64,000 nt of DNA, taken from contig NZ_JAMQCO010000003.1 in NCBI RefSeq assembly GCF_023702225.1, forward strand, positions 186,001 to 250,000. Reading direction: 5' to 3'. Made by a program: the position numbers and the translations under genes. The stretch comes from Aureimonas altamirensis (GTDB taxonomy: Bacteria; Pseudomonadota; Alphaproteobacteria; Rhizobiales; Rhizobiaceae). Positions 1 through 64,000 of the stretch are shown here, one piece after another. The notes under the pieces are model-generated. The model did no database searches. It saw only the letters and a list, made by a program, of their open reading frames with translations, and was not told the origin of the DNA. Position 1 is the stretch's first letter. The number at the start of each line of letters is the position of its first letter.

Positions 1-27
1 GGCCATGATCGCATCGAGCTGAAGTAA
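1..27 (+). CDS. C-terminal tail of an upstream gene (partial)
   Basis: Reading frame 1 is open from the window edge and ends GHDRIELK at a TAA at 25-27. A hairpin follows immediately and then the HAD gene, which fits the tail of an upstream gene on the same strand. Eight residues are too few to identify it. A chance frame cannot be excluded. Confidence 0.25.
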   Translation, partial: GHDRIELK

Positions 28-33
28 AGGATC

Positions 34-59
34 GCCGCGCCCTCGCGGGAGGGCGCGGC
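34..59 (+). terminator. GC-rich hairpin, possible terminator
   Basis: GCCGCGCCCT at 34-43 pairs perfectly with AGGGCGCGGC at 50-59 around a 6-nt loop. No T-tract follows, so intrinsic termination would be weak. It could equally be an mRNA 3'-end stabiliser between the upstream frame and the gene starting at 81. Confidence 0.45.
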
Positions 60-80
60 TCCACCCCTGGAGGCGCGAGC

Positions 81-830
81 ATGTCCGCAAACGATACCGT
101 CGCCCGCACGCGGGATGCCTGCCCCGAAGATTTCAGGGGCGTCCGCGACTGGGTGTTCGATCTCGACAACACCCTCTATCCCCGGCATGTCGATCTGTTT
201 TCGCAGATCGACCAGCGCATGACATCCTTCGTCGCAGACCTTCTGCAACTGCCGCGCGACGAGGCGCGCATACTGCAGAAAGACTTCTATCGCAGCCACG
301 GCACCACCCTGCGTGGCCTGATGACGGAGCACGGGATAGAGGCGGACGCCTTTCTGAACTACGTTCACGACATCGACTATTCGTGGCTGGATCCCGATCC
401 GGAACTGGGTGGGTTCATCCGCGCTCTGCCGGGACGCAAGTTCATCTTCACCAATGGCGACAGGGGCCACGCGGAACGCACCGCACGGCAGCTCGGCATA
501 CTCGACGCATTCGAGGATATCTTCGACATCGTCGCGGCCGGCCTCGTACCGAAGCCGGCCGCGGAGACCTACGACAAGTTCATGGGGCTCCACCGCATAG
601 ACACGGCAAACGCGGTGATGTTCGAAGATCTGTCGCGCAATCTCGAAGTGCCGAAGGCGCTCGGCATGAAAACGGTGCTCGTGGTTCCGCGCAACTTCGA
701 AGCGACGCTCGGCGACATCTGGGAGCACGAGGGCCGCGACGGCGCGCATATAGACTTCGTGACCGACGACCTGAAAGTGTTCCTGCGCCGCATCGATGGC
801 GGGGTAGCCCCGTCAGTCGCCCAGAAGTGA
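81..830 (+). CDS. HAD-family pyrimidine 5'-nucleotidase
   Basis: 249 aa, SDT1/Pyr-type HAD hydrolase, expected to dephosphorylate pyrimidine nucleoside monophosphates in the cytoplasm. Motif I is DLDNTLY with the nucleophile D27 and acid/base D29. Motif II is FTNGD (T124). The motif III lysine is in VPKP (K158), and the motif IV acidic pair is E182/D183. The ATG at 81 follows a good GGAGG at 7 nt spacing. The family commonly sits just upstream of dapD in Hyphomicrobiales, and dapD does lie downstream here (2421), separated by a convergent gene and a repeat. Its last 18 bases overlap a small reading frame on the other strand. Substrate is inferred from the family. Confidence 0.85.
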   Translation: MSANDTVARTRDACPEDFRGVRDWVFDLDNTLYPRHVDLFSQIDQRMTSFVADLLQLPRDEARILQKDFYRSHGTTLRGLMTEHGIEADAFLNYVHDIDYSWLDPDPELGGFIRALPGRKFIFTNGDRGHAERTARQLGILDAFEDIFDIVAAGLVPKPAAETYDKFMGLHRIDTANAVMFEDLSRNLEVPKALGMKTVLVVPRNFEATLGDIWEHEGRDGAHIDFVTDDLKVFLRRIDGGVAPSVAQK

Positions 831-1094
831 CCGACCCCGCCCGGCAAGGGGCGGAATGACTCTGGACCGGCGCTTTTGAGCGGCTTCCGAAGGCCCGAGA
901 TGGGCGCGGTTTTCTTCCAGCACGGCGTCGTCGGACCTGCCTTCGCGCATGGGGGCCTTGTGGGCTGCCCGGCGATCCTCACCGCTGCGCGCGTCGATGT
1001 CGTGTGCGACATCGCCCGGTTGCCGCGAATGGCCGCGCGTATCGCGCGCCTGCTGATCGGCCATCATGTCGTTGTCGGTATCGAATTCGCCCAT
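813..1094 (-). CDS. small hydrophilic hypothetical protein, overlaps HAD gene end
   Basis: 93 aa reading frame from ATG at 1094 to TGA at 813-815. GGAG-type bases precede the start. It begins MGEFDTDNDMM and is rich in Asp, Glu, Arg and Ala, with no membrane segment. Support comes from codon use: almost every third position over the first 65 codons is G or C, as in the neighbouring real genes. It fills an otherwise empty 368-bp gap between convergent genes and overlaps the HAD stop by 18 bp. I recognise no family, so it may be a lineage-specific protein or non-coding sequence that mimics codon bias. Confidence 0.45.
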   Translation of the reverse strand: MGEFDTDNDMMADQQARDTRGHSRQPGDVAHDIDARSGEDRRAAHKAPMREGRSDDAVLEENRAHLGPSEAAQKRRSRVIPPLAGRGRSLLGD

Positions 1095-1198
1095 CGCTCC
1101 AGCTCCGCACGGCGGAAGCCGTGACTGTTCTTGGTGTTGCCACGGCATGAGATAAGCCGCCTTGCCGTGCAACGGATGGCCAGGGGCGGAAGTTCCCC

Positions 1199-2056
1199 TT
1201 ATGGCAGGTCGTAGAAGGCGCGGATGATGTCCCACCCCTCCTCGGCCGTCTCGGCATAGGATATGAGGTTGAGATCCTCCGGCGCGATCGTACCTTCCTG
1301 CGCCAGGAAGCCGAAATCGATCAACCTGTCCCAGAACGCCTTTCCGAACAGGATCACCGGCATGCGCTCCATGCGCCCGGTCTGGATCAGCGTCAGGGCC
1401 TCCATCAGTTCGTCGAGCGTGCCGAACCCCCCGGGAAAGATGGCCATCGCCCGGGCGCGCAGCAGAAAATGCATCTTGCGGATCGCGAAATAGTGAAAGT
1501 TGAAGCACAGATCCGGCGTCACGTAGAGGTTCGGCGCCTGCTCGTGCGGCAGCGTTATGTTGAGCGCGATCGACATCGCGCCGACATCGGCCGCGCCACG
1601 GTTGCCGGCCTCCATGACACCGGGGCCGCCGCCCGTGACGATGACGAACTCCTTGCCGCCGGACGAATTGGCGGAGTGCGTCGACGCCAGCGCGGCGAAG
1701 CGGCGGGCGACATCGTAATAGCGGGAGTTGGCTTCCAGCCGCTCCTTCTGGCCGGCGTTGCGCGCCGCCCATGCTTCGGTGCCCGGCTCCGGTATCCGCG
1801 CTCCGCCGAACAGAACCACCGTCGAGAGGATTCCAGCCTCCAGCAGGGCCATTTCCGGCTTCAGCATCTCCAGTTGCAGGCGCACCGCGCGCAACGGCTC
1901 TGAGGTCAGGAATTCGCTGTCTGCATAGGCGAGCCTGTAGGTGGGCGATCGGGTCTGCGGCGTATCCGGCGTCCGCTCGACGGCCTCGCTGTCGTCCGCC
2001 GCCGAGGCCGGAAACGGGTCCCAGGTCCTGCCATCTTCATTGCGCCGCTCTCTCAT
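1199..2056 (-). CDS. LOG-family (TIGR00730) Rossmann-fold protein
   Basis: 285 aa. It carries the family signatures GGGPGVMEA (about residues 142-150) and PGGFGTLDE (about 208-216). These form the phosphoribohydrolase site of LOG/cytokinin-type nucleotide 5'-monophosphate hydrolases, previously annotated as lysine decarboxylases. The frame is open upstream to 2164, but I start at MRERRNEDG. GGAAG lies 6 nt before this ATG, and the earlier codons run into the 2111-2379 repeat element. The N-terminal 60 residues or so are a polar extension found in the longer family members. Substrate is unknown; AMP or another NMP is the family expectation. Confidence 0.85.
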   Translation of the reverse strand: MRERRNEDGRTWDPFPASAADDSEAVERTPDTPQTRSPTYRLAYADSEFLTSEPLRAVRLQLEMLKPEMALLEAGILSTVVLFGGARIPEPGTEAWAARNAGQKERLEANSRYYDVARRFAALASTHSANSSGGKEFVIVTGGGPGVMEAGNRGAADVGAMSIALNITLPHEQAPNLYVTPDLCFNFHYFAIRKMHFLLRARAMAIFPGGFGTLDELMEALTLIQTGRMERMPVILFGKAFWDRLIDFGFLAQEGTIAPEDLNLISYAETAEEGWDIIRAFYDLP

Positions 2057-2110
2057 GCCCAACTTCCCTCGCATCCATGCACTCGATTGACCATAGGAAG
2101 GCCTTCTTCT

Positions 2111-2379
2111 AGAGCGTTTCCCGCTCATATGGAAACACTCTGCCGGAGGCGCTTCGGGTCGCAATCAAGGTGGGTGTCGAAGGCCATACTGGTGTATGGC
2201 CGAGACGCACGCCGAAGAAGGCGGCCCGAATGGCCCCGGCCCTTCGGGTTTCCCGAGGGCCAGTGTCCGCGGCGTCAGCCGGACTTGGTCGTACCGCCGG
2301 TACGCCCTGCGCCGCCTTCCTGACGGGCCATCCGGCCCTCGGAGAAACAGGGTGGTTCCATATGAGCGGGAAACGCTCT
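2111..2379. repeat. 269-bp element with 24-bp terminal inverted repeats and internal hairpins
   Basis: The first 24 bases (2111-2134, beginning AGAGCGTTTCCCGCTCATAT) recur as a perfect inverted copy at 2356-2379. Inside are several perfect hairpins: GGCCATAC 2182-2189 with GTATGGCC 2194-2201; CGTACC 2290-2295 with GGTACG 2299-2304; and GGCCCTTCGGG 2238-2248 with CCCGAGGGCC 2252-2261 (one bulge). An outer stem pairs GAAGGCGGC 2217-2225 with GCCGCCTTC 2311-2319. No protein is convincing inside. It fills the 364-bp gap between the LOG gene and dapD. The structure resembles a MITE or a folded repetitive element. The ends belong to the short palindrome family seen at 14061, 51631, 55067 and 63159. 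Confidence 0.75.
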
Positions 2380-2420
2380 AGGAGGTCGATAAGCTTTCAA
2401 ACAGGGGATACTGCAAAGCG

Positions 2421-3266
2421 ATGACGGATCACGCCGCACTGGAAAAGACCATCGATGCCGCTTTCGAGGCGCGCGAGGGTATCGACGCCACGACCCAGGG
2501 GCAGGTGCGCGATGCGGTCGACGCCGCGCTGGCGCTTTTGGACAGCGGCGAGCGGCGCGTCGCCGAGCGCGGCGCGGATGGCGCCTGGACCGTCAACCAG
2601 TGGCTGAAGAAGGCGGTTCTGCTGTCATTCCGTCTCAACGACATGTCGGTCATAGCCGGCGGCCCGGGAGAGGCGACCTGGTGGGACAAGGTGCCCTCCA
2701 AATTCGAAGGCTGGGGCGCGCAGGAGTTCCGCAGCGCCGGCTTCCGCGCCGTGCCGGGAGCCATCGTGCGCCGCTCGGCCCACGTGGCCAAGAACGTCGT
2801 GCTGATGCCGTCCTTCGTCAATCTCGGCGCCTATGTCGGCGAAGGCACCATGGTGGATACCTGGGCGACCGTCGGATCCTGCGCGCAGATCGGGGCGCAT
2901 GTGCATCTTTCGGGCGGCGTCGGCATCGGCGGCGTTCTCGAGCCCCTGCAGGCCGGGCCGACCATCATCGAGGACGGGTGTTTCATCGGCGCGCGGTCGG
3001 AAGTGGTCGAGGGCTGCATCGTACGCGAGGGCTCCGTCCTCGGCATGGGCGTCTATATCGGCCAGTCCACCAAGATCGTCGATCGCGCCACGGGCGAGGT
3101 CTTCTACGGGGAAGTGCCGCCCTATTCCGTGGTCGTGGCGGGCACCATGCCCGGCAAGCCCATCGGCAACGAGCCGGGACCGAGCCTCTACTGCGCCGTG
3201 ATCGTCAAGCGCGTCGACGAGAGGACACGCTCCAAGACATCCATCAACGAACTTCTGCGAAGCTGA
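2421..3266 (+). CDS. dapD: 2,3,4,5-tetrahydropyridine-2,6-dicarboxylate N-succinyltransferase
   Basis: 281 aa, the normal length of DapD. It transfers succinyl from succinyl-CoA to tetrahydrodipicolinate in the succinylase branch of lysine and meso-diaminopimelate synthesis, in the cytoplasm. The N-terminal helical domain is followed by left-handed beta-helix hexapeptide repeats, seen as [23 protein letters not shown] and the later [14 protein letters not shown] stretch. It ends with the family tail KTSINELLR. The partner step enzyme dapE is in the same window at 11630-12829. The ATG at 2421 has only a weak upstream ribosome site, and the start lies 41 bp after the repeat element. Confidence 0.95.
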
Positions 3267-3284
3267 TCCGAAAGGCGGACGACC

Positions 3285-4514
3285 ATGATTTCCCGCATCG
3301 CGATCCTGCTCGTCACGCTGCTCGCCATCCTGACATCGCCCGCCTCTGCCCAGACGGTAGAGGCGGGTTTCCGCACCTTCCTGGAGCGGGAGATCTGGCC
3401 GCAGGCACAGGCCAGGGGCGTATCCCGCAACACGTTCGACGCCGCCCTCGGCGGGGTGAAGCCCAACCTGAAGCTGCCCGACCTCGTCCTTCCCGGCCAG
3501 TCGGGCGAAGTTGCCGAGAAGCAGCACCAGGCCGAATTCCAGAGCCCCGCAGCCTATTTCAACGAAAGCAATGTCGCCTCCGTCGCCGCGCGTGGCCGCA
3601 GCCTGCTGCAGCAACATGCCGCGACGCTGAAGCGCATCGAGCAGCGCTATGGCGTCCCCGGTCCGATCGTCGTCGCGATATGGGGCCGCGAATCCGGTTT
3701 CGGCTCCGCCAGCATCCCGCACGACGCCTTCGAGGTGCTGGCCACGAAAGCCTACCTGGCCCGGCGCAAGGACATGTTCCGCGCCGAGCTGATCGCCGCC
3801 CTGCAGATCGTCGAGGATGGCGACCTTTCGGTCCGGGACATGAAGTCTTCCTGGGCGGGCGCACTCGGACAGCCGCAATTCATGCCGACGAAATTCCGCG
3901 AACTGGCGGTGGATTTCGACGGCGACGGACGGCGCGATATCTGGAATTCCGTGCCCGATACCCTCGCCTCGATCGCCCACTACCTGCAGCAATCCGGCTG
4001 GGTCGCGGGCCGCGACTGGGGTTTCGAGGCGAACGTGCCCGACGCCGTCTCCTGTACGCTCGAGGGTCCGGATCAGGGGCGGCCGATCCGCGACTTCGTT
4101 TCGGGTGGCGTGACGCGTGTTTCCGGCCGCCCCTTCCCCCCGCACGAAGCGTCAGCCACCGGCTACCTGATGATGCCGGCCGGACGCATGGGCCCGGCCT
4201 TCATCGCAACGCCGAATTTCTACGTCATCAAGGAGTACAACAACTCCGATCTCTATGCCCTGTTCATCGGGCACGTCGCCGACCGGATGCAGGGCGGGGG
4301 CGCGTTCCGTGGCGGCTGGGTGAAGGTAGAAGGCGTATCGCGCGGCGACGTCGCCCGCATGCAGCAGAGGCTCGAGGCGATGGGGCGGGATGTCGGCGGC
4401 GCCGATGGCCTGCCCGGCTTCAAGACGCGCCGCAGCATCGGCGCCTTCGAAGCCGCGAATGGATTGCGGGTCGATTGCTGGCCGACGGCCGAGTTGAAGA
4501 AGCACCTGAACTGA
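3285..4514 (+). CDS. MltB-type lytic murein transglycosylase with peptidoglycan-binding domain
   Basis: 409 aa. The N-terminal signal peptide ends near SASAQ (about residue 23) without a lipobox cysteine, so a soluble periplasmic enzyme is expected. The SLT_2 domain holds the catalytic glutamate in WGRESGFG (E136) and the family block WAGALGQPQFMPT. A C-terminal PG_binding_1 domain (about 340-405) ends at GLRVDCWPTAEL. It cleaves the glycan strand between MurNAc and GlcNAc. It is 18 bp downstream of dapD and 8 bp upstream of the CDF gene, so the three are probably cotranscribed. Confidence 0.9.
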   Translation: MISRIAILLVTLLAILTSPASAQTVEAGFRTFLEREIWPQAQARGVSRNTFDAALGGVKPNLKLPDLVLPGQSGEVAEKQHQAEFQSPAAYFNESNVASVAARGRSLLQQHAATLKRIEQRYGVPGPIVVAIWGRESGFGSASIPHDAFEVLATKAYLARRKDMFRAELIAALQIVEDGDLSVRDMKSSWAGALGQPQFMPTKFRELAVDFDGDGRRDIWNSVPDTLASIAHYLQQSGWVAGRDWGFEANVPDAVSCTLEGPDQGRPIRDFVSGGVTRVSGRPFPPHEASATGYLMMPAGRMGPAFIATPNFYVIKEYNNSDLYALFIGHVADRMQGGGAFRGGWVKVEGVSRGDVARMQQRLEAMGRDVGGADGLPGFKTRRSIGAFEAANGLRVDCWPTAELKKHLN

Positions 4515-4522
4515 GAGCCGCA

Positions 4523-5431
4523 ATGAATCGGGACAAGGCAGAACAACGTATTCTCGTCCGTTCCATGCTGGTGACGCTGGCCGTGGGCGCGACAGGCATC
4601 GGCTTCGGCATCCTCTCCGGCTCGCAGTCGATCATCTTCGACGGCCTCTTCTCGGGCGTGGACGCGTCGATGACGCTGCTGGCCCTGTTCGTCGCGCGGC
4701 TGATCGCGCGGCAGAACAGCGAGCGGTTCCAGATGGGGTTCTGGCATATCGAGCCCATGGTGCTGGCGCTGAATTCGGGGCTCATCATGGTTCTGACGGC
4801 CTATGCCTTCGTCAACGCCATAACGGTCATCCTGGCCGGCGGCCGCGTCCTCGCCTTCGACTGGGCCGTTCTCTATGCCGCCGTCGTCATGGCGGCCTGT
4901 TTCGGGATGTATGCCTGGGAACGGCACGCCAACAGGAGCATCGGCTCCGACTTCCTTGCGCTCGACGTCAAGGGATGGCTCATGTCCGGGCTCATCACCT
5001 CGGCCCTGTTCATCGCCTTTGCCGGCGGCTGGCTGCTGCAGGGTTCCGCCTACGAACGCTGGACGCCCTACGTCGATCCGCTCGTGCTTGCGGTGCTGGT
5101 CGTCTTCATCCTGCCGGTGCCGCTGCGCGTGTTCCTGAAAGCCGTGTCCGACATCTTCCTTCTCGCCCCGCGCGACCTCGATTCCGAGGTGCGCTCCCTC
5201 ACCGATCGCATCGTGGCCGAGAAGGGCTTTCTGGACAGCCGCACCTACGTCGCCCGCGCCGGACGCTCGCGCATGGTGGAAATCCACTTCATCGTCCCGC
5301 CCGATATGGGGCTGGGCACGGCCGGCGACCTGGACCTCATAAGGGACCAGATCAGCACGGCGCTCGGCGGGCCGGACCGGAACCGCTGGCTGACCGTCAC
5401 CTTCACCGGCGACGCGCGATGGGCGGATTGA
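4523..5431 (+). CDS. cation diffusion facilitator family transporter
   Basis: 302 aa inner-membrane protein with about six hydrophobic segments in the first 200 residues and a cytoplasmic C-terminal domain, the CDF plan. FDGLFSGVD and HANRSIGSDFLALDVKGW occupy the places of the two metal-site helices. In the second helix the usual HxxxD is replaced by LALDVKG, so metal choice is unclear. The family exports divalent cations such as Zn2+, Co2+ or Fe2+ by proton antiport. The start codon follows the MltB stop by 8 bp. The frame is open far upstream, but that part is an overlap with dapD and mltB in another frame. Confidence 0.82.
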   Translation: MNRDKAEQRILVRSMLVTLAVGATGIGFGILSGSQSIIFDGLFSGVDASMTLLALFVARLIARQNSERFQMGFWHIEPMVLALNSGLIMVLTAYAFVNAITVILAGGRVLAFDWAVLYAAVVMAACFGMYAWERHANRSIGSDFLALDVKGWLMSGLITSALFIAFAGGWLLQGSAYERWTPYVDPLVLAVLVVFILPVPLRVFLKAVSDIFLLAPRDLDSEVRSLTDRIVAEKGFLDSRTYVARAGRSRMVEIHFIVPPDMGLGTAGDLDLIRDQISTALGGPDRNRWLTVTFTGDARWAD

Positions 5432-5453
5432 GCCGGCAACGCCTCGTGTCGTG

Positions 5454-5482
5454 TTGCGCCGCAGCAGGCGATGTCCTATAGG
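5454..5482 (+). promoter_or_regulatory. candidate sigma-70-type promoter for sulP
   Basis: TTGCGC at 5454-5459 and TATAGG at 5477-5482 are separated by 17 bp. They lie in the gap after the CDF gene, and a start near 5489 would give a leader of about 140 nt before sulP. Both hexamers deviate from consensus, as is usual in this group. Confidence 0.45.
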
Positions 5483-5500
5483 AAGAGGCATTCATCAGGA

Positions 5501-5545
5501 CCCGGTGAAACTCCGGGTGGCTCTTCCGGCCGCCGATCCGCCGGA
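5501..5545 (+). promoter_or_regulatory. tandem hairpins in sulP 5' leader
   Basis: CCCGG 5501-5505 pairs with CCGGG 5513-5517 around TGAAACT. TCCGGC 5525-5530 pairs with GCCGGA 5540-5545. The first loop resembles the GGTGAAA block of cobalamin riboswitches, but no B12 box or other conserved core is visible. I call it only an unclassified structured leader upstream of the transporter. Confidence 0.35.
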
Positions 5546-5628
5546 CAACAGTTCAAAAGCCATTCTTTTCCATGCGGCCGACCATCGCGTCCCGCCGCGG
5601 CTTGACCTGTCAAAGATCCGAGATATCC

Positions 5629-7113
5629 ATGAATTCCCTGTCCGCCTATCGCGCACAATGGTTCTCCAATGTGCGTGGCGACCTGCTTTCCGGCCTCGTC
5701 GTCGCTCTGGCCCTCATTCCCGAGGCCATAGCCTTTTCCATCATCGCGGGGGTCGACCCGAAGGTGGGCCTCTACGCCTCCTTCTCGATCGCCGTCCTCA
5801 TCGCCTTCACCGGCGGTCGGCCGGGCATGATCTCGGCCGCCACGGCCGCGACGGCGGTGCTCATGGTTACGCTGGTGCGCGACCACGGGCTGCAATATCT
5901 GCTTGCCGCCACCGTACTGGCCGGCCTGCTCCAGATCGCCTGCGGTCTCATGAAGCTCGGCTACGTCATGCGCTTCGTGTCGCGGTCGGTCATCACCGGC
6001 TTCGTGAACGCCTTGGCCATCCTTATCTTCATGGCTCAGATACCGGAACTCGTCGGCGTGACGCCGATCACCTATCTGCTCGTCGCTGCCGGCCTGGGGA
6101 TAATCTACCTGTTCCCGTACATTACCCGCGCGATTCCGTCGCCGCTGGTCTGCATCGTAGCCCTGACCGCCATCGCGATCGCGCTGGGGGTCGACGTGCG
6201 CACGGTCGGCGACATGGGCGAACTTCCGTCCACCCTGCCCGTCTTCCTGATCCCGGCGATCCCGCTGTTGATGGAGACGTTCTGGATCATCCTGCCCTAT
6301 TCCGCCGCAGTCGCCATCGTCGGGCTTCTCGAATCCCTGATGACGGCGCAGATCGTGGACGACATGACGGACACGCCCTCCAACCGCAACCAGGAGTGCA
6401 TCGGCCAGGGCATCGCCAACACAGCCACCGGCTTCATCGGCGGCATGGCCGGCTGTGCCATGATCGGCCAATCCGTCATCAATGTGCGTTCGGGCGGCAG
6501 GGGCCGCCTGTCGACCTTCGCGGCGGGCGTCCTCCTCCTGTTCATGATCCTCGTCCTCGGAGACCTGGTGAGCCGCATCCCGATGCCGGCACTGGTTGCC
6601 GTGATGATCATGGTGTCGATCGGCACCTTCAACTGGGGCTCGATCGCCAACCTGCGCCATCACCCGCGCTCCTCGTCCATCGTGATGCTGGCTACGGTGG
6701 CCGGCGTGCTCTACACGCACAACCTCGCCATCGGCGTGCTTCTGGGAGTTCTCCTGTCCGGGATCTTCTTTGCCTGGAAGATCTCGCAGCTCTTCGGCGT
6801 CTCCTCCGTCGTCAACGCGGATGGAACGCATCGGACCTACAGGATCGAAGGCCAGTTGTTCTTCGCCTCGGTGGAGGATTTCCTCAAGGCGTTCGATTTC
6901 CGGGAAAAGCTGGCCCGCGTCACCATCGACGTGTCACGCGCCCACATCTGGGATATCTCCAGCGTCGCCGCTCTCGACCAGGCCATCCTGAAATTCCGGC
7001 AAGGTGGAGCCGTGGTGGACGTGGTCGGGCTGAATGCGGCAAGCGAAACCATCGTCGACCGGCTGGCACTGCACGACAAGCCCGGCGCGCTCGACAAGAT
7101 CGGCGCACACTGA
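5629..7113 (+). CDS. SulP-family inorganic anion transporter
   Basis: 494 aa. The SulP transmembrane domain runs from about residue 15 to 400. Its signature region near the N-terminus reads [25 protein letters not shown] domain follows at about 420-494 ([20 protein letters not shown]). These proteins move sulfate, bicarbonate or other anions across the inner membrane; which one cannot be read from the sequence. I start at [12 protein letters not shown], the usual N-terminus. An in-frame ATG at 5572 would add 19 atypical residues. It ends in a strong hairpin terminator shared with the convergent protease gene. Confidence 0.88.
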
Positions 7114-7118
7114 CACAG

Positions 7119-7143
7119 AGGGCCCCGGATCGTCCGGGGCCCT
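7119..7143. terminator. bidirectional terminator between sulP and the protease gene
   Basis: AGGGCCCCGGA at 7119-7129 pairs perfectly with TCCGGGGCCCT at 7133-7143 around a 3-nt loop. It lies between convergent stops at 7113 and 7147, so it can serve both strands. The flanking T-runs are short. Confidence 0.75.
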
Positions 7144-7146
7144 ATT

Positions 7147-8655
7147 CTACTTGGTGCCGAGGCAGAGCACCGGCACGACGCTGTCGGCGGTCTTTTCGGT
7201 GGCGTCCGGAACGCTCTCCAGCGGGGCATCCTTTTCGGCAGCGACGAAGGCGACGTCGTTTGCGTCCAGGAAGCGGACGGCCACATCCGGGCGGATCGCG
7301 AAATTGATCGATTGCGGAATATCGCCCGTGATGTCTGCGACTGCCACGGCGTTCAGCTTGGCCGTCACGATGCCCACGACGCGCCCCGCGAGATCGATGA
7401 CCGGGCCACCGGAATTCCCCGGCTGCACCGCCGCGGATATCTGCAGGTAGTTGGGATCGTTCATCAGCCCCAGAAGCGAAGAGATGTTGCCTCGCGTCAC
7501 GTTGAGGCTGTCGGCCAGGATGGACCGCAGCGGATAGCCGAGCGCCAGGACGTCTTCGCCAAGGCGGGGCTTGCCGGTCACGAGGGGCAAGGGACGGCCG
7601 AGGTCCGCATCGACCTTCAGCAGGGCCAGGTCGTTGTCGTCATCGATCACCACCCTGGACGCCGTGCCGAAGCTTCCGACGGCCACGCTGCGGCACGATC
7701 TGGCGACATGCGCGTTGGTCAGCACCCAACCGTCCTGCGATACGACGAAGCCGCTTCCGGATGCATCGAGGTCGCCGCCGACATCGTAACCACCAAGCCC
7801 CGACGGCGCATCGCTGCTGCGCTCGCCGCCGGTTGCGCTTTCACGCATGATGCCGTTGTTGGTGAATGCCAGTGCATAACGCGGATCGCGCGACAGTTCG
7901 GCCATCGGTCCGGTATCGGGCGCCTGCGATGCCGGCTCGCCCGCAAACGGATCGAAGCCACCTTCCGCGACGGCAAGATAAGGCTTCAGGCCGGCTTCCA
8001 TGGCTTCCGGGTAGGCAACGGAGAATCCGCGAAGATCCCCGCCCCGCGCCTGAAAGCGGATGACATAATCCTTGTCGCCCTCGCGCCCGGATATGCGAAA
8101 GCCATCACCCTTGATTTCCGAGGATTCGACTACCTTGCCATCGGTCGGAGTGCGCAGGATGTCGAAGACATCCTGGAGGGAATACCCCTCCTTGACGAAC
8201 CGTACCGTCTCGATTTCCAGCGCCTCGTCCGGCGAGCGCCACATGGTGCCGACTTCCGTGGCGCCCACTTCCTGCACCAGTTCGAACGGCAGGCCGATAC
8301 GAACGCCGGTCTGGCCGTCATCCTGCCAGCCGAAGCCGACGCTGCGCAGGGCATCGTCGCTCTGGCCGATCAGGGCGTCCAGAAACGGCGCATCCATCAC
8401 ACCGGTAGCAGGCTGTCCCATGCGGGCCTGGAAGGACTTGATGGCGGAAATGCTCTTGGGTCCGATGCGGCCATCGAACGGGCCGGAATAATCGCCCGTC
8501 CAGGCAAGGCGCATCTGCATGCCGACGCGGAAATCCTGGTCTGTATTCTGCTCGTAGGCCGCGCTGACCTGCCCCTGCGTGGGGGCGGCCTGCAATGCGG
8601 CAGGCGATGAAAATAGGAGAAGACCGGCAAAAACTGCTCGAAGCGTGCGCCGCAT
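7147..8655 (-). CDS. secreted trypsin-like serine protease with N-terminal peptidoglycan-binding domain
   Basis: 502 aa from MRRTLRAVF. The signal peptide is cleaved near ALQAAP. A PG_binding_1-like segment (DGRIGPKSISAIKSFQ) lies near residues 55-90, and a trypsin/S1C domain lies near 300-450. The catalytic triad is visible: H in TNAHVA, D in DNDLALLKVD, and S in QPGNSGGPV. The combination suggests a periplasmic or envelope protease anchored to the wall. There is no PDZ domain, unlike DegP. The frame extends upstream to 8733, but those codons lack a signal sequence, and GAGGG sits right before the chosen ATG. Confidence 0.85.
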   Translation of the reverse strand: MRRTLRAVFAGLLLFSSPAALQAAPTQGQVSAAYEQNTDQDFRVGMQMRLAWTGDYSGPFDGRIGPKSISAIKSFQARMGQPATGVMDAPFLDALIGQSDDALRSVGFGWQDDGQTGVRIGLPFELVQEVGATEVGTMWRSPDEALEIETVRFVKEGYSLQDVFDILRTPTDGKVVESSEIKGDGFRISGREGDKDYVIRFQARGGDLRGFSVAYPEAMEAGLKPYLAVAEGGFDPFAGEPASQAPDTGPMAELSRDPRYALAFTNNGIMRESATGGERSSDAPSGLGGYDVGGDLDASGSGFVVSQDGWVLTNAHVARSCRSVAVGSFGTASRVVIDDDNDLALLKVDADLGRPLPLVTGKPRLGEDVLALGYPLRSILADSLNVTRGNISSLLGLMNDPNYLQISAAVQPGNSGGPVIDLAGRVVGIVTAKLNAVAVADITGDIPQSINFAIRPDVAVRFLDANDVAFVAAEKDAPLESVPDATEKTADSVVPVLCLGTK

Positions 8656-8829
8656 CCCTCTGCCCCCTCTCGAATAATAGCCTTGACAAAAGCCGTTCGA
8701 CAGGGAAACGCAGGTTACCGGGATTCGATCCATCCAATTTTAGCAATTGCAAGAGATGCTTCTTAACCACGGCATCGCGGCCCGCGTTGCCACATTGACC
8801 GAATTCGCAAGCTTGATTAGGTGACGCGC

Positions 8830-9345
8830 ATGACGATCAAGCCACTCATCATCCTGCCCGACCCGATCCTGCGCCAGGTCTCGGACCCTGTCGAGTGCAT
8901 AGACGACGCGCTGCGCGCCTTTGCCGACGACATGCTCGAAACCATGTACGATGCCCCGGGTATCGGCCTGGCCGCGATCCAGGTCGGCGTACCGCGCCGC
9001 ATGCTGGTGATCGACCTGGCCAAGGAAGACGAGCCGAAGAACCCGCTGGTGTTCGTCAACCCGCAGATCCTCGCCACATCCGACGAGCCGTCCTTGTACG
9101 AGGAAGGTTGCCTGTCGATCCCCGAATACTATGCGGAGGTGGAGCGCCCCGCATCGCTGACGGTACGGTATCAGGATCTGGACGGAAAAACGCAGGAGCT
9201 TGAAGCCGATGGCCTGCTTGCCACCTGCCTTCAGCACGAGATCGACCATCTGAACGGCATTCTCTTCATCGACCACATCTCCAAGCTGAAACGCGACATG
9301 GTCATCCGAAAGTTCACCAAGGCGGCCAAGCGAGCCGTCGCCTGA
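8830..9345 (+). CDS. def: peptide deformylase
   Basis: 171 aa, standard length. It removes the formyl group from the initiator methionine of nascent proteins. The three catalytic motifs are intact: GIGLAAIQ (44-51), EGCLS with the metal-binding Cys (92-96), and HEIDH (136-140). An AGGTGA ribosome site is placed 7 nt before ATG 8830, which decides against the in-frame GTG at 8821. It is followed after 4 bp by fmt, the usual def-fmt operon, and then truA. Confidence 0.96.
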
Positions 9346-9349
9346 CGCC

Positions 9350-10294
9350 ATGGCGCTGACGATCGTCTTCATGGGCACGCCGGATTTCAGCGTGCCGACT
9401 CTCGAGGCCATCCATGCGGCCGGCCATCGCCTGGCGGCCGTCTACACGCAGCCGCCGCGCCCCGCCGGCCGCGGCATGGCCGACAGGCCCTCCGCCGTCC
9501 ACCGCGCTGCGCTGGACCTCGGCCTTGACGTCCGCTGCCCGACAAGCCTGAAGTCGCCGGAAGAGCAGGCCATCTTCGCCGGCCTCGGCGCGGATGTCGC
9601 CGTCGTCGTGGCCTATGGGTTGCTGCTGCCGCAGCCCATACTGGATGCGCCGCGATACGGCGCGCTCAACGGCCATGGCTCGCTGCTACCGCGTTGGCGC
9701 GGCGCAGCGCCGATCCAGCGCGCCATCGAGGCCGGCGACCTCGAGACGGGCATGATGGTGATGCGCATGGAAGCCGGTCTGGATACGGGCCCGGTCGCCC
9801 TGACGCAGACCCTTCCCATCGGGGATACGGAAACCGCCGTCGAACTGCACGACAGGCTGGCCGCCGCATCGGCCCGGCTGATGGTCAATGCACTGGAGCG
9901 GTTGGAGGGCGGAACGCTGACTTTCGAAGACCAGCAGGCGATCGCGGCCGCGACAGGGCGCGCGCCGATCTATGCCCGCAAGATCGACAAGGCGGAAGCA
10001 CGGCTCGACTTCGCGCTGCCGGCCCGCGATGTGGCGCGCAAGATCAACGCCTTCTCGCCATTCCCCGGCGCCTGGACCCGACTGGAAGACGGTGCGGAAC
10101 GCGTCAAGCTGTTGCGCGCCGCCATCGCCGAAGGCGATGGCGAGCCGGGGACGCTGCTGGACGACCGGCTGCTGGTCGCCTGCGGCGACGGCGCCGTACG
10201 CATACTGGAGTTGCAGAAGCAGGGCGGCAAGCCGATGAAGGCGGCCGACTTCCTGCGCGGCCAGACGCTGCCGGCCGGTGCGCGGTTTTCCTGA
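9350..10294 (+). CDS. fmt: methionyl-tRNA formyltransferase
   Basis: 314 aa, full length. It formylates Met-tRNAfMet with 10-formyl-tetrahydrofolate. The N-terminal formyl-transfer domain has the catalytic block [15 protein letters not shown] (N107, H109) and the catalytic aspartate in DTGPVAL. A C-terminal OB-like tRNA-binding domain runs from about 205. It overlaps truA by a single base (TGATG). Confidence 0.96.
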
Positions 10295-11037
10295 TGCCGC
10301 GCTTTCGGCTGACCATCGAGTATAACGGACGTCCCTATGTCGGCTGGCAACGCCAGAAGAACGGGTTTTCCGTACAGGAAGCCGTGGAGGTGGCCCTGCG
10401 CACCTTCTGCGGCGAGGACGTCACCCTGTTCGGCGCAGGGCGCACCGACGCCGGCGTCCACGCGACCGGACAGGTGGCGCATGTGGACCTGACGCGCGAC
10501 TGGAAGCCGGACACGGTGCGCGATGCGCTCAACGCCTATCTGCGGGAGGAAGGCGGCGTCGCCATCCTGGCGGCGGAACGGGTACCGGATACGTTCGACG
10601 CACGCTTTTCGGCGCGCAAGCGCCATTATCTCTACCGCATCCTGAACCGGCGCCCGCCCCCGACCGTCCTGAAAGGCCAGGTGTGGTGGGTATGGAAGCC
10701 GCTGGATATCGAAGCGATGGACCGGGCCGCGAAGCGGCTTCTCGGCACGCACGACTTCAACACCTTCCGCTCCGCGCACTGCCAGGCGAAGAACCCGGTG
10801 CGCACGATGGAGCGGCTGGATGTGGTGCGCGGCCCCGGCGAGGAGGTCCATATCCACGCCTCGGCCCAGTCCTTCCTGCACAACCAGATCCGGTCGTTCG
10901 CCGGGTCGCTCAAGCTGGTCGGAGAGCATCGCTGGACGGAGGCGGACCTCGCGGACGCGCTGGAAGCCCGCGACCGCAAGAGATGCGGGCCGGTCGCGCC
11001 GCCGGATGGGCTTTATCTGTCCCGGGTCGATTACTGA
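10294..11037 (+). CDS. truA: tRNA pseudouridine(38-40) synthase
   Basis: 247 aa. It isomerises U38-40 in the anticodon stem-loop of tRNAs. The catalytic aspartate is D52 in GRTDAGVHA, the canonical position. The C-terminal half carries the conserved [14 protein letters not shown] block. The start codon shares an A with the fmt stop, so translation is coupled. It is third in the def-fmt-truA operon. Its stop is immediately adjacent to the stop of a convergent membrane-protein gene. Confidence 0.96.
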
Positions 11038-11670
11038 CTACATCAGCTTGATGCCGGTCATGTCCATGACGGCCGCGTAGGTCAGGATCGAGCTGACGAC
11101 CAGGAGCGCCGTGATCGCGCTTGCGACGAGGTAATCGCAGTCGCCCGCAAAAACCACCACCCGCGTCGTCAGAACCAGCGTGGCGACCCCGGCGAGAAGC
11201 AGCAAAAAGGCGACGGCGGTGCTGCCCCCCGTCAGCAGCATCAGCAGCCACAGGGGCACGAGCGCCCAGGCCAGCAGCGCACCGGACCAGTTGAGCGCGA
11301 TGACGATCGGCCCGATCTTGCGCCTGAGCCCGATATGCGGCGCCGCCATGATGAGGATCAGCAGCGGCAGAAGCCAGGCCGTCACATCCGCCAGCGCGTG
11401 TGCGGCATAGGCGCCGACGCCGCCGCCGAGATACGGCCACTGACGCTCCACGGTCTCGAACTCGACCCAGGACAGGGCCATGGGCGGCATGGATACGATG
11501 ATGGCGCCGAACGACGCCCAGAAGCCGTCCGCGGACAGGTTCAGGCGCTGCAGGCCATCGCGCTTGCCCTGCATCAGGCGAAGGATGCCCGTGAAGTATC
11601 GCAGCAGCTCGGCGAGGCTCGGTACGAAATCAGGTGTCGGCGGAGAACCAGCGGGAAATGAAGGTTTCAT
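11038..11670 (-). CDS. conserved multi-pass membrane protein of unknown function
   Basis: 210 aa with five or so hydrophobic segments between residues 50 and 205 and a short polar N-terminus. I do not recognise a catalytic or transport motif. The start overlaps the end of dapE by 41 bp on the same strand, so it is likely in the dapE transcript. Proteins of this shape (Yip1-like) occur beside dapE and truA in related genomes, but that is recalled context, not something the sequence proves. Confidence 0.75.
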   Translation of the reverse strand: MKPSFPAGSPPTPDFVPSLAELLRYFTGILRLMQGKRDGLQRLNLSADGFWASFGAIIVSMPPMALSWVEFETVERQWPYLGGGVGAYAAHALADVTAWLLPLLILIMAAPHIGLRRKIGPIVIALNWSGALLAWALVPLWLLMLLTGGSTAVAFLLLLAGVATLVLTTRVVVFAGDCDYLVASAITALLVVSSILTYAAVMDMTGIKLM

Positions 11671-12829
11671 AGATGGCCGTCAACGTTTCGAGGTCGGATA
11701 GGGCGACACGCTCGTCGCTCATATGCATTGTTTGTCCAACGAGCCCGAATTCAACCACCGGGCAATAGTTCTTTATGAAACGGGCGTCCGAAGTGCCGCC
11801 GGAGGTCGACAGGCCCGGTGCGCGCCCGGTGACCTCCACGACAGCCGCAGAAAGCGCCTGCGTCAAGCGCTCGTCGCGCGTCAGGAACACCTGGGCGGGA
11901 TTCTCCCGCCACTCGACCTCGAACGCGACCGGGCCGTCGCGACCGGGCCGGAGCGCCCCTTCCGCCAGGCCCGACCGCACGCGCGCGATGATCTCCGCAT
12001 GCAGGCTCTCGGGTGACCACAGGTCGTTGTGGCGCACGTTGAAGGCGATCCGCGTCCGCGACGGTATGACGTTGGTGGACGGGTTTTCCGTATCGACGCC
12101 GGTGACTTCCAGGTTGCTCGGCTGGAAGCTTTCGGTTCCCTCGTCGAGCGGCATGCGCATCAGCGCATCCAGCACGGAAGGCAGCGCACGCATCGGGTTG
12201 TCGGCCAGATGCGGATAGGCGACGTGCCCCTGGCGGCCCGTCAGCGTGATCCAGCCGGACACCGAGCCACGCCGGCCGATCTTGATCATGTCGCCGATCC
12301 GTTCCGGATTGGTCGGCTCGCCGACGATACAGGCGTCGAACTCCAGGCCGCGCTGCCGCGCATGGGCAAGAAGCTTGTCCGTGCCGTTGACGGCGGGCCC
12401 TTCCTCGTCTCCCGTGATCAGGAAGGAGATGCGGCCTTCCGGCACGTCGCCCTTTTCCGACAGGCGCGCCACCGCCGCCAGGAAACAGGCGATGCCGCCT
12501 TTCATGTCCACCGCGCCGCGCCCGTACATCTGTCCGTTCTCGACGACCGCCCCGAACGGAGGGTGACGCCAGTCGGACAGCCGCCCCGGCGGCACGACGT
12601 CGGTATGCCCGGCGAAGACGAGATGCCGTCCGCCCCGGCCACGCGTCGCCAGCAGGTTTTCCACATCCGGCGTCCCAGCGTCGGAGAAGACCGTGCGCTC
12701 CACGTCGAAACCGAGCGGCCGGAGAAGCGCCTCCAGCAACGTCAGCGCCCCGCCTTCTTCCGGTGTGACGGAGGGGCAACGGATCAGCGCGGCAAGGTTG
12801 GCGGAAGGGTCTGTCGCGGAATGTGTCAT
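11630..12829 (-). CDS. dapE: succinyl-diaminopimelate desuccinylase
   Basis: 399 aa, M20 metallopeptidase. It hydrolyses N-succinyl-L,L-diaminopimelate in the lysine and peptidoglycan pathway, acting three steps after DapD. Metal and catalytic motifs are FAGHTDVVPPG, GAVDMKGG, the glutamate pair in TGDEEGPA, and the distal TSGGTSDARFI. A dimerisation (lid) domain lies near 180-290. I use ATG 12829 because AGGA precedes it at 7 nt. The frame is open to 12865 without a better site. It is divergent from the SLT lipoprotein gene, with 175 bp between them. Confidence 0.95.
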   Translation of the reverse strand: MTHSATDPSANLAALIRCPSVTPEEGGALTLLEALLRPLGFDVERTVFSDAGTPDVENLLATRGRGGRHLVFAGHTDVVPPGRLSDWRHPPFGAVVENGQMYGRGAVDMKGGIACFLAAVARLSEKGDVPEGRISFLITGDEEGPAVNGTDKLLAHARQRGLEFDACIVGEPTNPERIGDMIKIGRRGSVSGWITLTGRQGHVAYPHLADNPMRALPSVLDALMRMPLDEGTESFQPSNLEVTGVDTENPSTNVIPSRTRIAFNVRHNDLWSPESLHAEIIARVRSGLAEGALRPGRDGPVAFEVEWRENPAQVFLTRDERLTQALSAAVVEVTGRAPGLSTSGGTSDARFIKNYCPVVEFGLVGQTMHMSDERVALSDLETLTAIYETFISRWFSADT

Positions 12830-13004
12830 GCGGCATTCCTTAGCCCCGGTCATGGGGGCTGACAATCCATGGCGAAAGCCGTTAAGGATGATCGCACGGA
12901 AGACGTTCGGGCGTCATTTTGCCCTATGCCGGGTCTCTGCCATCTTTTGGCCGGGTTCTGACCCAAAAGCGGATTCCGAGGGAAACAGCGTGGGGACTGG
13001 TTGG

Positions 13005-14054
13005 ATGGAGCTTAAGCCGGGGGAAGCTCGTCGCGAGCGATTTCGCATGTGCGCCGACGCCATGGTCTTCGCGGCATTGATATCTCCCCTGGCGCTCGGT
13101 GGTTGCGTCTCGAGCGAAGGCGGCCTTCTGGGTGTCGCCGAGATCGGCGCGGACAAGCCGGCAGCCGAGACGGCGGAGGCGGCCAAGCCCGCGGAATCGA
13201 GCGCGAAGGGCCAGCGGGTCGCGTCCGGCCCGGCCCGCAACGGCACCATCTCCGGCAGCCGCGAGCTGGACGAGATGATCGCCAAGGCTGCCGACGCCAA
13301 CGATGTCCCGCGCGAGCTCGCCTATGCCGTGGTGCGTGTCGAAAGCCGCTACAACCCCAAGGCCGTCGGCCCCGGCGGCGTCTACGGACTGTCGCAGATC
13401 AAGCCCGCCACGGCGCGCAGCCTTGGATTCAGCGGTTCCGCGCAGGACCTGCTCGACCCCGAGACCAACCTGAAATACGGCATGAAGTATCTTTCGGGCG
13501 CCTGGCACAAGGGCGATCGCGATGTATGCGCCACCTCGATGAAGTACAAGGGCGGCCACCGCGCCACCACCATGACCCAGTCGGCGCGCGCCTACTGCTC
13601 GAGCGTCAAGCAGCATATGGCGTCCATTTCCGGCCATCCCATGGGAAACTCGGACATGGCGCGCCTGCAACCTTCCGCCAAGCCTGCACCCAGGCAGGCG
13701 ACCACGCAGGTCGCAGCCAGCGCCCCCTCGGCAAAACCGGCCGTGAAATCGCCTCCGGCGGCTTCCGCGCCGGTGCAACTGGCCTCCAACGCCCCCGCTC
13801 CGGCGGTGCGCAAGGTTGCCGGTGCGGATGCCGCCGCCGCGATGGCTCCGGCAAAGGCTGCCACGGCCACGCCGGCGGCGATGGCCGTCGAGACGGCAAT
13901 GAAGGTTCCGGTGCCGGGCCACGCGGCGCGCCCCGTAGCCGATGCGCCCAAGCTGGCGGCGCGCAGCCAGAGCTTCGGGTCCATTCCCGTGCCGCAGCAC
14001 GCCGCGTCCTTCGGATTCGACGGAGAGCCGGACCCCGCCCGCTTCGGCCAGTAG
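13005..14054 (+). CDS. lytic transglycosylase (SLT) lipoprotein with Ala/Pro-rich tail
   Basis: 349 aa from the ATG preceded by GGGGA. A lipobox LGGC near residue 40 predicts a membrane-anchored lipoprotein. The SLT domain (about 95-200) has the catalytic glutamate in VVRVESRYNPKAVGPGG, then GLSQIKPATA and the LKYGMKYLSG block. Residues 220-349 are low-complexity Ala/Pro/Lys linker that may span the periplasm. It should cleave peptidoglycan. The frame is open back to 12693, but that part overlaps dapE on the other strand and is rejected. A repeat palindrome follows the stop by 6 bp. Confidence 0.85.
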   Translation: MELKPGEARRERFRMCADAMVFAALISPLALGGCVSSEGGLLGVAEIGADKPAAETAEAAKPAESSAKGQRVASGPARNGTISGSRELDEMIAKAADANDVPRELAYAVVRVESRYNPKAVGPGGVYGLSQIKPATARSLGFSGSAQDLLDPETNLKYGMKYLSGAWHKGDRDVCATSMKYKGGHRATTMTQSARAYCSSVKQHMASISGHPMGNSDMARLQPSAKPAPRQATTQVAASAPSAKPAVKSPPAASAPVQLASNAPAPAVRKVAGADAAAAMAPAKAATATPAAMAVETAMKVPVPGHAARPVADAPKLAARSQSFGSIPVPQHAASFGFDGEPDPARFGQ

Positions 14055-14060
14055 GCGGTC

Positions 14061-14094
14061 AGAGCGTTTCCTGTTCTTGTGAAAACACTCTAGA
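14061..14094. repeat. palindromic repeat copy overlapping the recR stop
   Basis: AGAGCGTTTCC at 14061-14071 faces GAAAACACTCT at 14081-14091, followed by AG. It is the same family as the ends of the 2111-2379 element. The CTAG edge supplies the TAG stop of recR (14090-14092 on the minus strand). The hairpin sits between convergent genes and may act as a terminator for both. Confidence 0.7.
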
Positions 14095-14695
14095 AAGCCG
14101 TGCGAGACCGCATGGCTGCCGACAGGGTTCCCTCGTCCAGGTAATCCAGTTCGCCGCCTACCGGCACGCCGTGGGCAAGCCGCGTGACGCGCACGTCCAT
14201 CCCCTCAAGTTGGTCCATGATGTAGTGGGCGGTCGTCTGCCCCTCCACCGTCGCATTGACGGCGATGATCACTTCCCGGACGCCGCCCTCGCCCACGCGC
14301 TCGACGAGCCTGCCGATGGTCAATTCTTCCGGTCCGATGCCTTCCAGCGGCGAAAGCACACCGCCCAGGACATGGTAGGCGGCATTCAGCGCCTTGGCGC
14401 GTTCCAGCGCCCACAGGTCGGAGACGTCTTCCACCACGACGATGATGGAGCCGTCGCGCGCCGCATCGCGGCAGATGGTGCAAGGGTCCTGCGTATCGAT
14501 GTTGCCGCAGCACGAGCAGGAGACGACCCTGTCGGCCGCCTCCGCCATGGCGCCGGCCAGCGGCGACAGAAGCTGCTCGCGCCGTTTCACCAGATGCAGC
14601 GCAGCGCGTCGGGCCGAGCGCGGGCCGAGGCCCGGCAGCTTGGCCAGCAATTGGATCAGCCGCTCTATTTCCGGCCCGGCGATGCTTCTGGACAT
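14090..14695 (-). CDS. recR: recombination protein RecR
   Basis: 201 aa, usual length. It works with RecF/RecO to load RecA at gaps. The N-terminal helix-hairpin-helix is [11 protein letters not shown]. The zinc finger is [16 protein letters not shown]. The Toprim domain contains [15 protein letters not shown]. It is the last gene of the dnaX-ybaB-recR operon, 22 bp after ybaB. Its TAG stop is built from a dispersed repeat. Confidence 0.96.
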
Positions 14696-14717
14696 GGGTT
14701 CTGGTGCGCCGGCCTTA

Positions 14718-15041
14718 CTAGAAGGGCAGTTTCAGCCCGGCAGGCAGTTGCAGCCCCGCCGTCAGGCTTTGGGTCTTTTCCTGAATCTGCTGATCGAGCT
14801 TGCGACGGGCGTCCGCATGGGCGGCCACGATCAGGTCTTCCAGCATGTCCTTCTCGTCGGGATTGACGAGCGAGGGGTCGATGGCAAGCGCCGTCAGCTC
14901 GCCCTGCCCCTTCAGCGTCACCGACACGAGGCCGCCGCCGGATTGCCCGGTCGCCTCGACCTCGGCCAACTCCTGCTGAAGGTCCTGCATCTTCTCCTGC
15001 ATGGCTTTCGCCTGCTTCATCATGCCCATCAGGTCTTTCAC
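14718..15041 (-). CDS. ybaB: YbaB/EbfC nucleoid-associated protein
   Basis: 107 aa, the family length when read from a GTG start at 15041. GAGGA lies 8 nt before it, which decides the start against upstream codons in the same frame. Two helical arms with [13 protein letters not shown] flank a beta-sheet core. Family members are DNA-binding dimers affecting nucleoid organisation. It sits between dnaX and recR, 4 bp after the dnaX stop, a widely conserved order. Confidence 0.92.
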
Positions 15042-15045
15042 GGAA

Positions 15046-16980
15046 TCAATCCTCGCTCTCGTCGTCTTCGTCGTCGGCGGCCGCGAAGGCCTCTTCGGGC
15101 AATGCGCCCTCCGGGTCGATATCGTCCAGCAGGACGGCCTCGTCAAACCCGGCGTCGTCCACCGGTGCAACGGCGTCCAGCGCCTCGCCCGGTGCCACCG
15201 CGCCCAGCGCCTCGGCCCGCAGGCGCACATCGGCTATGCGCGCGCCGGGAAAGGCAGCCATCAAGGCGGACACGTCCGGATCCTGCGCCACGTCGCGCAG
15301 AAGCCTTTCCCGCTTCTCCTGCGCGATCTCTTCCAGTGTCGGAGCTTCGACCGGGCCCGTCGCGACGGTCACGATCCAGCGCCGACCCGTCCAGTCGTGC
15401 AGCTTGCGCATCAATTCGCCGGGGAAGGTCGCCGGGGCGTCATCGGCAAGGCCGACTTCCAGCCGGCCGGCCTCTACCCGGACCGGCCTCAAGTAACGGC
15501 GAATCCGCAACCGCGCCAGAGAATCACGCTTTTCCAGCGCCAGCGCGTCGATATCCTCGAGCGAGCCGATCGCGATAGCAGGCTCCGATTCCGGGGCCTG
15601 CACCGGTTGCGGCTGCGGCTCGGGCGCGAAGGAATGAAGGCTGAGCGCCCCGCGTCCGGCCAGGGCCCTGACGCCACCGCGCTCGGCGGCAACCGGCGCC
15701 GCGACGGGAGCGCCGACGGCCGCATCCATGCCGCCGGTCGGCCCGGCCGGCCCCGGCGAGCGGGGCGGTGTGGGCGTGGCGGATGCGGCGGCAGCCGGTG
15801 CGGCAGGGACCGCGCCTGCGGATTCCACCAGCCTCAACAGTTCCTCCGGCCCGGGGAGGGTCGAGGCGTACGCGATCCGGATCAGAGCCATTTCTGCAGC
15901 CTGGCGCGGTGAAGCGGCCAGCCGCGCCTCCTCGATGGCCTTCAGCAGCATCTGCCAGACCTGCGAGAGCGTGCGCACCGACAGGCTCTGCGCCAACCTC
16001 GCCCCACGCTCGGCCTCTGCCGGCGCCAGCGATGCGTCCGCCCCGGCCTCCGGCACGAAACGCAGCCACGTGACCAGATGGGTAAAGTCGGCGAGATCGC
16101 CGAGAACCACCAGCGGATCGGCCCCGGCGGCGTATTGCGCCCGCAGTTCCTTGATGGCGGCGGCGGCGTCGCCCGCCATCAGCATCTCGAACAGGTCGAT
16201 CACGCGTGCACGGTCGGCAAGGCCCAGCATGTCGCGCACGGCGTCTGCGCCGACATGCCCGGCCCCGTGCGCTATCGCCTGGTCGGCAAGCGACAGCGCG
16301 TCACGGACGGAGCCCTCGGAAGCCCTGGCGATCAATCGCAGCGCCTCTTCGTCGACGGCGACGCCCTCGGCGCCGAGCACCTTGCCGAGATGTTCCATCA
16401 TGCGGCCGGCATCGACGCGCCGCAGGTCGAAACGCTGGCATCGCGACAGGACGGTGATCGGAACCTTGCGGATTTCGGTGGTCGCGAAGACGAACTTGAC
16501 GTGCTCCGGCGGTTCCTCGAGCGTCTTCAGCAGGCCGTTGAAGGCCTGCGTGGACAGCATGTGAACCTCGTCGATGATATAGACCTTGTAGCGGGCCGAA
16601 ACGGGGCGGTATCGCACCTGCTCGATGATCTCGCGGATATCGTCGATGCCCGTGTGCGAGGCGGCGTCCATCTCCACCACATCGACATGCCGGCCTTCCA
16701 TGATGGCCTGGTCGTGCACGCCGGGCTGGTCCATGCGGATGGACGGCCTGTGCACCGTTTCCGTTTCGTAGTTCAGCGCCCGCGCCAGGATGCGCGCCGT
16801 CGTCGTCTTGCCGACGCCGCGCACGCCCGTCAGCATCCAGGCCTGGGCGATCCGCCCCGCCTCGAAAGCGTTGGTGAGCGTTCTCACCATCGGCTCCTGG
16901 CCGATCAGGTCGTCGAAACTTTGGGGGCGGTACTTGCGCGCCAGCACACGGTAGGCGCGCTGGCCGCCACGATCCGCCAT
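15046..16980 (-). CDS. dnaX: DNA polymerase III subunit gamma/tau
   Basis: 644 aa clamp-loader ATPase of the replisome. The Walker A motif is GVRGVGKTT, Walker B is IIDEVHML, and sensor 1 is [18 protein letters not shown]. The cysteine cluster that binds zinc in E. coli DnaX is missing between ALNYETE and DAASHTG. I believe this loss is typical of the order. Residues 370-480 are an Ala/Pro-rich linker before a C-terminal domain (about 490-620) that in tau contacts the polymerase. No A-rich slippery heptamer is obvious, so separate gamma production by frameshifting is not supported. The start is [13 protein letters not shown]; 35 codons upstream are open but atypical. Confidence 0.95.
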
Positions 16981-17092
16981 GTCTTCAGCACTGGCCAAAA
17001 GAGCGATTCTCCGGGTGGCGATTCCTGCCGGAACGAAAACCGGTCCGTTCATATGCAGTGATACCGCGCCAGCACGCGGATGCAATGCCGAA

Positions 17093-17195
17093 GGTGGGAG
17101 GCTGGCACGGCGACCCGTGCCGGAACTCGTTGGGGCTGCTTCCTTCCGGACCTGACCCGGTTGGCGAGTGGCTCGTCCACCACCAACCTCCCGCC
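17093..17195 (-). ncRNA. ffs: bacterial small signal recognition particle RNA (4.5S type)
   Basis: On the minus strand the segment contains the conserved SRP domain IV: GGTCAGGTCCGGAAGGAAGC followed by AGCC, with the GGAA tetraloop and asymmetric loop. The ends pair: GGCGGGAGGTTGG at the 5' end with CCAGCCTCCCACC at the 3' end, giving about 103 nt. The RNA with Ffh targets nascent membrane proteins to the translocon. Location next to dnaX is common in alphaproteobacteria. The exact ends are inferred from base pairing. Confidence 0.93.
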
Positions 17196-17196
17196 G

Positions 17197-17227
17197 TGTA
17201 TATCGTTCGCTCTTGGTGTAAATGCAA
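17197..17227 (-). promoter_or_regulatory. candidate ffs promoter
   Basis: On the minus strand TTGCAT (17222-17227) and ATATAC (17198-17203) are 18 bp apart. The predicted start falls within a few bases of the mapped 5' end of the SRP RNA. Confidence 0.5.
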
Positions 17228-17266
17228 CCTCAAAGACAGCGATGGACTGAAATCCGAGGATCACGA

Positions 17267-17686
17267 TTGACCCATCCGACCTTCCTTCTCGACCGCCGGC
17301 TCGACGGCGATGCATTCTTCGTACGCCGGCTTGCCCTGTGCCGGATGCTGCTGCTCAACGACCGGCGCTGGCCCTGGCTGCTGCTGGTTCCGGAACGGCC
17401 GGGGATCGTCGAGATCTTCGATCTGTCCGATCGGGACCGGGCGACGCTCATGGAGGAAACAAACGCGACGGCCCGGATGCTGGCGCGCGAGTTCGCCTCG
17501 CAGAAGATCAATTTCGGCAGCCTCGGCAATATCGTCGAGCAGTTCCACATGCACGTCATCGCGCGCGACGGCCGCGATCCGGCCTGGCCGGGCGCCCCCT
17601 TCGGCCATCCGGGGCGCGAGCCCTACGAACCGGACCAGGCCGATGCCATGATCGCCCGGCTGGCGGCGGCGGATCTGGCATCGTGA
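17267..17686 (+). CDS. HIT-family protein
   Basis: 139 aa from a TTG start with GAGGA at 6 nt. This gives the family N-terminus THPTFLLDRRLDGD and is better than the open frame from 17222. The histidine triad is QFHMHVIAR, with the third position of the H-x-H-x-H motif less typical. The DRRWPWLLLVP and KINFGSLGN blocks match the short alphaproteobacterial HIT proteins. It is probably a nucleotide hydrolase or transferase with unknown substrate. It overlaps nudC by 4 bp, so the two are translationally coupled. Confidence 0.85.
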   Translation: MTHPTFLLDRRLDGDAFFVRRLALCRMLLLNDRRWPWLLLVPERPGIVEIFDLSDRDRATLMEETNATARMLAREFASQKINFGSLGNIVEQFHMHVIARDGRDPAWPGAPFGHPGREPYEPDQADAMIARLAAADLAS

Positions 17687-18603
17687 CGCGTCCGCTCGGA
17701 TTTACCGGCAATCGGCTGTTCCGCGACAGCGAGAAGCGGGGCCCGGACAGCCTGCCGAACGCCCTGGCCGATCCGCGCCTGCGCATCTGCCTCCTGGCCG
17801 GACGGGCCTTCCTGGTGACCGGCGCGGACGATGCGCCCGATGCCTTCTTCGATCTTGCCGGGGCACAGGCGCTGGATGCCGCGCTGGCCGAAGCGGTGCT
17901 GCTGGGCCATCATCCGGACGATGGCGCTCCGGTCGTTGCGGCCATGGCGCCGACGCCGCCCGAAGGCGCGTCCGCCGTCCGCGCCATGGATCTTCGCGGC
18001 CTTGCCATGTCCGGCGCCCTCGGCGGCGATGTCGAAGGTACGCTAGGACAGGCGCAGCATCTTCTATACTGGAACGGGCGGACGCGGCATTGCGGTGTCT
18101 GCGGCGGGGTGACCCTGTCCGAGGCCGGAGGCTTGCGCCGGCGGTGTTCCGCGTGCGGCGAGATGTTCTTTCCACGCACCGACCCCGTCGTCATCATGCT
18201 GGTGCATGACGGCGCGGACCGTTGCCTCCTGGGCCGCCAGAAGCAGTTCCTGCCCGGCATGTACTCGGCCCTCGCCGGCTTCGTGGAGCCGGGCGAGACG
18301 CTGGAAGACGCCGTGCGGCGCGAAGTGCTGGAAGAATCGGGGCTGGAGGTCGGCGCGGTCGCCTATCACGCCTCGCAGCCATGGCCGTTTCCCGGGTCGC
18401 TGATGATCGGCTGCTTCGGCCGCGCCCTCGGCGATACGGTGCGCTACGACGCCGACGAGCTGGAGGATTGCCGCTGGTTCGACCGGGCAGAGGTCCGCGC
18501 CATGCTGGCCGGCGCGCATCCCCAGGGCCTCGGCGTTCCGAAGCCGTTTGCAATCGCCAACATCCTCATCCGGGCCTTCGCCGACGGAAGGGTGCCCGGC
18601 TGA
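17683..18603 (+). CDS. nudC: NADH pyrophosphatase / RNA de-NADding enzyme NudC
   Basis: 306 aa from a GTG overlapping the HIT gene stop. The order is an N-terminal NUDIX-like domain, a zinc ribbon (HCGVCGG then RCSACGEMFFPR), and a NUDIX domain with the box GFVEPGETLEDAVRREVLEES. A conserved SQPWPFPGSLMIG block marks NudC specificity for NAD(H). It cleaves NADH to NMNH and AMP and removes NAD caps from RNA. It is convergent with the kdsB-pheA fusion, whose stop abuts this one. Confidence 0.94.
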   Translation: MTRPLGFTGNRLFRDSEKRGPDSLPNALADPRLRICLLAGRAFLVTGADDAPDAFFDLAGAQALDAALAEAVLLGHHPDDGAPVVAAMAPTPPEGASAVRAMDLRGLAMSGALGGDVEGTLGQAQHLLYWNGRTRHCGVCGGVTLSEAGGLRRRCSACGEMFFPRTDPVVIMLVHDGADRCLLGRQKQFLPGMYSALAGFVEPGETLEDAVRREVLEESGLEVGAVAYHASQPWPFPGSLMIGCFGRALGDTVRYDADELEDCRWFDRAEVRAMLAGAHPQGLGVPKPFAIANILIRAFADGRVPG

Positions 18604-20208
18604 TCACTCTCCCGGCACGGTCGGCGGCGTTACCGGCCTGTCGTCCGAAGCGCGATAGACGCCGAGGATCGTCAGCCGCTTGGTGAAGAAGGCGAGTTCC
18701 TCCAGCGCATGGGCGACGCCCGTCTCGTCGGGATGGCCCTCGATGTCGGCATAGAACTGCGTGGCCGTGAAGGCCCCGCCGATCTGGTAGCTTTCGAGCT
18801 TGGTCATGTTGACGCCATTGGTCGCGAAGCCGCCGAGCGCCTTGTAGAGGGCGGCGGGCAGGTTCCGCACCTCGAACAGGAAGGTCGTTACGATCCGGTC
18901 CCCGCGCGACGCCCACAGTGCGCGGTCGCCGTCACCCTTTCGGGACAGGACCACGAAACGCGTGGTATTATGCTCTGCATCCTCGACGTTCTCGGCCAGG
19001 ATCTCCAGGCCGTAGAGCTCTGCCGCCAGCTTCGGCGCCAGCGCGGCGACGTGCATTTCCTGCATCTGGGAGACCATGCGCGCCGCGCCGGCGGTATCGG
19101 CCGCGACGATGCCGCGCCAGCCGTTGCGCCGCAGGATGCCGCGGCATTGGCCGAGGGCGTGGATGTGGCTGTAGACCTCGCGGATGTCCTGCGCCTGCGT
19201 GCCCGGCTTGGCCATAAGCTGAAAACGGATGGGCAGGAAGTACTCGCCCACGATCCTCAGACCCGATACGGGAAGCAGATGATGGATATCGGCGACACGG
19301 CCGGCGATGGTATTCTCGATCGGGATCATGGCAAGGTCGGCTTCGCCGCGCGTCACCGCGGTGAAGGCCTCCTCGAACGTATCGCAGGGCAAGGGCTCCA
19401 TGCCGGGATACATGTTGCGGCATGCCGTGTCGGAATTGGCGCCCGGCTCTCCCTGGAACGAGATCCGGTTGGTGCGGGCGGCGGATACGTAGAAGGCGCG
19501 CGCGTCCTCGAGTTGGGGCGCCGTATCCACCCCCAGGGGCACGGCCTTCACGATGGCGGCGTCGATCCGCAGACCCGCCTCCAGCGCGCGCAGCTGCTCG
19601 AGGCTTTCGCGCCGCTCGAGCGCCGACGGCCCCAGGGCCACGAAACGCTCGAGCGCGGCGCGTCGATAGGCATAGATGCCGACATGGTGGAACAGGGGCC
19701 CCTGCCCCGAAGGAGCCGTCGCGCGAGTGAAGTAAAGGGCGCGCAGCCTGTCCTCGGCGACGGAGCTGCCGACAAGCTTGACGACGCTCGGATCCTGCGC
19801 GTCCGCGCCCCCCTCGAAGGGCACCGCCACAGTGGCGATATCGCAGGCAGGCTCCAGCAGCGGCGACAATACGGCGCGAATCGTTTCCGGCTCGATGGTC
19901 GGAAGGTCGCCCTGGAGGTTCACGATCGTGTCGAAACCGCCGTCCGGGTCGAGCAGCGTCAGTGCCTCGAAGATGCGGTCCGAACCCGATTGATGGCCGG
20001 CCCCGGTCATCACCGCTTCGAATCCGGCGGCCCTTACGGCAAGCGCGACATCGTCGGAATCGGTCGCGACCACGACGGGGCCGACATTGGCGGCGGCGGC
20101 GCGCTCGGCCACCCGGACGATCATGGGCTTGCCGGCGATATCGGCGAGCGGTTTGCCGGGCAGGCGCGTCGAGGCAAGACGGGCGGGTATCAGAATAACT
20201 GGGCGCAT
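18604..20208 (-). CDS. kdsB-pheA: bifunctional fusion: CMP-KDO synthetase (KdsB) + prephenate dehydratase (PheA)
   Basis: One uninterrupted frame of 534 aa. Residues 1-250 are KdsB: N-terminal [38 protein letters not shown] and the terminal [12 protein letters not shown]. It activates KDO with CTP for lipopolysaccharide. Residues from about 255 are Phe[38 protein letters not shown], the TRF motif in NTTRFVVLS, and a C-terminal ACT domain ending with ESYQIGGAF for phenylalanine feedback. The junction reads [15 protein letters not shown], with no stop, ATG or ribosome site near it. In relatives these are two adjacent genes. I start at MRPVILIP. An upstream ATG at 20259 is possible. The 269-bp gap to the divergent cytochrome gene holds both promoters but no clear motif. 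Confidence 0.85.
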
Positions 20209-20477
20209 CGCTTCAGGACCCTGTGGACGAGGACCGTCCGGTTGTTTTTGCGTCCGCATCGCCGCAGCAATTGCTTGATCGGCGCGGCGGGCAATGTAAG
20301 AAGACTTCCAAGCTTGCGGCCCGGCGGTTTCGCGCAAATGCACCGAGACCGGCGATTCGCAAGCCCAGGGAGCGGTCTACAGGTGTTGCCTTGAAAGGGC
20401 AAAAGACATAGCTTCCGCGCGATTTTTAGAACCGTTCGTCGGTGCCGCCGCCGGCTGATGAGGGAGCCGCCCTGTCC

Positions 20478-21254
20478 ATGAATTCTTTCGAGGCCAACAA
20501 GATCTTCGGTGCCGTGCTCGGTACTGTGTTCGTTCTGTTTGGCGGCAGCCTTCTTGCCGAAGTCATCTTCCATTCCGAGGCGCCGGAGCGTCCGGGCTTT
20601 GCGATCGAGGTGCCCGAGGATACCGGGGCCGCCGCCGAGGCGCCCGCAGCCGTGCCCATCGCGGTCCTGATGCAGGATGCCGATGCGGAGGCCGGCGCCG
20701 CCGTCTTCAAGCGCTGCCAGGCCTGCCACAGCGGCGAAAAGGATGGTCCGAACCTCGTCGGCCCCGATCTGTGGGACATCGTCAACCGGCCGATAGCCGT
20801 GCATGAGGGCTTTTCCTATTCGGCAGCCATGAACGCCTTCAGCGAGGATCATGCGGTCCACTGGGACTACGAGCATCTGAACGGCTTCCTGCACAATCCG
20901 CGCCAGTATGTCAGCGGTACGGCGATGAGCTTCGCTGGCATCAACAATGACGGAGACCGCGCCGACCTGATCGCCTATCTGCGGACGCTGTCGGACAACC
21001 CTGCCCCCTTGCCTGAAGTGGAAGCCGCGCCGGCAGAAGGCGGCGATGCATCCGCACCCGCCGAAGGGGAAGCCGCGCCCGCCGAAGGCGGTGATGCCGC
21101 CGCACCCGCCGGGGCCGCGCCGCAGGTGACGGAACCCTCCACCACCACCACGACGGATGGCGCGCAGCAGGCTCCGGCGACGACCGACCCTTCCACGGGC
21201 GAGCAGGAAGCACCTCCCGCACCCGCTGAAGGTGCCCCGGCCGGCGCGCAGTAG
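20478..21254 (+). CDS. membrane-anchored cytochrome c (CycM/c552 type)
   Basis: 258 aa. One N-terminal membrane anchor (about residues 8-30) is followed by a class I cytochrome c domain with the heme site RCQACHSG. The distal Met ligand is probably in GTAMSFAG. The lengths and the KDGPNLVGPDLWDIVNRP block match the CycM/c552 group that feeds terminal oxidases from the periplasmic side. The last 85 residues are a repetitive Ala/Pro/Glu tail (AEGGDA-like repeats) of no known role. A strong terminator follows at 21278. Confidence 0.88.
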   Translation: MNSFEANKIFGAVLGTVFVLFGGSLLAEVIFHSEAPERPGFAIEVPEDTGAAAEAPAAVPIAVLMQDADAEAGAAVFKRCQACHSGEKDGPNLVGPDLWDIVNRPIAVHEGFSYSAAMNAFSEDHAVHWDYEHLNGFLHNPRQYVSGTAMSFAGINNDGDRADLIAYLRTLSDNPAPLPEVEAAPAEGGDASAPAEGEAAPAEGGDAAAPAGAAPQVTEPSTTTTTDGAQQAPATTDPSTGEQEAPPAPAEGAPAGAQ

Positions 21255-21277
21255 GTTTGTGCATAGATATATTTCGG

Positions 21278-21306
21278 AAAAGGCCGGCCGACCGCCGGCC
21301 TTTTTT
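21278..21306 (+). terminator. intrinsic terminator after cytochrome c gene
   Basis: AAAAGGCCGGC at 21278-21288 pairs with GCCGGCCTTTT at 21294-21304 around a 5-nt loop, and the run of T extends to 21306. This is a textbook rho-independent terminator. Confidence 0.88.
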
Positions 21307-21433
21307 GTTGGCGTATTCTTGCGCCTCCGGGACCGGCGATTAAACTTTCGTCATGATGAGGGTTTGTCCAAACCGTGCCACAAAGCTGGCCGCAGCTTGG
21401 GTGCGACCCTGGAAACGATATGCGGAGACAGAT

Positions 21434-23326
21434 TTGACCGGACGCGCCGTTGCCCCGACCCTCGCCCTGATGGTCGCCGCCTTCTCCTTCGCCGCGCCCG
21501 TTCGGGCGCAGGAGCCCGCCGTCGGCGAATGGCGCGAATGGTCCAGCATCATCGAGCCGTCCAAATACGGTGACGATTTTGCCCACTACGACTACGTCAA
21601 CCCCGATGCCCCGAAGGGCGGCACGCTGAACCTTGCCGGCTCGGGCAGCTTCGACAGTTTCAACCCGTTCGTGCTGCGCGGCACGGCCGCGGCGGGTTTC
21701 GCGGCATTCGGCGGCGGCCTTGCCTACGATACGCTGATGGACCAGGCGCTGGACGAGCCGGGCGTCAGCCACGGGCTGATCGCCGAGGCGATCCGCTATC
21801 CTGCCGATTATTCATCCGTCAGTTTCCGGCTGGATCCCGATGCCCGCTGGCACGATGGCGAGCCGATCACCGTCGACGACGTGATATGGAGTTTCCAGAC
21901 GGTTACGCGCCTCTACCCGCTCTATGCCAACTACTATCACAACGTCACCTCCGTCGAGGAAACCGGCGAGCGCGAAGTCACCTTCCGCTTCGACCAGACC
22001 GGCAACCGTGAACTGCCCAACATCATGGGGGATCTCGTCGTATTGCCCCAGCACTACTGGGAAGGCACGGACGCGCGGGGCAACAGGCGCAATATCGAGG
22101 AGCCGACGCTGGAGCCGCCTCTCGGCTCGGGCCCCTACCGCGTCGCCAGCTTCGACACCGGAAACACGATCACCTGGGAGCGGGTGCCCGATTATTGGGC
22201 CAAGGACCATCCGACGCGCCTTGGCCGGTATAATTACGATCGCATTCACTACACCTATTTCCGCGATCTGAACTCAGCCTGGGAAGCGTTCAAGCGCGGC
22301 GGCTTCGCCGATTATCGCGCCGAAAACAGCGCCGGGCGCTGGGCGACGGGCTACGATTTCCCGGCCTTCAAATCCGGCCAGGTGAAGAAGGAGGCGCTGC
22401 CGACGGAGGGCGCGCAGCCGATGCAGGCTTATGTGCTGAACACGCGGCGCGAGAAATTTGCCGATCCGCGCGTGCGCCATGCCCTTCTGCTGGCCTTCAA
22501 TTTCGAGGAGATGAACCGCACGCTGTTCCACGGTCAGTACAAGCGGACGGGCAGCTACTTCCAGAATACCGAACTGGCCGCCAGCGGCCTTCCCGGGCAA
22601 GACGAACTGGCCGTTCTCGAGCCCCTGCGCGACAAGCTGCCGCCGGAGGTCTTCACGCAGGAATATGCGCTGCCCGATTATTCCGCCCCCAATGCCGAGC
22701 GCACCTACCTTCGCGAGGCCTTCGACCTGCTGCGCGAGGCGGGGTACGAGCGGCGCGGAAGCGACCTCGTCAAGGGCGATACGGGCGAAGTGCTGAGCAT
22801 CGAGTTCCTGGGGGACGACCCCAACGACAGCCGCATCCTGGAGCCGTATGCCAACCAGTTGCGCCGGCTGGGCGTCCGCGCCACCGTGCGGATCGTCGAT
22901 GCCTCGCAGTATCAGGCGCTGGTGGACGAATTCGATTTCGACGTGGTGACCGGGCAGTTCCAGCAGTCTCTGTCCCCAGGCAACGAACAGCGCGACTTCT
23001 GGAGCTCGGCCGCCGCGTCGCAGCGCGGCAGCCGCAACCTGGCCGGCATCCGCAACGAGGCCGTGGACGCGATCATCGACAAGATCGTCTTCGCACCGGA
23101 TCGCGAGAGCCTGGTGGCCGCCAGCCGCGCGCTCGATCGCGTGCTGTTGTGGAACTATTACATGGTCCCGCAATGGCATAATCCCGACATCTGGCTGGCC
23201 TATTGGGACAAGCTCCAGATGCCCGAGAAACAGCCGGCCTATATCGGCCTGGACCCGTTCTCCTGGTGGGTGCGCGCTGGTGCGGCCGCTCCGCAGCCGG
23301 CCGCTGCCGAAGGGCAGCCGCAATGA
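21434..23326 (+). CDS. yejA: extracellular solute-binding protein family 5 (YejA type), copy 1
   Basis: 630 aa. I choose the TTG at 21434 because GGAG lies 6 nt upstream and the resulting start opens a clean Sec signal peptide (TGRAVAPTLALMVAAFSFAAPVRAQ). The ATG at 21353 would add 27 residues before it. The SBP_bac_5 fold is shown by GSGSFDSFNPFVLRG, PDARWHDGEPITVDDV and GSGPYRV. It should bind oligopeptides or microcin-like peptides in the periplasm. It overlaps the second binding-protein gene by 4 bp in the yej operon. Confidence 0.88.
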   Translation: MTGRAVAPTLALMVAAFSFAAPVRAQEPAVGEWREWSSIIEPSKYGDDFAHYDYVNPDAPKGGTLNLAGSGSFDSFNPFVLRGTAAAGFAAFGGGLAYDTLMDQALDEPGVSHGLIAEAIRYPADYSSVSFRLDPDARWHDGEPITVDDVIWSFQTVTRLYPLYANYYHNVTSVEETGEREVTFRFDQTGNRELPNIMGDLVVLPQHYWEGTDARGNRRNIEEPTLEPPLGSGPYRVASFDTGNTITWERVPDYWAKDHPTRLGRYNYDRIHYTYFRDLNSAWEAFKRGGFADYRAENSAGRWATGYDFPAFKSGQVKKEALPTEGAQPMQAYVLNTRREKFADPRVRHALLLAFNFEEMNRTLFHGQYKRTGSYFQNTELAASGLPGQDELAVLEPLRDKLPPEVFTQEYALPDYSAPNAERTYLREAFDLLREAGYERRGSDLVKGDTGEVLSIEFLGDDPNDSRILEPYANQLRRLGVRATVRIVDASQYQALVDEFDFDVVTGQFQQSLSPGNEQRDFWSSAAASQRGSRNLAGIRNEAVDAIIDKIVFAPDRESLVAASRALDRVLLWNYYMVPQWHNPDIWLAYWDKLQMPEKQPAYIGLDPFSWWVRAGAAAPQPAAAEGQPQ

Positions 23327-25200
23327 CGGGGCTCTGGCTCCATCGCCGCCGTTTCGGGCAGATCCTGGCCGGGGCCGCAGGCGCGGCGGCGTTTCCGCGC
23401 CTGTCCCTGGCGGACAACCCTACAGACCGGCCATTGCACGGCCTGTCCGCCTTCGGCGAGTTGAAGTATGCAGAAGGCTTCGAAAGCTTCGACTACGCCA
23501 ATGTGGATGCGCCGGTGGGCGGGCGCATGGTCCTGAGCGTGCCGTCCTGGCTGTTCAACCAGGCGCCCGATACGTTCGATACGCTCAACACCTTCGTGCT
23601 GCAGGGCAATGCCCCGCCCCGCATGGAAAAGCTGTACGACACGCTGATGGTTTTGGCTCTGGACGAGCCAGACTCGATCTATTGCGCCCTGGCGGAATCG
23701 GTCGCCATGTCTGCCGACACCAACAGCTTCACCTTCCGGCTGCGGCCGGAAGCGCGCTTTTCGACCGGAGAGCCGGTCACTGCGCAGGATGTCGCCTTTA
23801 CCTACGAGCTGATGAAGCGCGAGGGCCATCCGAGCCTGATGATCCTCCTGTCCGAGGTCGACAGCGTCGAGGCCACCGACCCGCAAACCGTCATCATGCG
23901 CTTTTCGGGCCAGCAGACGGTGCCGGCGGCGCTGGGCGCCATGTCCGGCATTCCGATCCTCAGCGCCGCCTTCCTGGACGGGAAGGACTTCACCCGCACC
24001 GGGATGCAGGAACTTCCCGGCAGCGGCAATTATCGCGTCGGCCGGTTCGAGCCGGGGCGCTTCATCGAATATGAGCGGCGCGACGATTACTGGGGCTGGG
24101 CGCAGCCCTTCGCGCGGGGGCTGGACAACTTCCAGACGCTGCGCATCGAGTTTTTTCGCGACAGGCAGGCGGCCCTGCAGGCCTTCAAGAAGGGCGACAT
24201 CACCTGCCGCCAGGAGTTCACCACCAAGGCCTGGGCGAGCGAATACGACATTCCGGCCGTCGCCGAGGGGCGGATCGTCAAGCGCGAGTTTCCCGCCGAC
24301 AAGCGGCCCAAATTCCAGTGCTGGGCCTTCAACCAGCGCCGCGCCCAGTTTGCCGATCCGCGCGTGCGCCGGGCCATCAACCTGTGCTTCGACTTCGAAT
24401 GGACGAATGCCAACCTGATGTTCGGGCTGCGCACCCATTCCAATTCCTGCTTCCAGGGGTCCGAGTTCGTGGCCACGGGTGCGCCGGGCGCCGACGAGCT
24501 GGCCTTTCTGGAGCCGCTGCGCGCCGACCTGCCGCCGGAAGTGTTCGGCGAGGTTTGGGTGCAGCCCGTATCGGATGGCAGCGGCTTCGACCGCGCCATG
24601 CTGCGCGAGGCCAGCACGCTGATCGCCGATGCCGGCTTTCGGCGAGACGGTGACCGCCTCGTCAATGCGCAGGGCGTCGTGCTGTCCGTGGAGTACATGA
24701 TCAACGATCCGGAACAGACCCGTGTCTACGGCAAGATGATCGAGAACATGCGCCGCGTCGGCATCCGGGCCGATTTCCGGCTGGTGGACGCCGCCCAGTA
24801 TCAGGCGCGGCAGAACCGCTTCGAGTTCGACATGATGCTTTCGGCCTTCTCGCTGGGCGCGACGCCGACGCCGGAAAGCCTGCGTATCTTCTTCGGCAGC
24901 GGCATGAAGGACGCGCAAGGAGGCTACAATTTCCCCGGCATGGCCAGCCCTGCGGTGGACGCACTGATCGAGCGCACCGGCACGGCCAAGAGCCGCGACG
25001 AGCTCGTAGCCATCATGCGCTGCATCGACCGCGCGCTGCGGGCGCGGCTGGACTGGGTTCCCAACATCACCTCCGACGTCAATCACATGGCTTACTGGGA
25101 TATGTTCGGAATGAAGGACGAAAAGCCCGATTACGGCTTCCCGGTGGAATCCCTCTGGTGGTACGAAGAAGATAGGGCCCGCGCCATCGGCCGGGCCTGA
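23323..25200 (+). CDS. yejA: extracellular solute-binding protein family 5 (YejA type), copy 2, Tat signal
   Basis: 625 aa. It begins MTGLWLHRRRFGQILAGAAG, a twin-arginine signal, then an AxA-like cleavage region near SLADN. The body matches SBP family 5 (PEARFSTGEPVTAQDV, GSGNYRVGRFEPG) and is a diverged paralogue of copy 1. The ATGA overlap with copy 1 implies coupled translation. Export by Tat suggests that this binding protein folds before translocation, unlike its Sec-type neighbour. Ligand unknown; peptides by family. Confidence 0.88.
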   Translation: MTGLWLHRRRFGQILAGAAGAAAFPRLSLADNPTDRPLHGLSAFGELKYAEGFESFDYANVDAPVGGRMVLSVPSWLFNQAPDTFDTLNTFVLQGNAPPRMEKLYDTLMVLALDEPDSIYCALAESVAMSADTNSFTFRLRPEARFSTGEPVTAQDVAFTYELMKREGHPSLMILLSEVDSVEATDPQTVIMRFSGQQTVPAALGAMSGIPILSAAFLDGKDFTRTGMQELPGSGNYRVGRFEPGRFIEYERRDDYWGWAQPFARGLDNFQTLRIEFFRDRQAALQAFKKGDITCRQEFTTKAWASEYDIPAVAEGRIVKREFPADKRPKFQCWAFNQRRAQFADPRVRRAINLCFDFEWTNANLMFGLRTHSNSCFQGSEFVATGAPGADELAFLEPLRADLPPEVFGEVWVQPVSDGSGFDRAMLREASTLIADAGFRRDGDRLVNAQGVVLSVEYMINDPEQTRVYGKMIENMRRVGIRADFRLVDAAQYQARQNRFEFDMMLSAFSLGATPTPESLRIFFGSGMKDAQGGYNFPGMASPAVDALIERTGTAKSRDELVAIMRCIDRALRARLDWVPNITSDVNHMAYWDMFGMKDEKPDYGFPVESLWWYEEDRARAIGRA

Positions 25201-25263
25201 CCCGCCATGACAGGCCCGGCCGTCGTCGCCGCCCACCCGAACCGGAGTTGAGAACCAGCCGAT

Positions 25264-26346
25264 ATGGGCGCCTACATCCTACGCCGCTTGCTGCTGATGA
25301 TCCCGACGCTGTTCGGCATCATGGCCATTTCCTTCATCGTCATCCAGTTCGCGCCGGGCGGGCCGGTAGAGCAGGTCATCGCCACCCTGCAGGGCCAGGC
25401 GGGCGACCGCCTGTCGGGCGGCGGCGCAGGCGAGACGCAATACCAGCCCAGTACGGACAGCTCCGGCTATCGCGGCGCGCAGGGGCTGGACCCCGCCTTC
25501 ATCGCAAAGCTGGAGCAGCAATTCGGCTTCGACAAGCCGCCGCTGGAACGCTTCGGCCTGATGATCTGGAATTTCGTCCGCTTCGATTTCGGCGAAAGCT
25601 ATTTCCGCTCGGTGAGCGTCATCGACCTCATCAAGGAAAAGATGCCCGTTTCCATTTCGCTCGGGCTGTGGATCACCCTGATCTCCTATGGCATTTCCAT
25701 TCCGCTGGGCATCCGCAAGGCGCTGAAGGACGGAACGAGCTTCGACGTCTGGACATCGGCCATCGTCATCGTCGCCTATGCGATACCGGGCTTCCTGTTC
25801 GCCGTGCTTCTGATCGTGCTGTTCGCCGGCGGATCGTTCCTGGACTGGTTTCCCCTGCGCGGCCTCGTCTCCGACAACTGGCATCAATTGTCCTGGCCGG
25901 AGCGGATCGTCGACTATTTCTGGCACCTGACCCTGCCGCTGATCGCTCTTTCGCTGTCGGCCTTCGCCACCACGACGCTGCTGACGAAGAACTCCTTCCT
26001 GGACGAAATCCGCAAGCAATACGTGACGACGGCACGGGCCAAGGGGCTGACCGACCGCAAGGTGCTGTACGGCCACGTCTTCCGGAACGCGATGCTGATC
26101 ATCGTCGCCGGCTTTCCAGGCGCCTTCATCTCGGCCTTCTTCACCGGTTCGCTGCTGATCGAAACGATCTTCTCTCTCGACGGGCTGGGCCTGCTCGGCT
26201 TCGAGAGCATCTATCGGCGCGATTATCCCGTGGTCTTCGCGACGCTCTACATCTTCTCGCTGATCGGCCTGGTCGCGACCCTGGTCTCCGACCTCTGCTA
26301 CACATGGATCGACCCGAGGATCGACTTCGAAAGGCGGGACGTATGA
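25264..26346 (+). CDS. yejB: peptide ABC transporter permease YejB
   Basis: 360 aa inner-membrane permease of the binding-protein-dependent type. The N-terminus [21 protein letters not shown] is typical, with about six membrane segments. The EAA-like loop [22 protein letters not shown] contacts the ATPase. The inserted region at 40-80 is a feature of YejB. It overlaps yejE by 4 bp (ATGA). Confidence 0.92.
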
Positions 26347-27526
26347 GCGTGGATTCCCTGGAACCCGCGGCCAGCCGCGCCAGCGCCGATGCCGCCGGGA
26401 TCGCGCAGGTTGCCCCGTCGGCGGCCGCGCGGCGCCCCCGCCTGTCGCCGCTAAACCGCCGTCGCTGGCAGAACTTCAAGGCGAACCGGCGAGGCACATG
26501 GTCTCTCTGGATCTTCCTCGTGCTGTTCGTGGTCACGCTGTTCGCCGAGTTCGTGGCCAACGACAAGCCGATCCTCATCCAGTATCGGGGCGAATATTAC
26601 GCGCCGATCTTCGTCGACTATCCGGAGGAGGTCTTCGGCGGCTTCCTGCCCGTCACCAATTACCGCGACCCTTTCATCCAGAATGAGATCGCAGAGAACG
26701 GGTGGGCGGTCTGGCCGCCGATCCGCTATTCCTACCGTACGGTCAACAACGAGGTGCCGACACCCGCCCCCTCGCCGCCCTCCTGGACGATGACCAAGGA
26801 GGAGCGCTGCCAGCGCTATCCCGAAGGCGTTGCCGACATCAACTGCAATTTCGGCAACATGAACTGGCTCGGCACCGACGACCAGGCGCGCGACGTGCTG
26901 GCACGCCTTATATACGGGTTCCGCATCTCCGTACTGTTCGGGCTGGTGCTCACGATCGCCTCCGCCGTCATCGGCGTTTCCGCCGGTGCGGTGCAAGGCT
27001 ATTTCGGCGGCTGGGTGGACCTGATCTTCCAGCGCTTCATCGAGATCTGGTCGTCCATTCCGGTCCTTTACCTGCTGCTCATCGTGGCCGCGATCCTGCC
27101 GCCCGGCTTCTGGATATTGCTCGGCATCATGCTGCTGTTCTCGTGGGTGGCCTTCGTGGGCGTGGTGCGCGCCGAATTCCTGCGCGCCCGCAACTTCGAA
27201 TATGTGAATGCGGCGCGGGCACTGGGCGTCAAGGACGGCACCATCATCATGCGCCACCTTCTGCCGAACGCCATGGTGGCGACGCTGACCTTCCTGCCCT
27301 TCATTCTCAACGGCTCCATCACCACGCTGACATCGCTGGATTTCCTCGGCTTCGGCCTGCCGCCCGGCTCGCCGTCGCTGGGCGAGTTGCTGGCACAGGG
27401 CCGCAACAACCTGCAGGCGCCGTGGCTCGGCATTTCCGGCTTCGTCGTCCTGTCGCTGATGCTCTCGCTGCTCGTCTTCGTGGGCGAGGCCGTGCGGGAC
27501 GCCTTCGACCCGCGAAAGAGCTTCCA

Positions 27527-27530
<4 letters not shown>
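26343..27530 (+). CDS. yejE: peptide ABC transporter permease YejE
   Basis: 395 aa. A 40-residue polar N-terminus precedes the first membrane helix ([17 protein letters not shown]). A periplasmic domain of about 120 residues carries the YejE-typical [22 protein letters not shown] stretch and [13 protein letters not shown]. The permease core has the EAA loop [22 protein letters not shown]. It pairs with YejB as the channel. It overlaps the ATPase gene by 4 bp. Confidence 0.92.
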
Positions 27531-29169
<1,639 letters not shown>

Positions 29170-29173
<4 letters not shown>

Positions 29174-29823
29174 GCACATCCGATCGCCGGCGGCTGGCAG
29201 ACCAGCCGCTCGACTTTACCCTGACGTCCGAGGAGCGATTGGCAGACGGCTTTCGTCCGCTCGACCGCCTATTCGTATCGCACGCCAGCCTGGATGGGGC
29301 CCGGCGCTTCGAGGGCGTGCGACGCGAAGTCCTGCGTGCGCGCGAAGCGGCAATCGTCCTTCCATACGATCCCGATACCGACGAGATCGTCATCATCCGC
29401 CAGTTCCGCATCGGCGCGGCACTGAAGACGCCCAACGCCGCGGCACTGGAGCTGCCGGCCGGCCTCATCGACGACGACGAGAAGCCGGCCGTCGCGGCCA
29501 TACGGGAACTGCGCGAAGAAACAGGGCTCGAGGCGCTGGCAACAGCCCCGCTCTTCTCCGTCCTGACCTCTCCCGGCCTGTGCGACGAGGTTGCCCACTA
29601 CTTCATGTGCATCGTCGATACGCGACGCCTGCCGCAAACGGCCGGTCTGGCCGACGAGCACGAGGATATCATCCCCATCGCGGCGCCGGCGGAGGCGCTC
29701 ATCGCTGCGATGGACGAAGGCTTCATCGCCAACAACCTGCTCGTCACGGCTCTCAACTGGTTCGACAGGAAGGGCCGGCCCGTTGCCCGCATGCTTGCCG
29801 ACAGTATCGATGCTCCGGCCTGA
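29170..29823 (+). CDS. NUDIX hydrolase, ADP-ribose pyrophosphatase-like
   Basis: 217 aa. The NUDIX box GLIDDDEKPAVAAIRELREET fits G-x5-E-x7-REUxEExGU. The preceding LPYDPDTDEIVIIRQFRIGA and ELPAGLI blocks are those of ADP-ribose/GDP-mannose type enzymes. It probably hydrolyses a nucleotide-sugar diphosphate in the cytoplasm. It overlaps yejF by 4 bp, so it rides on the transporter transcript, although a functional link is not evident. Confidence 0.85.
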
Positions 29824-29847
29824 CCGGGCCGTTCGAGGGGACACGCC

Positions 29848-30789
29848 ATGACCATCCTGATCTCATCCACCGGGGAATCCCCTGAGCGCTGGCGCGATGC
29901 CCTCGCGGCGCAGCTGCCGGACGATACTTTCGCCCTGTCGCCGGACGAGGGCGAGGCCTCCGGCATCGACTACGCCGTGGTATGGCGACAGCCGCAGGGC
30001 GTTCTGTCGCGCCTGCCGGCGCTGAAGGCGATATTCTCGCTGGGCGCGGGCGTGGATCACGTCCTGTCCGACCCGACCCTGCCGGATGTGCCGGTGGTTC
30101 GGATCGTCGCCGAGGATCTTACCAACCGCATGAGCGAGTATGTCGTCTGGCGCGTGCTCGATCACATGCGACAGGGCCGGCTCTACCGCGAGCAGCAGGA
30201 GGCCACCTTATGGCGCGAGCGGTCGCAGCCAGCCGCAGCCTCGGTCTCGGTCGGCATCCTCGGCCTCGGAGAACTCGGGCGCGACGCCGGCCGCAAGCTG
30301 CAGGCACTCGGCTTTTCCGTGCGGGGCTGGAGCCGCACGCAACGCACCCTCGACGGCATCGAGACCCATAGCGGCCCGGACGGCCTTGCGGCGTGCCTCG
30401 CCGCCTCGGACATCGTCGTCGTCCTGCTGCCGCTGACCGACGAAACACGCGGCCTGATCGACGACGGCTTCCTGTCGGCGCTGAAGGCACAAACGCCCCT
30501 GGGCGGCCCGGTATTGATCAATGCCGGCCGCGGCGGGTTGCAGAGCGACGAGGCGATCCTGCGTGCCCTGAACGACGGACGCCTGATGGAAGCGTCGCTG
30601 GACGTGTTCGAGGAAGAGCCCCTGCCCACCGCCAGCGCCTTGTGGGCTCATCCCCGAGTGTTCGTGACACCGCATGTCGCTGCCTCCTCGGACCCGACGG
30701 CGCTTTCGGTGCTCATCGCCCGGCAGATTTTGCGCCACAGAGCCGGAGAATCCCTCGTCGGCATCGTCGATCGCACGGCCGGCTACTGA
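29848..30789 (+). CDS. ghrA: glyoxylate/hydroxypyruvate reductase A (D-2-hydroxyacid dehydrogenase)
   Basis: 313 aa. The GhrA-type layout lacks a long N-terminal catalytic region and opens MTILISSTGES. The NAD(P)-binding motif is GILGLGELGRDAG. The catalytic arginine and acidic residue are in NAGRGGLQSDEA and DVFEEEPLP, and the His is in VTPHVAA. It reduces glyoxylate to glycolate and hydroxypyruvate to glycerate. It follows the NUDIX gene by 24 bp and may share its transcript. Confidence 0.88.
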   Translation: MTILISSTGESPERWRDALAAQLPDDTFALSPDEGEASGIDYAVVWRQPQGVLSRLPALKAIFSLGAGVDHVLSDPTLPDVPVVRIVAEDLTNRMSEYVVWRVLDHMRQGRLYREQQEATLWRERSQPAAASVSVGILGLGELGRDAGRKLQALGFSVRGWSRTQRTLDGIETHSGPDGLAACLAASDIVVVLLPLTDETRGLIDDGFLSALKAQTPLGGPVLINAGRGGLQSDEAILRALNDGRLMEASLDVFEEEPLPTASALWAHPRVFVTPHVAASSDPTALSVLIARQILRHRAGESLVGIVDRTAGY

Positions 30790-30851
30790 CCGGCAGCGCG
30801 ATTATGCTCTAAGCTCCCCACAGGCTGGGTGGAAACGGGTATGGGGTGACG

Positions 30852-31631
30852 ATGCGTGGGATGCGGTTGACCGCATCATTGGCGGCATTTGCAGTCGGCG
30901 CGGTCGCAGCCGGCACGGCTTCGGCAGAGGAAGGGCGGCCGGGCTGGGCGCTGCAGGTGACCCCGTATGTCTGGGCCGCCGGCCTGAAGGGCGACATCTC
31001 GCCATTCAGGCGCGCGCCGACCATCGGCGTCGAAAAATCCTTCTCCGACGTGCTCGAGGATCTGAACGTCGCAGCCTTCCTGCACGTCTACGGACGTTCC
31101 GGTCGCTTCGTGGCGGTGGGAGACCTGCTGTATGTCGACACCACGGATGCACGGCAGGTGGGCGCCCTGCCGGTGATCGGCCAGATCCCGTCGATCGACG
31201 TCTCCGTGGATTCCCGCCAGGTTTCCGGCACCCTCATGGGCGGCTATCAGCTATATGCCACGCCGCATTTCAACTTTGCGCTGTTGGCCGGTATTCGGGC
31301 GTGGGACATCAGCAACGTCCTGACAGTGGCTACCCCTGTCGGCACCGCATCCTACGACGAGAGCTTCTCGTGGGTCGACCCGATCGTCGGCGCCCGGGCC
31401 TTCGTCGTCCTTGCCGATCGGTTGTCCCTTCAGGTCCAGGCCGACATCGGCGGCTTCGGCGCGGGCTCCGAGCGCACATGGCAGGCGCTCGGCACGCTCA
31501 ACTACGAACTCAACCGGCATCTGTCCGTATCGGCCGGATACAAGGTGCTGGACGTCGAATACGAGGCGGACGGCCATGTCTTCGACACGACGCTGCAAGG
31601 GCCTGCGCTCGGCCTGACATACCGGTTCTGA
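30852..31631 (+). CDS. outer-membrane beta-barrel protein of unknown role
   Basis: 259 aa. The signal peptide is MRGMRLTASLAAFAVGAVAAGTASAEE. Alternating hydrophobic/polar strands follow, with glycine-aromatic turns (LQVTPYVWAAGLKG, LLAGIRAWDI, LNRHLSVSAGYKVLD), and the chain ends in F (LGLTYRF), the terminal aromatic expected by the Bam machinery. It may be an 8-stranded barrel. The start at ATG 30852 is favoured. GTG 30846 in the same frame would add two residues. No ligand can be assigned. Confidence 0.75.
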   Translation: MRGMRLTASLAAFAVGAVAAGTASAEEGRPGWALQVTPYVWAAGLKGDISPFRRAPTIGVEKSFSDVLEDLNVAAFLHVYGRSGRFVAVGDLLYVDTTDARQVGALPVIGQIPSIDVSVDSRQVSGTLMGGYQLYATPHFNFALLAGIRAWDISNVLTVATPVGTASYDESFSWVDPIVGARAFVVLADRLSLQVQADIGGFGAGSERTWQALGTLNYELNRHLSVSAGYKVLDVEYEADGHVFDTTLQGPALGLTYRF

Positions 31632-31641
31632 CCCAGGACCC

Positions 31642-32814
31642 CTATTCGAACAGGATCGTGGGCGCGGCAGGCGCCGCATGTCCCTCCAGCCGGGCCAGCA
31701 CCTTGGTCGCGATGTCGCGGTAGGTAGCGGCGGTTACGCTATCGGGCTGCGTGGCCACGACGGGCCGGCCGGCATCGGAACTCTCTCGGATACCCATCTC
31801 AAGCGGCACTTCGCCAAGGAAGGGCACGCCCAGCCGCGCGGCTTCCGCCTTTGCCCCGCCGTGGCCGAATAAATCGTAGCGGCGGCCGGTATCCGGGGCG
31901 ATGAAGTAGCTCATGTTCTCCACGATGCCGAGCAACGGCACCTCTACCTTGCGGAACATCGCCAACCCCTTGCGCGCATCGATCAAGGCGAGATCCTGGG
32001 GCGTGGATACGATCACGGCTCCGGCCAGCGGAACCTGCTGAGCCATCGTCAGCTGGGCGTCGCCGGTGCCCGGCGGCATGTCGACCACCAGAATGTCGAG
32101 GGGCGCCCATTCCACCTCCCGCAGCAATTGAGTCAGCGCCGACATGACCATCGGCCCGCGCCAGATCATCGGCGTGTCCTCTTCCACCAGGAAGCCCATG
32201 GACATGGTCTTGAGGCCGTACGCTTCCATCGGAAGCAACGCCCGGCCGCCGACCGTCTGCGGCTTGCCCTTCAGCCCCATCAGCCGTGGCACCGACGGTC
32301 CGTAGATATCCGCATCCAGCAGGCCCACGCGCTTGCCGGCGGCGGAAAGCCCGAGGGCCAGGTTGACGGCGGTGGTGGATTTGCCGACGCCGCCCTTGCC
32401 GGAGGCGACGGCGATGATCTGCCCTATCCCCGGCACACCCGGTTTGCTGCCGCCGCCGCGGGGTGCGCCGGCGTGGGAGTGGCCATGGCCATGAGCCGGC
32501 GGTTGCGCCGACGGGCGCGGCGGCGCGGGCTGCTGCGAGCCCCCGCCGGTCCGCTCCGCCGTCAGGGCCACCATGGCCGAGGAGATACCCTCGAGGGCGG
32601 TCACCCGTCGCTCGATCTCCTGGCGCATCGGCTCGAACCGCTCGGCCTCGCTGGCCGGCACGGTGAGCGAGAAGAACGCCTTGCCGTCCGCCACGAAGAT
32701 ATCGGACACCATCCCGCGCGAAACGATGTCGGCGCCACCATCAGGGGCCGGCAAACGGCGGAGCATATCCAGGATCATGTCTTTCAAGGCGGCATTCACG
32801 AGGCGGCTCTCCAA
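31642..32814 (-). CDS. Mrp/NBP35-family ATP-binding iron-sulfur carrier (ApbC)
   Basis: 390 aa as read from a TTG at 32814. ATG 32778 is a credible alternative. An N-terminal MIP18/DUF59 domain (1-85) is followed by a Pro/His-rich linker with HGHGHSHAG. The P-loop domain has the deviant Walker A SGKGGVGKST, then DADIYGPSVPR and VVDMPPGTGD. The usual CxxC cluster site is not seen: the corresponding stretch reads ENMSYFIAPDTGRRYD. The family delivers Fe-S clusters to apoproteins. With the cysteines absent, scaffolding may differ. It is convergent with the barrel gene. Confidence 0.88.
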   Translation of the reverse strand: MESRLVNAALKDMILDMLRRLPAPDGGADIVSRGMVSDIFVADGKAFFSLTVPASEAERFEPMRQEIERRVTALEGISSAMVALTAERTGGGSQQPAPPRPSAQPPAHGHGHSHAGAPRGGGSKPGVPGIGQIIAVASGKGGVGKSTTAVNLALGLSAAGKRVGLLDADIYGPSVPRLMGLKGKPQTVGGRALLPMEAYGLKTMSMGFLVEEDTPMIWRGPMVMSALTQLLREVEWAPLDILVVDMPPGTGDAQLTMAQQVPLAGAVIVSTPQDLALIDARKGLAMFRKVEVPLLGIVENMSYFIAPDTGRRYDLFGHGGAKAEAARLGVPFLGEVPLEMGIRESSDAGRPVVATQPDSVTAATYRDIATKVLARLEGHAAPAAPTILFE

Positions 32815-32951
32815 TCTGTCTCAAAACGCATTCCTCAGGCTGTAGAGCCTTTGGTACGCGTTTTCCAACTTATGATCCGGGAATGCGAAGTTCAGGGGGA
32901 CTTCCCCAAAAAATGATATATGACAGCGCGGATCAACTTATGGAGATCGAG

Positions 32952-33719
32952 ATGGCCGAGACACAAGGCGTGCTGCAACCGGTGACCGATGAGACGCGCC
33001 GCCAGGCCCGCCACCTCATCAGGACGGCGCGTCATGCCGCGATGGCCAGCCTGGACCCCGATGATGGCTGGCCACTGGCAAGCCGGGTCCTGGTTGCACC
33101 CGACATCACCGGAGATCCGGTCATCCTGGTTTCGACGCTGGCGGCCCATGCGGGAGCGCTCGTCGCCGATCCGCGCGCCTGCCTGCTGTTCGGCGCAGCC
33201 GGAAAGGGCGATCCTCTGGCGCATGCCCGCCTGTCGGCGCGGGGCAGCGCCGAGAAAATCGATGCCCGCCATCCCGACTACGAGCGTATCCGGCGCCGGT
33301 TTCTGGCGCGGCAGCCGAAGGCGAAGCTGTATGTGGATTTTCCGGATTTCGCCTTCTGGCGAATCGTTTTGTCGAGCGCTTCCCTGAACGGCGGATTCGG
33401 CCGCGCGCATGAATTGTCACGCGACGACCTTACGGAGGCGGTCCATGCCGAGATCGTGGACGCGGAGCCGCGTGTCTCCGGGCATATGAACGAGGATCAT
33501 GCCGACGCGACGGAGCGTATGGTGCGTCAGGCCGGCGGCGCAGGCACGGGCTGGCTCATCGGCACCATAGACCGACACGGCTTCGATTGCGTACGCGGAG
33601 ACGATGTATGGCGAATCGAATTCGACCGGATGATCGACGCCGGCAGCGACTATCACATGGCCTTCGTGGATTTGGCGCGCCGGGCCAAAAGCGATGCGGC
33701 GCCCGAAGGCGCCGCATGA
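32952..33719 (+). CDS. HugZ-like heme utilisation / pyridoxamine-phosphate-oxidase-fold protein
   Basis: 255 aa. An N-terminal split-barrel FMN-like domain (RTARHAAMASLDPDDGWPLASRV) is followed by a C-terminal DUF2470 domain with SGHMNEDHADA, the histidine-rich site associated with heme in HugZ. HugZ proteins degrade or handle heme for iron acquisition. I start at MAETQGVL since GGAG is 6 nt upstream; ATGs at 32940 and earlier are in frame. The last codons form a hairpin (33694-33717). No Fur- or Irr-type box was recognised upstream. Confidence 0.78.
   Translation: MAETQGVLQPVTDETRRQARHLIRTARHAAMASLDPDDGWPLASRVLVAPDITGDPVILVSTLAAHAGALVADPRACLLFGAAGKGDPLAHARLSARGSAEKIDARHPDYERIRRRFLARQPKAKLYVDFPDFAFWRIVLSSASLNGGFGRAHELSRDDLTEAVHAEIVDAEPRVSGHMNEDHADATERMVRQAGGAGTGWLIGTIDRHGFDCVRGDDVWRIEFDRMIDAGSDYHMAFVDLARRAKSDAAPEGAA
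33694..33717 (+). terminator. hairpin over the end of the hugZ-like gene
   Basis: ATGCGGCGCC at 33694-33703 pairs perfectly with GGCGCCGCAT at 33708-33717 around CGAA. It ends at the TGA stop and is followed by a short T-run (GTTTCC). It is convergent with the gene ending at 33745. Confidence 0.5.
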
Positions 33720-33744
33720 TGTTTCCGAAATATCCCGGGCCGGA

Positions 33745-34029
33745 TCAGCGATAGCCGGCCGGGCAGCTTGCCACATAGCGTTGGCCGCGCCCGTCGCGGT
33801 AGACGCATTCGCCGGGGCGGCTGGTTGCCGCGCCGACGAGGGCGCCGCCAGCCGCGCCGACCGCACCGCCGATCAGCGCGCCCTGCACGTCACCGCCGAC
33901 GGCAGCGCCGATGGCCGCCCCACCGAGACCGCCGACTGCCGCGGGTGCGACGATATCCTGATTCGGCGTCTGGCAGCCGGCCAGCGCCAGAAGTGCAGCG
34001 AAAACGCCCAGTACAACGAATTTCTTCAT
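33745..34029 (-). CDS. small glycine-zipper lipoprotein
   Basis: 94 aa. MKKFVVLGVFAALLALAGC is a lipoprotein signal with lipobox LAGC at residues 16-19. Residues 30-75 are a glycine zipper (GGLGGAAIGAAVGGDVQGAL and GGAVGAAGGALVGAA), likely a membrane-inserted hairpin as in the 17-kDa/SlyB-like antigens. A short Cys-containing tail (GECVYRDGRG) follows. The role is probably envelope integrity and is not provable here. A larger frame to 34107 is open but lacks the signal peptide. Confidence 0.8.
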   Translation of the reverse strand: MKKFVVLGVFAALLALAGCQTPNQDIVAPAAVGGLGGAAIGAAVGGDVQGALIGGAVGAAGGALVGAATSRPGECVYRDGRGQRYVASCPAGYR

Positions 34030-34109
34030 GGTGATTTGCCTCTTCAGCTTCGTCCCTAGGGGTTTTCTCTCACGAGTTTGTGGCAGGATGAAAGTGCCTG
34101 CGCACATGC

Positions 34110-35087
34110 TTACACGGCTTTGCGCTGCTCGATTACTTCAAAATGAGCGTCGGGAATGCGCAGGCGGTATCGAAGCCCTTCCGGCTGGTAGCTCAACTCG
34201 GCTTCCCCTCCGACGGAATTGGGCACGATTCGCTCCAGCGTCGAAGTGCCGAATCGCGTGTCGCTCCGCTCGCCCACATGCGGGCCGTTCATCTCCTGCC
34301 AGTGCAGGGTCAGGTGGCGTGCATCCTGCTCCTGCGCGACATCCACCCGGATGTCGACGATCCCGCCATGAACGGACAGGGAGCCGTAGGATGCCGCATT
34401 CACGGCAAGCTCGTGCAGGGCAAGCCCCACATGCAGAGCGGCCGTCGGCGACAAATATATCTCCGGCCCGGCCATGTGAACCTGCCGCATGCCTTCCGGC
34501 GCATAGCGCTCCACCTGGCTGGCCACCAGCATGGAAAGGCCGGCGCCACGCCAGTCCGCATCCGTCACGATATCCTGCGAGGCGGACAGTGACTGGATAC
34601 GGCCCCGGAAGCGCACCAGGAACTCCGGCACGGTGATCGAGTGGCGCGCCGTCTGGCTTGCCAGGCTCTGAATGATCGCCAGGAGGTTCTTGGAGCGGTG
34701 CGATAGCTCGCGCAGCAGGGACTTCAGCGTATCTTCGCGGCGCTTCTGCTCGGTGATCTCGAGCGATGTTCCGACGAGACCGATGACTGCTCCCGTATCG
34801 TCGCGATCCACATCGACCCGCACGTCGAACCAACGATGCTGCTCCGCATCGGCGATCTGCAACTCGAACCGAGCCGGCTTGCCGCTGTCCAGAACCGTCC
34901 GCTTGATGGCATCGCAGCGCTCGGCCGCCGACGCCGGCAGGAAATCGGAATCGCGAAGCCCGTTCGCGGCGGAGGCAAGCCAGGAATTGTCGGCGTTGAA
35001 CAGCCACAGATAGCGCATGTCGAGATCCTGCGCGAAAAGCGCCATCTCGGTGTTGGTCAACGCGCGAAGGGCCTTGTAAGCGACCAT
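34110..35087 (-). CDS. soluble PAS-containing HWE/HisKA_2 sensor histidine kinase of the general stress locus
   Basis: 325 aa without a membrane segment. A PAS-like domain (about 10-115) ends at GLVGTSLEITEQKRRED. The dimerisation/phosphoacceptor block is ELSHRSKNLLAIIQSLASQ with the histidine in SHRSKN. The ATPase N-box is LHELAVNAASYGSLS, and the diagnostic tryptophan-x-glutamate is LHWQEMNGP. It lies 75 bp after phyR on the same strand, so it is a good candidate for a PhyR kinase (PhyK-like). A GGAAC followed 18 bp later by CGTT lies upstream (35115-35141), slightly over-spaced for an EcfG promoter. Confidence 0.85.
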   Translation of the reverse strand: MVAYKALRALTNTEMALFAQDLDMRYLWLFNADNSWLASAANGLRDSDFLPASAAERCDAIKRTVLDSGKPARFELQIADAEQHRWFDVRVDVDRDDTGAVIGLVGTSLEITEQKRREDTLKSLLRELSHRSKNLLAIIQSLASQTARHSITVPEFLVRFRGRIQSLSASQDIVTDADWRGAGLSMLVASQVERYAPEGMRQVHMAGPEIYLSPTAALHVGLALHELAVNAASYGSLSVHGGIVDIRVDVAQEQDARHLTLHWQEMNGPHVGERSDTRFGTSTLERIVPNSVGGEAELSYQPEGLRYRLRIPDAHFEVIEQRKAV

Positions 35088-35161
35088 CCTAGCCCCGTTC
35101 GAAACTGCGACGGGTCACCGAACGTGCAGCGACGCCGGCACAGTTCCGGGAGTGTTCCACG

Positions 35162-35956
35162 TCAGGCGGCCGCTTTTTTGTCGGCCTCGAAGAACAGCGC
35201 CTGGCTGATCAGCGCCTTCACCATGTCCGGGTTGAAGGGCTTGGTGACGAGGAAGGTCGGTTCCGGGCGCTCGCCGGTCAGGAGCCGTTCCGGGAAGGCC
35301 GTGATGAATATCACCGGGACGGAGACCCGCGAGAGGATATCGTTGACGGCGTCGATGCCGGAGCTGCCGTCGGCAAGCTGGATATCGGCCAGCACCATGC
35401 CGGGCTTCTGCTCCTCGAACAGGGTGATCGCCTCCTGATGCGTGCGGGCGATGCCCGTTACGCCGTGGCCGAGGCTTTCGACCATCTGCTCGATGTCCAT
35501 CGCGATCAGAGGTTCGTCCTCGATGATCATGATGTTGGTGGACACCTGCCGGCCGATATCCGCGCTGGCCTGGTCGATCAGGCGGGAAAACTCCGTTTCG
35601 GAGGTGTTGAGAATCAGCGCCGCCTCGTCGGTGGTGAACCCTTCCACCGCGACGAGCAGGAAAGCCTGGCGCGGCAGGGGCGAGATGGCGCGCAGGTTGC
35701 GCGATGCCTTCTCTTCCCAGGCGGATACGGGCGCATCCTCGCGGATATTCACGTCCAGCGACTGCCAGAGCGACGAGAAGAGGCGGTAAAGCGAAATGCG
35801 CGGGCTTTCCTGCGTGTCGAACAGGCCCGGCTCGGCGATCAGGGCTTCCAGGACGGCCGCCACATAGGCGTCGCCGCTGGCCTGCGAACCGGTAAGCGCG
35901 CGGGCGTACCTGCGCAGGTAAGGAATGTGCGGCGCAATGCGCGACGACATCGACAT
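35162..35956 (-). CDS. phyR: general stress response anti-anti-sigma regulator PhyR
   Basis: 264 aa. An N-terminal sigma-like domain (region 2 and 4 analogues, 1-125) is fused to a receiver domain (about 135-255). The phosphoacceptor aspartate is in VLADIQLADG, and the conserved lysine is in LVTKPFNPDM. On phosphorylation the sigma-like part sequesters NepR and frees EcfG. The start MSMSSRIAPH has GAGGGGAG 5 nt upstream; 28 further codons are open but unlikely. It is divergent from nepR-ecfG with a 267-bp shared promoter region. Confidence 0.95.
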   Translation of the reverse strand: MSMSSRIAPHIPYLRRYARALTGSQASGDAYVAAVLEALIAEPGLFDTQESPRISLYRLFSSLWQSLDVNIREDAPVSAWEEKASRNLRAISPLPRQAFLLVAVEGFTTDEAALILNTSETEFSRLIDQASADIGRQVSTNIMIIEDEPLIAMDIEQMVESLGHGVTGIARTHQEAITLFEEQKPGMVLADIQLADGSSGIDAVNDILSRVSVPVIFITAFPERLLTGERPEPTFLVTKPFNPDMVKALISQALFFEADKKAAA

Positions 35957-36223
35957 GGAAACTCCCCTCGTGCCGATCAACCAGACCGGAATAGGACATG
36001 ATTGCAGCCGCGGATATGGGGCTGTCGAAAAAAATGCCAACGGTTCCTACATGATTTCCAGACTAGATTTTTGAAATCGTGAATGTGTGCCCGCGCGCCG
36101 TCACGAATGACGAAACAAAACTGCCCGGCATGGTCTTGCTGATCGAGGCCGGCGGCACATTTTATCGGCAGCCTGGCTTTGCACCGCGACGCAACCTGCG
36201 GCCAGCGGAACAGGAAGCAGCCC

Positions 36224-36445
36224 ATGCGAGGTTTGATGGACGACCAGAGAAAGCCGGCGGAATCGCCCAAGGGCGCTGAGCGCAAGGACGATACCGCCCT
36301 GGGCGCAAGCAGCGCCATCGGACGGCGGCTCAAGGCCTATTACGAAGATGTCGCGAGCGAGCCGGTGCCGGATCGGTTCCTTTCGCTTCTCGATGCCCTG
36401 GACGCCGCGGAAAAGGGTGGCCCGAAATCCGGTATGGGAGACTGA
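36224..36445 (+). CDS. nepR: anti-sigma factor NepR
   Basis: 73 aa. The conserved core IGRRLKAYYEDVASEPVPDRF with following LSLLDALD is the two-helix segment that binds either EcfG or PhyR. Start MRGLMDD has AGGAAG 6 nt upstream; the ATG 12 bp later is a possible alternative. It is 6 bp from ecfG, the usual nepR-ecfG operon. In the off state it holds EcfG inactive. Confidence 0.92.
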   Translation: MRGLMDDQRKPAESPKGAERKDDTALGASSAIGRRLKAYYEDVASEPVPDRFLSLLDALDAAEKGGPKSGMGD

Positions 36446-36451
36446 CGGCCC

Positions 36452-37003
36452 ATGAGCGAAAACCCGGACTTCAGAAAAGAACTCATCTCCATAATCCCGA
36501 GCCTGCGTGCCTTTGCGGCGTCGCTCGCCGGGAATTTCGACAGGGCGGACGACCTCGTTCAGGAAACGCTGGTCAAGGCATGGGACAAGCAGCACACCTT
36601 CCAGCCGGGCACCAATCTCAAGGCATGGCTGTTCACCATCCTGCGGAACGAGTTCTATACCCAGATGCGCAAGAAGGGCCGCGAAGTGCAGGATGTGGAC
36701 GGCATCCACGCCATGCAGCTTGCGGGACATCCGGAACAACAGGGCCATCTGGACCTGCAGGATTTCCGCAAGGCGCTCGACCTCCTGCCGGACGATCAGC
36801 GCGAGGCGCTCGTGCTGATCGGGGCGTCCGGCTTCTCCTACGAGGAGGCAGCGGAAATCTGTAAATGTGCCGTCGGGACGATCAAGAGCCGGGTATCGCG
36901 GGCCCGCATGCGGCTTGCCGAGACGCTTGGCATCGAAGGCGACGGAGAATACGGTCCGGACTCGATCTCATCGCAGATCATCGGCGTTGCGCCGGCTGCC
37001 TGA
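36452..37003 (+). CDS. ecfG: ECF-family general stress sigma factor EcfG
   Basis: 183 aa. Sigma region 2 contains FDRADDLVQETLVKAW and region 4 contains DDQREALVLIGASGFSYEEAA with the helix-turn-helix CAVGTIKSRVSRAR. It is ECF15-type by neighbourhood with phyR and nepR. It directs RNA polymerase to GGAAC-N16/17-CGTT promoters, and matches to this appear at 37949, 39683 and 39927 in the genes that follow. Confidence 0.95.
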   Translation: MSENPDFRKELISIIPSLRAFAASLAGNFDRADDLVQETLVKAWDKQHTFQPGTNLKAWLFTILRNEFYTQMRKKGREVQDVDGIHAMQLAGHPEQQGHLDLQDFRKALDLLPDDQREALVLIGASGFSYEEAAEICKCAVGTIKSRVSRARMRLAETLGIEGDGEYGPDSISSQIIGVAPAA

Positions 37004-37088
37004 ACCTCGGAACGGAACCGGCAACTCCGCATTATCCGGGGAAGCGCAAGCTGCATATCGACCGCTCATTCGGAAGGGAAATTATTTC

Positions 37089-37418
37089 ATGTCGAGCATC
37101 AACCCCAGCGAATCCACGAATACCGACCCGGCCGAGGGCGATCTGGAAGCGCAGGTGAAGCGGTTGCGCGAGGATCTCGCGGATGTCGCCGAAACGCTGA
37201 AGGGTCTGGCCGGAAGCCGCGCAAACAATGCGCGCGACCAGGCTTTCGCCTTGAAGAACGACATCAAGGAAACCGGCGAGCAGTATTTCCGGCAGGCTCA
37301 GGAAACGGTCGGCGAGCTTGAAGAACAATTGAGCGAGCGGGTTCGCTCGGAGCCGTTGAAAGCCGTCCTGATCGCTGCGGCGATCGGGTATTTCTACGCT
37401 CGCATCTTCAAAAACTGA
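37089..37418 (+). CDS. ElaB/YqjD-like (DUF883) membrane-anchored protein
   Basis: 109 aa. A long amphipathic/coiled region (residues 15-85, DLEAQVKRLREDLADVAETL onward) is followed by one C-terminal membrane helix (LKAVLIAAAIGYFYARIF) with a final basic KN. This is the ElaB/YqjD plan, where the tail anchors ribosome-associated protein to the inner membrane under stress. It is 4 bp upstream of the next membrane gene and 85 bp after ecfG, so all may be cotranscribed. Confidence 0.78.
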   Translation: MSSINPSESTNTDPAEGDLEAQVKRLREDLADVAETLKGLAGSRANNARDQAFALKNDIKETGEQYFRQAQETVGELEEQLSERVRSEPLKAVLIAAAIGYFYARIFKN

Positions 37419-37421
37419 TCC

Positions 37422-37862
37422 ATGCTGGGGCAGTTTCTTGCCAAAGTCGTCACGGGTGAGGCCGGCATCTTCATTGCCCGCCTGAGACAGATGGCCGTCA
37501 TCTATGTGCTGATGGCCATTGTGGCGCTTTTCCTGCTGCTTTTCCTGCTGATTGCTGCCTTCCTCTGGTTGGCGCAAGGCGTCGGCGCATTGCCGGCGGC
37601 ACTCTACTTCTGCGGTGGGCTGGCGTTGCTGCTGGTCGTTCTTTATGTCGTGCTGCTGGTCGTCGGCCGCACGCCCAAGGAACGGGCGAGCGATCGCCTG
37701 CAACGGGATGTCGCATCCTTCGCCAGCGTAGCGGCCGTCAGCAACCTTCCTCTGATCCTACATTCGGTGAAGCGTCGCAAAGGGCTGCTGATCATCCCGG
37801 TCGTCGGAGCCGCGCTCTGGGCAGGGCTTCGGGCGTTTTCGTCGAGACGCAATCTCAGGTAG
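37422..37862 (+). CDS. YqjE-like (phage-holin-superfamily) membrane protein
   Basis: 146 aa. Two long hydrophobic segments (about 25-52 and 58-85) are followed by a polar region and a third short hydrophobic stretch (GLLIIPVVGAALWAGL). Pairing with an ElaB/YqjD-like gene recalls E. coli yqjD-yqjE. Its role is unknown, possibly membrane remodelling under stress. A strong terminator follows. Confidence 0.72.
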   Translation: MLGQFLAKVVTGEAGIFIARLRQMAVIYVLMAIVALFLLLFLLIAAFLWLAQGVGALPAALYFCGGLALLLVVLYVVLLVVGRTPKERASDRLQRDVASFASVAAVSNLPLILHSVKRRKGLLIIPVVGAALWAGLRAFSSRRNLR

Positions 37863-37890
37863 AGGTCGGCACGGCCGAACCTCGATTTTG

Positions 37891-37927
37891 GAAAGCCGGC
37901 TGCCATTGCGCGGTCGGCTTTCTTTTT
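37891..37927 (+). terminator. intrinsic terminator after the yqjE-like gene
   Basis: GAAAGCCG at 37891-37898 pairs with CGGCTTTC at 37915-37922, and T-rich sequence follows to 37927. The loop is long (16 nt) and contains further weak pairing. Confidence 0.75.
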
Positions 37928-37948
37928 GCGCGATGAAGCGTTCGTGAC

Positions 37949-37975
37949 GGATCGAAAGCGCATGAATTTCGTTTC
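37949..37975 (+). promoter_or_regulatory. EcfG-type promoter, one mismatch
   Basis: GGATC (37949-37953), 16 bp, then CGTTTC (37970-37975), against a consensus of GGAAC-N16/17-CGTT. It is located 48 bp before the small membrane-protein gene at 38023 and after a terminator, so it is well placed to start a new unit. Confidence 0.6.
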
Positions 37976-38022
37976 GTCAGGATCATTCGGTCTCATGCCG
38001 ACCGGACAAGAGGAAAAGAATC

Positions 38023-38280
38023 ATGGCCGAAGAAATCCGCTCGACCGAAGCCAAGCAGGGAGTGAAGGGCAACCGCACTCTCACGATACTTCTGGTCGCC
38101 CTCGCCTTGTGTCTCGTCGTTTTCGCGGGGCTCGGCATCTACGGCAAGATCCTGCCAGACCAGAATATCGACGGTCCTCAATCCAGCGGGGTCGAAACCT
38201 CCGCACCGCCGCCGGCGGCCGGTGAATCGGAAGGCGGCGTCGTGACCCCGGGGCAGACGTCGACGCAACCGGCGCAGTAA
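38023..38280 (+). CDS. small single-pass membrane protein, likely stress-regulated
   Basis: 85 aa. A basic N-terminus is followed by one hydrophobic helix (about 20-43, TILLVALALCLVVFAGLGIYG) and a Pro/Gly/Ser-rich tail that should be periplasmic. No family is recognised. AGAGGAAAAG precedes the ATG. The upstream EcfG-like promoter and the location inside the stress island suggest induction under stress. The next gene begins 20 bp on. Confidence 0.65.
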   Translation: MAEEIRSTEAKQGVKGNRTLTILLVALALCLVVFAGLGIYGKILPDQNIDGPQSSGVETSAPPPAAGESEGGVVTPGQTSTQPAQ

Positions 38281-38299
38281 CCATTCGAGGCGAGAGACC

Positions 38300-38668
38300 A
38301 TGTCCAGAATCACCACCAGCGGCGACAGTCCCGTCATGCCGGTCGATACGGCAGTCGGAGATGACGCGGACACGCCAGGCATCAGCCAGCCTTTTACCCG
38401 GTCGGAGATCGAGGATCTGGTCAACGACACGACGATGCCGATCGAGGAGCGTGTCGAGCGCCTTCATAGCATGGCCGAAACGTTGGGCGCCCGTGAAGAG
38501 ATGGATCGCGGAGGCGAATTCGATCCCTTGATCGAGCAGATCAACGAGGCGCTGGGCCTGCTTGCGGATGGCGGGCACACATACGGCACGCCGGAATCCG
38601 TAGGGCTCGACCCCGATTACAGGTCCGACGCACGCGCGCCGGACGACACGGATGACGAAGCACTCTGA
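38300..38668 (+). CDS. acidic hypothetical protein
   Basis: 122 aa, strongly acidic (many Asp/Glu), soluble, with no signal or membrane helix. A central helical segment runs RSEIEDLVNDTTMPIEERVERL. No family recognised. It follows the small membrane gene by 20 bp and is closed by a terminator hairpin at 38692, so the two form a bicistronic unit. Confidence 0.65.
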   Translation: MSRITTSGDSPVMPVDTAVGDDADTPGISQPFTRSEIEDLVNDTTMPIEERVERLHSMAETLGAREEMDRGGEFDPLIEQINEALGLLADGGHTYGTPESVGLDPDYRSDARAPDDTDDEAL

Positions 38669-38691
38669 AAGTCGGATGGGCGTGCAAAGGA

Positions 38692-38716
38692 GAACGGGCG
38701 CGATTTGCGCCCGTTC
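38692..38716. terminator. bidirectional hairpin terminator
   Basis: GAACGGGCGC at 38692-38701 pairs perfectly with GCGCCCGTTC at 38707-38716. It lies between the convergent stops at 38668 and 38729. Confidence 0.7.
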
Positions 38717-38728
38717 GCATGTCAGGCG

Positions 38729-39640
38729 TTACAGATAGGAGACCTCGTCGGGCACCAGGACCTTCAGGCCGCCGGGCCGGATGCTGACGAGCGACTTCGG
38801 TTCGAGCGTTTCCAGCTCCCCGTCGCGCACCGCGCGCTTATCCCGCGTGATCCCGGGATAATACAATTCAACCTGCTGCGCCCTCAGCACCGTCAGCGAC
38901 GGGTTTTCCTTCCAGCGCCCGCGCCAGACGTCGAATGCCAGCCTGGCGACTTCGGCCCTGTCCCGGGTGCGGCAGATATAGACCCCGAGTGCGCCGCCCC
39001 GCGGATTGTCGGCAAACGGAAGATGCCCGTCTCCATACATGTTGTTCGACACGGCGACGGCGGGGGTCTCGATCTTCTCGAGCTTGCCGTCGATCTCGAC
39101 GTCTAGGCGCACGAGCGGCAAGCTCTGCAGCGTCATCAGGACTGCCTTGGTCGATGCCCACATCTTGCCGACGCGCGAGGCGTAGTCGAGCTTTTCCCGC
39201 ATCCGCACCATCCGCGCATGAATGCCGACGGCGAACTGATGTACGAACGGCTTGTCGTTCACCATGGCGATATCGACTTCGGCCACGATGCCCGACGCCA
39301 GTGCGTTCACAGCCGCGGACAGTTCCAGCGGAATCTGAAGGGTACGGGCGTAGAGGTTCATCGTGCCGGCCGGCAGGACCGCGAGCGCGATGTCGGTGCC
39401 GGCAACCGCGCCGGCCGCGCAGCTGACCGTGCCGTCGCCGCCGCCCACCATCAGGACATCGATGTCGGTGCGCGCCGCGGCCTGTCCGATCGCACGGCCT
39501 ATATCCTGGCCCTGCACGACCTCGATCTCGACCCGATGACCGTGGAGGGTGAACTCGTCGCGAATGAGCGCGGTGAGCAGGTCGAGGTCGGTCGTCCTCA
39601 ACGTTCCGCCCGTGCGGTTCAGTATGACGTGTATGTCCAT
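38729..39640 (-). CDS. diacylglycerol/lipid kinase family protein
   Basis: 303 aa. The DAGK catalytic domain carries the nucleotide motif GGGDGT (about 67-72) and the loop PAGTMNLYARTL. The C-terminal beta-sandwich includes VSNNMYGDG and PGGLKVLVPDE. Members phosphorylate diacylglycerol, sphingoid or related lipids. The exact lipid cannot be assigned. It is oriented against the stress genes, and its start is 106 bp from the DUF1328 gene, so the two promoters are back to back. Confidence 0.85.
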   Translation of the reverse strand: MDIHVILNRTGGTLRTTDLDLLTALIRDEFTLHGHRVEIEVVQGQDIGRAIGQAAARTDIDVLMVGGGDGTVSCAAGAVAGTDIALAVLPAGTMNLYARTLQIPLELSAAVNALASGIVAEVDIAMVNDKPFVHQFAVGIHARMVRMREKLDYASRVGKMWASTKAVLMTLQSLPLVRLDVEIDGKLEKIETPAVAVSNNMYGDGHLPFADNPRGGALGVYICRTRDRAEVARLAFDVWRGRWKENPSLTVLRAQQVELYYPGITRDKRAVRDGELETLEPKSLVSIRPGGLKVLVPDEVSYL

Positions 39641-39682
39641 GCGTCAGGCACCCCCTTCAGTCCCAGGCATGTGGCCTGCGGC

Positions 39683-39709
39683 GGAACGCGCGCAAGGCCC
39701 TTTCGTTTC
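39683..39709 (+). promoter_or_regulatory. EcfG promoter, perfect consensus
   Basis: GGAAC (39683-39687), 16 bp, then CGTTTC (39704-39709). This is an exact match to the EcfG/RpoE2/SigT consensus and lies 37 bp upstream of the DUF1328 start, in the same island as ecfG itself. Confidence 0.82.
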
Positions 39710-39746
39710 ATGGATTGGATCACCGCGGCAGGAAAGGGAAAATGCC

Positions 39747-39911
39747 ATGCTCGAATGGATCGTGATACTTCTCATCGTCGCCGCAATTGCAAGCCTTCTC
39801 GGATTCCGCGGCGTTGCCGGAGCTTCGGCCGGACTGGCCAAGATCCTCATCTTCATCGTCCTGGCCGGCATTCTTCTGCTGCTTCTGTTCGGCGTCATCG
39901 TCTTCGCCTGA
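39747..39911 (+). CDS. DUF1328 (YtjA-type) small membrane protein
   Basis: 54 aa, almost entirely two hydrophobic helices (MLEWIVILLIVAAIASLLGF then KILIFIVLAGILLLLLFGV) with a Gly-rich GFRGVAGASAG turn, the DUF1328 pattern. Such genes are common general-stress targets in rhizobia. A perfect EcfG promoter lies just upstream. Function unknown. Confidence 0.88.
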   Translation: MLEWIVILLIVAAIASLLGFRGVAGASAGLAKILIFIVLAGILLLLLFGVIVFA

Positions 39912-39926
39912 CTTCCGCGTGATGGC

Positions 39927-39954
39927 GGAACCGATCCGCGGCGATCGCGGTTTT
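39927..39954 (+). promoter_or_regulatory. EcfG-type promoter upstream of the PRC-barrel gene
   Basis: GGAAC (39927-39931), 17 bp, then GGTTTT (39949-39954). The -35 element is perfect, and the -10 has G for C at its first base. It is 59 bp upstream of the start at 40013. Confidence 0.6.
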
Positions 39955-40012
39955 AACCACGAAACCGCAGGATGCGCACATCCGCATCAACCGGATACGG
40001 GAGACTTACCTT

Positions 40013-41476
40013 ATGCTACGTAAACTTCTTGCAACTTCCGCCATGGCAACGCTGCTCGCGACCGGCGCCATCGCGCAGGAAGCCAACGCGCCGACGACCA
40101 CGGAACCCGCCCCCGCTGCCACGGAAAGCGGCACGATGGCGGCCGAGCCCGCCACGGCCCCCGCAGGTCACTCCGCAGCAACCTTCGACTACATCACCGC
40201 CCTGTCAGCAGGCCAGCACCTGTCCGACGACATGGTCGGCGCCAATGTCATGATGCAGGGTGCGGCAGACCAGCAGGCCGGCGAGATCCAGAACCTCGTG
40301 GTCGGCGCCGATGGAACGGTCCTTGCGGCAGTGCTGCGGACCGGCGATGCGCTGGGCGACGAATCCCGCGATGTCGCGGTGCCGTTCGACAAGATCGAGT
40401 GGTCGATGAACGAGAACAACGAGCCCGTGGCCACGTTGACCGCAACGGCGGATGAGGTGTCCGCCGCGCCGACCTTCACCAGCGAGGAAGACACCGCAGC
40501 CGCCACTACCGGCACCATGGCGCCGGCCGGCGGCACCGCGACGACGCCGGCCCCTGCAGGCGAAATGGCCGCATCGCCGGCCCCGGAAAGCACCATGGAG
40601 ACGCCCGCCACCACGACGGCACAGACCGGCATGGGCGGCGAATACCTGGCGACGCTTGCCGCCGACCAGTACCTTGCTGACGACCTTGTCGGCGATAGCG
40701 TCTATACCGGCCCGACCACCGATGCCGACAATATCGGCAACATCAACAACCTCGTCATCAATGACGATGGCACCATTGCCGGGCTGATCGTCGGCGTCGG
40801 CGGCTTCCTCGGGATCGGCGAGAAGAATGTCGGCGTACCGTTCGACGCCGTTTCGCTGACCAACAACGAGGAAGGCGAGCAGCATGCGAGCCTTGTCGTG
40901 ACCCGTGAGGATCTCGACGCGGCGCCTGCCTTCGACGAGGATGCCTCGTCCGACATGGCGGCCGCGCCGGCCGCCACCGAGACGAGCCCGGCCGGAACCA
41001 CAGGCGGCACCATGGCGGCAGGGACCGGCATGGCCGCCGGAACCGCGGCAGGCACTGGAATGGCGGCGGCCCCGGCTGAAACGGACGCGACCACCACGGC
41101 TTCGACCGGCGGCACCAGCCGTCCGGCAGACCTGACGCCCGTTGCCGGCGCCGAACTGACCGCCGACAACCTGATGGGCACCACGGTCTACGGTCCGGAC
41201 GACAGCTCCATCGGCAGCATCGGCGATATCGCCCTGACGCCGGAAGGCCAGGTCGACGCGGTGATCGTGGATGTCGGCGGCTTCCTCGGCATCGGCGCCA
41301 AGCCGGTTGCCGTGGCCATGGACAACCTGCAGTTCATGCGTGACTCCGGTGGCTCGATGTACCTGACGACCGACTTCACCCAGGACGAGCTGGAAGCGGC
41401 GCCCGAGTACAACCGCGATACCTACGCGGACAACCGCGACACGATGCGGATCGAAAGCGGCGCAACGGCGCAGTAA
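40013..41476 (+). CDS. exported protein with three PRC-barrel repeats
   Basis: 487 aa. The signal peptide is MLRKLLATSAMATLLATGAIAQE. Three PRC-barrel-like units lie at about 58-145, 208-305 and 375-460, each built on a DDLVG/DNLMG opening, an ING/IGD-type LVIxxDG stretch and GVGGFLGIGxKxVxVP. They are separated by low-complexity linkers rich in Ala, Thr, Pro and Met (TMAA, GMAAGTA). It is probably periplasmic. PRC-barrel exported proteins are frequent stress-response products in this order. The upstream EcfG-like promoter agrees with that. Confidence 0.85.
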   Translation: MLRKLLATSAMATLLATGAIAQEANAPTTTEPAPAATESGTMAAEPATAPAGHSAATFDYITALSAGQHLSDDMVGANVMMQGAADQQAGEIQNLVVGADGTVLAAVLRTGDALGDESRDVAVPFDKIEWSMNENNEPVATLTATADEVSAAPTFTSEEDTAAATTGTMAPAGGTATTPAPAGEMAASPAPESTMETPATTTAQTGMGGEYLATLAADQYLADDLVGDSVYTGPTTDADNIGNINNLVINDDGTIAGLIVGVGGFLGIGEKNVGVPFDAVSLTNNEEGEQHASLVVTREDLDAAPAFDEDASSDMAAAPAATETSPAGTTGGTMAAGTGMAAGTAAGTGMAAAPAETDATTTASTGGTSRPADLTPVAGAELTADNLMGTTVYGPDDSSIGSIGDIALTPEGQVDAVIVDVGGFLGIGAKPVAVAMDNLQFMRDSGGSMYLTTDFTQDELEAAPEYNRDTYADNRDTMRIESGATAQ

Positions 41477-41493
41477 AGACGGTCACGAAAACG

Positions 41494-41522
41494 AGAAAGC
41501 CCGGCCCAGCGCCGGGCTTTCT
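41494..41522 (+). terminator. intrinsic terminator after the PRC-barrel gene
   Basis: AGAAAGCCCGGC at 41494-41505 pairs perfectly with GCCGGGCTTTCT at 41511-41522 around a 5-nt loop. Confidence 0.85.
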
Positions 41523-41620
41523 GCATTGCGGCAACAAATCGTAACGTTTGCACCCAGATTCGGCGGTATTGTACCCTCAGAACGTCGGCGGAACCCGACA
41601 CTCCAGCACGAAAGGCGCCG

Positions 41621-42898
41621 ATGGCACTTCTTCGTCAAATCCTGGCAAGCATCGCCGTTCTGGCCGTTATTGCCGTCGTCGCCGTATGGGCGTTCGAGGC
41701 CCCCGGTCGCTTTTTGCTGTCGCATCGCGAAGCGCTGCCGGCCCCGCTGGTGCGTGTCGTGGAAGCCGTCTCCCGCGGCGGCGGCGACAAGATAGGGGCC
41801 ACCCCCCTATCCACCGACGACGCCCTGTCGCGCACGCTCGTCGTCACCGACCCGGCAACACCCGACCGCACGCGCGACAGGTTGCGCGTCATCGGCACCG
41901 GGCAGGCCCTGTCCACCGTCGCGATCCATCCCGACGCGTCCGGCCTCATCACCGAGGTCCGTTTCCGCTCCGGCGACCGGGTTCAGCAGGGGCAGGTGCT
42001 GGCGGTCTTGCAGAGCGATGCCGAGACGGTCGCTGTCGAGCGGGCCCGCATCGCGCTGGAAGCCGCGCAGGACCAGGTGCGGCGCTATCGCGCACTGCTC
42101 AACTCCAACTCCATCACATCGGTACAGTTCGACGAGGTCCGCCGCGCCGCGGAAGCTGCGGCGCTCGATCTGCGCACCGCCGAAATCAACCTGGACGACA
42201 GGCGAATCGTGGCTCCGATCGGCGGGATCGTCGGCCTCGTGACCATCGAGCCGGGCAGCTACGTGTCCAGCGATACGCTTGTCGCGACGGTGGACGACCG
42301 CTCGAAACTCAAGGTCGTGATCGAGGTGCCCGAGGCGTTCGTTCCGGAAATCGGCATCGGCCATGCGGTCACCGCGACGCCCACGACGCGGACCGGCCGC
42401 ACCTACGATGGCGAGATTACCGCGCTGGACAATCGTATCGACGAGACCAGCCGCACGCTGCGCGCCGAAGCGACGATCGACAACAGTTCCGACATCCTGC
42501 GTCCGGGAATGTCCTTCACCGTCGATATCGGCTTCAACGGCCAGGAATATCTGTCGGTCGACGCGCTCGCGATCCAATGGGAGCGCGCCGGCGCCTTCGT
42601 CTGGACCGTCGCCGGCGGCCAGGCGCGCAAGGCGCGGATTGACATCATCGAACGTAATGTCGACCGCGTCCTCGTTGCCTCGGAAAGTCTTCGGGCCGGC
42701 CAGCCCGTGGTCACCGAAGGCGTGCAGCAGCTGCGCGAAGGCGCTCCCGTGCGCGTGGAGAACCCGGAGGCGCTTCCGGACGTACCGCAGGCACCGGAAG
42801 ACGTTCCGACAGTCGACCGGGATGGCGGCGCGGAACGAAACCGCGCTGGACTTGCTCCGGCCGGGCGGCTCGCCGACAGCCGGGCCGCAACCCGATGA
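41621..42898 (+). CDS. RND efflux periplasmic adaptor (membrane fusion protein)
   Basis: 425 aa. An N-terminal membrane anchor (about 5-25) precedes the biotinyl-lipoyl-like half (ALSTVAIHPDASGLITEVRF...GDRVQQGQVLAVL), a helical hairpin (AERARIALEAAQDQVRRYRAL) and the beta-barrel region ending DGEITALDNRIDETSRTL. It bridges the inner-membrane pump to an outer-membrane channel. The 4-bp overlap with the pump gene implies a stoichiometric pair. No outer-membrane factor is encoded nearby. Confidence 0.9.
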   Translation: MALLRQILASIAVLAVIAVVAVWAFEAPGRFLLSHREALPAPLVRVVEAVSRGGGDKIGATPLSTDDALSRTLVVTDPATPDRTRDRLRVIGTGQALSTVAIHPDASGLITEVRFRSGDRVQQGQVLAVLQSDAETVAVERARIALEAAQDQVRRYRALLNSNSITSVQFDEVRRAAEAAALDLRTAEINLDDRRIVAPIGGIVGLVTIEPGSYVSSDTLVATVDDRSKLKVVIEVPEAFVPEIGIGHAVTATPTTRTGRTYDGEITALDNRIDETSRTLRAEATIDNSSDILRPGMSFTVDIGFNGQEYLSVDALAIQWERAGAFVWTVAGGQARKARIDIIERNVDRVLVASESLRAGQPVVTEGVQQLREGAPVRVENPEALPDVPQAPEDVPTVDRDGGAERNRAGLAPAGRLADSRAATR

Positions 42899-45800
42899 GC
42901 GGCGGGCGCGTCCGCGACGGGGTTACCAAGTTCACCTCGCTGTTCATCCGCCGTCCCGTCCTGACGCTGGTTCTCAACCTCCTGATCATCGTCGCCGGGC
43001 TGGCGGCGCTGCAGGCCGTGGAAATCCGCGAGCTGCCCAATGTCGACCGACCGGTCATCACGGTTTCCACCACCTTCGAAAGCGCCTCGCCGGAGGCGGT
43101 CGACAGGCAGGTGACGAGCGAGGTGGAAAGCGCCGTCGCGCGCGTGCCCGGCATCGTATCCATTTCATCGACCTCGCGCCTCGGCAGCAGCCGCGTCGTC
43201 ATCGAGTTTTCCAGCGCGACGGACCTCAATGTCGCCGCGAGCGACGTCACCAATGCCGTCGCCGCCATCGCCAACCGCCTGCCCGACGATGCCGACGAGC
43301 CGCGCATCGTCAAGGCGGATGCCGATGCCGACGCCATGATGCGCCTTGCCGTCCTTTCCCCCGACATGCGCATCGAGGACATGACCGATCTCGTCGACGA
43401 CCAGATCGCCAATCGCATCGCAGCGGTCGAGGGCGTGGCGGAAGTCACCCTGACCGGGGAGCGCGAGCGGCAGGTCTATATCGACATCCGACCCGACGAG
43501 CTGGCAACGCGCGGCCTGACGCTGGGCGACCTGTCCAATGCGCTGGCCAACGCCTCGCTGGACGTGCCGGCGGGCGCGCTGGAATCGGCTACGCAGAAAC
43601 TCGTCGTGCGCGCAGACGCCAGCCTTGCCGATCCGGCGTCCTTCGCCAACGTCATGCTGGACAGGACGACGCGTCTGTCCGACGTCGCCAACATCCGCTT
43701 CGGCCCGGACGAGGCCTCGTCGAAACTGCGGGTCAATGGCCAGACCGGCATCGGCCTCGACATCGTACGGCAGGCCGGCGCATCCACGATCGCGATCTCG
43801 GAAGGCGTTCGCGCCGCCGCCGAAGAGTTGAACGCCGGCTTCCGCGACGGTACGCGCGTCGTCGTCATCAGCGACGAGGCCGTCTTTATCAATGGTTCGA
43901 TCCACGAGGTGGAACTGACGCTGGCGCTTGCGGTGCTGATCGTCGTCGCCGTCATCTATCTCTTCCTTCTGTCGATGCGCGCCACACTGATCCCCACCGT
44001 GACCATTCCGATTGCGCTGATCGGCGTCGTCGCATGCATCTATCTGGCCGGATTCTCTATCAACATCATCACTTTGCTGGCGCTGGTGCTGGCCACCGGG
44101 CTCGTCGTGGACGACGCCATCATCGTCCTGGAAAACATCGTGCGCCGCCGCGATATGGGGCTGACGCCGCAGGCCGCAGCCGTCGTCGGCACGCGGGAGG
44201 TGTTCTTTGCCGTCATCTCCACTACGGCGACACTGGCCGCTGTCTTCGTTCCGATCTCCTTCCTGCCCGGCGTGGCGGGCGGACTGTTCCGCGAATTCGG
44301 ATTCGTGCTGGCCCTGGCCGTCACGCTGTCCAGTTTCATCGCCCTGACCCTATGCCCGATGCTGGCCTCCCGCATCATCGGCGCGCGCAGGCAGGATGCG
44401 GCCCCGGGCCGCTTCAAGCGCGGTACGGTGGCGCTCGGCAACCGACTGGCGAGCCTCTATGCCCGGCTGCTGCGCCTGTCGCTGCGCTTTCCGCTGGTCG
44501 TGGTGGCCGTCTCGGTGCTCTTCGCCGGGGCAGCCGCCTTCGCCTATCGCGACATCCCCCAGCAACTGACTCCCGCCGAAGACCGTGGGACGGTCCTGAT
44601 GATGATCTCGGCGCCGCAAAGCGCCAGCCTGGATTATCTCGATGCGCAGATGCGACGGGTCGAAGCCGTCGTCCTGCCCTATGTCGAGCATGGCGAAGCG
44701 ACCAGCGTCTACGCCCGCATCGGCATCTTCACCGGCAACTCCGCCTTCATGGTCATGCCGCTGACGGGCTGGAACCAGCGGGAGCGCAGCCAGCAGGATA
44801 TCGCAGCAGAACTGAACGCGGCCTTTGCCGACATTCCTGGCGTCCAGGCGCGGGTGATCCAGCCCAACTCCCTCGGCATCCGGGGCGGCGGGCGCGGCCT
44901 GCAGTTCGCGCTGACGGGCATCAGCTACGACGTCCTGTCCGACACGGCCGAGCGCCTGCGCGACGCCATGGCGGAGGATGGCCGCTGGGGCCGCGTGCAA
45001 CTGGCCTACGACACGACGCAACCGCAACTCTCGGTCTCCATCGACCGCGAGCGCGCGTCCGATCTCGGCATCGACATCGACGGGCTGGCGACGGCTGTCC
45101 AGGCGCTGCTGGACGGGCGCGAGATCGGCACGACCTTCGTGGACGACCGCTCCGTTCCCATCCGCCTGATCTCCTCCGCCGTACCTGTCAATGACCCGGC
45201 AGACCTCGGCAACGTCTATCTGCGCACCGGCGACAGCCGCTTCGTGCCGCTGTCGACAATCGCGACCGTTACGGAAGAGGCCATCGCGCCCAATCTTTCG
45301 CGCGAGAACCAGAGCCGCGCCGTCGGCCTGTCGGCCGACCTGACGCCGGGCTATGCGATCGGCGACGGCTGGCAGGATGTCGTGGAATTTGCCCGGCCCC
45401 TGCTGCCGGCAGGGGTACAGATCGTTCCGCTTGCCGAAGCTGCGACGCTGCAACAGACGTCCAGCGGCCTCGCCCTCGTCTTCGCCTTCGCCATCATCGT
45501 CGTCTTCCTGGTTCTGGCCGCGCAGTTCGAAAGTTTCGTGTCGGCGCTCATCATCCTCGTCACCGTACCCTTCGGGCTTGCCTGTGCGGTCTACGCGCTG
45601 CTTCTCTTCGGCGAGAGCCTCAACCTCTACAGCCAGATCGGCCTTGTCCTTCTGGTCGGCATCATGGCCAAGAACGGCATCCTCGTCGTCGAGTTCGCCA
45701 ACCAGCTCCGCGAGCAGGGACGCAGCGTGCGCGAGGCCGTCGAGGAGGCCGCGCTGATCCGGCTGCGGCCGGTGATGATGACGATGATCGCAACCATCGT

Positions 45801-46020
45801 CGGCGGCGTGCCGCTGATCGTCTCGTCCGGCGCGGGCGCCGAAGCCCGGATGTCGCTCGGCTACGTCATCGTCGGCGGGCTGGGGCTGTCCACGCTGGCG
45901 ACGCTGTTCCTGACGCCGATCGCCTATCTTGCGCTGGCGCGCTTCTCGCGTCCCACCGGGGAAACCGAAGCGGCGCTGGAGCGCGACCTCGACGAGGGTG
46001 AAGCGAAGGGAATCGCCTGA
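42895..46020 (+). CDS. RND (HAE1/AcrB-type) efflux transporter permease
   Basis: 1041 aa, the full length for AcrB-like pumps. It starts with TSLFIRRPVLTLVLNLLIIV. The proton-relay region in TM4 is LVVDDAIIVLENI with the paired aspartates. Two large periplasmic loops and the second repeat (GIMAKNGILVVEFANQLREQG) are present. It exports drugs or other hydrophobic compounds by proton antiport. Substrates and inducers cannot be deduced. No regulator gene is adjacent. Confidence 0.93.
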   Translation: MSGGRVRDGVTKFTSLFIRRPVLTLVLNLLIIVAGLAALQAVEIRELPNVDRPVITVSTTFESASPEAVDRQVTSEVESAVARVPGIVSISSTSRLGSSRVVIEFSSATDLNVAASDVTNAVAAIANRLPDDADEPRIVKADADADAMMRLAVLSPDMRIEDMTDLVDDQIANRIAAVEGVAEVTLTGERERQVYIDIRPDELATRGLTLGDLSNALANASLDVPAGALESATQKLVVRADASLADPASFANVMLDRTTRLSDVANIRFGPDEASSKLRVNGQTGIGLDIVRQAGASTIAISEGVRAAAEELNAGFRDGTRVVVISDEAVFINGSIHEVELTLALAVLIVVAVIYLFLLSMRATLIPTVTIPIALIGVVACIYLAGFSINIITLLALVLATGLVVDDAIIVLENIVRRRDMGLTPQAAAVVGTREVFFAVISTTATLAAVFVPISFLPGVAGGLFREFGFVLALAVTLSSFIALTLCPMLASRIIGARRQDAAPGRFKRGTVALGNRLASLYARLLRLSLRFPLVVVAVSVLFAGAAAFAYRDIPQQLTPAEDRGTVLMMISAPQSASLDYLDAQMRRVEAVVLPYVEHGEATSVYARIGIFTGNSAFMVMPLTGWNQRERSQQDIAAELNAAFADIPGVQARVIQPNSLGIRGGGRGLQFALTGISYDVLSDTAERLRDAMAEDGRWGRVQLAYDTTQPQLSVSIDRERASDLGIDIDGLATAVQALLDGREIGTTFVDDRSVPIRLISSAVPVNDPADLGNVYLRTGDSRFVPLSTIATVTEEAIAPNLSRENQSRAVGLSADLTPGYAIGDGWQDVVEFARPLLPAGVQIVPLAEAATLQQTSSGLALVFAFAIIVVFLVLAAQFESFVSALIILVTVPFGLACAVYALLLFGESLNLYSQIGLVLLVGIMAKNGILVVEFANQLREQGRSVREAVEEAALIRLRPVMMTMIATIVGGVPLIVSSGAGAEARMSLGYVIVGGLGLSTLATLFLTPIAYLALARFSRPTGETEAALERDLDEGEAKGIA

Positions 46021-46057
46021 GCTTCACAGCCGCCTGCCCTTGCGATATGACGCCGCC

Positions 46058-47866
46058 ATGGCTCCTCCTCCGCTTCTCCGCCTCGACGGCATCCGACTGA
46101 CCTTCGGCGGCACGCCGCTTCTTGCGGGCGTGGAACTCAACGTGCTGCCGCAGGATCGCATCGCCCTCGTGGGGCGCAACGGCTCCGGCAAGTCCACCCT
46201 CCTGAAGATCGCCGCCGGATCGGTGGAGGCGGACAAGGGCGAGGTCTTCCGGCAACCGGGCGCGACGGTGCGCTATCTGGCGCAGGAGCCCGATTTCGGC
46301 GATGCCCCCAGCGTCGAGGCCTATATCGCCGCAGGGCTCGGGCCCGCCGACGACCCCTGGCGAGTGACGCGGCTGATGGACGGCTTGGGGTTGAAGGCCG
46401 ATGCCCGCCCCCAGGACCTGTCCGGCGGCGAGGCGCGCCGCGCCGCGCTGGCCCGGGTGCTGGCGCCCGAACCCGACATCATCCTTCTGGACGAGCCGAC
46501 GAACCACCTCGACCTGCCCACCATCGAATGGCTGGAAGAAGAGGTGCGCGGTCTTCGCAGCGCCGTCGTCATCATCAGCCACGACCGGCGTTTCCTGGAA
46601 CGCACAACCAATGCCACCGTCTGGATCGATCGCGGAACGGCGCGCCGCCTGAACGAGGGTTTCGCCGCTTTCGAGGCGTGGCGCGACAAGACGCTGGAGG
46701 AGGAAGAGGTCCAGCTGCAGAAGATGGATCGCAAGATCGAGCGGGAAGAGCATTGGCTGCGCTACGGCGTCACGGCGCGCCGCACCCGCAACGAGCGTCG
46801 GCTTGCAGCCCTGCACCAGATGCGCGCCGACAGGCGCGATGCGCGGCGGGCCGTCGGCACCGTGGAAATGAGTGCCGGCGAAACACGCGAAAGCGGCAAG
46901 CTCGTCATCGAGGCGCGCAACATCTCCAAGGCGTATGGCGACCGGGTTCTGGTGCGCGATTTCTCGGCCCGCATCCTGCGCGGCGACCGGCTGGGTCTCG
47001 TCGGCCCGAACGGCGCCGGCAAGACCACCCTTCTCAAGATGCTCATCGGCGAAACGCTGCCGGATTCGGGCGACGTGCGCCAGGGTACCCGCCTCGACAT
47101 CGCCTTCCTGGACCAGAAGCGCACGCGCCTGCGCGACGACGTGGCCGTGGTGGACGCGCTGACCGACGGACGCGGCGACCAGATCGTCGTCAACGGAGAG
47201 GCGCGGCATGTCGCCGGCTACCTCAAGGACTTCCTGTTCCAGCCCGAGCAGATCCGCACCCCGGTCGGCAACCTGTCCGGCGGCGAACGGGCAAGGCTGC
47301 TGCTGGCCAAGGTCCTGGCCACGCCGGCCAATTTCCTGGTGCTGGACGAGCCGACCAACGATCTCGACATGGAGACGCTGGACCTCCTGCAGGAGCTGAT
47401 CGCCAACTATCCGGGCACGGTGCTCCTGGTCAGCCACGACCGCGACTTCCTCGACCGGACGGTGACCAGCGTGATCTCGCCGGAAGCGGACGGGCGCTGG
47501 CTGGAATATGCGGGCGGCTATTCGGACATGCTGGCGCAAAAGCGCGGCGCGGCAAAGGACGCCGCAAGGCTGGAGAAGACGCGCGAGGGCCGCGAAGCCA
47601 GACCGGAGGCGAAGGCCTCTTCCGTCCCGGCCAAACTGTCGTTCAAGCAGAAATTCGCGCTGGAAAACCTTCCGAAGGAAATGGCCGCACTGGAAAAGGC
47701 CATCGCCGACGCGGAGAGCGAAATGGCCGATCCGAACCTCTTCAACCGCGCGCCCGATCGCTTCAACAAGCTCGCCGCGATCATCGGCGAAAAGCGTGCC
47801 GCCTTGGCCTCGGCGGAAGACCAGTGGCTGGAGCTGGAGATGCTGAAGGCGGAGCTGGAAGGCTAA
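46058..47866 (+). CDS. ABC-F family ATPase (Uup-like)
   Basis: 602 aa, two ABC domains in tandem without membrane segments. Domain 1: GRNGSGKST, DLSGGEARR, LLDEPTNHLD. Domain 2: GPNGAGKTT, NLSGGERAR, LVLDEPTNDLD. The interdomain linker is charged. The C-terminal coiled coil (about 535-600) resembles Uup, which acts on DNA or ribosomes. I start at MAPPPLLRLDG, 37 bp after the RND stop; the frame is open upstream inside the RND gene but is overlap. Confidence 0.9.
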   Translation: MAPPPLLRLDGIRLTFGGTPLLAGVELNVLPQDRIALVGRNGSGKSTLLKIAAGSVEADKGEVFRQPGATVRYLAQEPDFGDAPSVEAYIAAGLGPADDPWRVTRLMDGLGLKADARPQDLSGGEARRAALARVLAPEPDIILLDEPTNHLDLPTIEWLEEEVRGLRSAVVIISHDRRFLERTTNATVWIDRGTARRLNEGFAAFEAWRDKTLEEEEVQLQKMDRKIEREEHWLRYGVTARRTRNERRLAALHQMRADRRDARRAVGTVEMSAGETRESGKLVIEARNISKAYGDRVLVRDFSARILRGDRLGLVGPNGAGKTTLLKMLIGETLPDSGDVRQGTRLDIAFLDQKRTRLRDDVAVVDALTDGRGDQIVVNGEARHVAGYLKDFLFQPEQIRTPVGNLSGGERARLLLAKVLATPANFLVLDEPTNDLDMETLDLLQELIANYPGTVLLVSHDRDFLDRTVTSVISPEADGRWLEYAGGYSDMLAQKRGAAKDAARLEKTREGREARPEAKASSVPAKLSFKQKFALENLPKEMAALEKAIADAESEMADPNLFNRAPDRFNKLAAIIGEKRAALASAEDQWLELEMLKAELEG

Positions 47867-48081
47867 ACCCAACCGCGGCATCTTGACGTCGGCGTCAAAA
47901 AACGCGATATCCGGGCCGTCACGCCGTGATCGCGCTGCGCACGCCCCATTCTTTGGCGATCGTGCGCCCGCCAGCCGCTTATCAAAGGGGTTGGCCACGG
48001 TTCCGTGCCGTTCTGTCGCTTCCGCGCGAAGACGTTCGGCCATCTCGCAGGCGGTTTGCCTGCTCCAGTCACAGGTACTCC
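47867..48081 (+). other. 215-bp leader before the DEAD-box helicase
   Basis: No gene is convincing here. The frame of the helicase is open to 47926, but that N-terminus (MIALRTPHSLAIVRPP) does not match helicases, so the DNA is probably an untranslated leader. Such leaders on helicase genes are often cold-responsive. No cold-shock motif was recognised. Confidence 0.35.
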
Positions 48082-49458
48082 TTGACCCAATCCCAGTTCG
48101 ACACGCTCGGCCTGTCCGAAGCGCTGCTTAATGCCATCACCAAGATGGGCCTCGTTACCCCTACCCCGATTCAGGCAAAGGCCATGCCCGCCGTGCTCAA
48201 GGGCCGCGACGTCCTCGGCATCGCCCAGACCGGCACCGGCAAGACCGCCGCCTTTGCCCTTCCCGTCCTCGATTCCATCCTGCGCAAGGGCGGCCGGCCG
48301 CAGCCGCGCAGCTGCAAGGCGCTGTTCCTTGCTCCGACGCGCGAACTCGCCGTGCAGATCGCCGAGAACGTGAAGGCCTATTCCGCCGGCACGCCGATCC
48401 GCCACATGACGATCTTCGGCGGCGTCTCCATACGCCCGCAGATCGAGACCGCCAGCCGCGGCGTGGATATCGTCATCGCAACGCCCGGTCGGCTGCTCGA
48501 CATGATCGACCAGAAGGCGCTGACCCTGTCCGACGTACGCCATGTCGTGCTGGACGAGGCAGACCGCATGCTGGACATGGGCTTCGTGCGCGACGTCATG
48601 CGCATCGTGAAGATGCTGCCGACGGAGCGCCAGTCGCTTCTGTTCTCTGCAACCATGCCGGCCTCGGTCGAGCAGCTTGCCGGACGCATCCTTTCGGAGC
48701 CCGTTCGGGTCGAGGTGACGCCGGAAGTCGTCACCGTCGAGAAGATCGACCAGAGCGTCTTCCTCGTGCCGCAAAAGGCCAAGAAGCACTGGCTGATCCA
48801 GAATCTGGAACGCTTCGACAAGACGGTCGTCTTCACCCGCACCAAGCACGGCGCCAACCGGCTGACGACCGACCTCGAGAAGGCCGGCATCGAGGCGCTG
48901 GCCATCCATGGTAACAAGAGCCAGTCGGCGCGGCAGCGCGCCCTCGGCGAGTTCCATTCCGGCCGTCTCAAGGTGCTGATCGCCACCGATATCGTGGCGC
49001 GCGGCATCCATGTCGACGATGTCAGCCATGTGGTGAATTTCGACCTGCCCGAAGAGGCGGAAAGCTACGTGCACCGGATCGGCCGCACGGCGCGCGCCGG
49101 CAAGTCCGGCATCGCGATCACCCTTTGCGATCCGTCCGAGCGCGCCAAGCTGCGCGGCGTGGAGAAGCTGACGGGCCTTCGCTTCGACGTCCAGAAAAGC
49201 GACTTCGCCACGGATGAGGCGCTTGCGGCGTCGGCCAGCGAGGAAGCTCCCCGGCGTGGCAACAACGGCAATCGGCAGGGCCGCCCGGCGCGCTCCGGCC
49301 AGCCCGGCGAGCGCCACAACGCCCGCGGCCAGCAGAAGCAGGGCGGCGATCGGCGTCCGGCCAATGCCGCCGGCGAGGCCAAGCGCGACGGCGCCAACCG
49401 AAACAAGCGACGGCGCGGCAATGGCCAGCGCGGCCGCCCGCAGGCGGCCATGGCCTGA
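48082..49458 (+). CDS. DEAD-box RNA helicase with basic C-terminal tail
   Basis: 458 aa from a TTG start, giving TQSQFDTLGLSEALLNAI, the family's usual N-terminus; a weak AGG precedes it. Motifs are Q (TPTPIQ), I AQTGTGKT, Ia PTRELAVQ, II DEAD (VLDEADRMLD), III SAT and VI HRIGRTARAGKSG. The last 85 residues are rich in Arg, Asn and Gly and likely bind RNA. It is similar to RhlE/CsdA, involved in ribosome assembly or mRNA turnover. A terminator at 49470 ends the unit inside the convergent higA gene. Confidence 0.9.
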   Translation: MTQSQFDTLGLSEALLNAITKMGLVTPTPIQAKAMPAVLKGRDVLGIAQTGTGKTAAFALPVLDSILRKGGRPQPRSCKALFLAPTRELAVQIAENVKAYSAGTPIRHMTIFGGVSIRPQIETASRGVDIVIATPGRLLDMIDQKALTLSDVRHVVLDEADRMLDMGFVRDVMRIVKMLPTERQSLLFSATMPASVEQLAGRILSEPVRVEVTPEVVTVEKIDQSVFLVPQKAKKHWLIQNLERFDKTVVFTRTKHGANRLTTDLEKAGIEALAIHGNKSQSARQRALGEFHSGRLKVLIATDIVARGIHVDDVSHVVNFDLPEEAESYVHRIGRTARAGKSGIAITLCDPSERAKLRGVEKLTGLRFDVQKSDFATDEALAASASEEAPRRGNNGNRQGRPARSGQPGERHNARGQQKQGGDRRPANAAGEAKRDGANRNKRRRGNGQRGRPQAAMA

Positions 49459-49899
49459 TTATGACGACGCGGCCGGGGCATTGCCCCGGCCGTTTTGTTT
49501 CGAGCATTTCCGACTGCCGGTGTCGCCCGCATCAAGCTCGTAAGAACGCAGAAGCACCGCGGCCGGAATCCGCAGTTGCTCGTGCAGCCGGCTGGCAACC
49601 GCCATACTCAATCCGCGCTTGCGATTGAGAAACTCGGACACGCGGGACTTCGAGCCGAACAGCGGTACAAGCCCCTCACGCGTCAGTTGCCGCTCTTCCA
49701 TGACGGCCTTGACGGCCTCCACCGCATCCGGCGGATCAATCGCCCAATGCGCTGCCTCATAGGCGTCGATTAGGGTAGAAAGAACATCGAAACGGTCCGC
49801 TTCCGGAGTTCCCTGCGCCGGCTCAGCCTCAAAATATTGCCGAACCTCTTCTAGAGCCCATTCATAATCAGTTTCGGTGTGGATCGGCCTGACATCCAT
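49459..49899 (-). CDS. higA: HigA-type antitoxin (XRE family)
   Basis: 146 aa. An N-terminal acidic region that should neutralise the toxin is followed by a helix-turn-helix (about 72-125: LTREGLVPLFGSKSRVSEFLNRKRGLSM). It is preceded by higB with a 1-bp overlap, the toxin-first order diagnostic of hig modules. The last 30 codons contain the DEAD-helicase terminator on the opposite strand, so its C-terminal coding doubles as a termination signal. Confidence 0.9.
   Translation of the reverse strand: MDVRPIHTETDYEWALEEVRQYFEAEPAQGTPEADRFDVLSTLIDAYEAAHWAIDPPDAVEAVKAVMEERQLTREGLVPLFGSKSRVSEFLNRKRGLSMAVASRLHEQLRIPAAVLLRSYELDAGDTGSRKCSKQNGRGNAPAASS
49470..49497 (+). terminator. intrinsic terminator for the helicase, inside higA coding end
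   Basis: CGGCCGGGGC at 49470-49479 pairs with GCCCCGGCCG at 49483-49492 around ATT, followed by TTTTG. It is 12 bp after the helicase stop and within the antisense higA frame. Confidence 0.82.
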
Positions 49900-50195
49900 C
49901 ACACAGTCTCCGGATTGATGCGATCGTACTCAGCATGCGTTCCGACGAATTTGATAAGGATCCGCCCGAACTTGTAAGACACGTGAACGATCAATCGATA
50001 CTTGTTGCCACCAAGGTCAAATACAATCCTGTTGTCGGCGACGAAATCCACTGTCGTTCCAAACTGCCGCTTTACGTCTGCCGGCGTTCGCCAATCGCTG
50101 CGCATGGCCAACGCATACCAGGTTCGCAGAACGGGCTCCGCTCTTGGATGCGCTTGCCAGAATAGCTTCAAGGTTCGTTTCGACAGGATCTGCAT
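49899..50195 (-). CDS. higB: HigB-type mRNA interferase toxin
   Basis: 98 aa. The HigB_toxin family pattern is complete: start MQILSKRTLKLFWQAHPRAE, central DWRTPADVKRQFG, NRIVFDLGGNKYRLIV and the terminal KFVGTHAEYDRI. It cleaves ribosome-associated mRNA. The frame is open to 50294, but those codons are not family-like. It is in a module with higA; the promoter region has a short palindrome (50215). Confidence 0.92.
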   Translation of the reverse strand: MQILSKRTLKLFWQAHPRAEPVLRTWYALAMRSDWRTPADVKRQFGTTVDFVADNRIVFDLGGNKYRLIVHVSYKFGRILIKFVGTHAEYDRINPETV

Positions 50196-50214
50196 AGACC
50201 GTCGTTTAGGATAA

Positions 50215-50229
50215 TTCCCTATATGGGAA
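50215..50229. promoter_or_regulatory. candidate HigA operator
   Basis: TTCCC and GGGAA flank TATAT, 20 bp upstream of the higB start. The minus-strand TATCCT (-10-like) is adjacent. HigA and HigBA complexes usually autorepress at such short palindromes. Confidence 0.45.
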
Positions 50230-50391
50230 CTAGCAACACGCGGTTGCAATCCTCCATCGATCGATGCAAGCCCTCGGCTTGAACGCAGCGGCAACCTTGC
50301 CTACCTTCAGGCAGTTGAGGGTCGCCGATGCCCTAGGCCCAACGGCGCTGCGCAACGGGGAGCGGCGTTACAGCCGATCGGAGACAGAACA

Positions 50392-50706
50392 ATGGCCGAG
50401 ACCGTCAGGGTGGACATCCCGCACAAGCTGACACGGGAACAGGCGCGCCAGCGCATCGCCAGCGGCTTCGACCGCATCCGCTCCGACGCGACCGGCGGCA
50501 TGGTGAAGTTCGAGGATGTCTGGACCGGCGACCGCCTGGATTTCAGGGCCCGCGCCATGGGCCAGTCCGTTATCGGCCGTCTCGACGTGATGGACGATCA
50601 CGTCCACATCGAGATCGATCTTCCGGGGTTTCTGGCCGCGCTTGCCGAGAAGCTCACCGGCAAGATCAGGAAGGAAGGAACCATCCTTCTGGAACACAAG
50701 CCGTGA
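50392..50706 (+). CDS. polyhydroxyalkanoic acid system family protein
   Basis: 104 aa. It shows the PHA_gran_rgn pattern: VRVDIPHKLTREQARQRI, then a beta-region RARAMGQSVIGRLDV, with a final EKLTGKIRKEGTILLE. The family is named from polyhydroxyalkanoate granule loci. The molecular function is not established. GGAGA lies 7 nt before the ATG. It stands alone between higBA and rem. Confidence 0.8.
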   Translation: MAETVRVDIPHKLTREQARQRIASGFDRIRSDATGGMVKFEDVWTGDRLDFRARAMGQSVIGRLDVMDDHVHIEIDLPGFLAALAEKLTGKIRKEGTILLEHKP

Positions 50707-50730
50707 AGGCCTGCGGCATTGGCGCTTGGA

Positions 50731-51399
50731 TCAAACGCCGATGCCGTATCCAAGATACCGCTTGGACGACACCGGGTCGTATCCCAGACGCATCTTCAGC
50801 TTCTTGCGCAGCTTTGAGATGTGACTCTCGATGACGTTCTCCTCGACGTTCTCATCGAAAATCCCGTAGATCGCCGAGAAGAGCTGCTGCTTGGATACGC
50901 GGCGACCCTTGTTGGCGACCAGATATTCGAGGATGCGGCGCTCGCGGCGGGGCAGCACGAGCGCTTCGCCCGCCACTTCGGCATCGCGCCCATCGTTGAA
51001 GACGCAGATCTCGTCCGCCTCGAGCCGGTTGCGGTCGATCACGTCGCGGCGGCGGATGGCTCCGACGCGCGCCAGGATCTCCTTGATGTGCACCGGCTTG
51101 GCGACGACGTCGTCGATGCCGGCCGCGAACAGATCCAGAGTCGAGTTGAGGGCCTTGGTCTCCGCCAGTGCGATCAGCGGGGCGTTGGTCCGCGCGCGAA
51201 CCAGACGCGTGACCGCGCCACGGTCGGGGAAATCTCCCAGAAGGAAAGCTTCGACAGCGGATACATCAGTATCCGATGCGCTTTCGACCCAATCCTGGAA
51301 TTCGGATACATGGAAACCGGCAGACGAGACGCCCTCTCCATTCAGGAGAGACTTGTAACCGCTCGTGACTAATTCACGATTGTCTACGACAACGATCAT
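50731..51399 (-). CDS. rem: Rem-like OmpR-family response regulator
   Basis: 222 aa. An N-terminal receiver-like domain (1-115) and a C-terminal winged helix (ALVLPRRERRILEYLVANKGRR...ESHISKLRKKL) match the rhizobial Rem regulator of flagellar and exopolysaccharide genes. The expected phospho-aspartate is replaced by a SAVEAFLLGDF stretch, so control by phosphorylation is doubtful, as in other Rem proteins. It is isolated, with no flagellar gene in the window. A CtrA-like site lies 137 bp upstream. Confidence 0.85.
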   Translation of the reverse strand: MIVVVDNRELVTSGYKSLLNGEGVSSAGFHVSEFQDWVESASDTDVSAVEAFLLGDFPDRGAVTRLVRARTNAPLIALAETKALNSTLDLFAAGIDDVVAKPVHIKEILARVGAIRRRDVIDRNRLEADEICVFNDGRDAEVAGEALVLPRRERRILEYLVANKGRRVSKQQLFSAIYGIFDENVEENVIESHISKLRKKLKMRLGYDPVSSKRYLGYGIGV

Positions 51400-51535
51400 G
51401 TGACCTCACCGAATCAGCTTGCTTGAACCTGATCTATTGATACGCGGTGAGGTGGAATCTCGCCTATCCCCAAATTTCACTAGGCGACTCAGACATCGAT
51501 TCCATAATGTGAGCCAAACCATTGCTGGAAAAGGG

Positions 51536-51551
51536 TTAGCGGCCGGTTAAC
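51536..51551 (-). promoter_or_regulatory. CtrA-like binding site upstream of rem
   Basis: TTAG, 7 bp, TTAAC, against the CtrA box TTAA-N7-TTAAC: one mismatch. It lies in the 258-bp gap upstream of rem. CtrA control of rem is described in Sinorhizobium, which makes the location meaningful. Confidence 0.5.
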
Positions 51552-51630
51552 GCGGTTCCGAAAAATTTCGTCCGGTTTTCACTTTTCCGGCCCGGACGGA
51601 GAAATTGAGTCTTTTCCGCAACAGACATGA

Positions 51631-51662
51631 GGCGTCTCCTGCTCATCGGGAGACACTCTAGA
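51631..51662. repeat. diverged palindromic repeat copy overlapping a stop codon
   Basis: GGCGTCTCC at 51631-51639 faces GGGAGACACTCT, ending in CTAGA at 51662. It keeps the layout and GCTCAT loop of the dispersed palindrome. The stop (TAG, 51658-51660, minus strand) of the hypothetical gene lies in the CTAG edge. Confidence 0.6.
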
Positions 51663-52104
51663 GGCGCGCCGCATCCAGCGCACGCTTGAGCCGCCCGGTT
51701 TGCGCGCTTGGCGTCTCGTCTTCGGCCAGTTGGGGAAAATGGTCGATCTGGATGACCGAGCCGCCGCTCTTCAGCGTCAGCCTGAAATGCACCGTCGTCT
51801 CGGCCTCTCGAAACAAAAGATCGAGATCGATGGCCGGCGGCGTCGACCACGTGACCCGCGCCTCGCCGGAAGACGAAAAGCTCAATGCTCCCGCCTTCAT
51901 ATGCAACTGGCTCGACGACTCAACGATGTCCTGGATGTTTCCCGGGACATCCATGCGCAGGAAGGCGATATAATCCGCCGGTTCGACGAGGCGCAGTTCG
52001 GCGACGACCGGGCGAAGCGCCACGGCCAGCAGGCGTTCCCGATCGTGGTTCGGGTTGCTCTCGCTCAGGTCCGGCATGGCGTGATAACCCATGGAAGGCT
52101 GCAT
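51658..52104 (-). CDS. hypothetical soluble protein
   Basis: 148 aa (or 139 aa from ATG 52077). No signal peptide and no membrane helix. A first half with helical RERLLAVALRPVVAELRLVEPADYIAFL precedes a beta-rich second half (HFRLTLKSGGSVIQIDHFPQL). I do not recognise the family. It is isolated, with a repeat at its stop and the pyrimidine transporter gene downstream on the same strand. Confidence 0.6.
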   Translation of the reverse strand: MQPSMGYHAMPDLSESNPNHDRERLLAVALRPVVAELRLVEPADYIAFLRMDVPGNIQDIVESSSQLHMKAGALSFSSSGEARVTWSTPPAIDLDLLFREAETTVHFRLTLKSGGSVIQIDHFPQLAEDETPSAQTGRLKRALDAARL

Positions 52105-52274
52105 CCCCTGTCTTGCGCCCGTCCGGAGACGTCCGCAGATATGAAAAGAGCGAGGTGACAGGCACCCCGCCCTCTACCATTCGCCGATCAGGATGCGGCA
52201 TCTACCTTGCCACGGGCTTGAGCGGCCCCCTCCCCGCGGCGCGAGCCTTGCGCTACGCTGGAGTTGCCGAGCGT

Positions 52275-53273
52275 TCAGGGCATGGTCTTCATCTTGTCCG
52301 TCACGGCCGACGTCCAGGCGCCCTCGGGCGCCTTGGTGATGACCGGGTCCGAGCCGCCGCCGAGCAGCACGGCGACCGTGTTCTCCGCCGCGGCCACGTC
52401 CAGCGTTCCATCGCTGTCACCGACCAGCTTGATGACCTCGCCGACCATGCGCTTCTGATGCTCTTCGGTCTGCGCACCCGTCATGTCGTTGTCGAGCACG
52501 ATCTGCGCGGCCTCGTCGGGGTTTTCGGCGGCATAGGCCCAGCCGCGCATCGTCGCCTTGACGAAGCGCGCCAGCGCATCGACCATCTCCGGATCGGCCA
52601 GCGTCTCCTCGGTTGCATAGAGGCCGTCCTCCAGCGTCGCCACACCCTGGTCCTGATACTTGAAGACCGTCAGCTCGTCGGCCGGAATGCCGGCATCCAG
52701 AACCTGCCAGTATTCATTGTAGCTCATCGTGGAAATGCAGTCCGCCTGCTTCTGGATCAGCGGATCGACGTTGAAGCCCTGACGGATCACCGTGACGCCT
52801 TCCGCCCCGCCCTCGGTGGAGAGGCCCAGCTTCGACATCCAGGACAGGAACGGGTATTCGTTGCCCGAAAACCAGACACCCAGCGTCTTGCCCTTGAAGT
52901 CCGCGGGCGATGCGATGTCGGTATCCTTGCGGCAGGTCAGTTCCATGCCCGATGCCTTGAACGGCTGGGCGATGTTGACAAGCGGCACGCCGCGTTCGCG
53001 CGCGGCGAGGGCTGCGGGCATCCATTCCACGATCACATCGGCGCCGCCGCCGGCGATCACCTGCGTCGGTGCGACGTCGGGCCCGCCCGGCAGGATATCG
53101 ACGTCCAGCCCGGCCTCGTCGTAGAAGCCCTTGTCGTGGGCGACGTAGTAGCCGGCGAACTGGCCCTGCGTGACCCATTTGAGCTGCAGCGTCAGCGAGT
53201 CCGCGGCCTGCGCCCCCGCCGTCGCGGAGAGGAGAACCGCAAGGGCGACACCGCCCGACCGAATTGCCTTCAT
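52275..53273 (-). CDS. ABC transporter substrate-binding protein, NMT1/THI5-like, probably for pyrimidines
   Basis: 332 aa. The signal peptide is cut after GAQA. The NMT1/THI5 fold is seen in LTLQLKWVTQGQFAGYYVAHDKGFYDEAGLDV and GGADVIVEW. It is the last gene of the set running from the catabolic genes (pydC, pydB, ATPase, permeases) on the minus strand. That context, not sequence, suggests uracil/thymine or dihydropyrimidine as ligand. Start MKAIRSGGV has GGAGAAA upstream. Confidence 0.85.
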   Translation of the reverse strand: MKAIRSGGVALAVLLSATAGAQAADSLTLQLKWVTQGQFAGYYVAHDKGFYDEAGLDVDILPGGPDVAPTQVIAGGGADVIVEWMPAALAARERGVPLVNIAQPFKASGMELTCRKDTDIASPADFKGKTLGVWFSGNEYPFLSWMSKLGLSTEGGAEGVTVIRQGFNVDPLIQKQADCISTMSYNEYWQVLDAGIPADELTVFKYQDQGVATLEDGLYATEETLADPEMVDALARFVKATMRGWAYAAENPDEAAQIVLDNDMTGAQTEEHQKRMVGEVIKLVGDSDGTLDVAAAENTVAVLLGGGSDPVITKAPEGAWTSAVTDKMKTMP

Positions 53274-53321
53274 GCCATTTCTCCTTTTGGGGTGGGCCGC
53301 CGCCTGCCGGCGGCACTCAGG

Positions 53322-54173
53322 TCAGATGCGTTGCGAGGGATGCCAGAACGTGACCCGGCGTTCGGCCAGGGCCAGAAGTGCGTAGGATGCCGAGCCGGCC
53401 AGCGCTGCCACGGCGATTTCGGCCCAGACCATGTCGGTGTTGAGCCGACCGATCTCGGCCGAGATACGAAACCCCATGCCGACGATGGGCGTGCCGAAGA
53501 ACTCGGCCACGATGGCTCCGATCAGCGCCAGCGTCGAGTTGATCTTCAAGGCGTTGAAGATGAAGGGCATGGCCGCCGGCAGCCGCAGCCGCCACAGCGT
53601 CTGCCAATAGCCGGCGGCATAGGTGCGCATGAGGTCGCGCTCCATCGGCCCGGCCGACCCCAGGCCGGCAACCGTATTCACCAGCATGGGGAAGAACGTC
53701 ATCAGCACGACGACCGCGGCCTTGGACGGCCAGTCGAAGCCGAACCACATCACCATGATGGGCGCGACGCCGATGATGGGCAGCGCCGAGGCGAAGTTGC
53801 CCAGCGGCAGCAGCCCGCGCTTCAGGAAGGGATAGCGGTCGACAGCCAGCGCCATCAGGAAGCCCAGGCCGCAACCGATAGCGTAACCCACCAGCACCGC
53901 CTTCATGAAGGTCTGGACGAAATCGGCCCAAAGCAGGCCGGAGGAAGCGGCAATGCGGGCCCCGATCTGGCTGGGTGGCGGCAGCAGCACGGCCGGAACG
54001 CCGAGTCCGCGCGTGAGGAGTTCCCACAGCAGCAGCAGCGTTGCGCCGAAGATCAGGGGGATGGCGAGGTCCAGCCATCGGCTGCCCCCGCCGGCCGCGA
54101 TGAGGGACAGCCGCCGCAACAGGAAGGCGGCGCCTGCCGCGATGGCGGCGGCCAAGGCCAGTACGCCGCTCAT
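53322..54173 (-). CDS. ABC transporter permease (NitT/TauT type), copy 2
   Basis: 283 aa. About six membrane segments and the EAA loop RTYAAGYWQTLWRLRLPAAMP. The start at MSGVLALAAA overlaps the preceding permease stop (ATGA); a longer frame to 54272 is out-of-family. With the next permease it forms a heterodimeric channel in the presumed pyrimidine importer. Confidence 0.85.
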   Translation of the reverse strand: MSGVLALAAAIAAGAAFLLRRLSLIAAGGGSRWLDLAIPLIFGATLLLLWELLTRGLGVPAVLLPPPSQIGARIAASSGLLWADFVQTFMKAVLVGYAIGCGLGFLMALAVDRYPFLKRGLLPLGNFASALPIIGVAPIMVMWFGFDWPSKAAVVVLMTFFPMLVNTVAGLGSAGPMERDLMRTYAAGYWQTLWRLRLPAAMPFIFNALKINSTLALIGAIVAEFFGTPIVGMGFRISAEIGRLNTDMVWAEIAVAALAGSASYALLALAERRVTFWHPSQRI

Positions 54174-55084
54174 CGCCCCTGCCCCGTGCGGGCCAGGGCG
54201 ACCCGCTCCGCAAGCGAGATCGCCGCCACCAGAAGGCCCGCCATCAACGCGGCCATGACCAGGGCCGACCATATCTGGATCGTCTGCCCGTAATAGGAGC
54301 CGGCAAGCAGGCGCGCGCCCAGCCCGGCGCGCGCGCCGGTGGGCAGTTCGCCCACGATGGCCCCCACCAGCGCGGCGGCGACGGCCACCTTCATCGACGC
54401 GAAGAGAAAGGGCAGCGAGGCAGGCAGCCTCAACTTGAACAGAAGTTGCGTCGTGCTGGCCGCATAGGTGCGCATGAGGTCCAGATGCATCCGGTCCGGC
54501 GAGCGCAGCCCCTTCACCATCCCGACCGTAACGGGAAAGAAGGAGAGATAGGTGGATATGAGCGCCTTCGGCACCAGCCCGGTAACGCCGATGGAGTTCA
54601 GCACCACGATCAGCATCGGCGCGATGGCGAGGATCGGTATGGTCTGGCTGGCGATGATCCAGGGCATCAGGCTCTTGTCGAGCGTCCGCGAGTTGAGGAT
54701 GCCTAGGGCCAGAGCGATGCCCAGCAGCGTGCCCAGGACGAAGCCCAACAGCGTGGAGGATAGCGTCACCCCGGCATGGAACAGGAGCGAACGCGGCGAG
54801 GACGGGCGCACGCCGAAGATCGTGTTGGCCATCTCGGCTACGATCTGGTGCGGGGCGGGCAGGATCGGCCTTTCGGCCGAAAGGGTCGCCGCCATCAGCG
54901 CCGCCGCGCCATGGGCCGGATCCTCGCGGGCGAGCCGATCCGATGTCGTCTGCCAGTTCAGCGCGACGGCTGCGACGTACCAGACCGCCATGAAGGCGAT
55001 CAGCACGCTCAGCATCGGCGCCGCGGAGGCGCGCGGGGCGGTTGCGGCGTCGGAGCGCTCCGCTCCAGAGCGTTTCCTACTCAT
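54170..55084 (-). CDS. ABC transporter permease (NitT/TauT type), copy 1
   Basis: 304 aa as read from ATG 55084. The permease core has FHAGVTLSSTLLGFVLGTLLG and the EAA loop RTYAASTTQLLFKLRLPASLP. The first eight codons (MSRKRSGA) come from the repeat at 55067-55099. The next Met at 55015 (MLSVLIAFMAVWY) directly starts the first helix. Neither has a good ribosome site, so the start is uncertain. Confidence 0.8.
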   Translation of the reverse strand: MSRKRSGAERSDAATAPRASAAPMLSVLIAFMAVWYVAAVALNWQTTSDRLAREDPAHGAAALMAATLSAERPILPAPHQIVAEMANTIFGVRPSSPRSLLFHAGVTLSSTLLGFVLGTLLGIALALGILNSRTLDKSLMPWIIASQTIPILAIAPMLIVVLNSIGVTGLVPKALISTYLSFFPVTVGMVKGLRSPDRMHLDLMRTYAASTTQLLFKLRLPASLPFLFASMKVAVAAALVGAIVGELPTGARAGLGARLLAGSYYGQTIQIWSALVMAALMAGLLVAAISLAERVALARTGQGR

Positions 55085-55099
55085 ATGGAAACGCTCTAG
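55067..55099. repeat. perfect palindromic repeat between ABC ATPase and permease genes
   Basis: AGAGCGTTTCC at 55067-55077 and its exact complement GGAAACGCTCT at 55087-55097 make an 11-bp stem with a 9-nt loop. Its CTAG edge provides the ATPase stop (TAG, 55096-55098). Its central ATG (minus strand, 55084) is a possible permease start. It is therefore inserted inside an operon, not beyond it. Confidence 0.85.
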
Positions 55100-55875
55100 T
55101 CATAGGAGTGCCCGGCGCGAAGCCCCTCGCGGACACGGTGGGCGATGGCCAGGAATTGCGGCGTCTCGCGGATGTCCAGCGGCCGATCCGGCCCGAGGTC
55201 GCAGTCCACGATATCCTGTATGCGGCCCGGGCGCGGGCTCATCACCACGATGCGCGTGGACAGGAACACCGCCTCCGGAATGGAATGCGTCACGAAGACG
55301 ACCGTCTTGCGCGTCGTTGCCCAAAGGCGCAGCAGTTCCTCGTTCAGGCGGTCGCGGACGATCTCGTCCAGCGCGCCGAAGGGTTCGTCCATCAGCAGTA
55401 GCGCGGGGTCGAAGGAAAGCGCCCGCGCGATGGAGGCGCGCTGCTGCATCCCGCCGGATAATTGCCATGGGAATTTGCGGGCGAAGCCGTCCAGCCCGAC
55501 AAGGGCCAGGTTGCGGCGGATCCGCTCGGCGCGCTCGGGCTTCGGCACGCCCATCACCTCCAGCGGCAGGGCGATATTGCGCTCGATGGTGCGCCAGGGA
55601 TACAGCGCGGCGGCCTGAAATACATAGCCATAGGCGCGCGCCAGCCGCGCCTCGCCGGGGGACATGCCATTCACCGTGATGGAACCGGCCGTCGGCTGCT
55701 CCAGATCGGCGATGACGCGCAGCAACGTCGTCTTGCCGCAGCCGGACGGACCTATGAGCGAGACGAACTCGCCCTTATGGATGTTCAGGTCTATATCGGA
55801 CAGCGCGTGGACGGGCCCGTCATTCGTCCGGAATGTCAGGGAGAGGCCCCGGGCCCCGACGACACTGTCCATCAT
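55096..55875 (-). CDS. ABC transporter ATP-binding protein (NitT/TauT type)
   Basis: 259 aa from MMDSVVGARG. The Walker A is GPSGCGKTT, Q-loop FQAAALYPW, signature LSGGMQQRAS, Walker B LLLMDEPFGALDE, H-loop VTHSIPEAVFL. It powers the importer with the two permeases and the binding protein. A longer start at 55899 is possible. It follows pydB by 30 bp in the same operon. The stop comes from a repeat palindrome. Confidence 0.92.
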   Translation of the reverse strand: MMDSVVGARGLSLTFRTNDGPVHALSDIDLNIHKGEFVSLIGPSGCGKTTLLRVIADLEQPTAGSITVNGMSPGEARLARAYGYVFQAAALYPWRTIERNIALPLEVMGVPKPERAERIRRNLALVGLDGFARKFPWQLSGGMQQRASIARALSFDPALLLMDEPFGALDEIVRDRLNEELLRLWATTRKTVVFVTHSIPEAVFLSTRIVVMSPRPGRIQDIVDCDLGPDRPLDIRETPQFLAIAHRVREGLRAGHSYD

Positions 55876-55905
55876 GTCACGCCCCGAGCCCCCGTCCATC
55901 GGCGA

Positions 55906-57354
55906 TCAGACCCCGGCCGGAATGCCGGCGCGCTCCACCTTGCGGGGCGCGACCAGCTCTTTCCATGCGGAAAGCGCCCGGTTGACCGGCGCGTTGGCGG
56001 GCCGCCTGACGAAGCGCCCGTCACCGGTGCCGGCCAGGATCTCGCCCTGTCGGAAGGCGAGCGCCCCACGGGAAAAGGTCAATGCCGGCAGGCCCTTTAC
56101 CGAGATGCCCTCGAAGACATTGTAGTCGATGGCGGATTTCTGCGTATCGGCGGAGATGACCTTGGTCGCTTCCGGATCCCACACGATCAGGTCCGCATCG
56201 GCTCCGGGCAGGATCGCGCCCTTGCGTGGGTAGATGTTGAGGATCTTGGCGATATTGGTGGAAGTGGCGGCGACGAACTCGTTCATCGTCAGCCGGCCGG
56301 TGTTGACGCCGCGCGTCCACAGGAGGGGCAGCCGGTCCTCCAGCCCGCCCGTACCGTTGGGGATGCGGGTGAAGTCACCGACGCCGAACCGCTTCTGCTC
56401 GGTGGTGAAGGCGCAATGGTCGGTCGCCACCACCTGCAGCGAGCCGCTGGCAAGCCCGGCCCAGAGGGAGTCCTGGTTGCGCCTGTCGCGGAAGGGCGGC
56501 GACATCACACGCCGCGCCGCGTAATCCCAGTCGGGGTTCTGATACTCGCTTTCGTCGAGCACGAGATGCTGGATCAGCGGCTCGCCGAAGACGCGCATGC
56601 CCTTTTGCCGGGCACGGCGGATCGCCTCATGGCTCTCCTCGCAGGAGACGTGGACGACATAGAGCGGCACGCCGGCCTGGTCGGCGATCATGATGGCGCG
56701 GTTCGTCGCCTCTCCCTCCACTTCCGGCGGGCGCGAATAGGCATGCGCCTCGGGTCCGTCATTGCCGGCCGCCAGAAGCTTCTGTTGCAGCGAGGCGACG
56801 ACGTCGCCGTTCTCGGCGTGGACGAGCGGCAGCGCACCAAGCTCCGCACAGCGCTGGAACGAGGCGAACATCTCGTCGTCGTTCACCATCAGCGCGCCCT
56901 TGTAGGCCATGAAATGCTTGAACGAGTTGATGCCCTCTTCCACGATACGCGGCATTTCCTCGAAGACCTGCCGGTCCCACCAGGTGATGGCCATGTGGAA
57001 GGAATAATCGGCACGCGCCTTGCCGGCCTTCTGACGCCACGCCTGCAGCGCGTCGATCAGGCTTTGGCCCGGCGCGGGCAGGCAGAAATCCACCGTCATC
57101 GTGGTGCCGCCGGCAAGGCCCGCCGCCGTCCCGGTGTCGAAATCGTCGCTCGAATGGGTACCCATGAAGGGCATCTCCATGTGCGTATGCGGGTCGATGC
57201 CGCCGGGCATCACGTAGGCGCCGGAGGCGTCGACCACCTCGTCGCCCTCCAGCCCCTCGCCGACGGCGGCGATCCGCTCGCCGTCGATCAGCACGTCCGC
57301 CCGGAACGTGCGGTCGGCAGTCACCACGGTGCCGCCCTTGATCGCGATGGTCAT
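55906..57354 (-). CDS. pydB: dihydropyrimidinase
   Basis: 482 aa. Opens dihydrouracil/dihydrothymine to N-carbamoyl-beta-amino acids, step 2 of the reductive pyrimidine pathway. Metal ligands lie in DPHTHMEMPFMG, FKHFMAYKG (the carbamylated lysine) and HAENGD and VHVSCEES. The late aspartate is in ATDHCAF. The start MTIAIKGG overlaps the pydC stop by 4 bp. Other cyclic amidohydrolases (hydantoinases) share this fold; the cluster supports dihydropyrimidinase. Confidence 0.93.
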   Translation of the reverse strand: MTIAIKGGTVVTADRTFRADVLIDGERIAAVGEGLEGDEVVDASGAYVMPGGIDPHTHMEMPFMGTHSSDDFDTGTAAGLAGGTTMTVDFCLPAPGQSLIDALQAWRQKAGKARADYSFHMAITWWDRQVFEEMPRIVEEGINSFKHFMAYKGALMVNDDEMFASFQRCAELGALPLVHAENGDVVASLQQKLLAAGNDGPEAHAYSRPPEVEGEATNRAIMIADQAGVPLYVVHVSCEESHEAIRRARQKGMRVFGEPLIQHLVLDESEYQNPDWDYAARRVMSPPFRDRRNQDSLWAGLASGSLQVVATDHCAFTTEQKRFGVGDFTRIPNGTGGLEDRLPLLWTRGVNTGRLTMNEFVAATSTNIAKILNIYPRKGAILPGADADLIVWDPEATKVISADTQKSAIDYNVFEGISVKGLPALTFSRGALAFRQGEILAGTGDGRFVRRPANAPVNRALSAWKELVAPRKVERAGIPAGV

Positions 57355-58619
57355 CGGTCTTCTCCCCCCGCCTGTTCGGCGATGCCGGCCGTTTCGACGA
57401 CGGCGTTGAGCAACACGTTGGCGCCGTTGCGCGCCCAGTCCCGGGTGATCTCCTCGGCCTCGTTGTGCGACAGTCCGTCCACGCAGGGGCACATGACCAT
57501 GGCGGTCGGCGCCACGCGGTTGATCCAGCAGGCATCGTGCCCCGCACCCGACACGATATCGCGGTGGCTGAGGCCGAGCTTCTCGGCTGCGCTGCGGATC
57601 GCCGCGACGCAGCCTTCGTCGAAGGTCACCGGGTCGAAATGTCCGACGATCTCGGTCTCGGCGCCGATATCCATCGCCTCGGCGATCCGGTCGATACCCT
57701 CCTCGATGCGAGCGCGCATCGCCTCCAGCGTATCCCTGTCGGGCGAGCGGATGTCGATCGTGAACACCGCCTTGCCGACGATGATGTTGCGGGAGTTGGG
57801 ATAGACCTCCACATGGCCGATCGCACCCACCGCATCCGGCTGGTGGTCCATGGCCACCTCGTGCACCAGTTCCGTCACGCGGGCCATTCCCAGCCCGGCA
57901 TTGCGCCGTTTGGGCATTGGTGTGGAGCCGGTATGCGCCGACCGGCCGGTCAATGTCACCTGCAGCCAGTACAGGCCCTGCCCGTGCGTCACGACCCCGA
58001 TGTCGACGCCTTCGTCCTCGAGGATCGGCCCCTGTTCGATATGCAGTTCGAAGAAGGCGCCGATCTTGCGTGCGCCGACCTTCTCGTCGCCCTCGAAGCC
58101 GATGCGCCGAAGCTCGTCGCCGAAGCGCTTGCCCTTGGCGTCCACCCTGTCCTTGGCCCATTCCTCCTCGTGGATTCCGGCGAAAACGCCGGAAGCCAGC
58201 ATGGCCGGCGCAAAGCGGGTCCCCTCCTCGTTGGTCCAGTTCGTCACCACGATCGGGCGGCGCGTCCGGATATTCATGTCATTCAGGCTGCGCACCACTT
58301 CCAGTGCGCCGAGAACGCCGAGCACCCCGTCATAGCGACCGCCCGTCGGCTGCGTGTCGAGATGGCTGCCGAGGTAGACGGGCGCCGCGTCGGCCTCCTG
58401 TCCCGGCCGCTCGGCGAACATGTTGCCCATCGAGTCCACCGCGACATGCATCCCGGCATCCTCGCACCAGCGCTGGAACAGGCGGCGGCCTTCGGCATCC
58501 TCGTCGGTCAGGGTCTGGCGGTTATTGCCCCCCGCGACGCCCGGCCCAATCTCGGCCATATCCATCAGGGCGTTCCACAGGCGATCTCCGTCAACCTGCA
58601 GGTTGGATGCGCTGCTCAT
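57351..58619 (-). CDS. pydC: beta-ureidopropionase / N-carbamoyl-beta-alanine amidohydrolase (M20 Zn hydrolase)
   Basis: 422 aa. Zinc ligands lie in LGSHLDTQPTGGRYDG and TNWTNEEGTRF, with FELHIEQG and SGAGHDACWI later. This is the AllC/HyuC/pydC family. It hydrolyses N-carbamoyl-beta-alanine to beta-alanine, CO2 and ammonia, step 3 of the pathway. It overlaps pydB by 4 bp and is first in the operon; a RutR-like box lies 52 bp upstream of its start. Confidence 0.93.
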   Translation of the reverse strand: MSSASNLQVDGDRLWNALMDMAEIGPGVAGGNNRQTLTDEDAEGRRLFQRWCEDAGMHVAVDSMGNMFAERPGQEADAAPVYLGSHLDTQPTGGRYDGVLGVLGALEVVRSLNDMNIRTRRPIVVTNWTNEEGTRFAPAMLASGVFAGIHEEEWAKDRVDAKGKRFGDELRRIGFEGDEKVGARKIGAFFELHIEQGPILEDEGVDIGVVTHGQGLYWLQVTLTGRSAHTGSTPMPKRRNAGLGMARVTELVHEVAMDHQPDAVGAIGHVEVYPNSRNIIVGKAVFTIDIRSPDRDTLEAMRARIEEGIDRIAEAMDIGAETEIVGHFDPVTFDEGCVAAIRSAAEKLGLSHRDIVSGAGHDACWINRVAPTAMVMCPCVDGLSHNEAEEITRDWARNGANVLLNAVVETAGIAEQAGGEDR

Positions 58620-58670
58620 GCGGAATAACCCCTTGCACTGTCGTGTCCGGCCCGGTCGGGGCGCATTTTC

Positions 58671-58686
58671 TTGACCGCCCGGTCAA
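58671..58686 (-). promoter_or_regulatory. RutR-like operator upstream of pydC
   Basis: TTGACCGCCCGGTCAA is a perfect palindrome matching the RutR box TTGACCA-N2-TGGTCAA in ten of its fourteen defined bases, with a G/C swap in the inner pair. It sits between divergent pydC and rutR, so both may be controlled. A half site (GGTCAA) recurs at 58715-58720. Confidence 0.72.
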
Positions 58687-58792
58687 AAGCGAGGCTAAAA
58701 GGTCGCCTATGGCCGGTCAAGCGTACCTGCCGACTTATGCGGCAGTAATTTTCGTTGCAAAATCTTGAGGCACCAGGAGGCGAGGCCGGGGA

Positions 58793-59428
58793 ATGGAAAG
58801 CGTGCGCAAGCATCGACGGACGCGCATCCAGCAGGCAAACCGCGAGATGATCGTAGCCGCGGCCTTGCCGGTGTTTTCGGCCCACGGCTTCAAGGCCGCG
58901 ACCGTGGACGCCATCGCCGCGGCGGCCGGAATGTCGAAGCCAAACCTCCTTTATTATTTCCGGCGAAAGGAAGACATCTATTCGGCCGTCCTGGAGCGTA
59001 CGCTGGAAATCTGGCTCGATCCGCTGGAGCGGCTCGATGCAGACGGCGACCCGGAGGCGGAACTTTCCCGCTACATCGGGGTGAAGCTGCAGATGTCGGC
59101 CGATGCGCCCGACGCCTCCCGCCTGTTCGCCAACGAAATCCTGCATGGCGCGCCGGTGATCGGCGACTTTCTCTCCGGGCGGCTGCGCCGACTGGTGCGC
59201 GCCAAGGCTGCCATCATCGCGGGGTGGATGGACGAAGGGCGGCTGGCACGGATGGACCCGGTGCACCTGGTCTTCATGATCTGGGCGATCACGCAGCATT
59301 ATGCCGACTTCGCGGTTCAGGTCCGGGCGATCGTCGGCCCCGACGCCGAAGAACCCGCCTTCCGCGAGGCGACGGCGCGCAACGTGCTTGCTTTGGTGAT
59401 GAACGGGCTGCGGCCCCGCGCCGGCTGA
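58793..59428 (+). CDS. rutR: RutR-like TetR-family regulator of pyrimidine catabolism
   Basis: 211 aa. The TetR helix-turn-helix (about 20-60: AALPVFSAHGFKAATVDAIA...GMSKPNLLYYFRRKEDI) matches YcdC/RutR. The YcdC-type C-terminal domain includes FANEILHGAP and WAITQHYADFA. In E. coli RutR releases DNA on binding uracil. Here it lies between pydC and preA, facing away from the pydC operon and tail-to-tail with preA. Confidence 0.88.
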   Translation: MESVRKHRRTRIQQANREMIVAAALPVFSAHGFKAATVDAIAAAAGMSKPNLLYYFRRKEDIYSAVLERTLEIWLDPLERLDADGDPEAELSRYIGVKLQMSADAPDASRLFANEILHGAPVIGDFLSGRLRRLVRAKAAIIAGWMDEGRLARMDPVHLVFMIWAITQHYADFAVQVRAIVGPDAEEPAFREATARNVLALVMNGLRPRAG

Positions 59429-59436
59429 AGCGCCGG

Positions 59437-60780
59437 TCACTCGGCGGCGTCCGGCAGCACCACGGGTTCCGGCGCGAACTGCATCGCCTCCCGCGCCATC
59501 GGATTGTTCGGATGCACCGTCCAGTTGGAATAGGCGTCCGGTATCGGCTTGCCCGTTCGTGGATCGACCCCGTGCGCGCGCTCCATAATGATGCAGTCCT
59601 CGACCGGGCAGACATTCACGCAGAGATTGCAGCCGACGCATTCCGCGTCGATCACCTCGAAATGGCGTGCGCCGTCCACCATCGATGTGATGGCTTGGTG
59701 GGACGTGTCCTCGCACGCAATGTGGCAGCGTCCGCATTTGATGCAGAGCGTCTGGTCGATATGCGCCTTCGTGACGTAGTTGAGGTTGAGATACTGCCAG
59801 TCGACGACGTTGCCGACCGCCCGCCCGCGGAAGTCCTCAATGCCGCGATAGCCCTTCTCGTCCATCCACTCCGAAAGGCCGGTCGCCATTTCCTGCACGA
59901 CCTTGAAACCGTAGGTCATCGCAGCCGTGCAGACCTGGACGGTGCCGCAACCGAGCGCGATGAACTCCGCGGCGTCCCGCCACGTGGTCACGCCGCCGAT
60001 ACCCGAGATCGGCATGCCCCATGTCTCGCGGTCGCGGGCGATTTCGGCCACCATGTTGAGGGCGATCGGCTTGACCGCCGGGCCGCAATAGCCGCCGTGG
60101 CTGCCCTTCCCGTCGATGGTGGGCGTGGGCGCGAAATTGTCCAGGTCGACGCTGACGATGGACGAGATGGTGTTGATCAGGGATACGGCATCGGCGCCTC
60201 CGCGCCTTGCGGCGCGCGCCGGATAGCGGATGTCGGTGATATTGGGCGTCAGCTTCACGATGACGGGCAGCTTCGAGTGCTGCTTGCACCAGCGTGCGAC
60301 CATCTCGATATACTCGGGCACCTGCCCCACGGCCGAGCCCATGCCACGCTCGCTCATGCCATGCGGGCATCCGAAGTTCAGTTCCACCCCGTCGCAGCCC
60401 GTATCGGCCACGCGCGCGAGGATGGATTTCCAGCTCTCTTCCTCGCACGGCACCATCAGCGACACGATCAAGGCGCGGTCCGGCCAGTTGCGCTTGACCC
60501 GGGCGATCTCCTCCAGGTTGAGATCGAGTTCTCGGTCCGTGATCAGCTCGATATTGTTGAGGCCAAGCAACCGGCGGTCGGGTCCGTGGATCGCACCGTA
60601 GCGCGGCCCGTTCACGTTGACGACGGGCCGCCCCTCTCCCAGCGTCTTCCACACGACACCGCCCCACCCGGCCTCGAAGGCGCGCTGGACATTGTACTCC
60701 TTGTCGGTGGGCGGCGCGGACGCCAGCCAGAACGGGTTGGGAGAGCGGATGCCCAGGAATTCCGTAGCGAGATCGGCCAT
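59437..60780 (-). CDS. preA: NAD-dependent dihydropyrimidine dehydrogenase subunit PreA
   Basis: 447 aa. An N-terminal FMN barrel (residues 1-320: NPFWLASAPPTDKEYNVQRAF, catalytic GCPHGMSERGMG, VKLTPNITDI) is followed by two [4Fe-4S] ferredoxin motifs (CIKCGRCHIAC and CVGCNLCVNVCP). With PreT it reduces uracil/thymine, or the reverse. It starts 15 bp after preT; the longer frame to 61155 is an overlap. Confidence 0.95.
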   Translation of the reverse strand: MADLATEFLGIRSPNPFWLASAPPTDKEYNVQRAFEAGWGGVVWKTLGEGRPVVNVNGPRYGAIHGPDRRLLGLNNIELITDRELDLNLEEIARVKRNWPDRALIVSLMVPCEEESWKSILARVADTGCDGVELNFGCPHGMSERGMGSAVGQVPEYIEMVARWCKQHSKLPVIVKLTPNITDIRYPARAARRGGADAVSLINTISSIVSVDLDNFAPTPTIDGKGSHGGYCGPAVKPIALNMVAEIARDRETWGMPISGIGGVTTWRDAAEFIALGCGTVQVCTAAMTYGFKVVQEMATGLSEWMDEKGYRGIEDFRGRAVGNVVDWQYLNLNYVTKAHIDQTLCIKCGRCHIACEDTSHQAITSMVDGARHFEVIDAECVGCNLCVNVCPVEDCIIMERAHGVDPRTGKPIPDAYSNWTVHPNNPMAREAMQFAPEPVVLPDAAE

Positions 60781-60794
60781 CGTCCGGTTTCTCC

Positions 60795-62153
60795 TCAAGC
60801 CTTGGCCGCGAGGGCGTGGTGAATGGACAGGGCCGCCAGCTTGCCGTCTTCCACGGCGGCCACCGTCAGATCCTGCCCCCCGAAGATGCAGTCGCCGCCG
60901 GCCCAGACGCCGTCGAGGCCGGTGCGCCGGTCTTCGTCGACGGCGATGCGCCCGCCGCGCATGGGCGGCAGGGCCTCCGCCGCGACGCCTTCCAGATGGA
61001 ATGTCTGTCCGATGGCCTTGAAGACCTGGTCCGCCTCCAGCACGAGCGTCTCGCCGGTGCCGCCGAATTGGCCATCCACGGTATGGGTGCGCTCCAGTTC
61101 GATGCCGCAGACCGCCTCGCCCTGGACCAGAAGCCGTTTCGGCATCACGTCGCACAGGATGCGCACGCCACGGTTGGCCGCGATCTCCTGTTCGTAGCGG
61201 CTGGCGTTCATTGCATCGCGGCCCCGACGATAGGCCAGGGTCACCTCGTCCGCACCCAGCGCCTTGGCCTGCACGGCGACGTCGATGGCGGTCATGCCGC
61301 CCCCGATGACCACGATGCGTCGCCCGACGGGAATATCGCCCAGATTCGCCGTCTGGCGCAGCTCGGCGATCCAGGAGACGGCATCGGCATCGCCGCTGGC
61401 GCCGGCCCCCTCGGCCTCCAATGCGCGCACACCCGAAAGCCCGAGCCCCAGGAAAACCGCGTCATGGCTGCGTCGCAGCTCGTCCAGGTGGATGTCCCGC
61501 CCCAGCGCCTTGCCCGTCTGAAGGCTTATGCCGCCGATCGACAGGACGAATTCGGCTTCGATGGCGGCGAAGTCCTCCGTCGCCTTGTAGGCGGCGATTC
61601 CGTATTCGTTGAGCCCCCCGGGCTTCGGCCGCGCGTCGTAGATGGTCACGTCATGGCCAAGCATGGCAAGGCGGTGCGCACAGGACAGGCCGGCCGGACC
61701 CGCCCCCACCACCGCGACGCGCCGACCGGTCGGCGCTGCCCGCCGGAAAGGCTGCCGGCCGGTATCCATCATCGCATCGGTGGCATAGCGCTGCAGCAGA
61801 CCGATCTTCACCGGCTTGCCCTCCGCCGCCTCGCGCACGCAGGCTTCCTCGCAAAGGGTCTCGGTGGGGCAGACGCGGGCGCACATGCCGCCCAGAACAT
61901 TCTCGGACAGGATGGTGCGGGCGGCGCCGAGCGGATTTCCGGACTGGATTTGCCGGATGAAGAGCGGGATGTCTATGCCGGTGGGGCAGGCCTGCATGCA
62001 GGGCGCATCGTAGCAGAAGTAGCAGCGGTCGGATTCGACCGCGGCCTCATGACGCTCCAGCGGCGGATGGATGTCCGAGAAGTTCACCGTCAATGCGTCC
62101 GGCGCAAGGCGACCGGCCGAGATATCGGGGCGATATGGGGGAAGCTCGTTCAT
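60795..62153 (-). CDS. preT: NAD(P)-dependent dihydropyrimidine dehydrogenase subunit PreT
   Basis: 452 aa. N-terminal Fe-S motifs (CYFCYDAPCMQACPTGIDIP and CARVCPTETLCEEACV) precede an FAD-binding GAGPAGLSCAHRLAMLG and an NAD-binding GGGMTAIDVAVQA. It is the flavoprotein that takes electrons from NAD(P)H and passes them to PreA. It heads the preTA operon; a RutR-like box lies 71 bp upstream. Confidence 0.95.
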   Translation of the reverse strand: MNELPPYRPDISAGRLAPDALTVNFSDIHPPLERHEAAVESDRCYFCYDAPCMQACPTGIDIPLFIRQIQSGNPLGAARTILSENVLGGMCARVCPTETLCEEACVREAAEGKPVKIGLLQRYATDAMMDTGRQPFRRAAPTGRRVAVVGAGPAGLSCAHRLAMLGHDVTIYDARPKPGGLNEYGIAAYKATEDFAAIEAEFVLSIGGISLQTGKALGRDIHLDELRRSHDAVFLGLGLSGVRALEAEGAGASGDADAVSWIAELRQTANLGDIPVGRRIVVIGGGMTAIDVAVQAKALGADEVTLAYRRGRDAMNASRYEQEIAANRGVRILCDVMPKRLLVQGEAVCGIELERTHTVDGQFGGTGETLVLEADQVFKAIGQTFHLEGVAAEALPPMRGGRIAVDEDRRTGLDGVWAGGDCIFGGQDLTVAAVEDGKLAALSIHHALAAKA

Positions 62154-62223
62154 GCGGGTCGGTCTCCCTTGAACTGTTCCAACCTAGAATGGGTCCAGTT
62201 TAGAGATCGCGTCAACAATGATT

Positions 62224-62239
62224 TTGACCATTCGATCAA
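62224..62239 (-). promoter_or_regulatory. RutR-like operator upstream of preT
   Basis: TTGACCATTCGATCAA matches TTGACCA-N2-TGGTCAA with two differences in the right half. It lies 71 bp upstream of preT and 120 bp from the divergent channel gene. Confidence 0.65.
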
Positions 62240-62359
62240 AAAATGGCGAATTATCGCACCGCAACACGAAATGCCCATTTTATGATCATTACACGGATAT
62301 TTCGACGCCGGTCCCTTGCCGCCTTATGATGGTATGGATGACGGCAGGGAGGCGAGACC

Positions 62360-63160
62360 GTGGGTACCGAGTCGGTCGGCGAGCAGACAAGCGGCTTTCA
62401 GAACCTTCGGGACTGGCTGAGGCTGCTCTATCATGGGCGCTCGCGGGGCGCACAGCGCTTCCAGACGGCAATGATCATCGTCGATTTCGTGATCATCGCC
62501 TTCTTCATCGCCACGCCCGTCCTGCGGGATCAGGAAGCCTTCCTCTGGTTCGATTATGCGGTTGCGGCGATCCTGCTTGCCGATCTGGCGGCCCGCGGCC
62601 TTGCCTCGACCGACATCGGCCGGTGGCTGCGGCAGCCGACGGTGATCGTCGACATATTCATCTTCGTGACGCTGCTCTTCCCCTATACCTTCATCAATCT
62701 GGGTTTCCTGCGCATCCTGCGGCTCTGGACGGTCTCGCGCAGCGGCGTGCTGTGGCGTCCGCTGCATCGGCACAGGCTGGAAGACTGGGAGGATGCCGGG
62801 CGCGCGGTGGTGAACCTCGTCACCTTCCTGTTCGTCGCCACAGGCTTCATCTACACCTTCTTCTTCCGCGACGGGTCGGGCCTCATCGGCTATGTGGACG
62901 CGCTGTACTTCACCGTCACCAGCGTCACGACCACCGGATACGGCGACATCATCCTGCCCGGCCCCGCCGGCAAGCTGACGTCCATCGTGACGATGTTGAT
63001 CGGCATCTCGCTGTTCGTGCGGCTGGCGCAGGCGCTGTTCCGGCCGCACAAGGTAACCTTCCCCTGCCCGCAATGCGGCCTGTCCCGACACGATCCGGAT
63101 GCCGTCCATTGCAAGGCCTGCGGCCATTTGTTGAAAATTCCAGACGAGGGCCAGGATTAG
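62360..63160 (+). CDS. voltage-gated-type potassium channel with C-terminal zinc ribbon
   Basis: 266 aa from a GTG with GGGAGG at 7 nt. Membrane segments S1-S6 lie between about 35 and 220. The selectivity filter is TTTGYGD, and an arginine-bearing S4-like segment is FLRILRLWTVSRSG. A cytoplasmic C-terminal zinc ribbon (CPQCGLSRHDPDAVHCKACG) follows. It conducts K+. The zinc ribbon is unusual and may bind nucleic acid, protein or sense metals. Its TAG stop overlaps the start of a repeat. Confidence 0.85.
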   Translation: MGTESVGEQTSGFQNLRDWLRLLYHGRSRGAQRFQTAMIIVDFVIIAFFIATPVLRDQEAFLWFDYAVAAILLADLAARGLASTDIGRWLRQPTVIVDIFIFVTLLFPYTFINLGFLRILRLWTVSRSGVLWRPLHRHRLEDWEDAGRAVVNLVTFLFVATGFIYTFFFRDGSGLIGYVDALYFTVTSVTTTGYGDIILPGPAGKLTSIVTMLIGISLFVRLAQALFRPHKVTFPCPQCGLSRHDPDAVHCKACGHLLKIPDEGQD

Positions 63161-63280
63161 AGCGTTTCCTCATGTCGATAAAATGCGATTTCTTCGACAC
63201 GTTTTTGCGATATGTCGATGCCATCGACATATTCGACGGATATGTCGACAAAACCGGATTTCTTCGACATGAGCTTTAAC
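63159..63280. repeat. 122-bp repeat-rich region with palindromes, variant of the dispersed family
   Basis: It begins AGAGCGTTTCC, overlapping the channel stop. Inside are TCATGTCGA (63170-63178) with its complement at 63264-63272, the perfect inverted pair ATATGTCGATG (63210-63220) and CATCGACATAT (63222-63232), and a direct repeat GATTTCTTCGACA (at 63187 and 63257). It precedes and partly overlaps the start of the Fic gene. Confidence 0.75.
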
Positions 63281-64000
63281 CCGAACCGTCCCTACAACGA
63301 ACTCCCCGGTCTCCCGCCGTCAACGGAACTGGAGACGCCGTTAATCCTCCGCGCCTGTATAGAAGCGAGAGCGGCGTTGGCGGAGTTGCGCATGGCGGGC
63401 CTGCTCATCCCGAACCAGACCGTACTCATCAATTCGATCCCCTTGCTGGAAGCTCAGGCAAGTTCGGAGATCGAGAACATCGTCACCACCACCGATAAAT
63501 TGTTCCGCTTTGCGAAGGACGATGGAGGCGATACCGATGCGGCGACAAAGGAAACGCTGCGATATCGCTCCGCGCTGTACATGGGCTATCGCTCCCTTGC
63601 CGAACACCCGCTGACGACACGCACCGCAGTGCAGATCTGTCGCATCATAAAGGCCAGCGATATCGACCTTCGCGTTACGCCGGGCACCCGGCTTGTGAAC
63701 GACAACACCGGACAGGTCATCTATACGCCGCCCGAGGGCGAAGCGACCATACGCGACAAGTTGGCGGACTGGGAACGTTTCCTGCACGCGGACGGAACGC
63801 TCGATCCGCTGATTCGCATGGCCGTCATGCATTATCAGTTCGAGGCGATCCATCCGTTCATAGACGGAAACGGACGCACCGGCCGCATCCTCAATTTGCT
63901 GTACCTGGTGGAAAAAGGCCTGCTGGATATACCGGTGCTCTATCTAAGCGGTCGTATCATCCAGAACAAACGACGCTATTACGACCTTCTTCTCAACGTC
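63269..64000 (+). CDS. Fic-family AMP transferase (cut by window end)
   Basis: At least 244 aa are present. An N-terminal Fic_N domain ([18 protein letters not shown]) is followed by an inhibitory-helix motif SSEIEN, matching S/T-x3-E-G/N, so the enzyme is class II and autoinhibited in cis. The catalytic [12 protein letters not shown] (HxFx-DGNGRxxR) is intact. It transfers AMP to target proteins. Starts at 63212 and 63242 are also in frame, all inside the repeat; the family N-terminus favours 63269. The 3' end is missing. Confidence 0.88.

Follow-up and report, generated by a model that had tools for sequence, protein, structure and literature searches.

Familiar enzyme fusions as a rule combine activities from a single pathway. 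In Aureimonas altamirensis, a CMP-Kdo synthetase (KdsB) and a prephenate dehydratase (PDT; PheA) are encoded by one open reading frame, which raises the questions of whether the join is genuine, whether the cell makes one protein or two from it, how it arose, and whether either enzyme affects the other. The frame lies within a 64,000-nucleotide stretch of contig NZ_JAMQCO010000003.1, referred to here as the window.

Architecture of the fused protein

The fusion gene opens with an ATG at 20208 and closes with a TGA at 18606-18604, giving 534 codons and a protein with a calculated mass of 57.2 kDa (Table 1). The original prediction of a single open frame across the KdsB/PheA junction was thus borne out, with coordinates, junction and mass (~57 kDa) all right. 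The N-terminal module (residues 1-242) matched the NCBIfam KdsB equivalog NF003948 with 371.6 bits, above its cut-off of 281, and also scored above the cut-off of TIGR00466 (192.3 bits; cut-off 155.2) and matched PF02348 (136.5 bits). Residues 245-524 matched the NCBIfam PheA equivalog NF008866 with 463.5 bits, again above the cut-off (359). Foldseek aligned the KdsB half to E. coli CMP-Kdo synthetase (3k8d, 46% identity) and the PheA half to a Phe-bound prephenate dehydratase (6vh5, 70% identity).

Table 1 Features of the kdsB-pheA locus (window positions; residues of the fused protein)
Feature	Position	Strand	Extent and evidence
kdsB-pheA fusion gene	18604..20208	(-)	534 aa, one frame, common to 21/21 genus genomes
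KdsB (CMP-Kdo synthetase) module	19483..20208	(-)	Residues 1-242; NF003948, PF02348, Foldseek to 3k8d
Inter-domain linker	19468..19488	(-)	Residues 241-247; AlphaFold2 loop connecting the final KdsB helix (230-240) to the first PDT strand (at 248)
PheA catalytic domain (prephenate dehydratase, PF00800)	18937..19464	(-)	Residues 249-424; PF00800, 197.4 bits
ACT regulatory domain (predicted)	18637..18894	(-)	About residues 439-524; 6vh5 alignment, NF008866, model

Both catalytic sets had been predicted to be intact, and the residues examined agree with this across the genus. The T416-R417-F418 motif of PheA, which we take to be the prephenate dehydratase motif (TRF) with the catalytic Thr, is invariant in 21/21 fused proteins, as are the KdsB CTP-loop/Mg residues R10, K19, D101 and D228. 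D101 and D228 were assigned their roles through the QGD and GVD motifs, by which they were matched to D95 and D219 of the Aquifex enzyme, two of the residues with CTP/Mg roles in the available part of its structural study (PMC3149649). At the C-terminus, the Pfam ACT model itself gave no match on the fusion protein at E 0.001. Retention of the ACT domain, as originally claimed, is nevertheless predicted from the span of the full-length PheA model NF008866 and from the alignment with Phe-bound 6vh5, which runs to the end; its limits were taken from the AlphaFold2 model and from where the NF008866 match stops. All 21 fused proteins keep the AALY and KLESY segments of this region.

The PheA half also aligned to the quorum-quenching enzyme GqqA (7am0, 52% identity by Foldseek), so we considered whether it could be a GqqA-like enzyme rather than a prephenate dehydratase. 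In Komagataeibacter, the PDT-like GqqA was found on one cloned insert with kdsB, as two separate ORFs, and it failed to rescue E. coli pheA mutants (PMC4879726, as far as its accessible text goes). Its resemblance to the fused module is, however, outweighed by the higher identity to 6vh5 and the score above the PDT equivalog cut-off, and a PF00800 scan found exactly one PDT per genome, always within the fused frame (21/21 genomes). We regard a GqqA-like function as very unlikely, although the failed complementation means that the PDT activity of the fused module should be read as predicted rather than assumed.

In the AlphaFold2 model (28 sequences; mean pLDDT 83.9), the pTM of 0.56 means that the relative placement of the KdsB and PheA modules is not confidently predicted. 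According to the available text on Aquifex KdsB, the C-terminal segment lies in the CTP-binding domain and the dimer is built through the other domain (PMC3149649); by analogy, a partner attached at the C-terminus should leave dimer formation unhindered.

Two features flank or overlap the gene. A NudC-like NAD(+) diphosphatase gene runs convergently and ends at 18603, directly abutting the end of the fusion gene at 18604 with no spacer between the stops (TGATCA, 18601-18606). A 561-aa open frame also lies antisense to the fusion gene (18709-20394, (+) strand), and probably results from GC-rich codon usage.

An open junction in 21 Aureimonas genomes

A genus search recovered the fused frame, with a stop-free junction, in 21/21 genomes of Aureimonas. 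Named records of A. altamirensis, A. fodinaquatilis and A. ureilytica are also fused, but are identical over the compared stretch to three of the 21 and thus add names rather than independent evidence. A base-call or assembly error at the junction, the outcome that would have undone the prediction, is refuted by these genomes: they are independent, the junction is open in every one, and most differ in their DNA. The probability left to such an error is negligible.

In the window, the span from the GVD motif of KdsB to the FQGE motif of PheA contains no stop, no in-frame ATG, GTG or TTG, and no Shine-Dalgarno-like word, in line with the predicted lack of a stop, start codon or ribosome site near the junction. 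Across the 21 genomes, this span measures 25 codons in 20 and 26 in one, and the linker has neither a stop nor a conserved start codon. Median pairwise omega (NG86 dN/dS), calculated for 20 of the 21 proteins (L096 left out), reached 0.94 in the linker (residues 237-246; 162 of 190 pairs usable), compared with 0.26 in the KdsB half (188 pairs) and 0.18 in the PheA half (186 pairs). Both halves are under purifying selection and the linker drifts almost freely.

A short, variable and nearly unconstrained linker could also mean that the frame is fused while the cell makes two proteins, either by proteolysis of the linker or by internal initiation in the message. A Shine-Dalgarno-like word does occur in the scanned junction span of 14/21 genomes. 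However, an in-frame start between GVD and FQGE exists in only two genomes (one TTG, one ATG), neither of which has such a word, and the window junction has neither element. The next in-frame start in the window lies 15 codons past FQGE, where initiation would delete the first PDT strand, nor is this start conserved: in L100 the first comes at +19, and L102 has none within the 30 codons scanned. Production of two separate proteins is therefore considered unlikely, and the uncut chain remains our preferred reading of the locus. If the chain does stay uncut, equimolar synthesis of both enzymes follows.

Takeover of one function by a duplicate enzyme elsewhere in the genome was also considered and rejected, with no second PDT in any of the 21 genomes and, by a TIGR00466 scan, a single KdsB above cut-off in 20/21, other matches falling below it. 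The exception, G005, carries a second, stand-alone KdsB (L105, G005:C2:627681-628418) with 58% identity to the KdsB half, which possibly serves another Kdo polymer.

Separate genes outside the genus

KdsB and PheA had been described as normally encoded by separate neighbouring genes in this order, and this was confirmed in 77/77 named loci outside Aureimonas, where the two genes are separate, adjacent, and in the same order and strand; the search favoured loci matching both halves. Searches covered 394 genomes of the family, 397 of the order and 289 of the class (sets that overlap in part), the class search listing 17 of its 289 genomes at E 1e-115. Among the matches listed that span more than ~350 residues, 0/143 junctions outside the genus were fused: a stop interrupts the junction in 142, and in the remaining one (G636) the two genes lie in different frames. 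These 143 junctions comprise 23 family-search loci and 120 further loci, genomes with only half-length matches falling mostly outside the sample. Stop counts alone were not trusted, since a stop within a match may be the terminal stop, as seen in the fused G007. In 120 separate loci checked (77 named, 38 from relatives that repeat the 23 family-search loci, and five from sister genomes), the kdsB frame never continues into pheA. The idea that the fusion is common elsewhere was accordingly rejected for the junctions and loci covered, and the search of sister genomes proposed at the outset placed the fusion in all 21 Aureimonas genomes and in none of the junctions checked beyond the genus. A fusion with a long linker or diverged sequence may exist outside the genus, beyond the matches listed.

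Two of the database entries recovered, titled Bacillus subtilis SK6B4 and Arenimonas sp. (L023, L078), carry a rhizobial-looking kdsB-pheA pair, and their titles seem wrong or their assemblies mixed. In one assembly (Rhizobium sp. G21; G370; L037 / L287), kdsB is apparently frameshifted near residue 199, which reflects a sequencing mistake or else a gene that is broken.

Probable origin from overlapping genes

A careful 43-row tree places the 21 fused proteins in a single clade (98/95). Seven genomes make up its sister clade (82/93), and support for the two together is 100/97. Support for the fused clade was 95/87 in a careful 41-row tree and only 48 in a quick 139-row tree. The fused rows also form one clade in a KdsB-only tree (98), and do not in a PheA-only tree because of two long-branch rows. 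These rows (L103 of G015 and L104 of G006) have a PheA half on a very long branch (1.06) that is seemingly longer in the middle, while their KdsB half falls within the fused clade; it is possible that the PheA half of these two genomes has been replaced or changed in function.

In the sister clade (L134, L147, L152, L156-L159), the kdsB stop and the pheA start overlap by 4 nt in 7/7 genomes; the overlap reads ATGA in six of them and GTGA in the seventh. Of the other separate loci, 8/113 could have an overlap of this kind, one of these being L037 with its frameshifted kdsB. The distance from GVD to QGE is 86-143 nt in the sisters, in all cases 2 mod 3 (n = 7), and 75-78 nt in the fused genes, 0 mod 3 (three genes measured).

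Taken together, we consider it highly probable that the locus encodes one bifunctional KdsB-PheA chain of independent modules, with a single origin by an indel across a 4-nt overlap and with PheA made by reading through kdsB. The N-terminal module would make CMP-Kdo for lipopolysaccharide, and the C-terminal module, with its ACT region kept, would convert prephenate to phenylpyruvate for phenylalanine. Joined by a tether of about seven residues, the two modules are expected to fold independently and most likely work as independent enzymes. The fusion most likely arose once, in the stem lineage leading to the genus ancestor, where kdsB and pheA would have overlapped by 4 nt, and a small indel, with a net length that is not a multiple of three and a net shortening, would have merged the frames and removed the start of pheA. 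We infer this route from the states seen in living genomes, for which it is the simplest account.

Since the fusion, ribosomes would have reached the PheA part only through kdsB. A stop arising in the linker would then be selected against through loss of PheA, so the frame would stay open even if the tether does nothing; with pheA lacking its own start, selection for PheA alone can hold the junction open and a benefit from the tether is not needed. The overlap in the closest relatives further suggests that coupled translation probably predates the fusion, in which case the fusion may have added little stoichiometric control.

An adaptive role of the fusion would instead have Phe bound to the ACT domain, or a mixed quaternary structure imposed when two oligomeric enzymes are tied together, tune KdsB and make CMP-Kdo synthesis Phe-responsive, linking lipopolysaccharide output to amino-acid supply. 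If true, a single protein would couple envelope construction to the supply of aromatic amino acids. The conserved AALY and KLESY segments, the match of the module to Phe-bound 6vh5 and the persistence of the intact fusion in 21/21 genomes are compatible with such a role. On the other hand, the loss of pheA's own start accounts for that persistence, the linker sequence is unconstrained, and, with a pTM of 0.56, the model gives no confident placement of one module against the other. No evidence in this analysis bore out the influence of Phe on KdsB that the original prediction had allowed in principle, and we judge both the adaptive account and a Phe-responsive KdsB to be quite improbable. The preferred model of two tethered, independent enzymes is directly testable, as it predicts one 57-kDa chain with equimolar activities, whether or not Phe affects KdsB.

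Comparison with known systems

No description of a KdsB-PheA fusion was found in the literature searched, as far as its accessible text goes. The Aureimonas fusion joins lipopolysaccharide and phenylalanine synthesis and is the sole source of PheA in every genome of the genus examined, while living relatives with the 4-nt overlap display the likely intermediate state. This makes it a clean case in which to ask whether loss of the downstream gene's start is by itself enough for a fusion to become fixed and to persist.

The nearest counterparts are the separate kdsB and pheA genes of many other Alphaproteobacteria, which encode the same two enzymes in the same order and strand but are divided by a stop and a start, either spaced apart or overlapping by 4 nt, where Aureimonas has one frame. 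Stand-alone KdsB enzymes (E. coli 3k8d, Aquifex 2y6p) share the fold and the CTP/Mg residues of the Aureimonas module and, unlike it, have no C-terminal partner.

The PDT fusions described in the accessible text of PMC11237513 have chorismate mutase as partner and, in some archaea, prephenate dehydrogenase as well. TyrA fusions have been discussed as clade markers (PMC1173090), and a fusion of chorismate mutase, PDT and prephenate dehydrogenase occurs in Archaeoglobus and Ca. Huberarchaea (PMC11237513). In the available portions of these papers, both are fusions of aromatic-pathway enzymes restricted to particular lineages. The Aureimonas case shares this restriction and marks its genus as a clade; the partners named in those papers are aromatic-pathway enzymes or ACT domains, unlike the KdsB of Aureimonas. 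Fusion of chorismate mutase to PDT is common among bacteria, according to the accessible text of the same survey (PMC11237513). In this P-protein (AroQ-PheA, chorismate mutase-prephenate dehydratase), PDT is likewise fused to another catalytic domain, but the partner acts in the same pathway, whereas the partner in Aureimonas makes CMP-Kdo.
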